Origin: Ulva prolifera
Taxonomy: Eukaryota > Chlorophyta > Ulvophyceae > Ulvales > Ulvaceae
DNA: 64,000 nucleotides
Direction: 5' to 3'
Assembly (NCBI GenBank): GCA_023078555.1
Contig: CM041201.1
Coordinates: forward strand, 8,129,172 to 8,193,171
Part shown: positions 1-64,000 of the stretch, in pieces
How the letters are laid out: each line of letters opens with the position of its first letter
Numbering within the stretch: position 1 is the first letter of the stretch
Position numbers and translations under genes: made by a program
Notes under the pieces: model-generated
The model's database searches: none
Told to the model about the DNA's origin: nothing
Seen by the model: only the letters and a program-made list of their open reading frames with translations

Positions 1-1791
1 TCTGCAGAATCAGGGCAAGTGCATCGAGGGTGTAAGCATGTCCGTAGGTGGCGACATCCTGTGCTGCTACCAGTGCATACGGAGCACCCAGAGAAACATA
101 GCAACAAGTTTCCGTACCACCGCTGAGCAGGATGCCATCAGGCATTTGGTAAAGCTAGCATGTCGGGTGCGCGCGCCCGCAAGAGTACTTTCAGCGCATG
201 GCAAGGGAATCCATGTCGCCCTGACAGATGCATGTACACCTGCACACGGGGATGCAGACAGGCTGATATTGAATGTCGAAGAATCCTGTGACTTGGAGGG
301 CAGGTTGGCACCTCCGGCAGCCACGGCTGCGTTCACCGGCGGCGGGTGGTTTGTGTGTGTTACCAGGACAAAGCCGGTAGCACCGCCAGGTCAACGGGGA
401 AGCACACGAACAACCCAAAGCACGCACGTCAGGAGAGCGACAGCCACCTCGAACCCGCCAGAACTCAGGGCAAAGGCACAACAAGCACCCGCACACAGCA
501 CCCCGCCTCAGCCCGACAGAAACCCACTGAACACGTACCCACACACCCCCACACCACACCCACACACACGTCCCCGCACAACCCCCCAACACACCCGCGC
601 CCGCACGCAATGCGACCCTGCCACCCACACGGTCGCGGTGGCCCAAGCTGGCAGCCTGGCTGGAGCCGGCCCAATGCGCAACTTGAAGGCGCCGGGGGGG
701 CCCGCCCCCCCAGCCCCAGACCCCGACCCAGATGGGCTGTGTGTGTTCTGATCGAGGAGTGTGGTAGTCTTGATATTAACTGTCAGGAAGTCAAGATCTC
801 TTCCATGCAAAAACCTGATCACGTCTGGTTTGACAGGGGTGTTCTCTGAGAGTCGAACATCAGCGCTAGTGTACAAGGCATACCATGATTACATACCGTT
901 CAAGCCGATCCCGGGCTTGTGTAAGGTCATTTCATGGGCAATCCTTCTGTTGCCTCACCTGGCATCGATGACAAGGACACCCGCAGATTGTCATTGACTT
1001 TGCTCAGTTGCTGGCTCAAGTGCAATGGTGTTGCTCTCTGGTTCCAGGCTGCCAATTGAATTGCTTCCTTCACGGCACTGCCAAACCTGATCCTCAGAGC
1101 TGCTGCGGAGCAGTCTACAGTTCTTGACTGTGACCGGAGTTGCCACACGCACTTCTGACTTTGCCACTGTTGCAGCTGCACGTTGGTGCACCTGTGGCGG
1201 TGTCGGGGTGGGTGTGGAACAACAACGCGGTCATGGACGCACCGGACATGAACATGTTCCCAATGCATTCCTGTGAACATGGCTCTTCCATGTTCAAAGG
1301 AACCTTCATGAACACAGACGTTTTATGCCGGCACGTAGCGATAATGCCTGCGATGGGTTGAATGTCATTCCAGGCGCCCTGACGTTGACAACAACATACC
1401 TCTTGGGCCCTGCACACTGAGGCTATGCTGCAAGCACCCTTGCCTCGCCTCTTCTGCATGTCTCATTCTGCATTCGCTCGCTAAATCCTGTAGTGTTCAA
1501 TGCTTTCAGCTCCTTGAAGCCACTTGTAAGTTTCCCACCGGCTCCGGATGCCTGCATTTACCGGACGATGAAAACGATATGGGTAGCGGGGAAGTGGCCA
1601 CAAGGTCGAATGCCACCGTTTCCCACCGGCTCCGGGATAGCATTTGATTACCAGCGAATGGTGCAGGAAGCCGCACCATGGTGCACAACTGGACAAACTG
1701 GCTGCTCAAAGTTCACATAAACATGAAGATGTAGCAGTTAGGGAAACACTGATTTTGTTCCTGCGGCTCTGGCTGGCGCGGTTGCTAAGTC
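1..1791. other. Gene-free left edge with CA-rich tract
   Basis: No reading frame here resembles a known protein. From about 346 to 600 the sequence is strongly CA-rich on the plus strand, and the stretch at 346-400 resembles, in reverse orientation, the spacer between the CA microsatellites near 54.5 kb. An 18-base segment beginning GTTTCCCACCGG occurs at about 1530 and again at about 1618. The overlapping frames on both strands at 190-880 are products of low-complexity sequence. Confidence 0.5.
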
Positions 1792-3448
<1,657 letters not shown>

Positions 3449-6400
3449 CGATCCCAAGCAAATGCGACAATTACCAAGTGGACTTACTGAGTGTGGACAC
3501 AATCGAGACAGGAGTTGCCGTAGGAAGAGCAGGCGGTGAAAGATATCTGCTCATTGATATAACAGATCCGAGGTTTTAAGCACTGAGAACACAAGCTCAG
3601 CAAATTCAGATTCACTTTACTGTACACAAGCGAACAACAAACAGCCAGGAGGGCACCGCTACGTTGACATGTGAAGGAAGCGGTGGAATCTGAACACTGC
3701 CACGACATGCATCAAGGCCGGAAACCGGCATGCGATCGACTGGCGGCGTTCTGCATGGACTCGGTACAGCTTTAGATCAAATTTGAATTCCAAGGGGGCG
3801 GCACTGACCCTTGTGCCGTGGACCTGGGCCCAGGCCGGCGCACCTGCAACGAGATGGCGCCCGGGATTGCCACTATGCTGCCTTTCCACTGTGGTATGCT
3901 ACAGCATGTACTTATACCATATCACCTACCTACCTATAGGGACAGACCGAGGCATGGAAGCAGTTTTGGGTCGCTTTGCAGCATTTCCAGGGCTACCACC
4001 CAGAAACTAGACCTGAATATTCGGAATTGTTACATCTGATCGGGCCCGACGACCCAGCACTGCATGCAAGGACAGCAACGCCCGCCAGCCCAAGGACCAT
4101 CGTCGTCAGGTTGGCCAAATCATCACAAGTTCCATCAAACGTCCTGCCTGTTTTGGCATCAAACTTAGCAAAGCACTTCTTCGGTGCCTTGCACTGTGGG
4201 TGCCTGCACCCATGCTCCAATCGTAAGTCAAACCACCGATCAATACAATTTCAACACACAACACACCAAGCACAACACAGCGTTGACTCACCTCACAAAC
4301 TGATGCCAGTTTTATTTCTCCCCTGCAGTGATACAAAGACACCCGAGAGCTGTGAGCACAGTTCACAGGGGTCAAACCGAACCTACAATCCGGATTGACC
4401 CCCTCAAATGCGATGGGGTCGCAGTAGATGTAGCCGCAGCCGACACGTATGTCGCACGCTCTGTTCTGTGCTGCTGTCAGCTTGCGACCAAACCGTGCCG
4501 GGGCTGGCTGGCTTCTGTTGCAGCCTCTTGACATTGGTTGTCGCTATTTTCACTATGCACGTGCTTGCTGAAAACAGGCGCAGGTGCCCTTACACGAGCA
4601 GTGTTCAAAGACTGGGGTCTGTCAGCGGGCTACAGTTCAATGCCAGACCAGCGGGCTGTGTAGATGATGGTGTCTCCAGCTTTAACGCCCGAACAGCACA
4701 GAATATGAAACCACATACTGAATCACCTTTGCCATGTGGAAACTTTTGCCTTGCAATATTGTAGCCAAATGTGTTGCAAGTCAGTTGTTCGGTCGAGTGC
4801 ACAGTAGCCAGGAACCAGATACAGGGACAGGATAATTGTCTTTGTCCCAAACCACTGGCAAAGTTCAGCACGCATATGAGAAAATTCAACCTCAGATCGT
4901 CACAGTTTCTTCTCAAACTCTGATGCAGACCCACCTGCCTGAGCCATGTTTGTGGCAATCCATTGATATGACCGCCATACCACTGGATTACCACATTGTG
5001 CCTCCCATCCACTCTGCACACATCATGGAAATCTTGAGCAGTCCAGGACGTCAGATGGCCCGCATGTGTAGAAAACTGTATTTCTCCTCAACCACATGCT
5101 TATCGGACCTTGATCCGATCAAAAGCCCTGGACCGCACGTCGATAGGCCACACTACCTGTCAGCCCCATCGATTCAAGCGTGCGGATGTCACAAGGCTTG
5201 CTAGAGCATGGCCAGCACACCAGGGAAATGCACTGGGGGCTACATGTTGGCCAGCCTGGAGCGAGGGCTGCTGCAGGCATGGGCCTTTCCAGCAGGCGGA
5301 CATCGCTTCCGAGCTCTGCCATCTCACAGGCAGTTTCGACAAATTCTGTGCTGCTGCTGTTGTGTACGAGTTAACCTGCTTTGGCACAGCATTTGGTGCT
5401 GTTGCTGAGAGTTGCTGTGGGGCTGCAAAGGTGCCATTGTGACTTCCATGTCTCACGCTGGTGTACAGTGAGCATCTAGGAGGACTCATGCGGACAGATT
5501 GCCTATGCTGCTTTGAGGTATGTGCAAGGCGATTTGATCACAAGCAACACACAGCAGACAGCTGCACGCCGAAGATTGCCAAGACTGACCATCACATTGT
5601 CCCCCTTCGACGTCAAATGCTCAGGCTTGCTATCAGTGTTGACTCAATTGGCTCAATCGTATGAACGGCTGCCTTGCCGCAGAGATCAACACCTCAGCTA
5701 CATTGCTCCTGCGTCTCTGCCCCATACAGGACCGGAATAGCATATCCAAGTCAATTTCCTCCAGTCCCATTGAGGAGATAGAAGCTTCTATGTCAGACAC
5801 ACGCAAAGGGCCAGGTACGTGCTCTCGACAGGCGCAGCAGCAGCTGCTGATCAGCAGACGTCTCCTCAACTGCACTGTCCCTGCACAGCTGCCATGGCCC
5901 TGCGCTTTTTCGTCGCAGAGCGCACACGACCAGGATCACGCATCCAGCTGCATGCAGCTACAGCCCGCGCGTGCTGAGACGCCTTAAATCGATCATGTCG
6001 CATCATTCGTATGAGCTACTGGTGGGAACTGGATACGCGATCTCATAGCTGCACCTGAAGTTGTGCAATGTGTGTCATGCCAGGCTACGCAGATAACAGC
6101 ATGTATATCAATTCTGAGCTGAGATAGGAGTGATGCAATGTCAAGTCAGGTCGGACGCAAGCAATGGCTCACTCCGCAGCGTGTACCCCGTCGCACGAAG
6201 CGCATGACTACATCGACAACGAAAATGACTTACGCGTTCACGCCTGCGCGCAGCTGCGTGATCTTTGGTGATCGAGAAATCCTGATAATTTGAACACACA
6301 GGTGGCCATTTCCAACAGCGGCGTGAGCCCAAGATGGAATGCTGAGGTTGGGAACGGAGAATCGCGTGCAGATCGTATAAAGCTGGAACGAGATGAAGGA

Positions 6401-6932
6401 TGTTATAAGAACTTTCACTTCGACCATTTCGTGCAGACCAAGTCGTGTGGCTAGTGAGGATCAAGTAGTCTGATCAAGTTTACGTCGCGGAGGACCTGCC
6501 GGAGCGTTTGAGTGGCCTGATCAACCTTGAGGTTCGCACGCGGATCCGAACTGTCCAAGATACATCATGCTAGCGTCGTAGCGGATTGCATGGCAATGGG
6601 TTGAAAAGCGTGACCGTGAGCACGCGAGTATATGCGTTGGCCAGCCATACTTTCCAACAACCGACAGCTTTACACTCTTCTATCGCACCTCGCCACAACG
6701 CGTTCATCCAAAGAAGTGGGACCACTAGAGCCCAATTCCCGCTAATAGTCCCGGATTGCTGCGATCTCGTGATCATTCCCCGGGCCAGTTTCTTCTAATT
6801 GTCTCTCGAGATACTTTGCAGTAGCATCTCGTTACGTCTCCCCGTACATCTCATGGTCTTCTCCCTTTCAACCTCAGATTCTGCGGGAATCTCGAGATAC
6901 ACATGTGCATAATCGGTTAGTTTCTTGCAGAC
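3449..6932. other. 3.5 kb with no recognised gene
   Basis: No frame matches a family I know. At 3596-3620 there is a fragment of the 3' end of the SINE-like repeat (CTCAGCAAATTCAGATTC). A minus-strand frame ending at 5633 is the most protein-like stretch, with an acidic segment and a basic tail over about 55 codons, but I could find no confident splice partner. The 450 bases before 6933 would hold the promoter of the DUF1254 gene; no clear TATA element was seen. Confidence 0.4.
3596..3620 (+). repeat. SINE-like repeat, terminal remnant
   Basis: About 25 bases, CTCAGCAAATTCAGATTC followed by ACTTTAC, match the 3' end of the SINE-like family. Only the end is preserved. Confidence 0.5.
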
Positions 6933-8701
6933 ATGGGGACCCGCATGCTAACAAGCGTGGCTGCCAGTGCGCTGTGGCTGCAGTGCTTGTTGCGCGGCGC
7001 TGCCGCAGAACACCCCGATCTGAATTCTCCAGCATCCATGATTCCATCTCCTGACTCCGTCGCCGGCACACCCCCCGGCGTCACACTATCAGCCGTCACT
7101 GACGCTTACATCTACGGCTACCCCATCCTCCTGATGGATCAGACACGGAAGTCCTTCCTCTGCGAGCCCAACGTCACGGTCAACGCGTTCCAACACGTCT
7201 ACGAGACCCCCGACGACACCTTCACCACCATCGTCTCCCCGAACGTCGACACCCTCTACTCCTCCGCCTTCCTCGACCTCACGCACGGCCCCATCCTCCT
7301 GGACCTCCCCCCCACCGACGGCCGCTACCAGCTCGCCGCGCTATTCGACGCCTGGACCAACAACTTCGCCGGCGTGAGCTCGCTCGACCTGAACGACGCC
7401 GGCGGGTCCTTCGCCATTGCCGCCGAGGGGTGGCGCGGGAGGCTGCCGGCCGGCGCCAAGCGCATCGACGCACCTACGCCACTGGTCTGGCTCCTCATCC
7501 GCACCCAGGTCGCCAGCCCAGATGATGTGCCTGCCGCGAACGCGGCGCAGAACGCAATGACGCTGAAGAAGATTGGGCGCAGAGGCGAGGACCCCGCGGC
7601 CCCTAGCCGGTGCACCGACACCCCTCCCCCGGACGTGATCGCAGCCATGGGTGGTGTGGAGTTCTTCGCTCGTCTCGCAGCGCTCGTCGACGCGCAAGGG
7701 GCGCTGCTGCCGGGTGACAAGCCGCAGCTTGAGAGCATGGCGCCGATTGGGGTGGGGCCATACGCAAAGACGTCAGTGAAGGACCTCAGCCTGGCTGACA
7801 AGGCCCGGCTGCAGGTGTGCTGCTGCTGCCACACCCTATATGTGGTCCTGTTTTCGTACTCCTGACCCTACGCTGCGCCTGCTGCCGTGGTGGTGTGGCT
7901 GTGTGTGCACAGCACGGCTTGCTTCTGCTCAGTGGTGTCCGCGCGAGAGCATCGCCCGAATGCATCAGCTCTGCTTGTTCTTTGAGGTTATCTCAAGCAA
8001 TACATGCATGTGGTCCCGGTCATCAAGATTTGGCAATGCCCTCGTCAGGGTTCGGCTATGCACATCCATCCAGTGTTACTCTACTGCACTTTACAGAGAT
8101 CTGTGTGCATCTGCAGACTGGTGCCAGGATTGGAAGCGGCTTCCTCGACTTCCTGACCGATTCGGCCGTCCTCGCGGACGACTCCGGCTGGGCCCCCAAC
8201 CCTAACGCCCCCCTCGGCGACTATGGAACCGACTACATGCTGCGCGCCATCATCGCCCGCGTCGGCCTCGGAGCGAACCGCAACGAGTTTGCCGTCTACC
8301 AGAGCACCGCCACCGACTCCCGCAACACAACCCTGACCGGAACTGACGTGTACACCCTGACGTTCCCCCCCGGCGAGCTGCCGCCCGTCAAGGGCTTCTG
8401 GTCGGTGACGGTGTACACATCCGAGAAGTATCTCGCCGCGAATGAGCTCGGGCGGTACGCGCTCGGCAGCGTCGACCCGCTGGAGGCGGCGGAGGACGGC
8501 TCGGTGACGCTGGCGCTGTCGCATGAGCGCCCGGAGGGCACCCCGGCGGCGAACTGGCTGCCGGTGCCGGCGGCGCCGTTTGAGCTGACGCTGCGGATGT
8601 ACGGCCCGGAGGAGGCGATCTTCACGGGGGGCTGGGCGGCGCCGCGGCCGGTGCGGCAGCAGCCGTGCGGTGAGGCCCCTCGGAGGAGGAGCAGCTGCTA
8701 G
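6933..8701 (+). CDS. Secreted DUF1254/DUF1214 domain protein
   Basis: Two exons, 6933-7814 and 8117-8701, join in phase 0 to give 488 residues. The first 24 residues look like a signal peptide (hydrophobic core, then GAAAEH). Exon 1 carries the DUF1254 half, with the family motifs AYIYGYPILLMDQTRK, SPNVDTLYSSAFLDL and RYQLAALFDAWTNN. Exon 2 carries the DUF1214 half, with GYWSV-like GFWSVTVYTSEKYL and a C-terminal ELTLRMYGPEEAIFTG. The family is common in bacteria and scattered in algae and fungi; its biochemical role is not established. The first ATG is preceded by an in-frame stop and starts the signal peptide. The downstream 200 bases hold a degenerate repeat. The bacterial-like domain pair with a signal peptide and one typical local intron would fit an old transfer into the nuclear genome, but that is inference. 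Confidence 0.88.
7815..8116 (+). other. Intron of the DUF1254 gene
   Basis: A 302-base intron begins GTGTGC and ends CTGCAG. It separates the two domains almost exactly, and both neighbouring exons stay in the same phase. It contains in-frame stops in exon 1's frame (TGA at 7863), so splicing is required. Confidence 0.8.
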
Positions 8702-8724
8702 GGAGTGGCTTGTGCAGAGCGATG

Positions 8725-8905
8725 CCTAGGGGGCGGCTGCTGAGGAGCGGCTGCTGAGGAGCGTCTCTTGGCCAGAAACTCCTTGGGAGCGACCGCTGAG
8801 GAGCGGCTGCTGAGCAGCAATTGGTGAGGAGCGGTTTCTAGGGAGCGGCTGCTAAGCAGCAACTGCTAGTGAGCGGCTCCTGAGGAGTGATTCCTGAGGA
8901 GCCGC
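8725..8905 (+). repeat. Degenerate 14-18 base tandem repeat
   Basis: Imperfect copies of a unit close to GGAGCGGCTGCTGA follow one another directly after the stop codon of the DUF1254 gene. I count roughly ten copies, several with small indels. It lies where the 3' untranslated region would be, so it may be transcribed. Confidence 0.7.
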
Positions 8906-10751
8906 TCGAGATCGTGAGGCTGCAGTGTGTGAGGGGCAAGTCGTGCTGCAGCGCTGGAGGGGGCGGATGGATGCATTCAATCGATGTGTGGTGAGTGTGT
9001 TCATTGGGGGAGAGGCAGAAAAAAAGGGAGTTCAATGGCAGCATCTTTGCGACCATCACTGCCCGACCTGAAATTGCAGCATCCGCCGGCCCCACTTCCT
9101 GGCCGGTGCGGCACAGCAGTGACCTCCGGGACGGATCTGGCTGAGAACCTGACGAGGGAAGCGGAACCTTGCTGGCTTCCAATCTGTGCATGCACAGATT
9201 GGATGTGCACAACCACATGTAATTTCATAGACTGCCAACGGACCGGGCAAGCTGGATGACGACAGCGTTTATAGCTGGACCCGAGGACCTTTGAATTGCA
9301 GACCGTGGGATGTATGTCCACAATGTAGGATTAGCGCTCTGCACTTGGAACTGCACATTCTATCAAGTAAGCCTGGTGAGCTTTGGATGTGGCCGCGGGG
9401 CAGTGCGGCCACCGGGAGTGTGGGACACTGTGGCGGGTTCGCGTATCAGCCACGGCAGCTGGCGGGTTAAAGTAAAGTAAATCTAAATGGCGGGTGCATA
9501 TGACCCTGCGGGCGTCTTGGCATGTCGCCGCCCGTGCCGCCCAGGGTCGTTCTGTCTGTGGGAGCGTGTGACTTCTCAACTAGACCTCTATTTCTTGCTT
9601 TTGCTTCATGCCACCATCCCTTTGCCCCCGTGGTGGTGCTGTCTGCACGTGCTCGTCGCGCTTTCGGCGATAGTGTATTCGATCCTGTCTCAACATGGCC
9701 TGGCCAGTATCTGCAACACAGCTGTAACACTCACAGGGGAGTCGCCTCCACTGACCACAGCAATTTCATGGCAACTGCGATTGGAAGCACCCTGCCCGGC
9801 TACATCACCTCGTGATATCCTCTTGACTATGCACACGTCAACTCATTGCTCAATGCTTGGTAGCTCGAGCGATGTTTGGCCTTTCGAACCATCCAGAACA
9901 ACAGCTATTACAACGGCGGGAAATCTCTGCGAGCTGGTGTGATCTTTCAGTTGCAAACCGTGGACAGCACATCGCCAGCAATTGAAACCAGGCAGCCCCG
10001 GCGCCCAACCGATGGTCCACTCCATCGCAAACGATCACGCGCTCAGGCTTGTTGCTGTTGCTGAATCATCTCGGGCACAAGCTCATGATCAGATGTTGAA
10101 CCGAGCCAGGTGCCGTTGTCACCTCCACTTTCACGGCTCCTGCTTCGGAGGCATGCAAGCCGCTGCAAACATGGCCTTGCGCCATCAAGACACAGCTTTC
10201 CGCCGATACCGGTCATGTCCCTGCTGCGGGACACACCCACGCACACGTCTCAACATGCGGAGCACCTGCTGAGCGCCGGTACCTGCATAAGCCCGCATTC
10301 CATGGCTCCGTGCAGAACGCGCCGGAAACCGCGGCGGCGCCGCCGCCGCCTCTCGGACCCATCATAACCACACTCTCAGCTGTGCCCTACCCAGCCTCCG
10401 CTGCCGCGGCTGCCACCACAGCCCTCCCCCCAAACACATGAAACAAATCAGTAGTCGGCGGGGGTCCCCTGACCGGGCCTACCTCACAGAGCCAGCCTGC
10501 AAGGACGGCACGCCCTCGCACCGCCGGGCAGCCGTGCACGCTCGTAGCCACAAAGCGCTCCGGAGGGGGGTGTGGGGCCGCCGTGGGTGCTGCTGCGGCG
10601 ACCCATCGATACGCGTATGACCGCTGTACCACCGGACCGCAACAGCCGGCCGGGCGTCCGCGGGGCTCTGCTCTACTATCTGGGCGTGCTTTCATTGTGT
10701 GTTTGCCTGCGCCTGTGTTCACGCGTCTGTTGAGCGGCCATGCAGGTGCCA
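8906..10751. other. 1.8 kb with no recognised gene
   Basis: This stretch lies between the 3' end of the plus-strand DUF1254 gene and the 3' end of the minus-strand YjbQ gene. A short AAAGTAAAGTAAATCT string near 9470 resembles, in reverse, the tail of the SINE-like repeat. A minus-strand frame at 10387-10752 immediately follows the YjbQ stop; it is alanine/proline-rich with no domain and looks like readthrough of GC-rich 3' sequence. Confidence 0.4.
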
Positions 10752-12119
10752 CTACTCAGGGGGCTGCTGCACGCCGGTGAAGGTGAGGGAGACGGTGCGG
10801 GCGCGGGGGCCGTCGAGGTCGACGAGGAGCACGCTCTGCCACGTGCCGAGCTGCAGGCGGCCCGCGGCCACCGGCACCGCCTCGGAGTTGCCGAGCAGCA
10901 TGCTGAGCAGGTGGCCGTGCGCGTTGATCGGCTCCTGCGCCCGCCACTCCTCCACGCTCCCGCCCCAGTTGTCTGCAGCAGCGCCGGGGGTGAGACGGTG
11001 GTTTTCCTGCTGACCGGGTGACCGGGGGGGAGGGGGGGGGGGGCACACTGCGTATGGATGTGGCCTGGTCTGACCGGTGGACTGGCTGCAGCTGAGTGTG
11101 TTGCTTGACCAGTGTACAGTGTCGGGTTGCCACGTAAAACCCTTTGGCTGTTTCGGAGCAAAGCTGTGGACCAGGTGCTTCGCAGCGCCGTGGTGCCGCT
11201 ACAGTCAGCCCGCGCTAGTTCCCGGTGGGTCACGATGGAGGCACACATAGTGGGCACAGGGCGGGCAACTGCTGGTGCATGGCGGCCGAACTGGCAGCGC
11301 TGACAAAGATTCTGATGACACGTTGTAGCCTGATTCCATTGCAGCCGTGAGAGCTCTCAGAGGTGGACTCTGTGGCACATGTCGTGGTGTTGTGTGCGGG
11401 CGCTCATGCGGGTATCAAGTGGCTGAAGCTCGGAACACGGGTGCGTAGGTGACCAATTGCTGAGTGCAGACCGGGCAGCCGTCGAGCTGACGCCTGTGGG
11501 ATCCACACCTGGCGGGAATCGTTGGTCGATGTCGTTGTGCAGGTACATGTCGCTCGCCGGAGCTTGCCGGCTGAGCCACAAGCGCAAGTCCTCCACCAGC
11601 CTGAGCTCGTATTCGTTCACAGTCACTGCAGTGGTGGTGTGCAGCGATGCAATGGCCAACATCCCGGAGCCACCGGGTACAGAGGCGGTCAGGAAGTCTT
11701 GAATCGGCGTTGTGATGTCGACGACACTGCATCCTGCGCCGTGAGAGGATGGTCAAGGTGTGCCTATGGAGTCTCACACTATTCTGCCAGTGGAGCAGGG
11801 AGCGCACGTATTGCGAAAGCAGAGCAACGCAATGTTCAATTAGCGAGGGCCAATTTGAATTTCAGCTGGGGCCGTCGTTCCAGCCAGCAGTTTACCTGCC
11901 AGCGATTTGGCACAGGCAGTACAGCGGCTTCGGTCTCATGCAGGAGAACGCTAGGCGCTACACGCAGCGCCCAATCCAAGATGCCAACATGATGCACAAG
12001 GTCACTACATGAAAGCGTCGGCGATATGCACCTGTGACCGTTTCAACGTCGATGGTGTGGTGGACGGTCACCGCCTGGCCCTGATGCACCCGGGCATGGG
12101 CATCTGTACGCCTGTGCAT
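10752..12119 (-). CDS. YjbQ/UPF0047 family protein
   Basis: Three exons on the minus strand, 12119-12032, 11733-11509 and 10972-10752, join in phases 1 and 1 to give about 177 residues. The protein follows the UPF0047 (YjbQ) family throughout: [14 protein letters not shown], then VVDIT, then [14 protein letters not shown], then [14 protein letters not shown], then [16 protein letters not shown], then [15 protein letters not shown]. The HTT, NE, AHGHLL and LGTWQ motifs are the family's conserved core. Bacterial members can rescue thiamine-phosphate synthase loss at high dose; the physiological role is uncertain. The start is ambiguous: an in-frame ATG at 12188 would add 23 residues. The product would be larger than bacterial members (about 140 residues) by its N-terminal arm. 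Its last exon ends in ordinary GC-rich sequence. Confidence 0.82.
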
Positions 12120-12188
12120 GCATCGGGACTTGGCTGGGCACGGAAAAGGCGCCAAGCAGTGTCTCTGCAGTTTGGGTAGACCTTGCAT

Positions 12189-12842
12189 AGTCTTGCCCGC
12201 TTGGTGATGTCCAGCACACTCACGCGACGGTTTGGAGAGAGTGGCACCGGTTGATGTGCGCCACTGTTGGTGACACGAATGCTTCACAAACAACAACTGT
12301 GTATCGTAAACATTGATTTGTGCAGTCGCTGAAGTTGCGCAACGCTTCAGACGTGATGCGAATCTTCAGCTCCGGACTTTCAGAGCGCTAGCTTGAGCTT
12401 ACATGTGCCAAACCGATGGGCGCACATATGCAGTGCTGCAACGATATACCGTACCGCATGTGATGTGCTCTGTATTTGGTCGCTCTCTGTGCCTATGCCG
12501 TGTCTCGGACGCATGGACGCGCATGCATCCCGCGCAACGTGGATTCGCAGTCCCACCACAGTGCACGAGTGTGGCCGCGGTCTCACAAAGTCCCTCGTCA
12601 CGGCTGGACCTGCCCTCACGTATCCAAAGCCTGACGGTCGCGCTGGTCACTGGATGTTGCGCGGATTCACATCTCGGACGGTTCAGACACCTTCACGTTC
12701 CTGCTGCGTCTAGGGAGTCGCTATAACATCTGGCTCCATGCTTTCAGTATAAGTGTGGTGGGTAGATGCAGATGATCTTTGTGGGCAATTGTAAGTAGTG
12801 GACCACTGGTACTTCATAGAGAACTGCACTGGAGCTGACAAG
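12189..12842. other. Divergent promoter interval
   Basis: About 650 bases lie between the 5' ends of the minus-strand YjbQ gene and the plus-strand PDIL5-4-type gene, so both promoters must fall here. No convincing TATA box or coding sequence was seen. Confidence 0.4.
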
Positions 12843-15800
12843 ATGAAGCCGTTCGCGAAGCTCAAAAGCGTGGACTTCTTCCGGAAGCTTCCAACGTATG
12901 TGTCCAACCTTTGCAGTTTTCTATCGGGTTTTTGACTGGTTGTGCAGATGTTCACACAGTACTCGAGCTTCTCGCTCCCGCCCAGCTGAGGCGGCAATGC
13001 CTCCCGCCAGCCCTGGCATCCGGGAAGAACAAATGGATACATGACAACTGCCAAAATGTTTCTTGCCTCACACCCTTCGTGTACCGTGCATGTGCTCGGC
13101 TACTGTGCAGGGACCTTACGGAGGCGACACTCACGGGCGCCTCTCTATCAGTCGTGGCCACCATCGTCATGATCTTCCTGTTGATCATGGTGTGATATTT
13201 GCTGTGCCTTGAAGTGTTAGGTCACGCTCGCTGCCTGCTCTTCCCCGCTTCGAAGAGAGAGTTCCGGTCGCGATAGTCTCCGCTTGCTGCTAATTGTCTT
13301 CATGCCCCCGTTCGCAATCAGAACCTGGCGGAAACTTTGATCCCATCTGTCTTGTTACTGCAATCAAGCCAACACGCGAACATGTACGTCGCGCTGTCTT
13401 GCAGGAGTTCACCTCCTTCGTGAGCCTGAAGACGAACACCACTGTCGTGATTGACCGCAGTCCCAAAGATGACCTGCTGCGGATAAACTTCAATATCAGG
13501 TAATTCCCATGATCTTGGTGCAAATTAGCACTTACACCACAGGCTCTGCATTTTCATCTGCTCCACCACGTCCATCATCCACCGTTGCAACCACACAATT
13601 CTAGCCACATCGATGAATTGCACGCCAGAACGTCCTGATGCCTAGGGTATGCTTGAAATTTACACTGTTTTATACGCTCTCATTGCTGTGGCAGCGCCCG
13701 GATACTCATCTGCACGAAGGCTCAGCCCAGCTCACAGCCCTCGCTGCGTGCAGCTTCACCAAGATGTCATGCGAGCACGTCACATTAGATGTCAGTGACT
13801 CCCTCGGATCGGTACGCCCCTGTCAAACCTGTCGATCGTCCCAGGCCCACCCAGCTTCTACCTCGCATTTCGTGCAACTTGCGACAGTCCAATGACTCTC
13901 AGATCACTCTGCATGCGCGGCTAGACTGGGCATAGAATGCCTGCACTATGCCAGAATCGATACATCAGGACTGCTGCAGACCGTGCTGTGGCCATGCCTC
14001 GTAGCTCATCTGCTGCTGTATCCAGCCGATGATAGACCCCCGCCCATGGCTGCCATCACCTGTACATTTCCTGCTTTGACACCTTTGCGGCGGAGATACG
14101 TGCATTGAATGCGCTGCTTGGCAAGTGTGCTCAGGGCCCTCAAGGATTTGATGTCCGGGGCCTATGGCTTTCCGCAGCCGGCTAGTGCGGCCGGCCACTA
14201 CCGTGTTGTCCCACCGCGGGCGCGGAACTGGGTTGTCCGCTGATGCGGGCCCGTGTGCGTTCGGTTTTGAGTGTCTGCTGCTAAATTCAGCAGCTCTCCC
14301 CGTGCCCAGAAGGCGCCTCAGCCCGTGCCCATGCCACCCTTGGCCACAGGGGTGCGCAAGCGCGCCTGTGCTTACGTCATTGCATGCTCCTGCACCATCT
14401 GGAATGCGAGGCTTCCAGTGTGGCACTGCTCAACGCCGTGCCGGCGGGAGCTGTGTTCGTGGCATACACACCGCTCCCTCTCACCCGCTGCTACATGATC
14501 TGCAGAAGAAGATCAACCTCAGCAAGACCGCCCGCAAGACCCCCCTAAACGCAGAGCAGCAGTCCATGGGCACCTCCACTCGCGATGAGAACTTCCCGGT
14601 ACCCAAGTATGACGACGTACGGCGACCCCTCTGTTCCCCTCCGCCTCAGCCTCATCAGGCCCGCCGCATGTGCTGTGTGCTGCGCAGAATGTGAACAAGC
14701 GTGTGCTGTGCAGCATGATGATGACACGCTGGCAAACACCAACTACACCGCGCCGATGTCGGCCAACCAGTTCCGCTTTGCGCAGCGGAGATACCCCCTC
14801 GTTGTGGTGCGCCCCCCAGCCACACTGCCGGCACATGCAAGCCGGGCGGGCGCCCCGTGCTCAGCATGCGCACAGCGGCGGCTTGTTCCGGCTGTGCAGC
14901 GGGGCTCGCCGATGCGGCGTCATCTGTGCATGGCCCCTGCCATGTTTGTCGGTCGGTGCTGCAGCTCGCCTGCTGGCACCGGGGGGTGGGTGCGCTGAGC
15001 TGCGTTTTGTTCGCACCCTCAGCCGGGAGGGCCGCAGGCCTTAGCGGGCAGCATGCCGGCGCATCTGTGATAGGGTTCCCTCCTGCCGGGCTGGGCGGGT
15101 TCTGACCGATGCATGCCGTGGGCACGTGTGTTCGGGGGATCGTGGCCCCGCCTGACCGTGTCGGCATGCGGGGTCCGGTTGCGGTGGGTTCTGCCGCAGC
15201 TGCAGGCTGGGCTGTGCATGTGGGAGCTGCCCCTGCGCCGGCCTGGGTGTGCAGGCACCAAATGTTCTGCAGTGCTGGGGAGCATGCGGAGCCTGCGCGC
15301 ATGCTCCTGGTCCTCAGTCGCGGCCCACAGCCACCCGCTCTCATCGCCCCCCGGGCCACCTGCGCCGCTGTTCAGCCTGTGTGCACCCCGAACTCCTGCC
15401 GCCCTTCGCAGCAGCCGCGCGGCCCCGCAGCTCGCGCCCGACGCCGCCGGGATCGCCCCTGAATCAGTCGCTCAGCGGTCCGCGCTTGGCTGCGTGTGCA
15501 CGCCCTGCGCCGGGCGACCACACCCCGCGGGGGTGTGGTCGCCACCACGCCCCGCGGTGTCATGCCGCCGACGCGTTGCCGCGCCTGTGCAGGTCAACTA
15601 CTACGCGCCGTGGTGCCCTTGGTGTCAGCGGCTCGCCCCGACGTGGGAGGCTGTCATGAACTACGCGCACACGCAGTACCCCGTCACGGACGGCCGCATC
15701 CGCGTCGCCAAGATTGACTGCACCATCGAGACGGTGCGCATCCCCGCCCCTGCCGGCGACTGCGTGCCCAGCAACTGAATGCACGTTGCTGCGGCACGCA

Positions 15801-17211
15801 TGGCCTGGCAGCACACATGGTGTGCTGTACCCGGCCCACGCTCACGCTGCGGCATGTCTTCCGCGTGTGTATTCCAATGCTCTCAATGCATGAGTGACAT
15901 GCATCAGCTGCTCGGCATTGCCGGGTGCATACCTCGCCTGCGCTGGTCGGCCTCGGTTGCTACAAGCTACCGTAGTGGTGGCGATCCCTCGAGGGGCGTG
16001 CGGTGCAGGATCTGTGCAACAAGCAGATGATCACAGGGTTCCCGTCGATCCGCATCTACCGGAAGGGCACGGACGACGTCGTGGTGGGCGGGCGCCACAT
16101 GCATGAGGCATACAAGGGTGACCGCACCGAGGAGGCGCTCAAGGCGTTCCTCGACAAGCTCGTGCCCTCGGCCGGCACGGCCCGCGCCCGCATGACCGAG
16201 ACGCGGCAGCTCACCCTCGGCGAGGGCTGCATGGTGCGCTCCCGCGGACCTCTAGCATGCCACGCCTAGCACACCTCCGGATCCTGTGCTTAGGTCGTGG
16301 CGTGGCGACTCCCATCTGGCACCTGCGTCGGGCTGGTCTACGGGCGGCCGGCTTGCCTGCCTGCTGGTGGTTGTGGTGTGGTGGTAGGGTGTCACGGCAG
16401 AGCATCTGCTGTTCACACACGTGCCCAGCAACACAACCAAGATGTCACCGCTGCAGATGTCCGGCTTTGTGATGGTGAAGAAGGTGCCGGGCACGCTGCA
16501 CTTCCACATGAAGCAGGAGGGCATGTCGTTCGCGGGCAGCGACATCGACGTCTCGCACTTTGTCAACGAGTTCACCTTTGGCAACCGGCCGTCGCCGCGG
16601 CGCCGCAAGACGCTCGCGCGCCTGCACCCGATGGGCCTCGACCGCGACTGGGCCGACAAGCTCTCCGGCACCGGCTTCATCTCCGGCCTGCCCGAGACGA
16701 CGCACGAGCACTACCTGCAGCTCGTCAAGACGACGCTGGAGCCGCTGAGCAACAAGCCGGGCGCGTCGTACGACGCGTACGAGTACACCGTGCAGAGCCA
16801 CAGCTACGTGAACGAGATGTCGGACGTTCCCGCCGCGAAGTTCACGTTCCAGACGAGCGCGATGCAGGTGCGCCGCTCCCCGCCCAGGGCCCACCTGACG
16901 CGCCTTGACATGAGGCCTGTCAGCAGGCACCGCGGTGCACAGCGTGCAGTCACGTCTTTGACTGATGCTCCATGGTGTTGTGCTGTGTGCACCGAGGCCT
17001 GGCACATGTTTTGTACCGTTCCAACAACAGGCACAGAGGCGGGCGTTGTGTGCAGGTGGTGGTCCAGGAGCAGGGCCGCAAGTGGTACCACTTCCTGACG
17101 ACGCTCTGTGCGATCATCGGCGGTGTGTTCACCGTGTGTGGCATCCTCGACAACATCAGCTACAGCACAGTCAAGCTCATCAAGAAGGTGGAGCTGGGCA
17201 AGCAGGGGTAG
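12843..17211 (+). CDS. PDIL5-4-type membrane disulfide isomerase
   Basis: Ten exons give 473 residues: 12843-12895, 13111-13189, 13405-13499, 13754-13811, 14506-14616, 14714-14806, 15593-15733, 16009-16233, 16457-16867 and 17056-17211. All phases agree. The layout is that of plant PDIL5-4 (PDI-C), a thioredoxin domain inserted in an ERV46/ERGIC3-like protein. It starts KLKSVDFFRKLPT, has a first membrane segment at about 29-44, a lumenal part with CEHVTLDVSD, the redox motif APWCPWC (cysteines 171 and 174) followed by FPSIRIYRKG, the ERV46-like half (VKKVPGTLHFH), a second membrane segment (LCAIIGGVFTVCGILD, about 439-454) and the basic tail KKVELGKQG. It should catalyse disulfide exchange in the ER/ER-Golgi membrane. 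Length matches the roughly 480 residues of plant members. The gene converges on the TBC gene with 392 bases between them. Confidence 0.93.
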
Positions 17212-17603
17212 CCTGCTGCCGTAGTGCGCACTGCAGAGTGCATCAGGGTCGTTGAGCCGCCGCGTGCCTGCATGTGTGCCAGGGTGGCGTGACTTCTAGT
17301 TTTTTCAGATGCAGCTATGCAGCCGCGAAAGCCTACTGATCGAGGTGTCCGCATTTAATTGGAATGAACGCTACGACACAGAGACGCGCAGGCATACACA
17401 CAGGCGCCCAATCCTCACGGCGCGCTCCTCAAACTGCGGCCGGCTGCTGCCTTTCAACAAAACTCTCGGCACTCACGTAGCCAAACGCTGCAGCGGCACA
17501 GAGGCCACCCGCCCCACCTTAATCCCGAACACTACCCAGTTGTCACCGCCGCCGGCATCATTATTTGTGTAGTCATGTCCCACCCGACCAATGCTACTGC
17601 CTT
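17212..17603. other. Convergent 3' intergenic interval
   Basis: This 392-base gap separates the stop codons of two genes transcribed toward each other, so both polyadenylation sites should lie here. No clear shared signal or coding sequence was seen. Confidence 0.4.
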
Positions 17604-20600
17604 CTACCTAGACAGCTGCAATGTCATCGACCCATCCCGCAGCGTTCCCGAACCGGATGTCGGGCCGCTCAACTCCCCCGGCCCAAACGACTCTGCTGCA
17701 GTCACCCACATCTCCGCGCCGGACAGCGGCGGCATCGATGCCTTACCAGACACCGCGCTCAGCGGTGCCCCGATGCCGCTCCCAATCTCGCACACGAAGC
17801 TGTCATCCCCCAGCATCAACTGTCCCCGGTCCAGCATGCCGAGCCGCCGGCTACGCTCGCTGTCAGCGCGCACGCGCCGGGGAAGCGGCGGCATAGGGTG
17901 CTCCCCGGCCGCCGGCCACGGCCGCTGCGCAGGCGGCAGCCGGTCGTCCAGAGCGGCACCGCCACCCATGCGCATGAGGCCGTCCGGAGTGACGCTCCAC
18001 ATCTGCCCACCCCCCTGCAGCAGATCCGCATCTGCATGCGCCGGCACCGCGTCCGCATCCCGTGGGCTGTGCATCGCGTGATGTGCGATCTGCGGTGGCC
18101 CCGGCAGGATGCTTGCCGCGAGCGAACTTGGCGCCCCGGCCTCGCTCGACCGCCCCTCCAGGCTGGGCCCGCCACGCATGCTGGACGCGCTGTGGCCGAG
18201 CCCGGAATAATGCAGGTGGCCGGTGCCGCCGCTGACGCCGCTGCTGCCGCCGGCCGCCGGCGACGGCTTCAGGATCCCCCGCGGCGTCCGCAGCGCCGCG
18301 GCGGAGCGATCCGACCGCCGGTCGAACCCGGAGCTCGCGCCGGATGCCGGCCCCGGCTCGAGCGCGCTGCCACTCGTCCCCGCCTTGACGTACGTGAAGT
18401 TAAACAGCATGTGGTTCTCGACCTCGAGCTCACGGAACAGGCTCGCGTTGTCGAGCGCCTGCTGCATCTGCATCAGCTTCAGGGTGCGGTCGTCGAGCGA
18501 CGCGGTCGCCTCCCCCCGCGCCGCGTCGGACGTCGGCGACATCGCCGTGCTGCTGTCCAGGGTGCACTCCGTCGCGCCGCCCCGGGCCGCACGCGGGGTG
18601 TCCAGGAACTGGTAGTCCGCCGCAAACGCGGCCGCGGCGGCACCGACGCTGCGCTGCGGCGAGTAGTGGGACGACGCGGTGTCTGCGCGGCTGCGGCTGC
18701 GGCTGTGCCGCCGCGACGCGGGCTGCGGCAGCGCCTCGGGGGCGACGTCGAGGGCGGTCGGCACGGAGCGCGTGTGCGTGCGGCCGGTCGCGGCGGAGGA
18801 AAACGACCGCTGCATCGCCGACGCGATCTCCTGCAGGCACCAACGGAGCGCTGCGGTGCCTGGGGAGGAGGGGGGGGTAGTGGTGTTGGTGGTGGTGTGT
18901 CGCGATGGGTGTTCCACTGTACATTTTCAGCGTGGATGCACGGTGCGGCAACTCCTTCAGAGCAACGTGTTTGTAAGGCGGCAAGAAATCGCATGGAGAT
19001 AGCAGCACGCCGTGGGCGTTGGCGGGTGCAGATGCAGTGGGCCTCCCTTGAGCGGGTGGAAATGGCAGCGGTGACGCAGGCGTGCGGCATAAGCAGGGGA
19101 GCACAGGGCAGGGAGGGCTGGGAGGGGTGCCACAGGGGGCATGGCAGAGGCGCACAGGCAGACCTGGCGCGGCCGCTGCCGCCCTGCCCCGCCCCCGCCG
19201 CGGAGTTGGAGCGGACCGGGTTGCACTGCCACGGCGCCGGCTTGAGGCGCGTGGCGGCGCGCTTCGCGCGCAGCCGCGCGAGCCGCGCCGCGAGGCCGCG
19301 GTCCGGCCGCTGCGCGGCGCGCAGCCGCTCGATGCTCGCCATCGGCAGGCTGCCGACGCGGCGCAGCGCGGTGCGCATGAGCGCGTCACGGTCGTGCATG
19401 TGGCGCAGCATGACGCGCAGCGCGTTGGCGCAGGCGACGGTGTCGCGGCAGCGCAGCAGGTGCGGCTCCGCGAGCTTGAACACGGCGAGGGCGACGCGGT
19501 GCAGCACCTTGCTGCCCTCCAGCAGCAGCACGTCAAACACGCGCGCCGTCGTCTGCATGCATGCACCGCCACCTGTCCCCTGCCCACTTTAACACCCCTT
19601 TGCAGCGTCAGACCGCACACGCCCAGGGGCCATTCCACTGCATGTGAGGCCGCTAACGCCCGCATCATCTCAGAGACAAAGTATCCGCGACGGGCCAACA
19701 GCAGCAGCGTTTCGTGCAATGACTCGTCCGCGCCGGGGCGTGCAATTCATGCAGGCACGCCCATTGCCCCAGGCTGGGCGCAACAGGGGAGTGAGAGGGG
19801 AGAACGGCACCTCTGAGGGGAGGTCCTGCGAGAAGAGGCTGAGGAACCACTGCGGGGTGATGGCGACGAGGTCAGTGCCGGTGTCAGCGAGGTGCTTGCT
19901 CAGCGCCGGCAGCTTCTGCGCGATGAGGCGGTCCAGCACCCGCACCTCCGCGAGGCAGCCCGTCAGGCTGCGGTCGTACGTGCCGTGCAGCAGCTTGCCT
20001 GCAGGCAGGGCTGGCTCAGCGGTGGTGCGGGGGTCGGAGCGGCTTCGAGTGATGTAGACGCGCGGTGCACTTCATGCACCTCTGGCGCTGGAGAGGCAAG
20101 ACATAGTGACATGGTGGACAGGCGGCGTGTGAGTTGTGGACATGACACGGCCTGTCTGCAAGGGGCGGAGGGGGGTGGATATGCCGTTTGGGTGGAGTGG
20201 CTGAAGGGTGCGTCAAAGGAGGGGCAGATAGCCAGCATGTGTGCTGGTGCGTGACAGGACAGCGGGTGACGATGGACGTGCATCTGTCAGAGCAGTCGTC
20301 AGAGCAGTTGTGCAGCTATCAGAGGAGGCCGTTGCGAGCGTGCTGGAAGCACATGTTGAATGGAGGCAGGTCATAGAGGGGGGTGATGGGCGCATGGGAG
20401 GTGCGATTGCAGGCGAACGGACCTTGCAAGAGGACCACCAGCACCCAGAACGCTTGCTCGGCGTCCTTGTTGAGAACAAGGAGTAGGAATGCTGCTACGT
20501 AGTTCATGCTCTGGCAGTAACCGACTACTGGGTCATGGGTGGCATAGGCCCGCAGAGTCATGGTCAAGGCCTGCTGCCCATGGCGCTCCTTGAAGAAGGG

Positions 20601-21102
20601 GTGCTCGGGGAACGTCCGCGTGACGTCAAGCTCAATCTGTTTAATGTGAGCCTCGTGGTCTGCGTTGGTGACCGGCAGCGTTGCGCAGGTGATGAAGTAG
20701 GATGCTACATACTGCGCTCGTAGGTGTGCAGCACCTGACACGGCCATCCATACCATTGGCCGAAGCTTGGACGGGACGCCCTGCATTCGCATTTCTGTGT
20801 CCCAGAGATGTAGACAGCGGCATTGTGCAGCTGCCCGGGAGCATCTCGCGATGTGACTGCATGTTGTGAAGCAGACAGAGCTGGTTGCAGTGGGAGGTTA
20901 ACACCTTTCTGCACCGCTGCTTAATATCAGCATGGCTTGCAGTGCTCGAAATAGAGCTATGGGCGGCCTCAAACGTCCACTTTCGATCTTCCCGTTTCTG
21001 AGCCTTCTTGGCGCACTGTTCGCGAGAAGCGACCTCACTAGGCGTCAACGACATGGAGAAGCCATATTGATCTAATTGCGACCTAACAGATGGCCGCGAC
21101 AT
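17604..21102 (-). CDS. TBC-domain Rab GTPase-activating protein
   Basis: Five minus-strand exons fit: 21102-20905, 20780-20423, 19998-19811, 19552 to about 19156 and about 18859-17604, for 770-800 residues. The TBC domain spans exons 1 to 4. It opens with DQYGF and GVPSKLRPMVW and carries both catalytic fingers, IELDVTR (arginine finger R121) and VGYCQ (Q156), then ITPQWFLSLF and VFDVLLLEGSKVLHRVAL. Such proteins switch off Rab GTPases in vesicle traffic. The last exon encodes over 400 residues rich in serine, alanine and proline, with one short helical segment (LKLMQMQQAL), likely disordered. The donor of exon 4 is uncertain: 19156 (GTGCG, phase 1) with acceptor 18859 is preferred, 19217 with 18830 also keeps frame. 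The frame is open upstream to about 21147 after an acceptor-like TTTTGCAG, so an extra 5' exon is possible. Confidence 0.88.
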
Positions 21103-22147
21103 GCTGATGTCAGCTTGCTCTTCTAGATGACAGAATCCTTCCTGCAAAACTGTGGGACGACAGCTGCCGGCTTATCTGCTGACTCTGATCTGTTGTTCAC
21201 CGGGGCGAGGTGCCACACGATCGCGTGAACCAAGTTACCTGCAAATAGAGCATCGAAACGTTTTAACAGTGCTTCAGTTTGCTCGACGCATTCTACATCT
21301 CAGGCCTCGGATTTAGAAGGTGCAGCTTGGGACGACAAGTGCAGGCGTATCCCAGCCTTCTCACCGCCACAGAGCTCAGTACCTGAGACTACCTAGACGG
21401 CCTATCTGCAGCCGCAACGCGATGTACAGTGCGTCTAGAGTAGAGGTTGTATCAGTAGTACACCTGCGTCCAGTCACTGGTATCCGTTTTCCCCGCTCGA
21501 TGCTAACGTTCCCCAGTCAGTACCCGACAAAAACAGCATCTTGTTGATAGCTGTTCGGCACCAAAGCTGTGTTTCTTGTGTCGATGACGAGCAGCTGCGA
21601 CATCCGGCCAGGTGCCTTCCCCAGCGTTGGGCTAATGTGCGCATAGCCCGGCGAGGGCGCTACAGGCGTTTGATGTGAGACGTTGAAGCCAGTGGCGTTT
21701 GTGCACTGTGTTTCGTATCACAGTTTTACAATGGCAAACAATATTCGTAACAAGCGATCAGCTTATATTTGGCAGAAATGCATGCAGAGCCCCATGCGCA
21801 TTAATGCATAAGTATGTCTGTCAGCATGCGTCGGCGTCCACTGCTTTCCACGAGCCCGCGGCTAGAGCAGCTCGCACCACGCGCTTAGCCGCATGCGGCC
21901 GCAACGCAGTGCGCCACCAGTTCGTGCATACACATTGCGCGGCTCCGGCGCAGCACTGACCGGCCTAGCTGATGCTCGTTGCATGCAATCGGATTCCTCA
22001 AATCAGCATGGCATGACACAGAGTCACAGGCATCTACTTGTCGCCTCCACGTTTGCCATTTCGGGAGCTGATGTACAGCCGGACCTGATGTGATTACCAG
22101 AGTGCGTGACTGTGTGCGTGGGACCTTTGACACGACCAGCTATCCAA
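21103..22147. other. Divergent promoter interval
   Basis: About 1 kb separates the 5' ends of the TBC gene (minus) and the GH28-like gene (plus). It is less GC-rich than the flanking exons. No coding sequence was recognised, though a short 5' exon of the TBC gene could lie near 21145-21600. Confidence 0.35.
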
Positions 22148-24960
22148 ATGCCTGTCTGCCATTGCAACCTTACATCTGCCGCAAGATGGCTCTTGCTCGC
22201 CGCCAGCTTAGCTTCCGGTGGCGTTGTGCATGCCGTAACGCAGGATGCAGCACCTGGTTTCCGCTCGGTTCACACGCCGACACTGCCGGGGCCTGCGATA
22301 CAGAGCAATCAGGCCTGCAATGTTCAGCACTGGGGTGCATCTGGCAACGGGGAAGACGACGATACCGATGCCATATCTCGAGCTTGGCGCGAGTGCCCAT
22401 CAGCAGTGGTCCACATCCCCAACGGCACGTATCTGATCGCTCAGCTCGAACTAACGGGCGCCGACAAGACCTTACACCTGCTTGAAGGCGCTAAGCTTGT
22501 GGCTGCAAGCGAGCGCGGCCTATACGGGCCTCGCCAGGAGGACTGGTATGCCCTGGTTCTCCGGGACTGCACCGGCTGTGCCATACTCGGTCACGGTAGC
22601 GCCACAGTCGATGGCAGAGGCCGAGATTGGGTCACAGGCTGGGCTCCGGGGCTCGAGGTACTCCCTACGACCGAGCGTTGACCAGCCAAGCACAGCACTG
22701 CCACAGACCATCCCGACATGGGTCCCTGTCGCTGTGCTTCATCAGCACACATCCACGCCATTTCCATTCGCCTCAATGCGCATATGTTCAAGGCGAAGCT
22801 AGGTCGCGCTCATTGTGACCCTTGCCCACACAGGGAGACCGCAAGGTTGTGACCAACTGGGAGGATCCCTCCTGCTCCCGCCCGCCCCAGTGCCGCCCCC
22901 GCCTCCTCGGCATCCGCAACTCCGACTCCATCCACATCAGCGGCCTCTTCATCAACGACGCCATCTTCTGGACCCTCCACATTGTCAACTCCTCCCACGT
23001 CTCCCTCTCCAACCTCAAGATCCGAGGAGACCCAGGCATCCCGAACAACGATGGAATCGACGTCGACTCCTCAGAGCACGTGTCCATCTCCGGCATCGAC
23101 GTGGACACCGCAGACGATGCGCTGTGCATCAAGACGACGGAGCCGGGCCGCCGCACGGCGCACGTTGCGGTGCGGGGCGCCATCCTCGCGTCCCGCTCGG
23201 CGGCACTCAAGTTTGGCAGCGAGAGCGTCGCGGACATCCACAATGTGACCATCAGCGACGCCGAGGTGCGTGCCTGTGGTTCCTCCTTCTTCCCACAGCT
23301 CCGCGTTTCCGTCGGCTCCTGCCGCCATAGCTCGCATGTCACCCAGCATGCTGCCATTGCTGACACATGCATGCTGCAATAGCTGCACCCCCAAGCCGCG
23401 TGCCTCAGCATCGTCCACATCGCCGGCTGCCCCGGCTCGATGCAGACATGGCCCGCTAGTCAAGCAGCGTTTGTCAAACCCAGCAGCACACGATCACCTC
23501 AGTGGCCGCAGGGCTCCCCTATACACTGAGGCGATGCATGCAAGCTGGTAGCACGGCGACCCTTGTTACACTGCAGTTCACTCACCCGATGACAGACACC
23601 CCCGCCGGGATCGCCCGTGCAACAGCCCGAGGTCTCCATTTGGACGCAACACGTCAGCGCCACGCTTGCTGTGCTGTTCACCTCACTCGCATTTCGCGCA
23701 ACTGCCGCAAGAGGCGGCGAACTGCATTCGGCGCGCGTGATCCCGCCCGCATGCATGCAGATCCGCCCGTCGCACCGCGCGATCGGGGTGCAACTCCGCG
23801 ACGGCGGCAACATGAGCGCAATCACCGTTCGTGACGTAACCCTGACGGCGCACTGGGACGCGTGGGACTGGTGGGGGGCCTCTGAGGCGATCGTCATCTC
23901 TCGGCTGCGCCGTGAGGTCGATCAGACAGCCATCGGCGCGCTGCACGACATGACGCTGCGGAACGTGAGCGGCGTGTCAGAGGCGGGGGTCGTGCTGGCC
24001 GGGGAGGAGCGGTTCCCCCTCGGCCACATCACGCTCACCGGCCTGCGCCTCGGCATGCGGCGCTTGACGGGATACGCCGGAGGCATCCGGGACCTGCGGC
24101 CGGGTCCCTGGGATATAGAGGTGGCGGCGCCGGCGGCGCTGTATGCGCGGCATGTGGGCCGGCTGGACGTGGAGGTGCGCGCTCAGGAGTGTGTCTTGCG
24201 GTGATGTGTATCTCCTGTGTTTGCAGCAGCGGGTGGCCGCGGCACATGCTGCGCACGGGGGCCTTTGGTGCTGCCAGGCCAACGGCGGAGAGGCAGGTAG
24301 CACCCCAGTAGCCGTGCGCACGAGCAGGGGCTCAACCGGCGGCGGCGTCCGCCGTCACTCCACACAGAACACCACTCAGACACCGTTGCCCGCTGGCCCC
24401 ACCTATGCGCCAGCACCATCACATCCACATCTGCACACGTGCTGGGCAGCCAAGGCCGGACTTGATGTGGGTCTGCATTCGCTGTCGCCGGTGGCGTTGG
24501 TGTGCCTGCGTGTTGCCCTGGCGGAGCTACCGGTCTCTCCGACAGTATCCTTGTCACGCGCATCTGCCGACATGCAGGTTATACACCTTGTATCTGCATG
24601 CACGCCAGGGGGGCTCTGGTGTGGCGATGCGGCCTTGCGGGAACTGGGCGACCGCTTACCAGCTGTGGAAGCGTAGCGTACGCCTGAATGAGCCGTATCA
24701 TGTGAATCTACACAGGTTGTGGTGCTGTGCGTGGACATGGGCAGCGCATATGTCGTGTTCACAAACTGTCGAGGCTGCTTGGCTGCAGAGTCCGCTGAGC
24801 GCTAGCTTTCAATCATTCAAACTGGGGTTTCTGCGTGCAGAGCAGTGAGCTGTGGATGAGTGGGGGCGACGAGGCTCGCCCTGACTGGGGGGCACCACTG
24901 CAGCTGCACAACATCTCGGCTGTGAGGTTTGTGGACGCGGTCGTTGAGGATGAGCGGTAG
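22148..24960 (+). CDS. GH28-like (polygalacturonase family) secreted protein
   Basis: Four exons, 22148-22657, 22834-23265, 23761-24174 and 24841-24960, all phase 0, give 491 residues. The first 28 residues form a signal peptide (ARWLLLAASLASGGVVHA). The mature part begins CNVQHWGASGNGEDD and continues as a parallel beta-helix of the pectin-lyase type, with NNDGIDVDSS (about 241-250) and TADDALCIK (262-270), the GH28 acidic motifs. The histidine motif GHG expected next is absent; SRSAALKFGSES stands in its place, a pattern I associate with GH28-related proteins outside the classic polygalacturonases. The last exon, ARPDWGAPLQLHNIS, is short but clearly coding. It should act on an extracellular or wall polysaccharide, substrate unknown. 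I chose the ATG at 22148 because the frame upstream has only a GTG and the signal peptide begins there. Confidence 0.87.
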
Positions 24961-27813
24961 CAGGAGTAAGGCAGTGCAGAGCTCGAGCGAAGTCCTGGAG
25001 CTTAGCTTGTATGGGATGATGTGGCTGTGCTCCTGGCAAAAACGTGAACAGCAGGCAGAGCCAAAGCTGTGCTCGATCTGGCGCAGCCCTGCTGTCAGCT
25101 AGACCTTTGTAGGAGTGATAGCGTGGGGGATTTGAGGCATTTGCGGCTGTATGTGTGTATATGTGTTGTGTAGTCCATGTCAGCAGCTCGTCACTGCTGT
25201 TGACTGAGCTGCTTGAGAGTGAGAGAGAACAAGGCGGCCTGGACAGGAGATGTCCGAGGCAAGTTAGGTGCTTGGACCGCAGGCAACGTAGCATAAAACA
25301 GGCGCCATTTGATCTGCTGATGGAGGGCAGCCTAGCTGCAAGACCTCATAATGCGACTATTTCCAGTTGGAAAGCCTTGTAGTTGGTTTTGAAGCTCTGG
25401 CCCGAGATCATGTAGCGTTTTTTCATTCGTGCTGCATGCGGGCCCAGCAAGACCTGCTGCAGACAGCCAAATGATGAGCAACTCCGGTTGCTGGAGCCTG
25501 AACTTCTTGCAGAGCGTACCAGTAAGCCAATCAGTCAAGGCCGTTGGATTCATCAATGCAATCGCCAGATGTTTGTAACATAGCCACTGCAGGCCAACTG
25601 AGGTGGTGCGTAAATTTGGCAGCGTTTGACAACCCAGAGCATGAACATATTGGGGCCAGACATTCGCTCCTGGTAGTCCAGAGCGTGTCAAGATCAACAA
25701 AGCTGTTGATCCAACATTGAATGATCTGAGGACATAAGGACGAGTGGTCGAAGGTCGAATTCACCGCAGGCTCCTCATTGGCAGACCTGATTAAAAGCAC
25801 GCTCCAGGTCCGCTGGTTGAGCACATCTGCTCTGCTTTTGAAGACCTGAAGTCCTGATTAATAGTTTCTGCACTACGATTGGCTGGGCGGCGGATTTGTG
25901 CTGAGTACTTGACTTGCACATCACCAAAAACCAGCGCTGCTTTGAAACTGTTCACCTTGACATCCAAGCACGTTGCAGGTTGTCAGCACATCTTCGGTAC
26001 AGCCATGACGAGAACGGAGCCTCAGAAAGCAATGGGGCGACACTGAAACACGACTGCAGCAGGGTGGCCACATTGATGCGTTACTGCAGCAGGTTGGTCA
26101 CTGCACGAGTGGCCATACGCCCACCGACCACACCCGATGATGGCCCCCATGGCCCTTCAAGCCACCACACAGCCAGCTCGCATATCGTGACTGCACCTCT
26201 CTTGTTGAGAAACTGATGAGCGCGAGTGATGGTTTTGACATGGTGCCCCCCTGCAACACGGTAACATCTGCAGCAGGAAATCAAGCTGCTCTTCACGGTT
26301 ATGCCTGAATCAATGCGAGACAGAGTCAAGTCTTAAAAAAATTGGGCGTCTGTTGGGGCTGGCAGGTGCGGAGACGGGATGAATCAGTATGCGAAGCCTT
26401 AATGATAAATTGGATTGTCATGAGATGGCTAAACTGTGCCACAGGACAGCCATGGCAGTCATGTCTTCTCTCACAGCCTTCATAATGGACCACATCATTC
26501 AAAGGGAGCTCATCGTGAGCAACTTGTTGTGTGGGCTATTGACCGCCTGTGCCATGATGGAGCACACTGTTCACGTGAAAAGCATGTGCATCCGGCAAGA
26601 CCAGGTCAGGAATCGTGATTTGCAGCAACAGCACAGCAGCGTTGTGTGCTGCTGGCACCGTGTCAAGTGACAGTGACTCAGGTGATCACATTGACGTGAG
26701 AATGATTTCTTGCACCAACGATTGTGTATGGCGTTACGAGATCGACAGTATTACGGGTCACTGGGATTTTCACTACAATTGTTTATTCTCTTGATTTTCA
26801 AAGATATCATTGGTGTCGATGACTGCAGCGGAATGCAATTGATCTGAGAAGCCACTGTAGCACTACTTCGCACGATTGAGTCCACAGCCAATACCGAATT
26901 TATTAAAAGCAGGGAGATCTAGGCCAGCGTTACATAGCGTCTAGGTCTAAAACTTCCAGTCTTTATTGGCTGTGTCGCCACGACAAATCATGTTTAACTA
27001 TACCTAGCTGAGTACCTAGCAAACCCAGCGTTGCGCGTTACATGTCCATGCTTTTAGTTAAGAACGGTACGCACTTGCAGACCACGAACAGCACGATATG
27101 CCAATTATGGCGATGCACGCCCGGAACATGAATGTTTCATGGTCTCGCCTCCTCGGTCCATCCGCCGTGGAGTCGTGCCACATCTCCATGTGACGACCTC
27201 CGCTAGATTTGTGACTTGAGAAGTATGCATTATCTTGAGGACTATAGCATTACTGTCAAAGATCAATAGTATAGGACATCGGGGTTGTTCTGTTGCAATT
27301 GGATCCCCTCGTGATGTCTAGCAAATCAAGCCAACAGCTGCGTCCGCATTCAGTCACAGGGAGGGGCATCGTGGAAGTCAACATATGATCGACCAGTGCT
27401 TGCAGCAGCAGGGTCTCTCAGCCGCCGTGAATGTCCTTCATCGCCAACATTACACACACACAAAGCTGGGCAAGTTTTTGTTGCGAAACCAACCTCAAAT
27501 CAGGTCTACAACTGATTTATCAGAGGGAACAACGACGTTTGCTTTCACACACAAGTATTTTTGGACCGTCAGTGGAGCACTTGCCACTGACAGCCCGCAG
27601 GAAACCGGGGTCATCGCAAAGTCCAAGCGGGCAAAGTTTGGCAGCTCCACAAACCAGTGTCCGCACAAGCCGCCAAGCAGCCTGTGGCGTTGCCATCCTA
27701 GGCTGACCACGCAGACCCGCCGCAGCACGCCCTGCCGCTGGTACCGGTGAATCTTCAGGAAGCCGTATGGGATCTAACCTAACACTTGAAGACACCTGCG
27801 GCGACAACACACA
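24961..27813. other. 2.9 kb with no recognised gene
   Basis: The stretch lies between the GH28-like gene and the minus-strand unknown gene. It is clearly more AT-rich from about 25.9 to 27.4 kb. A minus-strand frame at 25332-25700 has a protein-like look (leucine-rich) but no domain and no confident splice partners. No tRNA was recognised. Confidence 0.4.
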
Positions 27814-30382
27814 CTATATCGCCACGGGCGCAGACGGCCCCTCAAACGACAGCAACGCTGGCTCCAAGACAGATCCATCGAGGACATCCCAGATGGTCGA
27901 GACGAGGCTGCTCGAGAGGCGGGCGGCAGCCTGCACGGCAACGTAGCCGCGCGACTGCCGTGTAATGGGCTCGCGCAGAAGGCTGCTCACGGCCTCCAGC
28001 AACCCCTCCGGCTGATTGAGTAGCAGCACGGCAGGACCCTCCGGATGCTGAGGCAGGTGCATCGCCGACAGCAGGTAGTTGTCGCTGTACCGCAGCAAAG
28101 CGCGCCGCACCGTCACACGGCGGCTGCCTGCACCACAATGCCCACAAAGGTCAAATGGCATTCAAAGTACAGGCGTGTGTTGCAAAGCTTGGTATGGACA
28201 TCACACGTGTGCGACCTGTTAGCCCATGCAGATGCCATGCGGCCGAAGCGAACCTCGGGTGGGGGTTTCAGAAGCGATCGCAGCCGCGACGATCCGGGTC
28301 CCGGCTGCCTTGTCGCAGACAGGGACTGTGAGTGCGATATCCTCGCCCGGCGGCGGCTGCTGTGGCGCAAACGCAGGAGTGTTATCGCCGAGAACGCTGA
28401 GGAACGGAGAGGCGCCCGCCCACATGTCCGCACTCGTTGCAGTGTCCCGCTCGGCCGCCGGGTCGGCGGGAGCACCCGCTCTCGACCGGGGCAAGCGGAT
28501 GCTGTTGAGCCCTGCCGGCGTTGCCACCGGCGACATGCACGCCTCGCACGGGCTGCCGCCGGCGATGGAGTCCCGACTCACGGTGCAATCGAGCTGCAAG
28601 ACATTCACAGGGCCGGCCGTGTCGCCCGGAGGGCACCCCCCGCCGCTACCCAAACCCACGGAAGCCGCGGCTAATGCGTCTGCAACCCCACTGCCTGCAG
28701 TAGCGACACCGGCGCAGGTGACACTGCCGCCAGCAGTGAGGTCCGGAGCAGCGCTGCCGCCTGTGGCAGGGCGGGAGAGGGGCCTCTCGCTGCCGATCAT
28801 GCTACGGGACGCCGGCGCGTCCGCGCATGTGTCCTTCGCGAGACCGACATTCATCGGCACCGCGGCAGGCGCGACGGCTGACTGCACCGCGCCAGACTCC
28901 GTGTCGCCGCCACAGTGCTGCCGTGTCCCCCCCTCCGCGAATGGAGGCGGCTGTGTGAACGGCGGAGGCGTCTGCTCGACGGACATGCGTGCGCCCCCCC
29001 CCGGGCTGTAGCCATCGATTCCTGGCCCGCCAGACGTCGCCATCGAGTCATGGCATGACGCGGCACAGCCACAACCTTCCGTGATGCCATCAAACAGCGG
29101 CACAGGGTGTGCCGGCGCTGACGGGTTCGGCTGCCACGGGAACACCGAGGACGCGGGGGAGTGTGCTGGTGAGTCGTACACCAGTGGCTTGGGCGCGTAA
29201 GGTAGCGGGGATGGGGTCGCGATGGCGAGGGACACGGCAGAGTCGCCAGAGAGCTTGCATGGCGTTACGGTGCCCGGATCAAAGCTAGGCTTTTCTTCCG
29301 GGGAAAATGTTTCTGGTGAAGCAGGCGAAGGGCCGCCAAGCAGGCAGGAAAGCTCAGGGTGGAGCACCGACACATGGAGCGATGTGGGGGTGCTGTGGCA
29401 CATGGGGGTGGAGCAGCTGGAGGCGGACGGAGAGCCCGGATGAGCTGAGGAGCGTGGCTGTGGGTCCGGAAAGGGCCGCGCACGCTGGCGCAGGGGTGAT
29501 CGCGACAGTGGCAGCCCAAATGGGACCGGTGTGGGCGCGCCCCCTGCCCTATCACTGGGACTGTTGCCCCGTGGTGGCGTCATCGGCTGGGCCGGTGACC
29601 TCTGCACACATCGAAACTGTGATCAGCCACACTGGTCCGCAGACCCAGCTTGAGCAGAGCCCACAGGGAAGCCGTCACGATCTCGCCACCATATTTTGCT
29701 GCCGTGTGGGGATGCAGCTAAGGTGCCGTGGAAGTGTTGCAGGCATCATTCCGGGGATCCGCACCATGAGCTGGGAGTTGCTTTGCGTGCGCACACTGCT
29801 CCGGGAGTGATCCAGGGACGTCAGCGCAAGCACGAGGGAGCGGCTGTCAGGAGGAAAGTCTGTGCTGTTCTCTTCCCGCAGGCGCCCAAGGACGGGTGTG
29901 CTGCAGCCTGTCGACAGCGTCTCCTCCTCCTGCTCATCGGGCTCGGCGGGAGACACCTCAACAGCTGTGCGCTGCGGCACGCCGATGCACTGCGGGGCCT
30001 GCGGCACGGGGATGCCAGCAGACGCGGGTGGCACTTCTACGATCCCCTCGCCAGCGGTGAGAGAGTCTTGCGAGAATATGATCTGGCGCGAAGCGGTGTG
30101 CGGGCGGCTGCCACTGCCAGAAGTGGGGGAGTTGAGGCGAGGGCTTACGTTCGCAGCAGCAGTGGGCGTGGCAGCTGTGCCGGATGCCACTGAAACAGCA
30201 GCGGGTGAGTCAGGGGCTGCGTCCCCTGGTGCTTGCGATCGTGGCGTGTGGCCGGCATGGTGCGAATTGTGCCATGGCATCAGAGAGTCTGCGTCCACCC
30301 CTGCAGAAGTTGCTGTTATGATTAGACGACCAAGCTCAGTTTGCCAGGGCCGGGGCAGCCGAGTGAGGGTACCAGTGGCCAT
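27814..30382 (-). CDS. Unrecognised 759-residue Pro/Ala/Ser-rich protein
   Basis: Three exons on the minus strand, 30382-29765, 29601-28254 and 28127-27814, join in phases 0 and 1 to give 759 residues. I do not recognise it. The N-terminus (PRPWQTELGRLIITATSAG) looks folded and could be helical. About 550 residues then follow that are rich in proline, serine, alanine and glycine, with several acidic SP-type sites, likely disordered. The final 105 residues are again ordered-looking: RRALLRYSDNYLLSAM, HPEGPAVLLLNQPEG and VSTIWDVLDGSVLEP. A short ordered head and tail around a long linker suggests an adaptor or regulatory protein, possibly nuclear, but nothing proves this. It lies about 120 bases downstream of the Kdo transferase stop on the same strand; fusion with that gene was tested and the phases do not fit. 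The start is the ATG nearest the ordered head. Confidence 0.7.
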
Positions 30383-30500
30383 GCATTCATCTTTGCCGGG
30401 CACGACGGTTTGACTACAACCAAAACTGCATGGATGAGCATGTCTGCAAATCCTGCTGAGCGCCGAATGCAATGTGCATTACTACTTGTGCGTCAGTACT

Positions 30501-32182
30501 TCAAGGTACCATACCTGCAGACCTCACTGCATGAGCAGCATCCTCAGCGGCGCTGACGGCGGCATTGTTCAACTCCTGCGCAAGCTGGACGTGTGCCATG
30601 ACCGCTGACGAGGCAACGACTGCGCAGCTCGCTACCGCTGCCTGGGCAAGCACAGCGTAGTTGTGCTCGCCTGGGAACTGTGCACCTCCGATGTATACAA
30701 CTTCACAGATGTGCATCAGCAGTGGAGCTAGCCATGGAGTGTCCACGACCAGCACCTCGAACCCTTGTACTGCACCACACAGAGGAAGTTGTTTTGCTTG
30801 GGGCTTCGCAATGCACCAGATCGAAGCGCCACTGTACAGACAGCACGGCCAGCCTTGGCATCAGCCAGAGGCAAGGAATGAGCAAATGGCATGTATGCGA
30901 TCACGACAGGACTGACGATCACGACAGGACTGACCTGCGCAAATTATGTCCTTGACTCGGGCAGGCTGTCAAGCATCTAATCAAGAGCAGGTTTATTCCA
31001 AACATACTGGAAGCAGCAGGGAGGCGCACGGGAATCCGGCATTGCCGATGAGCACACTGCTCGAGCACCAGCTGCTGCCCAGTCAGAGATCACTGTACTT
31101 GCTGGCTCATGCCCGTGATGTATGTGGACGGTGAGCAGCTGTGGAAAAGCTAGGCGCATCTGATTGTGCACTTGCTGTAGATGGGCATCATCGGCCGGTG
31201 CCACGTGACATGCCAGCCATGTTGTCCGCCCAGCAAGCAGATTCTCCAGGGATGCAACCTGGGACACCGGTGGACGCCACAAATTTGCAACAGGCGCAGA
31301 TAGCGCACAGGCATAGCTGAGGTCATTACACCAGCCTGGCATCTGATTCAGTGTTGCACCCATCAGACGGAAGCGGCCGACCTCCACATCTGAGTGCGGA
31401 ATTATGAGCTGGAAACAGGAAGCCATGGCCTGCCACAGAGGCCTGAGCGCTCGGCGGCTATGCCAGAAGTGGAAAATGTGTGCTGGAATGCTGCCATCCA
31501 GTAGAGCCAGTGGTACCCCCGCCTGCACACAACGCTTGAGATCTAGTACAAACAGAAAAAGCCGGCAAGGGCAAAGCTAGGGCCATACACTCAGATTTAA
31601 GGCAGCAAGTATGAGCACACCTGAGCAGACATGACGACCAGATTGGGCGCAAGCCATGCTGACATCATCACTCCGATGCAGGGGCGCCAATGATCCAGGA
31701 ACCTGGCAACCGCAAAGGGGCTGTCCTCTGGGGCTCGCACAAGCAGCACACGATCGGGAAGAGAGCTGTGAAGGAGTTCCAAGGCATCCTCCGACCGGAC
31801 TGTCACGAGAATGAGAACCTTCTCATTATACTCCACAACCACTCGGTGGATCAGAGGTAAGCAGAAAACGCACTCCCCTGCATACGGCCCCAATTGGCTG
31901 ATAAAAGCCACAGACTTGGCTTAGCTGTTGCCAGAATGGAATTGCCTACGATGCGAGCGCAGGATTCTACACGAGATAAGTGCAGCACTCTGCCATAATC
32001 CCCACTCATCACCAAGACACACCTGCTGAATTGGCATGAAACCAAAGCAGAGGATTCTTCCGTGGGCGAGTCGCCTGATAGAGGCCTTGCCGCTCTAAAA
32101 AGCCTCTTGGGAGCTCGCGTCGGGCGAGCGCGCCAGCCAGCCGAATCAACGATGAAGGAATCCACAGCACATTGCGCTGCAT
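30501..32182 (-). CDS. KDTA: 3-deoxy-manno-octulosonate transferase (KDTA/WaaA type)
   Basis: Four minus-strand exons, 32182-32023, 31877-31621, 31522-31030 and 30769-30501, join in phases 1, 0 and 1 to give about 392 residues. The N-terminal domain follows bacterial WaaA: FLERQGLYQATRPRKN, then LLWFHANSAGE with the glutamate (E55) that is the catalytic base in the family, then HRVVVEYNEKVLILVT, PEDSPFAVARFLDHWRP and WLAPNLVV (usually ESELWPNLI). The C-terminal domain has HIFHFWHSRRAL, WLACHVAPADD and YIGGAQFPGEHN in place of the usual VGGS-GGHNPLEPA. It should transfer Kdo from CMP-Kdo to a lipid acceptor; plant homologues are mitochondrial. Several sugar-binding motifs are weakened and the usual last 40 or so residues are missing. 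A phase-1 acceptor at 30443 could add a further short exon instead of the stop at 30501. Confidence 0.85.
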
Positions 32183-33174
32183 TTAAAAGTTGGTTAGCGA
32201 GGTTTAATGCGGTAATGTTGCCTTACACACGTGGTGAGGAAAGCTTCAGTGGCCGGTGCACATCGCACAGCCATCCAGCTGAAACATTACATCCCCGCCT
32301 CCAAAAGGCTAATGAGATGGCTAGGTGAATTGAAACGTCCGAGTGATATTCTCGGACACAATCGGGCCGAGCGGCCACACGGAGGCACCGGAAACTTTAG
32401 TTTCCGCACGAACGATGAGAGAGTATGCCACAGCGCACCAGAAACTTGTAAGCTCCATATACTGCTCTTTCCCCGGGAGAAGAAAGTAGCTGATCCATCG
32501 ATTTCATTAGAAGCGTCGATGGCTTCGCGACAGGACACTGTCACTCCATCCAGAAAATTGAGGTGGATCTGACTGCAGAACCGGTACTTTGGTGATTGTA
32601 TTGAGCAAAAGCCGATGTTATGTTTCAGTCGCAAGGCGTGGAGATGGTTGCGCTTATGGCCTCGGCAGAACGATGGCACTTACCACAGTCGGAACCGGAC
32701 ATGTAGCTCAGGACGTAGATGGCAGTTTGAAAGCCGACTTCTCTAAAGTTCACTGCAGTTCCGGGGTGTGGCACAGGCGGATCCCATCAGTTCTATATTT
32801 CCCAAAACACGGCTGGCCCAGATCCAAAACCACATGCACAGCCCACATCACGACGCATCGTCAGAACGCAGCATTTACTGGTACAACACGCCCCAACGCT
32901 TAGTGCAAAAATGTACAGCAAATCCCAACGGCACGCTCCATATGATTGAAGTATTTGTTTTCAAGGCCATGCTCGGATTTGCCGTTGGTTGGCGGTGCCC
33001 GCGCCATGACGAATGTGACGAACATTGTGATTTACATGTACGCGTTTTGACTTTGATGGAATACTGGTGCTGTAATCTGTCAGCAGATCTTGACTAATGA
33101 TAACCATTCCACCATCAATAATCGCCGGCGCGGTCCCAACCTTGCCGGGACGCCTCGTGATGCTTCGGCTTCAC
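32183..33174. other. 1 kb between tandem minus-strand genes
   Basis: This lies upstream of the Kdo transferase start and downstream of the rhodanese stop. No coding sequence was recognised on either strand. It should contain the Kdo transferase promoter and the rhodanese polyadenylation site. Confidence 0.4.
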
Positions 33175-34938
33175 TCACTGGAACGGCACCTTGCCTTGCA
33201 TGTATTGGTACTGTTCATACGCAAACACGAGCCCGTCGAGTACGAGGATGAGGCCTACCTGCACGCAGTTGAGACTCGATACCCACACATTGATGGTGAT
33301 GCGTGTGACATGCATGCAAACACTTAAGTGCTGGCTTGTACCGAAGCCGACAAGCACACCAGGTGCACAGGTTGCCACACGAGTATCCTGGAAAGCATGC
33401 CATGTCTACTTGCTTCAAGGTCGGGCTGCGATGACACTGGGAAGGTTTCCAAAGCACATAATCACATTCACAAGACGTGCTCTAGCAGACACCAAAAACA
33501 AATGGTATAAATCCCTAAAGCAACTGCTACTGTGCAGCTTGCAGAGCGAATCATCCCTGACAGACCCTGCAAGATGATGATGGCCATCGAGAGAATGCAA
33601 CTGTGCACCCATGATTCGATCCAAGCTTGCCCCAGATCACGCCTCCAGAGGAGAGGGGACGCACGGCAATGAAGACACTTTTGAGGCTACCAGCGGGGCC
33701 TGCAGTCTCCTGCTGTACCTCAGTCCAGCCGACCATCTCGGAGACACCTCCGATGCCAGCGAGCCGGACGTCCTTGCCATCCCGTGTTGGCACATCCCCT
33801 GGCCGAGAGTTGTCAAGGCCACCGTTGATCCACGCCAGGTCGGTGTACCCCGCCCGCGAGAGCTGCTCAGCCGCAGCTAGAGACCGGAGACCCTTCTGGC
33901 AAGCAACGATCACCTTGGCGTCCTTGGGGATCTGCAAGCAACAACACACTCCGCCCTTTCACCACCCCACCACCACACTTATCAAGCACACGCCCAGGAC
34001 ACGAATGTGCCTGAATGCACAGCATTCGCAGAGCTGGCCGACAAATGTACCTTGGCCTGCACTTCGGGCATGAACCCGTTGTTCGGCTTCATGTGAGTGC
34101 CACCCAGCCACCAGCCTCCCAGGCCAAAGGCAGACATTTGCTTGAGTAGTGAGCTGGGGTCCAGGCTGGTGTCTGGCACAAACAGGGGGACCTCCACAGC
34201 GTCCGCAACATGCACCTTCCGCGTCTCACTCGGAGGGCGGACATCAAGGACGGTCCAGCCGTCATCGGTGTAGCTCTTCAGGTCCTTCGCCATCACGTTC
34301 TTCACGATCCCATCCCGCAGCTGCACACCATGCAGCTCCGGTCGGTGGTGGCAGCGTGCCGCAACCCCGGCATGGGTGGCGCTTGATGCAGGGGCAGGAT
34401 GGACAGGAATGCTCACGACGCGGAGGGGAGTTGTGTCGCAGCAAAGTTCTGCAGTATGCCCCTGTTCTGCTGATGGCAAGAGTGTGCATGAAGGCTTGCC
34501 ATGAGAGCGGCAGGTCGAGGGATGGGGCGACCATCCCTGGTGAACGAGACATAACTCATCCTCATGTGGATGGTCGGAGCATCCTGAAGACCGCACACAG
34601 TTACAGGTGTGCCTTGCGAGCGTTGCATGCCATGTGGAGCACCCCAGAACAACACTGTTACATCTCTGGAACGACATCAGTGGCGCATGCCTGTTGGGAA
34701 GGAAGATGAAGGTCGCTATGGAAACCCTAGTTGTAGAATGGGCATCGCCATATGTGATGCAAGTGCTGTAGCAATAAGCTGCTTGCAAACGCTGTTCGGC
34801 CGTGGGATCTCGTACCTGGGCATCCCACCGGGCCTCAGCAGCCTTCATGTCACTGTCTTGTTGGTCCACAGATGCTCGCATGACCGCTGTAGGAGCCACT
34901 ACCACCGGCCTGAGAGGCATGGCAGGTCGCATGGACAT
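33175..34938 (-). CDS. Chloroplast rhodanese-domain protein
   Basis: Four minus-strand exons, 34938-34816, 34320-34051, 33931-33719 and 33258-33175, all phase 0, give 229 residues. The first 25 or so residues are rich in alanine, arginine and proline with no acids, like a chloroplast transit peptide. The rhodanese domain follows: WTVLDVRPPSE, then an insertion with FGLGGWWLGGTHMKPNNGF, then IVACQKGLRSLAAAE with the active-site loop C142-QKGL-R147, then LAWINGGLD. The tail LAGIGGVSEMVGWTE joins a hydrophobic 27-residue last exon (VGLILVLDGLVFAYEQY), which could anchor it to thylakoid or envelope membrane. It resembles plant chloroplast sulfurtransferase-like proteins; the substrate is unknown. 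The last exon is supported by phase and family resemblance. Without it the frame runs on for 56 unlikely codons. Confidence 0.85.
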
Positions 34939-36795
34939 ACCAGCGGGGCAAACTGCACACTACGGCTGCATCATTGCTGTTTGCGTCGACCACGCACGGA
35001 GGTGGCTGCCCGTTCAATTGCGCAGCTCCATTCCGCCACAGAGCCAGAATACACTCAGCACAAGTTCTTGTACAAGCTGATCGCTGTGTTATGGGGTATC
35101 TGGCCTCCGGGACGTTGCTGGTCGTACTCGAGGATGGAAGGCACTCACGGAACATGCGGCTTTCGATAAGGAAGCAAGAGCGCCGAATATAAACCCACAG
35201 CATGAACACTGCTCAATGCAATAGTGGTCTGCCGAATTCTGATACCGTTGATCGCCGATGCCCATACCAGGTCAGGAACTGTGCATCGAGTGTGGAATGC
35301 ACAGCCTGACGAGAACGGGCGAAGGCGTACCCCGTCCACGCACGCAACAAGTCTTCATGCTTACGGTATATCAGGCTTCCGATGTCGATTCGGTTGCTAG
35401 CGTAGCCTTCAAGTTGTTGCAGGCGGTCTTGGAGTACGGGAGATGCTGGGATCCGGTATCTTCGTGGCGGTGAACGAGATAGTCAACTATTATGTACCCA
35501 GCCGTGAAGTTCAAGTATATGTTTTAGTATTGCTCATGTACCGCGAAGCGCAGAATAGACCTCTGCGCGATATGCAGCTCTACGGTGCACTTGGGGAGAA
35601 TCGTAAAACTCGACAAGTCGAGCTCGACCGAAGTTCTACCCAACGAGAGCCGTGATGTGCCATAGGCGCACAGCATGTAGGGCGGTCTAAATTGTGTGAG
35701 TGTAGCAATCGAAGTGGCTACACCGGAGAACGCCCAATGATTGATGCTTCTGCCTGACGCTGCTTCAACTGTACGATTCACTGCACTGGGAGCAGCAAAC
35801 GCCACGTTGCTACAACCCCGGCTCCGCAACAGGGGCTTTTGTTCAAGTGCGGCGACAACAATCGGTCAGACTGTTGTTGTCGTTGTTGTTGTTAGCGATG
35901 AATCAGTCTCACAATCACGCGAGCCCCGCTATTCAAGCATTCAGTTCATTCTTGGGGGCGCCACATGTGTACAACAGCGAAACGCGTGAGTGCTTCAGAA
36001 CGCGTATTCATGGGCACATGTTACCGATGATTGTAGTTAGACGTTCATATACTACATAGCAGTTCTTGCCGTCCTGTCTACCGTGCAGGTGGCATCAGTG
36101 TGAGAGCGGGAGCAGACGGCATTGGTGGGCTTGGGAGGCTCAGATGACATCTGAACACGACATCATATGTTGTTTCCGTCAATTTTCATTTGGTCGTAGA
36201 TGCTGTGTCAAAAGCTCGCATCTGCTGCATTCATCGCTGGCCCTGGGCGCCCATTCCGGCTTCGATGCAGCACGCGAGCATTCAATGGACTGCTGCAGTT
36301 GATGGCCATTGGAAAACAGGGCTTGCGATCGATATCGCTGACATCCCCAGCCTCTTGGCAGCGATCCATGACTTGCTTCTCTTGGGATGCTCTCACTTTC
36401 GCATTGGTTGACCTGCGTCGCGATGAATCGATCATGCATGGGTGCTCTGCTGAGCTTGTAGGCAATGCAGCCCAACTTGCAAGGACGCTGCATTCCGCCG
36501 TATTGGCTGTGAAGCACGCTGGGCCGTATTAACGATGGCTTCGTAGTCCGTGAGCGCGTCATGCTTCCGAGATCGGCGTTCTTGCAGTCCAGCACGCCTG
36601 TTCGCAGTCAATTCCGGAGTGACAAGAACATTGTCACGCCCCATAGTGCGCCTGTGTAACAAATTTCAGCCTCCAGATCCCCTTCCGCAGGCCTGTCTCA
36701 CTTTATTCGGCTGAAGAATCATGTACGAGGGGATGCACGATAGGCCATCTCGTGGCCATCGGCCTGGCCCTGCCCTTGACCCCGTCAGAGGCGCC
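34939..36795. other. 1.9 kb divergent intergenic interval
   Basis: It separates the 5' ends of the rhodanese gene (minus) and the ERD2-like gene (plus). No conserved reading frame or RNA gene was seen; short tracts such as TGTTGTTGTCGTTGTTGTTGTT near 35870 are present. Both promoters should be here. Confidence 0.4.
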
Positions 36796-39521
36796 ATGCG
36801 ATGGCTAAATCAACGATCTATGGCAGAAAAAACAGGCCTGGGGGCATGTGCAGGAATCCTGGTGCGTTCAGCCATTGCCGTTTGGCGATCGCATCAGTGG
36901 CATCACACCGCTCGTGACAAATGTGGAATACAGGCACTGATCCTGCTATACTACATCATTGAAGATCATGATGTCCTCTTTATTTTGTCCGAAGCATGCC
37001 ATCTGGCTGGGTTGGGAATACTCATCTACAAGCTGCAGCAGAAACGTTCAGCTGCAGGTGAGTCCAGCTGGTGTACGGATGTGAGTGGACTGACAATCAA
37101 TCGTCAGCTTGATAGACTGCAGATCTTCCAGAAAAGGCCCTAAGCTGTCTTTGTATTCTGCCCTGGATACACATTCGATCGCAACCCATGCTTCTCGTGC
37201 AGGCTTGTCTTTGCGCACGCAGGTCCTCACAGCTGTATTCTTGGGGATCCGCCTTGTCTGCAGGTGCGATGCAACTGCTTCATAATCCCGTGTCCAAATG
37301 TTCCGCAGCCGGCTTTCCGTCAGCCTATCATTTGCGCCAGCACGATGTATCCTCAGCCTGTCGCTGGCAGATGTGGCAACAGCCATGCTGGTCGGAAAGC
37401 CCCTCGTTCCTCAGGCCGTGCAGTCGCTGACCGGCCGCCTCTGTGCAGCTTCATCATGGAGTATGATGTCCACACGATACTGGACATGCTCACGTTGGCT
37501 GCGACGGGGTGGGTCATGTACATGATGTACTTCAAGCTGAAGACCACGTATCAAGCAGACAAGGACACCTTACTTGAAGCTTACATCGTATGCTTCTAAA
37601 GCTGCATGCCGATCATAGCCTGAGTGCTAACGAGCCACGTGCTGTTGTATCTGCACGCTGTGAGCTCAACAACCCATCTGACCTGGCATCCTCCTGTGCT
37701 AAACCATCTGGCCCCACACCGGCTCCCAGTGCCTGCCTATATCTAGCTCTTCCACATGCGCCCAGCCCACATCACTTGCCACAGCGTGCCTACTGCAACT
37801 CCCTTGTGATGTTAGCCCATCACACGAGCTGGTGAGCAGAACAGACCATGCCCTTCACACAGTTCCCGGCCGGTGCAGCTCGTGCCCTGTCTCTTGCTGG
37901 CGCTCGTGTCCCACCCAGTGACCCGGCATGCCTGGGTCAACCGGGTGCTGTGGGCATTCTGTGTCTACGTCGAGGCGGTCTCGGTGGCACCCCAGGTCAT
38001 CATGATGCAGCGCAACCGCACAGTCGAGCGCTTCACGGGCCACTACGTCTTCTTCCTCGGCCTGGCGCGCTTCTTCTCCTGTGCCCACTGGCTCCTGCAG
38101 ATGGTGGACGACCGCAACTCACAGCTGTGGAAGGTGTGGCGGGACCTGCTGACACTCTGCTTGTGCACCTCTACTGATGCTTTTGCATATTCGCAGGTCT
38201 GTGCATCCTGTGTTCTTCATGTTCTGCACCACAGTGCCTCTCGCATTCCTGAGCGCTATGAGGGCTCTCCACTGCACCATCCTCCGGTATTCAGATGGGG
38301 CATCAAGCAGAGTGCTGGCGGCGCTGACTGCGTGTTGCACTGGATTTCTCAGTTTTTGCGTCAGACGCTCTCACAGTCGTTCAGTCGCATCTGTTCGACC
38401 TCTTGGATAACTTTTGGATTCAAGGGCTTGAGTCACAAGCTAGGTTGCGCTGTGCAAGTGTTCACTAACGACATGAGCTCCAGCATGGGGGGAGAGCACA
38501 AGTTAGACTGTATAGCATTGCAATTTGAACTCCCCGATCATAAGATCCGCGCAAACAGACCCAAAGCGTCAGCTCAGAGCATATCACCTTGGAATTCTAT
38601 GCCTGGTTCTGCTACTAGCATTACTCCTTGGTTAGAGCACTCACCAACTTGTCCACTGGCTTATCCATGTCAGAGAGTGAAATGATCCCCACACGGCTGG
38701 GCAGCGGCGGTCATTTTTGCGCACACATGTGGGCATTCCACTTCTGCACTACATGGAAAACTGCTTGGTATGCAATCATGGCAACCACTGGCTTTCACAC
38801 CCTGCCTGACACCACAGCCTGCCAGGTCGAACACTGACTCCTCTGCTACTGGCTTGGGCTTGCCCTACTTCACTATGTTAAGCATCGCAACGTCGAACCA
38901 GCCTGGCGGAGCGCTGTGCAAGTGCAGAGCTTGCAGGTTAAGCGGCGCCCGCCTGTTCGATTGAGCCTGCCCATCTGCACAGCACAGCACCACATTTCAT
39001 GCTACTTCGCTCGCATAGGCGTTCAGGCAGTGGTCTGCATGGCTGTGACGGCTGGATCCTGCCATGGGGCACTGTTGTTCACTGGCAGTGCGCTGGGCTG
39101 TTTCCGTGGCAATTCTACGACTGCCGTGTACACTTTGTGCTACATCTTGTCTGAATTGCTCATAACAGTCAGGAGCATTGGATACTGCAGCATGAGTGCA
39201 ATGAACAGAGGCAGCTTGTGTACAGGCTGTGTTCTTGCCATTATCATACGTACTCTACGTGAGAATTTCTCTGTGTGTCTTTTCTGTGCACTGGTGATGT
39301 CCAAGTGCACCTCAATTGTCCACACCTCTGAGGTGATAAATCATGCGCCAGGCTCACGTGGCGGCTGTGGTGTGCAGGCGGTGGGGTCAGGCATCTGGCC
39401 GCTGATGGTGCTCGTGTCTGAGATCGTGCAGACGGTCATCCTCGCAGACTTCTGCTACTACTACGTCAAATCCATAGCCTCAGGCATAGAGCTGGTCCAG
39501 CTGCCTGCTGGGATTGTCTAG
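36796..39521 (+). CDS. ERD2-like ER lumen protein-retaining receptor family
   Basis: Six exons, 36796-36861, 36934-37057, 37203-37263, 37449-37587, 37879-38133 and 39378-39521, give 262 residues with phases 0, 1, 2, 0 and 0. The protein matches the larger plant ERD2-like class along its whole length: EDHDVLFILSEACHLAG, LGILIYKLQQKRSAAG, SFIMEYDVHTILDMLT, VNRVLWAFCVYVEAVS, QVIMMQRNRTVERFTGHY, LARFFSCAHWLLQ and EIVQTVILADFCYYYVK, ending LPAGIV as in plants. It has about seven membrane segments. Classical ERD2 returns K/HDEL proteins from Golgi to ER; the larger class shares the fold but its ligand is less clear. The ATG at 36796 matches the plant start. An in-frame ATG at 36721 would add 25 residues. 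The last intron is 1,244 bases, far longer than the others. Confidence 0.92.
38134..39377 (+). other. Long last intron of the ERD2-like gene
   Basis: This 1,244-base intron begins GTGTGG and ends TGTGCAG, phase 0. The other introns of the gene are 72 to 291 bases. It is TG/CA-rich and holds no recognisable gene. Confidence 0.75.
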
Positions 39522-42500
39522 AGCAGCCCCTCGCAGCTCGCCTGAGCGCAACAGTAGCCTGGAGCGTAGCACCGGCGTGTTCAGTCTGGCAGCAGGAGCA
39601 GCCACGTGTGTGCAGCGCTGTGCTGGGACACTGTCCACCTTCCATTGACCGGATTTCAAAAGATGGTTCGCCCCCGCAGAGCGCAGCAATGCACTCTGCC
39701 GTCCTGTAAAAGAGCATTCACTTCTCTCGAGTCCATGTGAGAGACGCAGCTCATGTGATGTCGCTCTTGTGCTGTGACCATGAGCCGACACTGATCCTGC
39801 CCTGCTGACAACGCTCAGACATGTGGGAGATCATCAAGGCATGTATGCGATTGCGTGGGACTCCACTGCTCGGGCTGGTGCTGGCATGATCTCAGGGCGG
39901 CAGGCACTGCATAACGGAATGCCATGCCATAAGGGAAGGCAAGTAAGCATACTGCATCAAGGCCGGACGCAATTTCACAATCTGTATGTTCCTCAAAGAC
40001 GACATTGCAGCACCCCGCCGCTGGATGTGGACTTTGTCCGCTAGATTGATATGCGCAGTTCTGATCCATCCTGCCGTGTGCTATGTGATGCGGGTTCTGT
40101 TCCTTTTTTTTCCTGTGTGCACTTGCCATGCTGTCCATACGGTCGCATGCACAGATGATTGGAACTGTAAGCAGTCGGTGCCAGCTCCAGATCAACCTTC
40201 AGCCGTAGCACCACCAAGATGTGAGTAGAAACACTTGTGTTGCAGTAGAGCTACAAATCAAAGCTCTGTAGCGCAGTACACGCAGGGAAGATACTGTAGC
40301 ATGCTCTACTGCAGTATCAGGACGCTGTTAAGTAGACACCAAAGCTGCCAGAAAACGAACAGCTCAGCGGGGACCGCAGGCACTACTGATACGAAAGTGT
40401 TGGTATATGATGCGTGGCAGAGAGGCTGCACTCAGCAGCCCTCGGGTCTCTCGCGTTTTCTAGGCTCTGTTTCAAGAGGTATATGCAGAGCCTCCTGTAT
40501 GTGCTTACGGAGTAAGCCTTCGATCCAGGGCTCAGGTGTGTGGGCTGCACCAGCATACGCAGCGACCTTCTGTGGGTCCATATACTTGCTGCCTCGGCAG
40601 GTGGAAACTCCGATCCTATATGTGTGCTGCAGTGGCTCACCAATGAACTGCCAGGCTGTTATGTTGCCAGGATACTCAGTGGTGTATGCTTCATCCTAGA
40701 GCCAGTATACACCCTTCGGGGTGATGCACCAGCACCACTGTCCCTGAACGATCTGTAGTCAGGGCCCGCAAAGCATGAGGAAGCGCCCCACATCTGCAGT
40801 GTCACAGTTCTGCAGTGTTCAGAGCCAGTGTGATGCGGGACGGTGAAATAGTCATGCCTGCTCGCAAATATGAGTGACCAAGTGGGGTGGTTTACCCCTT
40901 CGGCATATGTGGTCCCGTTAACTCGTAGTTGTCAATGTCCAAAGGGAAACGGCTCAGCAAATTCAGATTCATCTTTACGTTTACCAACTGCATGGGCACA
41001 TGCTTAAACGATCTCGTTTGAGTGTGTGCAGAGGGATGCTGGTCAAACATGCCTGCGCCTGCAGAGAGCCAGAGAGCCCCACACCCAGAGGAGAGTCCCA
41101 TCAGCACGAAGGCGCTGTACTCACAGGACATTGCATCGTAGAGTCTTAAGCATCTCATACCGTTTCAAAATGATGTCACAGACCTACACACCCACAAGAC
41201 TGCATGGTATACTGTATATGAGTATACTCATATTTGGTACAAAGAAGGCCGTGTGCATTGTACACCGGATGTCGTTCAATTCACAAGGCTTCTTGATGGC
41301 CGTAGCTGTGAGAGGGTGGGATGTGTTTGGGCAGAAGGTGCGGGCATGGCTCTGTGGGGCCTTTGCATTGCATGTCATTCCAGTGTCAGTACCGTGTGTG
41401 TTTCTGTGTAGGCTTGCGCTGTGCAATGCGACCCGTTTTGCGCCGTGGGCTCAGGCATGGGTGACACTGAAGCATGGCCGGTGGCACTCCGCCTTGTGCA
41501 TGGTAGAGGTCGCTGCAGATTCAACAGTGCCCTGGCTGCAGCCACAGCCTGTGTTCAGCCAGAGTCAAACAGAGTCTATGGCCTGGACCCTCCAGGTCAG
41601 CATCCTCCAGCAAAGCCTTGTCGCTGTCGTTGTTTGTTTGGCAGGACAAGGATCACGTACCACGTGACATTTGGGCGGTCAACCTGCTGTGAGGTGAAGC
41701 CAGCTTACTGTGTGGCGCGCACAGCAGAAGCAGTCTGATGTCAAGTCGCCTGTTGCAGTAGCTGATGTGGTTGCTGCCATATACCGATTGAAGTACTGAG
41801 ACCCAGCGAGCTGTAACAGTGTCTGGCTTTGCCTCTCATGGAGCACCATGTGGCTATGCAGCAGAAATGTACATCTCTGGCATCCATCCGATGAGTCCTT
41901 GGTACATGTGGAAAAGCCAGTACCTGAGCAAAGGGATGCTGTGTCACATGGCTCACATCAAATCAGATCCATTCCAGAGATCCATTGAGCCAGGAGCTGC
42001 ACCATGCACATGCGCTATCGTGCCAATACTACACACATCTGGCCGATTGGTGCCTGTAGCCAAGCAATTGACGATGCTGACTAGGATTCGAAAGTCGCCT
42101 GCAAGGCCCAAACCGCACCGCAGTCAGTGCCTGCAGCAGCAAGAGTCTCAGCGGTGCATATGGATGCCTCGAGAAGCACCTGTCCAATTACTCCCGCTTG
42201 GCAGGAGATCTGACTGCCGAGCAAATGCGTGCTGCAAATTGACTGATTTGCCAGCATTTTTTGCCAGGCACCAGAATCTGCAACACTGATGCATGCTTCG
42301 GGGCCGGCAAACTGCTTCAGCAAGACAAATGTATTGCAGGCATCCATATGTCTATCTATCTGAGCCATGGCAGGCCGCAGGTGGATCGGGGTATGTAAGT
42401 GCAAATACCACTTGTCATCTTTGACTTGAGGTGGCTCGAGGCATGAAAATGTCTTGTGAGTGATGCTAGCTCATGATCGTGAAGTTCACTGTGGAGGCGG

Positions 42501-44232
42501 CACTGTTGGCGGCATCACCGTGTGTAGCTTCCAACGTGGTGTGCCTGTGGGGGAATGTTCCTCCCCGATGTCCACGGTTTCCACTTGCTGTGTCAGCCTC
42601 AGATGTGCCCATCAGCAAGCACGACGTCAATCTGGCCAGCGATTTCCGTACCGTGGGGTCGAATAGCTAGAGTAATGCCATATACCATGGCGTCTTCATC
42701 TCATGAGACGAGGATCAATTTTACACAATAATTCAGCGCATTGGTGTGTCGCACTGGGGGCAGCGAGGCGTCAGGGATCCTCTGAAGCCTGCTCAGATGT
42801 CAGGCAGCAACCTGGAGACCTGGATCAGCAGTTGCTGGAAGCGTGAGAATGGACATCAGTATAAATCCTTTACACGGCAAAGGCCAGCTTCTTTGAGTCA
42901 TATTTTACATCTCACCAGTTGTGCAGGAGAGTCCTGCAGGCTGTCCTGGTCGCGGACTTGATCCACATCACAAGCGCGCCCCAGACTCATTTAGCAGTGA
43001 GCTCATCTCACTAGCTTGTCCTTAGGGCTGATCCATGTCACGCATGCCGTTAAGAAGAGGAAATGTCTCCTCACCGACAGCAGCAAGTGCCATCAACAAG
43101 GCCTGATGCATTACATCTTGCATCGTGTGCACACTGGCGATGGTGAGCGCAACTGAGATGATCTTCCCCACGCACATGAATCAGTTGAAAAGCTGGTGAA
43201 AGCAGCATGCAGCGAAGGTGCCTATAGGCCCTTCCCAGGCATCCTAACTCATCTGCAGTAACGGATGTAGTGTTTGATGTCCCAACTGATTTTGCTGCGC
43301 AAAGTTTCAATTCTGCATTCCTGTAGCTGGTGCAACCAGAAACATGGTTGCAACTGTCTGCGAGAGTTGTCACACTGTGAGTGAGGCCTCCAGGTGAAGT
43401 GATCACGTTTGTCGTGTGAAAAGGACACACTGACAGTGTGCCTGTTGACTTCTCGCGAGAAATCGGCAATCATTGCCGATAACCACTACGGAAAGAACAA
43501 AACAGCATCTGGAGCAGGGCTGCCAACTTTCATGGCATGGCAGCACATCCTGGAAGAGGAGAATCCTATGAGCACAATTTAGCTAGTTGTTGCGACCCAG
43601 CTGCATGGATCCCCATATGCTGCATCTGTGCCCGTCGCAGTAATGCTCTCCTGGTGCACAGAACAGCCAAGGCAGTCACCTTCCCCGACGATCGGTGACT
43701 ATCTACTATGATCAATAGCTGCAGCCATGTCGGTTGATGCGTGAAATGCCGACGCATGAAGCATCGGGGCATGGGCAGTCGCTTTCATGCCTGCATTGGT
43801 GTTCAAGCTGCACGGCTTCACATCCAGGATTGTCGCAGCCCATCACATCGACAGCTTCCGATGTAGCCCCATATGCTCTTTTTAGGTGTCCTGTTCTTGT
43901 CAATCGCGACTTCTCTAGTTCATTGTATTTGTAACAGGAAACATTTGTGTTGCACCGTGTTCTGGGACAATGTTACGCACGACACATGCCCAGTGACTGT
44001 ATATCATGATGTTTAAGTGGCTGCAACTAATTCTGACCTTTTGGCTTGTCTTTAGCCAGCGCGGATCGGCCGGTGCGAGCCATTCACAGCCGTTCGTGAT
44101 ACTGGCTGAGCAATGCATGCGCATCCGCGTGTGAGCGTGGAACGCCAGCATCGCCCAAACACAGGTTCCCGGAGCAAAGGCTCAGGCAACGACAACAGAG
44201 ATGAGCCGAGAGATCACCTCGACCGCCTCACT
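39522..44232. other. 4.7 kb with no recognised gene
   Basis: The longest gene-poor interval here. It is TG/CA-rich with many short chance frames on both strands. It includes a 3' fragment of the SINE-like repeat at 40886-40985. The plus-strand frame at 41026-41667 has hydrophobic stretches but no family resemblance, and the minus-strand frame at 43071-43469 is no more convincing. Confidence 0.4.
40886..40985 (+). repeat. SINE-like repeat, 3' fragment
   Basis: About 100 bases match the 3' half of the element at 53711-53989, beginning GGTTTACCCCTTCGGCATAT and ending in CTCAGCAAATTCAGATTC plus a T/A-rich tail. The 5' tRNA-like part is missing, the usual result of 5' truncation. Confidence 0.8.
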
Positions 44233-47200
44233 ATGGCAGCGAAAACGTTATATAGTGCTGAAGTAGATGGCGGTTCCTGCGCGCGAGTAGCATTAGCAGC
44301 CCAGTTCTTGCGAATGCCCGTTTAGCAAGGCAGCAAACATGAGTCGAACAAATTTTTGTCTTGACTTTGACTCGGACTTGAAATGGGCCATGCAGGTGCG
44401 GCTGAAACCAAGCATGGTTTCGTCGCTCATGGCTGCACAAGAGAGGGGGGAAGACATCCAGCTTCTGTTTTCCGCGGCCCACTCTGCGCATGTGCGACCC
44501 TTACTTGCTTGATCGCTGCGACAATATCTGCCTCCCCGTTGGTAAGGTAATTGGAGCCAATTGTGACGCATGTATAGGTTCTCACGGTCGGGGAAAGTAA
44601 ATACAACCTCACATGCCGTGGAGAGCAAAGCAATGATCATACAGTCTGTGAGCTGGACAAAGACTGGGGGAAAGGCCGCGCCCAGGAAGTGGGTGTAGTG
44701 AAGATGCGAGGCGAAGTGCAAGTGCGCAATGCTCCGCTAAGCTTTTTTTTCACGACAGTGATCTCCATTGTTGTAGCCATCTGCTTCAATTCATATTATT
44801 GATGCAGAGTACGTTTGAGGAAAAGGCTGCCTCCGTGTCAAACGCCAAGAGCACAACCTGCGGGAATGTTGGCAAACGGATTCGGGAGGCCTGTAAACCT
44901 GCGCAACCAGTTGGCGCCAACACGTCTGCAGCGGGAGTTGCAAATTCTCATGTTCGAATGCCCGCCTGTAGCATTCTGTCGCCGCCGCGGACAGATGCTA
45001 CTTCTCCGCCTGCCCAAATTGTGCGATACTACGCATCGCGTGATCCTTATCAGGCTGCCGTATTGAGCTGAACGCATGCACGTTTCTAAATGAACAATTT
45101 TCACGCACTTGTAATTCTGTTCACGTGATGTATGGAAGAGCTCTGTCGCTGCGTGCGGGGGCCCGATGGCGTGCTTTACGCTCAGACAGGTCGCAAGTGC
45201 AGGCAGCAGGGGAACACAAAGAGTCTCGGGGCCCCTCGCCAGCCCCCCAACGCGAGACACCAGCGCCCATTACCAACTCTGAGGGGGCGATAGTTGAGAG
45301 CTCTACATTGAACGCCGTTGCTCGTGAAGCAGCGAAGCGAGCTCAGCTGAGAAACTGCGTGCTGGCGTACGTTGCCGGGAACAATTCGCGGGTCAAGCGA
45401 AAATTCACACATGGAGTACAGCAATGCTACCGTGACGCGAAGAAGAATGGTAGCGTGCGTCTCCTAGCCGTGTCTGAGTCCTGTGCCTGCATCCTGTTGT
45501 GCTCCTCGCTCGTGTACACACGCCTGTATCATACCCGCAATGGCCTCTTGCTTTGCAGGCGCCAGGCTCTTCCATCATAGATGGCGTTGTAAATGAAGTC
45601 ACTCAGACTGGAAAGTACGGCTGGCATCTCACGCCGAAGGCCCGTGATGAGTTGATAACAAAAGTGTTGCCTGAGCTCAGCTCGGCCAACCCAGCTACTC
45701 CTCCATCCGGGTTAGCAAAGGCCAGCAAGCTCTCAAAGAAGCCGAAGTCTTCACCCAAAACACAGCCCGTTCCCGCCTCAGAGTACAAGCTCAAACGGCA
45801 AAAGCTCGCCGGCGATGAGCCCACGAAGGAGGCTGCCGAGGCCAAGGTGAAACGGCAGAAAGCTCCTGGTGATGAACACATGAAGGACATCCCGGAGGCA
45901 AAGGCGAAACGCTCGAAACACTTCCCTGACCACAACACAGCCGGGCCGTCCGAGCCCAAACAGAAGAAGCACAAGTTCGTCGCTGCTGCGTCAAAGCCGT
46001 CTGCTGGCGCCTCTGCCGCTAAGTCCCATCGGCCGGAGAAGCAGGCCATGCAGGGTCCCACACACGGGTCCCCAGACGGACAGAAACGTTCGCCAGCGGC
46101 CCCGCTCCCTGCCGTGAAGGGCAGCGCGCTTGCACAGCCCAAAGCGCGCGGCGACGCCCGGCCTGCAACGGACGCTGCAGTGCCGCGGTCAACACCCCCG
46201 GTGCGGACTCCCCCCGCAGCCGCACCTAAGCCGACGGCGGCCCCAAAGCCGCGCGTGGCGCCGCGACCGGCTGCGGCCGCTCCGCCCCAGCCTGCACAGC
46301 CGGCCTCTGCGCGCAGCACCCCAGCCAGCCCGGCGGACACGCCGATGCAACACCCCCCGGAGGCACCACCGACGCGCACCGCGCGGGTGGCTAGCCCGGC
46401 CCCGCCGAAGGTCCCAGCCGAGGCGTTGATAGATCACTACCCGCCAAAGGTTGCTGCAGAGCTGCTGGAGGGCATGGGGGATGACGCGGTGAGGCCGCTG
46501 CCGGCGTGGTGCGAACCGGCGGACGAGGGGGCCGACGCCGAGGTGGAGCTGCGCTGCGGCGGCGGTGCGGAGCCGGGGTCGCCGGGGAGCAACGAGTCGG
46601 AGCCGCGGCATGACAGCGAGATGCGCGGCGGCGGCGGGGACGGCGCGGAGGGCCCGGGCCGGCGGCGGACGCGCGGCGCGCGCGCGCCGAACTACTGCGA
46701 GGAAAGCGATGATGACTTTGCAATCGACACGACGCCGGTCGCGCGCGCCGTGCATGCAGCGCCTGCTGCGCACACGGCAGCGGGGCCGGACGCTGCGGGT
46801 TACGCTGCGGCCGCGGAGCATGCCGCTCCGGAGGCAGACGCCGGGTTCTGGCGAGGTGCTGCGGCTGCGGCGGAGGCGCCGGGGGCACAGCAGCCGGCGC
46901 AGCCGGCGGGGGATCTGGAGCCGGGGCAGCTGCCCGGCCCGGACACCCCGCCGGTGCAGCTGGCGGAGGCGCCGGCAGGCAAGGGCGGCGCGCCGTGGGC
47001 GCCCGAGGTGCAGGCGGAGGCGCTGCCGCAGCCCGCGGTGTCGCTGCGGGACAGCAGCTGGTTCCGGGAGTACGCAGAGGCCGCGGCCGCGATGCGGCTG
47101 GGCCGGGCGCTGCCGACGCTCACAAAGGCGGAGGTGCCGAAAGCGTACGAGGCGTATCGGTCGCTCGCGGCGGAGGTGCAGGAGCAGATGCAGGTGATGG

Positions 47201-47358
47201 AGGCGATCGCAGCCGAGGGCGACGACAAGGCGCTGAATGCGGAGCAGCAGCACCTGCTGCATGAGTTCCAGGTCAATCAGCAGTACTGGGAGGATGCGTA
47301 CATGACTCTGGCGGCCCTGCATGATAGGCTGGGCCAGGCCCGCGCACGGGGGCAGTGA
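44233..47358 (+). CDS. Probable ELL-type RNA polymerase II elongation factor
   Basis: The two last exons are firm: one ending at 45454 and 45559-47358 (phase 0). The C-terminal 90 residues (KAYEAYRSLAAEVQEQM, LLHEFQVN, AYMTLAALHDRL) resemble the occludin/ELL domain. The segment LRNCVLAYVAGNN to HLTPKARDELITKVLPE resembles the end of the ELL domain, which in animals stimulates Pol II elongation. Between them lie about 400 residues of lysine-rich repeats (LKRQK, VKRQK) and then proline/alanine/glycine-rich linker. Upstream, in-phase pieces at 44233-44286, 44396-44491, 44645-44721 and 44808 to about 44890 could supply the N-terminus (MAAKTLYSAEVDGG; VVKMRGEVQ; GNVGKRI), but one junction is unresolved. 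A simpler model starts at the ATG 45128 and gives 708 residues. The downstream GC-rich exon produces long antisense frames that I discount. Confidence 0.55.
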
Positions 47359-48623
47359 CTGTATTCTTCGGGGCCGCGTGAGGTGGGGAGGAGGCTGTGA
47401 GGTTGGAGGGGAGGCGTAGGCGAGGTGCTGGTGAGAGTTCACAATGGGAGTCGCCAGGAGTGCAGCGTATGGCTGAATGTTTATGGTGACCATTGCAGCG
47501 GCCATAGCAGCGCTTTGCTCGAGGCTGTATTGCTGTGTTGTGTGTATCTGGCCTTTTCTAGCATGTATGTGGCGAGTTTGCCTGCCAGTGTTCCTGTAAT
47601 TGCTTGCTGTCCTTGGTGCTGATGGGATGAGTTGTGGTGTGAGGTGGGCGGCTCATAGCTGTCAGTGATGTTGCAGAACGGTTCGCAGCACATGTGCCAT
47701 TGGTTGAAGCAAGGCCGGCTTCTCGTAGACAATCGTTCAGCTGACATCCAGAGTCACACTTGCGGATGGAACCTCCCTCAGCAAGCATCACACAACACCG
47801 TTTACAGTTTGTAGAGTTCCGAAAATTTTCTTGATGACAATCCTGTGCGAAGCGTTCGCAACTACACGGTGCTCAAATTGGTTCAAAGTAATCAACATCG
47901 AGGAAGACGTTAATGCCCGTACCCTCTCTTTAACTCGGTTGGGAACTGACATTGTGCATTGAATAACAGCAAGTGGCCAAGGAGTGCGCGGTGCAGACGA
48001 GCTGAGGCAGTTTGTGTGACATGAGGCACAAAGAACAGGCAGAGTGAAAGCCTCATGGTTGCACACGCTGAATAGGCATGCTGAAGAGCACCATGTAGCG
48101 CACACGTCCATGGTCCGCTGGCTGTGAGCAACTCCAGGTTCTGTGCAGCAGAGGAACTGAACAGCGCAGCTGCTCAGCTACCAGCAGTATGCCGATGACG
48201 CTTCGGGTGTCAACCCTCAGCAGCCAGCAGCCAGCGAGAGAGCCTCATAGTCACTGTGGCAGCCCCCTTTTGCGTGGCAGAAATGGTGAGCCAGTGTTTG
48301 GTCGGGCTGCAGTCTGACGTTGGTCGCATGTGAATTCACATTTGCTGCATATGCTGACACGGGCAGCCTGCCGACATTTCAGTGCACTATGGTACAGCAC
48401 ACAGACGATCGGCAAGTCTCGCGATGATCACTACATACTGTCTATGCGTGCTCACATGTGCGGAATCCCCGTTCGAATCAATCTGATGCAGGTTGCTCAG
48501 GTCTGGCAGTGTGATGCATCAATGCATGTGCTTGGCTGACCGAGAGTCAGACCGGTGTGTGTAGCGGCATCATGTGACCAGGTTCTGCTTCATGTTGCTG
48601 TGTTTGTTTCTGTGTCATGTATG

Positions 48624-48740
48624 GAGATGTTCAAGCCAACATTTGTATTCGTGTTCCCTGTGCAACAAGCGAAGCCAAACACGCTGTGGCTTCGCTTGTT
48701 GCACAGGGAACACGAGTACAAATGTTGGCTTGAACATCTC
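48624..48740. repeat. Near-perfect 54-bp inverted repeat (hairpin)
   Basis: The left arm is 48624-48677 and the right arm 48687-48740, separated by nine bases. When folded, all 54 positions pair; the single difference (48648 T against 48716 G) is a wobble pair on one strand. Arms begin GAGATGTTCAAGCC and end CAAGCGAAGCCA. There is no coding potential shared by both arms. It may be a foldback element or a small-RNA precursor. Confidence 0.95.
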
Positions 48741-49343
48741 ACGCACAGCAACAGGCATGATCGCTCAATGTCTATCGTGTATCGCCCGCAGTCTGCCTCA
48801 CCACACGCCTGCACACCTGTACCAATGCACCGCCTTTTCTCCGCTCTGCAGATATCTGCAGCCCATCGACCTCGTCACCCGAGGCACAGAAGATTCTGAG
48901 GGACGGCATGTGAATCGATGGGGACTTTGTGTCTGTAGCTGGGGCAGATGGTGTAGCAGTGCATGCTGTTGGCATATAGCCTGCTTACAAGCAGAAGTTC
49001 CAGCCAGACATGTCTCTCCCACTTGCTCTGCAGCTGCATGCTACTGCACCGCTGTTTACAGCAGAGTCAAGACAGTTGCTGGATCGTTGGACATGCTTTT
49101 GCTACCTGTCTCTCGGGTTCAATGGCCACATGGGCTGACACCTGGGGCTCTGAGCTCGCATGCGTGGAACCTCAGCCACAACGTCGTGGCCCGTCAGCCG
49201 CTCAGCTGCACAGATCAACTCGGCCTGCCTGGGAGTCATCTACAGCTCACGTGTGCACAGCATGTGAGGGACTTCATATCAGTGCAAGTGATTGCTGTTG
49301 CCATGACATCTGCAGTTGAGAGGCATGTCACACACAGAGTCGC

Positions 49344-49408
49344 CAAGGACGACAGATGCAGGTGAGCAAAGTGTCCTCGCTGTTGCAGCCATGCATCTGT
49401 CGTCCTTG
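49344..49408. repeat. 17-bp inverted repeat with 31-base spacer
   Basis: CAAGGACGACAGATGCA at 49344-49360 is repeated inverted at 49392-49408. A second pair, GCTGTTGCAG just before the right arm and CTGCAACAGC just after it, could form an alternative stem. No function is known. Confidence 0.75.
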
Positions 49409-50359
49409 CCACTGCAACAGCAACCTTTGACACTGAAAAGCATAGGAAGATGCGAGCATACTCAGAAGCAGGGTAGTCTGGTTGCAGACAATACAAGAAT
49501 AGATTGCAGGGCACATTCGAGGTATCTTCTAAGTTACAGCGAGGCACAATGCATACTTTGCATGAATACACTCATCCGCTGCGCGACTGCGTTAGCCAAA
49601 GACTGCATTGCACAAGCCGGCAATCACGAGGCTTGATCTCTCCGATCAACGGGCCCCAGCGCATCAAAACGCTGGCAGATTCTGCACGAAGCAGCCCTCG
49701 CCAGAGCTCACACGGCTGCCCATGTAGCGCGTCCAGCCAGCTGCAGCAAGAATGTCTTCCACCTTGAGCTCCAGCCTCGCCTGCCGCGTCCAAGGAGCAC
49801 CAGTACACTCCTTGGAACCATACGCACGTGTACACGCAAGTAAGAATCGAATCAACCACACACTCCCGACAACCTAATCTGATTTCCTCGACAGATCAAT
49901 CAACACCAGCTTATTTCCAGTGGGTGTCGTGCGCCACCCCCACCGCGATGGGACAACCCTTCGCGCCGCGAAGACTGGCCGTCCCCGAGCTTGCCCCACA
50001 ATCGTTCAAATAATCGAAATCTCCGGCCGTGGTGAACGGTCACCTGTGCTCACGTCCCGGCACCTTTTCTGCAGCTCTGCAGCTGTCCTACTGCTGCATA
50101 TATCGCCCTGCCATCCCCGAGGTCGTCATCCTTCAACGCCCCGCAGCACAGCACAGCACTGAAATGCGCAACATGCTGTCTGCTGCAGAACCCAGCACAT
50201 GCACGCACCTATCACAGCCAAAACTCCAGGTGTTTCCGCATCCCCCGCGCCCCCCCTGCGTTTCAACTCCCGGGCATGCACGGTGCCGACATTCACTGGA
50301 CACAAAAAGGCCTGGGCAATCAACCAAAACCTGGCCGACTAGAGCGACATGCGCACGCT

Positions 50360-53300
50360 CTATCCGACGACATGGAAACAGTCGGAGCCAACGTTGGCGC
50401 CGGTGTTAGCCTTGATGACGCCGCACAGGGTTGTGTCCATGATCTCGCGCATGAACCCTGCGTAGCCGCCGCCGGACGTCATCCACCAACCGCCCACGTT
50501 GCCGAAGAAGCACTCGTGGAATTGCGTGACGATGATCTTCCGGAGGGTGGCCGGCAGAACCTCATCGGACTCCTCTGCAAGAAGGGCGACGAAGGACACG
50601 TTCATCTTGTCGGCCAGCTGCACCGCACACAGCCCAGTGGTCAGAGGTGGCCCGGGTGGACGGGGCTGGATGGATAGAACACGGCGGGTGTTGGAGCATG
50701 CAACTGGGCTGGCGACAAACTGAGTGAAAGGGGGAATCTTTGGCCGGCATGCGCGCAGGTGTCCCTGGTCCCGGGGAGGTGGCACTCCTTGCCAAGCCGC
50801 TCTCTACAGAATCGGCGTGACATCCACATGTGCTGCAGACAATCTCTGTTTGCTATATACACTCCGCCGAGTGCCACACAAGGATGCCACAGCACGTGAC
50901 ATGGTACGAAGATAGGGGGGAGATCGGCTGAACACACGCATGGGCCGCTGTGTGACGCGCGGTCAACGCGCAGCCGAGACAGTCAAGGCACACACACCTT
51001 CTTGTCAGGCGTGGCACCGTAGCACTTGGCGAGTGACGCGTAGTCAACGATGCCCATGTCGCGGCCGCGGAAGATGTTGCGGCTGGCGAGGTCCTCCCCG
51101 AAGGCGCCGAAGAGGGTGTTGCGCAGGGTGTCGGACATCTTGCCATCACGTTCCGCCGCGAGGTTAACGGCGCCCTGCTCGAGCAGGCTGTCCAGCCGCT
51201 TGTCGGCGTCCTTGCGCATCGCCCAGCCGCCGTCCTTCTGCTCCAGGAAGTAGTCCTGCAAGCAAAGAATGATAATACCCTCAACGCCGTGTGTTCCGGA
51301 GGAGAGGGGGGGGGGGGGGTGTTGGGAGGTGGGAGTGCTGAACGGAGCCAGGACACCAGTGCGCGCGGCGACGTTCGATGGGTCCTAGCAATATCAATAG
51401 GTACACGCCTGCGCGCCGCGTCCGTATTCGCATGTTTGTTTCGCGTGTGTGGCGGTTGTTTCAGTCCAGTCGGATGACGCCGGGCCCGCCCGCCATGCGT
51501 CTCAAGCATGTATGAATGATTTGAGTACCTGATTCGGTGTGAACGATGACGTAACATATGACGGCGCGCAGTGCACGAACGGCTGCATGCAGTTGCAACA
51601 CAGCTTGCATATGCGCTGCCACCGTGGCAGTGCCACGTGTAATTGAAGGGGGACAGGCCCAGGCCAGCTGGGGGCTATGAGCGAGCAAAACCGCCAGAGC
51701 ACAGGTGCGACACCACCGCGACCACACCGCAAACGGTACAAGGAGAATGCCGGCAAGCATTGCTGCGCGCAGAGCAGTCGATCGATTGCACGGGGGACAT
51801 GCGGCGGCGAAGTCTGCGCAATAATCGAATTATCAGCAAAATCAGCGCGGGCAAGCCGGAAGCTACACCACATGGCTGACACGCATGCGGATATGCGGTC
51901 CAATGTGGGGTGGTATGAAATTGGTGCAGGGCGCGGCATGGCGCGCGCAGCTGTCTTGGTAATCGCGGCGATCGGGCAGCAGTAGTGCAGGCGACCGACA
52001 CAAACCTGCGCGCCTTGACGGGAGCGCGCACAAAACCCGCAGGTGCTGCGCAAGACGACCAAGGTGCCCAGGCTACGCAAAGACCGCAATTATCTCGGAG
52101 CCACTCGAGCATACAGACGCGCAGAAGGTGCTGACGGGCTGGTCCACTGTGCCATGCATCGGAAATCGAAGCCGCGGATGTGACGTCTGCTCTCAGCCCT
52201 CCGCCGCAGCATGCATGCGCATGACCAGGTCACATATGTGTACTGGGGTACAAAGTTCACTAGTTAGTACTGTATTACATGAACATCACATATGTGGCCA
52301 GGCCCGGGGTGTGGCTAGGAGCGGCTCACAAGATCGCGTGGCACAGCACGGCCTCGCGCGCGTCCCCCGGACGTCGTCGGGATGCACAGTTGTGCACAGG
52401 CGGAGCCGGGCCTGGCATGGGGCCTGGGGGGCGGCGTAAGGGGGGCATGATGGAACACGCATGCATGCTGCGTGCACAAGGTGTCGAACATCGAAGATGG
52501 GGTGGTGGACGCCGTACCTCGCCATTGAAGATGCCGACAGTCGAGATGTCGCCGATCATGTCCGGCACGAAATCTGCACATCAGGAGCACTGTATCAGTC
52601 GGCATCTCCCAGAATACTTGTCTTTCATTGACACGCGCCTGGGGAGGGGGGTGCGACAGGCGCTTTCACGAGGCTGACCAGGCTGGACCGTCGCGGGGGA
52701 CCAACGTTTGTCTTATTCAGCTGAATTCAGGACCATGACCATAACATGTGCAGGTACACTGGGACGACAACGAATGTGTCCGCAAGTTCACGGCGTCTAC
52801 GGATGAGTGTATACGGCCGCACGCCAAAGAACGCGTCGCGGCCGCCATTAATTGGTACCTGGCAGAGGGTGGCCGCATGCGCACACCCACGCGCCGCCAT
52901 TCAACATCCAAATAGCATGTGGTCGGCCTGTGGTATCCATGACCACGTGCGGGCACAAACGTTCGGAGCTCGCATCCGGCCTAGAACGAGCGAGCGTGGT
53001 AGCGGCCGGCTGCAAACTTGCGACGTCCATGGGCTTCCGCCGCTTTGTGGACCCACATATGCATGGCAGCACCAACCGCCGGCGACCCCGGAGCAGGGCC
53101 CCGTGCCTGCCCAGGGCGCCCAGCTGCTGGGGCACAGGATCGATGGCCCGATGAACCGGCCACAATCCTCGGCCAAAATCCGCGCGTGAAACTGGTCCGG
53201 GCCCGAACCAGCCGGGCATGGCTCATGCACGCAGGTGATTCATACCCGTGCAGCGCTGCGCCTGCTCGCAAGACACACGACCAACATACATGCAGTGCAT

Positions 53301-54393
53301 AGGCGGCGGACGCAGGAAGGCGGCGGCGCACGCACGGGAGGTCGCCCCGGTGCATGCCTTCACACGCCCCCGGGCTCGTCGTAGTTCCGCCGGGAGCCGA
53401 CATACACACACTCGGAGGAGTGGCTCAGAAGAGTAACCGGGCCTCAGCATTCACAACACGAGAGACGTTCACGCAAACGAGGTGCGGCACTACCTCCGAG
53501 ATGCCCGGCGCTCTTCGGGAGCCACGCAACGGTGGGCGTAGGCCGGCGTCAGCCCTGCGAACAGCAGCCGCCAAACACTTGCCACAGCCATCGAACGCCC
53601 GTTGCGGCGCCCAGTCACGCACTCGAGCTCGAGTAAGACCCCGAAAGGGATGCAAGGCGGCACGTGCAGTGGCGTATGCGCCCGTCGCAACGTGATGACA
53701 GCAAACCACTCCAATGGGTCCAATGGGTTGAGGACGGATTAAAAGCTACCCCCTCCGTTTCAGGAGGTCGTGGGTTCGATTCTGCGTGCGCTTTGGGGAA
53801 TCGAAACGGCCGTACGTGACCACCTCGCTTAGCACAGGAGGAGGCCCTGTGAGTTGCGTACGGTCGTCTGAGGGGGGTTTCCAGGTGGTTTACCCCTTCG
53901 GCATATGTGGTCCCGTTAATTCGGAGTTGTCAATGTCAAATAGGATACGGCTCAGTAAATTCAGATTTTACTTTTTGCTTTACTTTACTCCGGCGCAGGT
54001 CCACGCGGGCGCACGCACGCGACATGGACGGTCCATGCCAGACAAAACGCATTCAGGGGCAGCAGGAGACTTCATCGATGGTCAGCAGCGGCCCAGGCGG
54101 CGCGGCTGTTCGATGGTACGGCGTGCTGCGGCCTGATGACTGATGAGCCCACTCTTGTGGTCGACGACATATGCATGCGAAGGCCAGGTGACAAGTTTGG
54201 CAAAGGTAGAGCCTGGTCACATCCGGGCCGGGGAGTTTGTGACAGGTAGTCATCCAGCAGACAGGCTGCACGTTGGGCACTGCTGCGGTGGATCGTAGAA
54301 GTCGACCTGTTGGGGGAGCAGGTGCAACACAGTCCGGGACGCGGGAGGAGTCGCGGGGATTTTCGCGACTCTTCCACAGCACAGCAGCACAGG

Positions 54394-54432
<39 letters not shown>

Positions 54433-54519
54433 CACGCACACTTCGTGTGGCTTGCTGCGTGGTGTGCGGTTCCCCTGGTTCTTGCTTGCGGTGCTACCTG
54501 CCTCGCTTGCTTTGTCCTT

Positions 54520-54602
<83 letters not shown>

Positions 54603-57600
54603 GCACGCGCACGCGCGAGCAGCAGGCAGCCACAGCGAGCAGTATGATACCCGGGCCATAAAATACAGAGCACGCAATTTAGGGCACAGCAGAGTTGATC
54701 GCACCGTGGCCGAGGCGGTATGCTGCCGTGGCAAACTCGACGGTGATCTCGGGGCCGAAGCTGCGGGTGGGCTCCTTGCGCACGTCCATGTGCGAGATGC
54801 CGAGCGCCGGCAGGAACTCGTTCATCGTGATCTGCTGGATCTTGGCGCCGATGACCTGCTCACCACACCCCAGCCTGTGAGGCACGGCGAGTACTGATGC
54901 CGGACGGTACACATATGCACACTGCGCGAGCGACGTACAACTCACAAGCGCTCGGACCATTGCATGGAAGACCATCATAACGAAGAACAAAGCAATGCAG
55001 TCAAAGTGCAAACCGCCTGCGCGTGCCGGCGATGGGGGGATCAGTCCCGTCAGGCTGTGCGCGGCTTACCACAGAGGCCAATGCTGCATCACATCCACAG
55101 GTATAGGTGTTGTGGGGACGAGGCTGGAGGGGGGGCAGGCCGTACGCACCCGGCGGATGAGCTCAAACTGCTCGTCGTGGGACATGAACTTGCTGCGGAT
55201 GGATTCGCCGAGCTGGTCGCACAGCCTGTTGTGCTCCCGCATCCAGAGCTGCACAGGCAGCGCACACAGTCAGGTGATGCAAACAGTCAGGTCGATCGGT
55301 CAGCGGAGCTGACACTGCTGGCAGGCAACTGCTTGTAGGCAACGCCACAGGCAGAGAGAGCAGGGCTTGCACGGGAGCCCAGGAGAGGCAGGCACATCAG
55401 GGGGCAAGCAGGCACAAGCACACGGTGCCACTCAGCCTGAGTGCAGCCAATGCACTGCAGCAAATTGTGCACAGGCGGACCACCAGTGCCTCCACTGTGT
55501 TACAAGGATGCAGGTGGCCAGGCGGGCAGCACACACCAGTCCCACACACTAGTCCCACCACTAGAGGAGGACACAGATCCGAGGACCACCAAGTACACAC
55601 CATTAGTGTCTCACCATGTGTCCTTGTAACACAATCAGAGTGTTGTGCCCGGGTGGCAGAGAACATGATTGATAGTCAGGCCATGTGCATGTGACCAGGT
55701 CTCATATGACTGTGTGCATGCATGCTGGGTCACCTCACTCATGGGTGTATTGACTAATTCAGCCAACCATACATTTGCAGGATCTGCAGTTTTCGAGACC
55801 CAGCATTATGCATTACTGTATTGCAAGCCTGGGTGAATTTCATGGGTGTCATGCTCCTGATGGGAACAGAGGCATGCATGGCTGACAGACTGGCAGTGAT
55901 GTTCCCAGTTCATAGCCCTATCCTGATAAATCCAAATCTGAAATTCGTCGGAAAGCGGAAAGCGGCTTTTCACGACAGAACCCAATAGCGACCGAAAGGT
56001 TCTGGGACCTTGCAGCTGTTGAGCTAGCCAGGCTGACTGTGATTGGACTGCGAGGTGGAAGATAGACACCGTAAGCGTGAAAAAGTGCCCGCAGAAACCA
56101 ACAGACGAGACCCTCGTGGCCACAACTCGACAGCCCCGCACTGCCAGCACTATTACGCAGCAGAGTATAAAAAAAAAAATCACATCAGAGCTTGCTGAGC
56201 ACATCCCAGCGCCGGCAGCCCCATGCATGACACACATCTGTGCTCTGCAAGCACTATAGACTTGCTGTAGCTGAGCTGCAGCCGTCTCTGCGGCACGAGC
56301 GAGAGATCCTGCAAGAGAGGAGCACAAGGGCTGTACACTCCTCAGAGCAATCTCTGCAATTCTACACCTCCCCCCCCACTCTCCGCAGCCCATGCTGGAC
56401 AGGCACCAACATCCCTCCGCAGCACGCACAGCACGGCACAGCACACAGCACGGCACACCCACGCCCAGCGCAACACAGACAAGAACCACTCCAGGTCAAT
56501 CACATGCCCCTCCACACACATCACAGCAGAACGCCACATCCACACAGCTTGCGGCAGAGCAAGGGGCCTCACCGTGTGCATGGACGTCAGCATCGCATGC
56601 TCATCCACCCGTGCGTCTCCGGCGAGGAAGAAGAATCGCCCCTTGTCGTCGGCCTTAGTGGTGATCGGCAGCATGTCGCTCTCAGAGGTGCGCAGCTTGC
56701 AGCTCTTCGGCTCCCGCAGCACGGTCTTCAGGTAGGCCTCGTCGGTGCCGTAGATCTGGCTGCCATCGATCGCGGCGGTCTGGATCTGCGGCGGCGCCGG
56801 GCAGCCGTCCTCCAGCGGCGCCACGAGGCGGTGCAGGACCATGTCCCCGCTCTTCTTGCCGTGTTTGACCTTGATGGTGAAGGTCGGGCCGGACAGGTCG
56901 TCGAGGGTGGCTACAGGGGTAACGCGGAGTGATGTGGGGACGGGAGGGGGGGGACCCGGGGTGCATGGGCCTGGCCGCGGGATCGCGTAGGGGCAGGGAT
57001 GGGACAGATCGAGGAATTAGAGCATTTGTGGGGCGGGCTGGGTGGCGACGCGAGAGGGTGTCGACGGACGATGGCATGGGCGTGGGATGACGTGCGCGGT
57101 GATGGGAGATGACTGGAATTGACGTGATGGCCGCGCGCTGGCAGAGACACAACAGAGGAGAGGCAGCGCAGACAGGGCAGACACGGTACTCGCCCAAGTG
57201 CAGGACACGAGGAGGCGAGCGGCTGGCAGATGTGAACTCACGCAGATGATGCACGGAAGCAATGGTCGCAACGGGCGCAGTGCAACCAAGTTTGGATCAA
57301 ACTCCAGACGGCCATGCTAGCTGCTTCGCCCAGCGTCTGGGATCATGCAGTCGCGTTGAGACAAGTCGCTTGAATCGATGTGAACAGAGATAACCCGGTA
57401 CCGCTGAATGTAACCGAAATGCGCGCTCGGGGATGCTGAAGGCGTCATGACGCAAGACGATGCTCACGCATGGCACATACCCGCTTTCGAACTGCTGCTT
57501 CGTCACAGCCGGGACACATTCCCCAGGTGAGGTGGAGATCATGGGTTTGCGGGTGAAAGACGGGTGACCCGTGATGAGCATGGCCGACAACCGCGAGCCA

Positions 57601-58315
57601 GCCGGGCTCAACCGCTGCATGGCCCACAGAGAACCAGTCGTTCAGAAGCAAGAGAGCGCACCAACGATATCATGATCCACAAACTGCATGAGACACGTAT
57701 CCAGCGTCAGCGGTCGGAAGCAGGGGAATCGCTGTGGGACGTTCTGATTAATTGCATGCAGCAAGCTGCGCTTGACGCTCAAAGCACAGCAGCAACACTG
57801 GAAACGAGCAAGCATACCTGTCCCCACGCCCAGATCATGTTACTCAGCTTGTGCGTGCTCATTGCATCTCCTTTTGCCATCCATGCGTCCGAAATGTCGC
57901 GGATGTCAGCAGTTACAATGCCGGGCTCAACCTTACACCCGCAGGCGTTGGTCAAGGTGGAGATCGGCTTCAGATCATTCCGCTTCAGCGTCGTACTACT
58001 TGTGGGCTCGTCTATGGCGTCATTGGGCGAGTTCTCGTCGCCAGGTGACGCTGGGATGTCGATCCCGGACGACAGAGCGTCTGCACTGAAGGTGAAGCCC
58101 GTCTTCGAACCCTTGCCCTTGCCGTCCACAGTAGAAGCCGTGGCTGAGCCGGTGACGTTAGCGCCTTTCCCTCTCACGACGGTCCTGACTGTGGTGGTCA
58201 CGTCTCCTTCTGGGGACGAGACAGTACGTTCGAACGTCACTGGCGTGTCAGCGCGCGCATGGCCAATCTGTGCGCCAAGAGCGCACACTATGGCAATCCA
58301 TGCCCCACAACTCAT
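50360..58315 (-). CDS. Secreted animal-type haem peroxidase
   Basis: Nine minus-strand exons give 608 residues with all phases agreeing: 58315-57818, 57683-57662, 57614-57468, 56910-56573, 55248-55150, 54855-54705, 52573-52518, 51255-50998 and 50617-50360. A signal peptide ([17 protein letters not shown]) comes first. The haem site is complete: FVDHD (distal H170), MREHNRL (catalytic R339) and AAYRLGH (proximal H418). Other family motifs are [58 protein letters not shown] and [12 protein letters not shown]. It should oxidise substrates with hydrogen peroxide outside the cell. The usual GDRFWYE-like motif is replaced by GNVGGWWM. Exon 3 is the least certain: it keeps phase but resembles the family weakly. 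Exons 2 and 7 are only 22 and 56 bases. Introns hold the CA microsatellite, a SINE-like copy and a small TIR element. Confidence 0.9.
53711..53989 (+). repeat. tRNA-derived SINE-like element, near full length
   Basis: The element runs from CCAATGGGTCCAATGGG to a T-rich tail ending CTTTACTTTAC. It carries a good Pol III B box, GGTTCGATTC, at 53773-53782; the A box is only loosely recognisable about 45 bases upstream. The 3' half (TTACCCCTTCGGCATATG, then AGTTGTCAATGTC, then CAGTAAATTCAGATTT) recurs elsewhere in the window. It lies in opposite orientation to the peroxidase gene, within intron 6. Confidence 0.85.
54398..54435 (+). repeat. CA microsatellite, short tract
   Basis: About 38 bases of nearly pure CA with two CG interruptions. 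It lies in intron 6 of the peroxidase gene, 88 bases before a second, longer CA tract. Confidence 0.9.
54523..54606 (+). repeat. CA microsatellite, long tract
   Basis: About 38 uninterrupted CA units end in a short GCGCACGCGCACGCGCG run, typical of a tract that is gaining CpG interruptions at one edge. Length will vary between isolates and is likely to be collapsed or miscounted in an assembly. Confidence 0.95.
55498..55631. mobile_element. Small element with 13-bp terminal inverted repeats
   Basis: A 134-base segment starts TGTGTTACAAGGA and ends with its exact inverse, TCCTTGTAACACA. It has no coding capacity, so it resembles a miniature inverted-repeat transposable element. It sits in intron 4 of the peroxidase gene. 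The same end sequence borders the long CA tract near 54.5 kb and, with one change, occurs at about 350. No clear target-site duplication was seen. Confidence 0.65.
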
Positions 58316-59096
58316 CTTCAGGTGAAAACCTTTCTGCAGGCGATGTGAAACACAAAAGCACGGGCAAATGATGCAGCTTCAAATAAAGGTGTGCCAAAAT
58401 GGGCGTTCAGGCTATCAATGCAAGTACGTTTTACTCGCGGTGACAGATGATTTCTTGATACTGTTCTGTTGATGTGGCCGGCCTTTTATTCGTGAGGTGG
58501 TCTCGTACAAGGCTCGCCAGTCCTGGCTCGCGTCAAACTTGCGATAACGGGATAGCGCAGCCGGCATGATCATCCCCGAACTATCCCCTGCCATACATGC
58601 ACGCAGGCGCCGCCGTAGTTCTCGACCCCGCTTGGCTGTCGTTCGGCCGTTCGCACAGTCCGAACGCCTACGCCCTGCAGGGGCCACCGGCACATCGGCT
58701 CATCGGCAAACGAACGCAAGGCCATGAAAGTGCCGCTGGTGCCACGTGGATCACTTGAGCGGTGGAGCCTAGCTAGGTGTCCTCGGTATTGGTCTCGGCT
58801 GACATGCGTGTACATGTGCACTGCTGGCCCGGGGTTTCGCGAGTGCTGATGCCCGCTCGAGCCAGCTCTTTCGGAGTCGGCTGCTGTCGGTGCTTTGTGT
58901 AGCGACAGGCATTTATGTAGTCTGCGGCAATGGCAGTGTGTGGCTTCGCTGCCGGTCCCGGTTCCCGGAGTTTTACATGTCAACGTCGACGTTGACAATC
59001 GACGTCTCGTTGCCAATAATTAATATTTTACAATGCAATGTCTCAATGTTGAACAATATTGATAGATTGATCTGCAAGGCTGTGTCATCATACATA

Positions 59097-59334
59097 GCTA
59101 CTGAGACACACATAGGTATGTATATTCAGAGATTCGGAGAAGATTATTGTTTTACGTTTGTCCGGTCCGGGCCCGTACAGGGAGGTGGCACCCATGCATT
59201 CAATCATACCACAGCTACTGAGACACACATACGTATGTATTCAGAGAGTCGGAGAAGATTCTTATTTTACGTTTGTCCTGTCCGGGCCCGTGTACGTACA
59301 GCCTGAGGGAGGTGGCACCCATGCATTCAATCAG
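59097..59334 (+). repeat. Two-copy tandem repeat, period about 117 bases
   Basis: Copy 1 (about 59097-59207) and copy 2 (about 59214-59334) share GCTACTGAGACACACATA, the region around GGAGAAGATT, TTTTACGTTTGTCC, TCCGGGCCCGT and GGTGGCACCCATGCATTCAA in the same order. Differences are a handful of substitutions plus a 12-base insertion in copy 2. Confidence 0.85.
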
Positions 59335-62300
59335 GAAGTTCCTGCGGGCCCGTCAGCCTGTACTAAGTATCTTCTTGTAACTATTCTTAGTGTGTGGATT
59401 TGCGACAGTCCTTCGAGAAAGTATTCTCTCCCATTCACTCTTTTGTAAAACATAGCCTGTACTATATATAGCCACCCTTGCAAGCCACGATCGTCCGACC
59501 CTAGCAACTTGAACCTTTGCTGCATCTGGTATTGAAGTCCAGAAGGCTTCAGGTTACATACGTAGCCTATAGCCAGATGTATCTGCAGCTGATCACGATC
59601 GAGGCGTGTGTGTGGCGTTGCTCCAGTGCGGGAGCGCTCCAGTGCGGGAGCGCTGTGCACGTCACGGTAGAAGTTCCAAGCTGCCTCGATAAACGTTAAT
59701 GTCCTTGTGTGTTTGTTTGGACCGGTTCCGACTGTTGGCACGTTGCAATCCAGAACTCGGACGATGCAGTGCACGTGCAGTCGTGAAGCTGCATCGATAT
59801 CGGTTGTGCACAGCTGCGCAGATGTTGAGATCGGCATGCGTTGCATATGTTGCGCACTTGCATCCGGCAAGATGCGCCACAGTGACTTGCACTCGGCCTT
59901 GGCTATCGAGTTGGCAGATCCCGATGATAGGATCTAGTCGGCGAGCCGAGCATACTTTGCGCAAGGCGAAGTGCATGCCGTTTGTTTGCGTCGACGGATC
60001 GATGACATACACCATGAGAGAAGGCACACACACGCGAAAGGTGGCGGCGCCATGCATGCTCATGTGTGCACGCATCCTCCCCTACATGCATGCGTCTGGC
60101 TACGTATACGTAAGCACATACAAGCGTCCTCCGAGGATCACAAGGAACTCGCGTATGTGTGCTCATCGAATGTTGGCGGTCCGGAAATACCAAGTGATGT
60201 GTCAGGGCCTGAGACGCAATCTTCATCATGTGGGGATCTACACACCAGCGCCTCAGACACCCAAACTTAAGCTTAAGTATTCAGTATGGTTCACATGCAT
60301 GCATACTGCGCGACGCGTGCACCCTGTCATATCGCCAACTTCGCCGTTCATCACGGCTGCTCGCATCTGCGATTCGATAGAGTGAAGCATGTGGATGTAA
60401 ATGCAATCAGCACACTTCAATTATATAGATAGCGACCGTTGCGACGGAGTCGAGGGAACTTCATGACTTGATCCTGGAGGCTGAAAGTCGCAGCTGCGGC
60501 TGGCAGCATCGTAGCGGCGAAACCGGAAGTTGTATGGTTCGTCGTGTGACGCATCATATCGGAAGTGTGAAAATCACCATGCCACAGTCAACCGCAAGCT
60601 GCGAGCCTACGTGTACATGATCGCATACATGCATGCTAACACACATGTGCAGCGTCGATGTCGGTGCTGTCGCGACATGTCGGGCCTGGAGATCGTGATG
60701 TAGTTTTCATCATGACTGCGCGGCATGCCGCGGCATATGCTGCAGCATTTGACCCTAACGTGTTATCACACATCGCGAAGAATGGGTATATTTGTGTCCT
60801 ATCATGATGTGCACGTGAGCTGTCACGGCGTCGAGAGCTGCCCACGGTGAGGTGCACAAAATTGTCCATCCAAATTGACTCCGGGATATCCTATTTGGCT
60901 CCGGGATCGATCGGATGTCACATGCTCTTGGGAGGTGCACTGCAGCTGAATTCGCGCTCACTGAAGTGATCGCCTCGCGATCATGCACCTATACAGGTAT
61001 ACAGCCTCGAGGAAAACCTGTACAGGTGTAAGGCATGTTGGTGTTCACTTCCGTGATCGCAAATTCATCACCCCCCGTGAGCGCGCAATGCGCATTTCTC
61101 GAGGCATCGACGGGCTGGGTGACGAGCGCGCACCGGAAGCCACAGCCATTGCATCGCACCAGTGGCCACGGAGGCCAAACTTGAATGCGCGCCTAGCTGG
61201 ACGTGTGCCATCTAGCTAGCTGTAGTATGGTATCCGCGCACACAAAGCGCACACAAGAGTTGGATATGCATATGTGAGCATGCGATCCACGGACGTTCGC
61301 CCGAAAAGGCAAGAAACTGCGAACTTGAGCCAGGCGATCAGCCAGGCCGGTGCGAATTCCCCACCCACAGCTCGCGAGGCCTCGCAGTGATGACTAACCC
61401 GTGACACACCCCTGCAGGATGTCGACAACAGCGCTACTGCAGCAGCTGCAGCGGCGCCGGCCTGTAGTCCACATCTCTACAACCACAACATCCATACTCC
61501 GGACCCATCGGATCCACTCCATGTGAAATGCGTTGCGTTGTGTGTGCTCGCTCCTGGCTGAAAGCCCGCGCTTCCACGTACGTACGTATACGCCTCCATT
61601 TAGAACGTGACAGCTGCGCATATGTGACACGTACGCCTCCATCGGTTAACAGATGGGGCGCTCCATCAAACTTTGAAACTTTGAATTCGTGATGTTCTTG
61701 ATGAGGAGCCATGGCCACATGTCTTGTGGAGCAAACGCAGCACAAGATATCGCGTGCTGCAGCATGGTGGCCTGAACACTCAGTTAAAAGCCGGGCTTTT
61801 AATTTTCTGTAATCATAGATTCATCACCTAGGTAGCTACTAGTAGGCAGCTGCTCTCGACGGGCGCACAGCATGCATGCGGCCCCACTGTTGATGTGCAC
61901 AGCGGTGTGCAGTTTCTCAGCGTCACGAGCTGCCCCGCATGCTGTGGCTGTACACTCTGAGCTCAGCTGAGGTCGCCTGGGCGCCACCTGCTCGATCGGG
62001 CTTGCCGGGCCGGGCTTGCATGCATGCATGCAGATCAGCCACTGGCACTGCTGGAGCCTAGCCCAGGACCTACAGGCGTCATATGACGCATGTGCCACTC
62101 ATGTTTGTGATTGAAGATTATTTTCGACAGATATAGTAGTGTTAGATGTGCTCAAGAAGCTGAAATTCTACAGACCCATTTACCTGCTGTGGCGTCTGTA
62201 CAGGGCAAGATTTGCAAAGTTGATGCATGTACATGCGCTCACTGCAGCTGCAGCCCTGACTGCTCAGGATCTCGAGACCAGGCTGAGCTCGAGACCAGCT

Positions 62301-62867
62301 GAGCTTGACCGTCCAGTGTTTTTTGCCACTGTGGCATGGGCTGCCCACCTCCTGCCTTATCCTTGAAACACTCACAGCAGGACGTCCAGTACTGCTTGAA
62401 GCATGATCACAGGACCAGAATCTCTCACCAAGCAGCGTTATCACTTATCATCAAATCTCAAGAATCTCGAGTCACAGCTTGCATGCATGCTCACCAGTCA
62501 GCATATGATATCTCTAGCCCAGCAAGATGTATACATGAATTCTGCATCCCCTTTTGTGCCTTGCCCATTTGACATTTTGAATCAAGATTCGTACAGCACA
62601 GCAGCACCTTCAGGATGTTCCATGGCAGTGCCTTTGAGTAGCTGCAGCACGAGCACACTTGGAACCTGCAACTGGATGTCTCTGTGGACCTAGACACATG
62701 TGAATTTAAGATCTATGTAGTATATGTTATGACCTACCCACTTGATGGCTACCACTTGATCCTTGCACACAATTCAAGCTTAAGGCATTGTATACCCCAC
62801 CCTGACACCATATGGGGTTGACACCTGACTGAGGCTGCCCTGGCCAGCCGGCTCAGGCTAGCAAATG

Positions 62868-63171
62868 GGTAAAGTAAATTAAATCTGAATTTACTGAGCT
62901 GTATCCTATTGGACATTGACAACTCCGAATTAACAGGACCACCGAAGGGGTAAACCACCTGGAAACCCCCCTAGGCCTCAGACGACTGCACGCAACTCAC
63001 AGGGCCTCCTCCTGTGCTAAGCAAGGTGGTCACGTACGGCCGTTTCGATTCCCCAAAGCGCACGCAGACTCGAACCCACTCGAACCCACTCGAACCCACG
63101 ACCTCCTGAACGACCTCCTGAAACGGAGGGGGTAGCTTTTAATCCGTCCTCAACCCATTGGACCCATTGGG
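62868..63171 (-). repeat. tRNA-derived SINE-like element, second copy
   Basis: Read on the minus strand, this matches the element at 53711-53989 along its whole length, including the B-box region, GGTTTACCCCTTCGG and the T-rich tail. It differs by internal duplications: an ACTCGAACCC unit is present three times around the B box and a GACCTCCTGAA unit twice, making this copy about 25 bases longer. Confidence 0.85.
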
Positions 63172-63208
63172 TGATCAAACTTCTGTTACAGTTGTTATTG
63201 GTCTGGCT

Positions 63209-63285
63209 TTCACATGTAGTCCCCCTCAGTCAGAGTTGCCAATGCCCTCTTGAGGACACAGCGAAGTGGATTCAGATTTGCTTAA
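63209..63285 (+). repeat. SINE-like repeat, diverged 3' fragment
   Basis: CACATGTAGTCCCCCTCAGT, then AGAGTTGCCAATGCC, then GTGGATTCAGATTTGCTT follow the order of the SINE 3' half with many substitutions. It lies 38 bases beyond the minus-strand copy and points the opposite way. Confidence 0.55.
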
Positions 63286-64000
63286 CTTGATTTCTATGTT
63301 ATCTCAGAGATACTCTGTGTTCCAAGCTTGATCCGGGGCAGTAATGCAAACACATTACTCGGTGCTGCTGGCGAGGGCGGCTTGAGGCAGCAGGCAACAG
63401 AGTTTGTGCTTAGTGAGCAGGCAGGCAAGGCTGCAGAACCCCTATATCACGCCAGCCCTGCTGTGGCAGGTCAGTGGTATGTCGCGCTCGCTGCGCTACG
63501 CCATACGCTATACCATGGCCACTATACCACGTCGCGACGTGCAAGGATTGTGCAAGGATCCAGTGGTGTAGCGGCCATGTCCCTGGATTGCCACACCTGC
63601 CACTGGCACGGCTGTGGCGCAAGGGGCAGATTTGTCAGTGTGGGAGGCCCCCCAAGCCACCTGTGGTATGGTGGACATGTCATGGAACTGTGGCGTCTAA
63701 ATGGCTGCAGTTGTAGAACCTTCGCACTCAGCTGCCCGAGCCTTGCATGCAATAGCTGCTCCGCCTCGCTTGTATGAAACCACCACTTGCTCAGTCACCT
63801 CCTGTTGTGTGTCTGAAAACATCTAATCTGCAGAGGTTTGTGCATCGGAACCCCAGCATTACTGCTACACTGAAGCATCCTGGTCATGCCATACTTGGCT
63901 GTGGCCAGTTTGCCATGAGCTATTGTGAGTGTCAGTGTAAGTGGCATCATCGACATGCCTGCTGGTCATTATTCATCACAGGACACTAAAATGATTGTCA

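What the first reader, a model, noticed from the sequence alone, without database searches (positions are those of the whole stretch)
48624..48740. A 54-bp stem with a 9-base loop, every position pairing
The arms differ at one base, and that difference gives a G-U wobble when the top strand is transcribed. A chance inverted repeat this long and exact is implausible, and both arms staying matched suggests either recent formation (palindromic foldback) or selection on structure. It lies in a convergent intergenic interval, away from any exon I found. It could be a young small-RNA precursor, a foldback transposon relic or a template-switch product.
Basis: seen in the sequence. Interest (0 to 1): 0.75.

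Follow-up and report, generated by a model that had tools for sequence, protein, structure and literature searches.

The report
Young perfect hairpin in green alga
A 54-base stretch of presumed non-coding DNA in what is probably a green alga is followed, nine bases later, by its own mirror copy; it is most likely a recent copying accident that could feed the cell's small-RNA machinery if it is ever transcribed, and nothing found so far shows that it has a function.

Summary
Arms 48624-48677 and 48687-48740 are complementary at 53 of 54 positions around the loop AACACGCTG; the one difference (T48648/G48716) is a U-G pair in plus-strand RNA. It is far beyond chance: z -19.1; 40 surrogate windows scored at most 15, against 51 here. 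The window lies in an 88.9-Mb genome, probably of a chlorophyte alga judging from one Argonaute exon. The searches found no second copy, no target-site duplication, no Rfam match at the curated cut-off, and only chance-level second sites for three tiled 21-mers. That speaks against a foldback-transposon family and gives no sign of a parent gene. The genome holds Argonaute pieces at two loci and pieces of a Dicer-like gene: helicase and two RNase III domains, the first just under its cut-off. So a transcript could be diced. Best reading: a recent local inverted duplication, probably replication template switching, not shown to be transcribed or selected; at most a newborn siRNA/miRNA precursor. 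This is a known kind of thing. Small-RNA reads and a close relative's genome, neither available here, would decide.

The parts
48624..48677 (+). left arm of the hairpin (54 nt)
48678..48686 (+). 9-nt loop AACACGCTG
48687..48740 (+). right arm, reverse complement of the left arm at 53 of 54 positions; T48648/G48716 is the difference (U-G in plus-strand RNA)
48600..48765 (+). stretch folded: stem plus a weak, imperfect basal extension (TTGCTGTG of the left flank with CACAGCAA of the right flank); 8 of 500 mononucleotide shuffles (60-nt flanks) and 8 of 300 (200-nt flanks) align as well, so the extension is weakly supported at best
47359..50359 (.). interval between the ends of the two convergent reading frames; presumed intergenic; no tRNA, and no Rfam family at its curated cut-off, anywhere in the window

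Best explanation
A 54-nt stretch of presumed intergenic DNA was copied back in inverted orientation 9 nt away in one recent event, most likely a short-range template switch of the replication machinery (or the equivalent repair of a foldback end). The event made a perfect palindrome that has since gained one transition. It is a structural by-product at birth: at DNA level it could extrude a short cruciform; at RNA level, if either strand happens to be transcribed, it gives a 54-bp double strand that the organism's Dicer-like enzyme could cut into one or two small duplexes for Argonaute. Shown: the hairpin, the near-identity of its arms, no second copy found, pieces of Dicer-like and Argonaute genes. 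Inferred: the template switch, the recency, and that transcription and dicing are incidental or absent.
For: 53 of 54 complementary with abrupt ends. Arm divergence 1/54 = 1.9% (95% interval 0.05-9.9%), so young or recently homogenised. No other copy found in the 88.9-Mb genome with 133 nt at E <= 10, 241 nt at E <= 0.001 or 2901 nt at E <= 0.01; the tool scores only the best candidates of a first look, so short or diverged copies could be missed. No target-site duplication (longest shared word of the 25-nt flanks is 4 nt, not in register). Three tiled 21-mers at up to 3 mismatches gave 4 non-self sites against 2 for the same patterns read backwards. Template switching is reported to create long perfect stems, microRNA loci among them, as reverse-complement repeats (PMC8794818, passages), and perfect inverted repeats in apes (PMC7954356, passages).
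Against: The pre-event state was not seen: no relative's genome is available, and the only paralogous stretch found (window 48924-49142 with C4:7235884-7236083, 78%) shows no reliable homology into the hairpin. No microhomology signature was shown. A hairpin kept perfect by selection or by intramolecular correction would look the same. The second foldback in the same interval (49279-49436) could point to a small-RNA locus rather than an isolated accident.
Confidence: 0.6

Rival explanations
1. It is a working young miRNA or hairpin-siRNA gene: an intergenic transcript folds, Dicer-like cuts 20-22-nt duplexes from the 54-bp stem, and Argonaute uses them; perfect pairing is kept because it is used.
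For: Piwi-domain pieces of two Argonaute loci, C6:7.87 Mb and C3:9.51 Mb, the first nearest to green-algal and plant Argonautes among named organisms; Dicer-like pieces in order on one strand at C6:1.658-1.674 Mb: helicase, helicase C-terminal, two RNase III. [quoted passage not shown] Stronger fold on the plus strand. A second foldback 0.54 kb away in the same interval (z -5.4).
Against: No expression data. Second sites for three tiled 21-mers are at chance level. Rfam: nothing at curated cut-offs; at E up to 1, one search lists 11 matches (10 on the hairpin, best E 0.00019), to eight different miRNA models at 21-31 bits against cut-offs of 63-90, i.e. what any good hairpin would give. The neighbouring foldback is not among the 25 strongest of 1064 tiles, although no tile covered it whole. 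For land plants DCL1 is said to act little on perfectly paired RNA, new foldbacks perhaps giving mixed siRNAs first (PMC1790633, passages).
Confidence: 0.25
2. Foldback or MITE-type transposable element, or a relic of one.
For: Shape: two long inverted repeats with a short centre. Volvox has terminal-inverted-repeat elements whose repeats act as miRNA precursors (PMC5093975, passages).
Against: No second copy found, no target-site duplication, only 117 bp in all.
Confidence: 0.04
3. Assembly or library artefact (foldback chimera fixed in the consensus).
For: Raw reads could not be checked; one assembly only.
Against: Long-read foldback chimeras usually mirror far longer stretches (recalled), and a 54-nt inverted copy with a 9-nt loop would have to be present in most reads; the one difference between the arms argues against a pure copying artefact (inference).
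Confidence: 0.06
4. A structure acting at the 3' ends of the two convergent genes (read-through barrier or insulator).
For: It lies between two convergent reading frames.
Against: It is about 1.27 kb from the plus-strand stop and 1.6 kb from the presumed minus-strand stop; TGTAA words (green-algal poly(A) signal, recalled) occur nearer to each stop, at 47595 (+) and 49534 (-), although such words are frequent (71 in the window, both strands).
Confidence: 0.05

Closest known systems
Template-switch-generated RNA hairpins (Monttinen and Loytynoja 2022, PMC8794818; passages seen)
   Same: Long, perfect, local reverse-complement repeat with a short loop, young.
   Different: There the event is read from reconstructed ancestral sequences; here no relative was available. 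Transcription not shown.
Young, non-conserved miRNA/siRNA foldbacks of plants (Arabidopsis inverted-duplication loci, PMC1790633; passages seen)
   Same: Near-perfect foldback, one locus, in a genome with Dicer-like and Argonaute gene pieces.
   Different: That paper reports 16 loci with an origin from protein-coding genes (48 non-conserved families identified); no such parent was found here, and no reads are known.
Chlamydomonas miRNA precursors (PMC4635600: passages and section 11; PMC4817775 and PMC5511227: passages)
   Same: Long double-stranded segments, species-specific.
   Different: 61.1% of the high-confidence ones lie in introns or UTRs of mRNAs (PMC4817775); this one lies in a presumed intergenic interval, with no reads.
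Foldback elements / MITEs (recalled)
   Same: Inverted-repeat shape.
   Different: No second copy found, no target-site duplication, tiny.

Membership tests
miRNA gene | stem-loop precursor with few mismatches between the arms | tested here: met
   53 of 54 Watson-Crick pairs plus one G-U; z -19.1
miRNA gene | Dicer-like and Argonaute present in the organism | tested here: met
   Piwi: 6 matches at two loci, 5 over the cut-off. Dicer-like: one RNase III piece over the cut-off (48.4 against 27 bits), one just under (25.0), helicase and helicase C-terminal pieces over theirs; that they form one gene is inferred from order and strand; no PAZ match in the pieces scanned, and no genome-wide PAZ search was made
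miRNA gene | precisely cut 20-24-nt reads with a star strand, Dicer-dependent | not testable with these tools
   no small-RNA data
miRNA gene | near-complementary target in the genome | tested here: inconclusive
   three tiled 21-mers, up to 3 mismatches: 4 non-self sites against 2 for backward controls; best has 2 mismatches, C3:8639512-8639532, in an ordinary, not low-complexity stretch whose gene context is unresolved; not every register was tiled
miRNA gene | match to a curated Rfam miRNA family (not a requirement for a new one) | tested here: not met
   none at gathering cut-off; 11 weak matches at E up to 1, all far below cut-off
Foldback element / MITE | several copies in the genome | tested here: not met
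   (counts are lower bounds by the tool's own note)
Foldback element / MITE | target-site duplication | tested here: not met
Template-switch (local inverted duplication) product | perfect or near-perfect reverse-complement copy within tens of bases | tested here: met
Template-switch (local inverted duplication) product | ancestral sequence without the second arm | not testable with these tools
   no relative's genome; homology of the C4 paralogous stretch is reliable only for 48924-49142

The most novel reading that the evidence does not exclude
A newborn small-RNA gene caught at the perfect-stem stage in a green alga: one template-switch event made a Dicer substrate in intergenic DNA, beside an older, decayed foldback (49279-49436) in the same interval, so that the two would show successive ages of hairpin birth and decay at one transcribed locus.
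Probability: 0.15. Interest if true: 0.5.

Novelty: new member of a known kind. Interest (0 to 1): 0.25.

Why it matters
How new small-RNA genes arise is still discussed: by inverted duplication of a gene, from transposons, or from chance hairpins made by template switching. A near-perfect hairpin without a recognisable parent or second copy, in an alga with Dicer-like and Argonaute gene pieces, is a clean place to ask whether such accidents are picked up by the silencing machinery. By itself it shows only that such an accident is present.

Tried and rejected
Foldback transposon: set aside for want of copies and of a target-site duplication. Copy of a viral sequence: one 24-mer of the arm had no exact match in viral contigs; nothing else of the arm was tried there. 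Known RNA family: none at cut-off; no tRNA. Coding origin: the plus-strand frame 48565-49365 is open through the hairpin, but GC content by base position modulo 3 is flat there (0.52/0.55/0.54), whereas 45600-47358 is biased (0.78/0.75/0.59), so it was taken as non-coding. An empty site in the paralogous C4 stretch: not obtained. The gapped alignments beyond the 219-bp match beat mononucleotide shuffles (0 of 100 as good upstream, 0 of 100 downstream; the 183 nt right of the hairpin 2 of 100, the 120 nt left of it 7 of 100), and the upstream alignment even runs through the hairpin; but they are gap-ridden and the shuffle ignores dinucleotide bias, so I do not count them as homology, which is a judgement. 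The left arm alone has no counterpart there (20 of 100, and 57 of 100 against the other strand). Density of such hairpins: a scan of 20 stretches of 10 kb from contig C6 plus the window (264 kb) found, beside this hairpin, only a tandem palindromic array in L014; by another program the two later stretches (14.5 kb) held one weak 24-nt, 75% pair and none. No comparable single hairpin in those 200 kb outside the window does not exclude up to about 15 per Mb, and the window was picked because a reader noticed the hairpin. The scan needs a 14-nt exact seed and penalises mismatches, so it misses imperfect hairpins. Species: the Argonaute exon is nearest to environmental sequences without an organism name (up to 90% identity); its best match with an organism name is Chlamydomonas euryale (60%); no RuBisCO large subunit in the assembly, so no plastid marker; a first guess of Ulva was searched only in paper listings and not pursued. 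A macroalgal miRNA review (PMC12026948, passages) was looked at and not used.

Full report
What is there. Window bases 48624-48677 and 48687-48740 are reverse complements at 53 of 54 positions, separated by AACACGCTG. The one difference, T48648 against G48716, is a U-G pair in plus-strand RNA and an A-C mismatch in minus-strand RNA. Folding 48600-48765 gives -119.6 kcal/mol on the plus strand (z -19.1, 0 of 200 shuffles as good) and -109.9 on the minus strand (z -16.0, 0 of 200). Among 1064 plus-strand tiles of 160 nt in the window this is the extreme. In 40 Markov surrogates of the window the best inverted-repeat score was at most 15, against 51 here.

Where it is. The window is C6:8129172-8193171 of an assembly of 88,887,114 bases in 44 contigs. 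An Argonaute exon from the same genome is nearest to environmental sequences without an organism name and, among those with one, to Chlamydomonas euryale (60% identity), so I take the organism to be a chlorophyte alga; the species was not established. To the left is a long plus-strand reading frame, 45478-47358, without a Pfam match; to the right three minus-strand reading frames match animal haem peroxidase (50983-51384, 54679-55065, 56342-57016), and a presumed last exon ending at 50360 has no Pfam match. The hairpin thus lies in a presumed convergent intergenic interval of about 3 kb. No RNA family at its curated cut-off and no tRNA were found in the window. At E up to 1, stretch 48500-49500 draws 11 matches to eight miRNA models, 10 of them on the hairpin, best E 0.00019, all at 21-31 bits against cut-offs of 63-90; I read these as what any good hairpin would give.

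Is it a repeat? The hairpin with 133 nt (E up to 10), 241 nt (E up to 0.001) or 2901 nt (E up to 0.01) finds only itself and its own mirror at this place; the tool scores only the best candidates of a first look, so short or diverged copies could be missed. The 25-nt flanks share no word longer than 4 nt. A foldback element with copies elsewhere is therefore unlikely. The 2901-nt query did find one other thing: window 48924-49142 has a 78% copy on C4, with no further copy at E up to 10. Beyond 219 bp the alignment is gap-ridden; it beats mononucleotide shuffles (0 of 100 as good on each side) but I do not trust it, and the hairpin arm has no counterpart in the 4.5 kb fetched around it (20 of 100 shuffles as good). 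This stretch therefore does not show the state before the hairpin.

Does it come from, or point to, a gene? Three tiled 21-mers of the arm (positions 1-21, 16-36, 31-51) allowed up to 3 mismatches: 4 non-self sites in all, against 2 for the same patterns read backwards. The closest, 2 mismatches at C3:8639512-8639532, lies in a stretch of ordinary complexity with overlapping chance-like reading frames on both strands; whether a gene lies there was not resolved. This is chance level; no parent gene and no target stand out, although not every register was tested. In Arabidopsis 16 loci with such a parent are reported, with 48 non-conserved families identified (PMC1790633, passages).

Could it be used? 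The genome has Piwi-domain pieces at two loci, C6:7.87 Mb and C3:9.51 Mb (6 matches, 5 over the cut-off). At C6:1.658-1.674 Mb, on one strand and in order, lie a DEAD helicase piece (31.7 bits, cut-off 26), a helicase C-terminal piece (56.9, cut-off 23.5) and two RNase III pieces: the second is over the cut-off (48.4 against 27) and nearest to Dicer-like proteins among solved structures, the first is just under it (25.0). That they form one Dicer-like gene is inferred; a Dicer platform match is far below its cut-off and PAZ was not searched genome-wide. So the machinery that would cut a 54-bp stem appears to be encoded, but whether the stem is transcribed is unknown. [quoted passage not shown] In land plants newly formed, perfectly paired foldbacks are thought to yield mixed siRNAs first (PMC1790633, passages).

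How it arose. One difference in 54 (1.9%, 95% interval 0.05-9.9%), abrupt ends and a short loop fit one recent inverted copying event. Template switching during replication is a published mechanism that makes such stems (PMC8794818; PMC7954356; passages of each). It is inferred here, not shown. Pairing outside the stem is weak: 8 of 500 and 8 of 300 mononucleotide shuffles align as well.

Second foldback. In the same interval 49279-49436 folds with a perfect 17-bp core (z -5.4, 0 of 200 shuffles as good). It was picked after the fact, and it is not among the 25 strongest tiles of the sliding scan, though no tile covered it whole. It may be an older relative in kind, or nothing.

Verdict. A real, young-looking hairpin of a known kind with no second copy found; origin by local inverted duplication likely; function unproven. 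Interest is modest unless small-RNA reads turn up.

Noticed in passing
window 49279-49436: Second, imperfect foldback 0.54 kb from the hairpin: 17-bp perfect core (49344-49408) inside outer arms 73% complementary; fold z -5.4.
   Followed up: partly
window 48924-49142; C4:7235884-7236083: A 219-bp presumed non-coding stretch with one 78% copy on another contig, just downstream of the hairpin.
   Followed up: partly
L014 574-1757 (C6 about 1.2006-1.2018 Mb): Tandem array of palindromic units (GAATGGTTGGTGG...CCACCAACCATTC), arms of 27-31 nt.
   Followed up: no
window 50360-57016, minus strand: Presumed intron-bearing gene with animal-haem-peroxidase domain pieces, and a long GT/CA-type simple repeat around 54.3-54.65 kb between two of them (seen as TH/CV runs in the reading frames).
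   Followed up: no
C6:7873717-7875806: Argonaute pieces lie about 0.25 Mb from the window on the same contig; the piece L007 contains one TGA in frame, perhaps an intron.
   Followed up: partly
L041 about 9180-9520 (C6 about 1.667 Mb): Tandem repeat of 57 nt, six copies, read in one frame as a 19-residue unit, between the helicase and RNase III pieces of the Dicer-like gene; coding or intronic not resolved.
   Followed up: no
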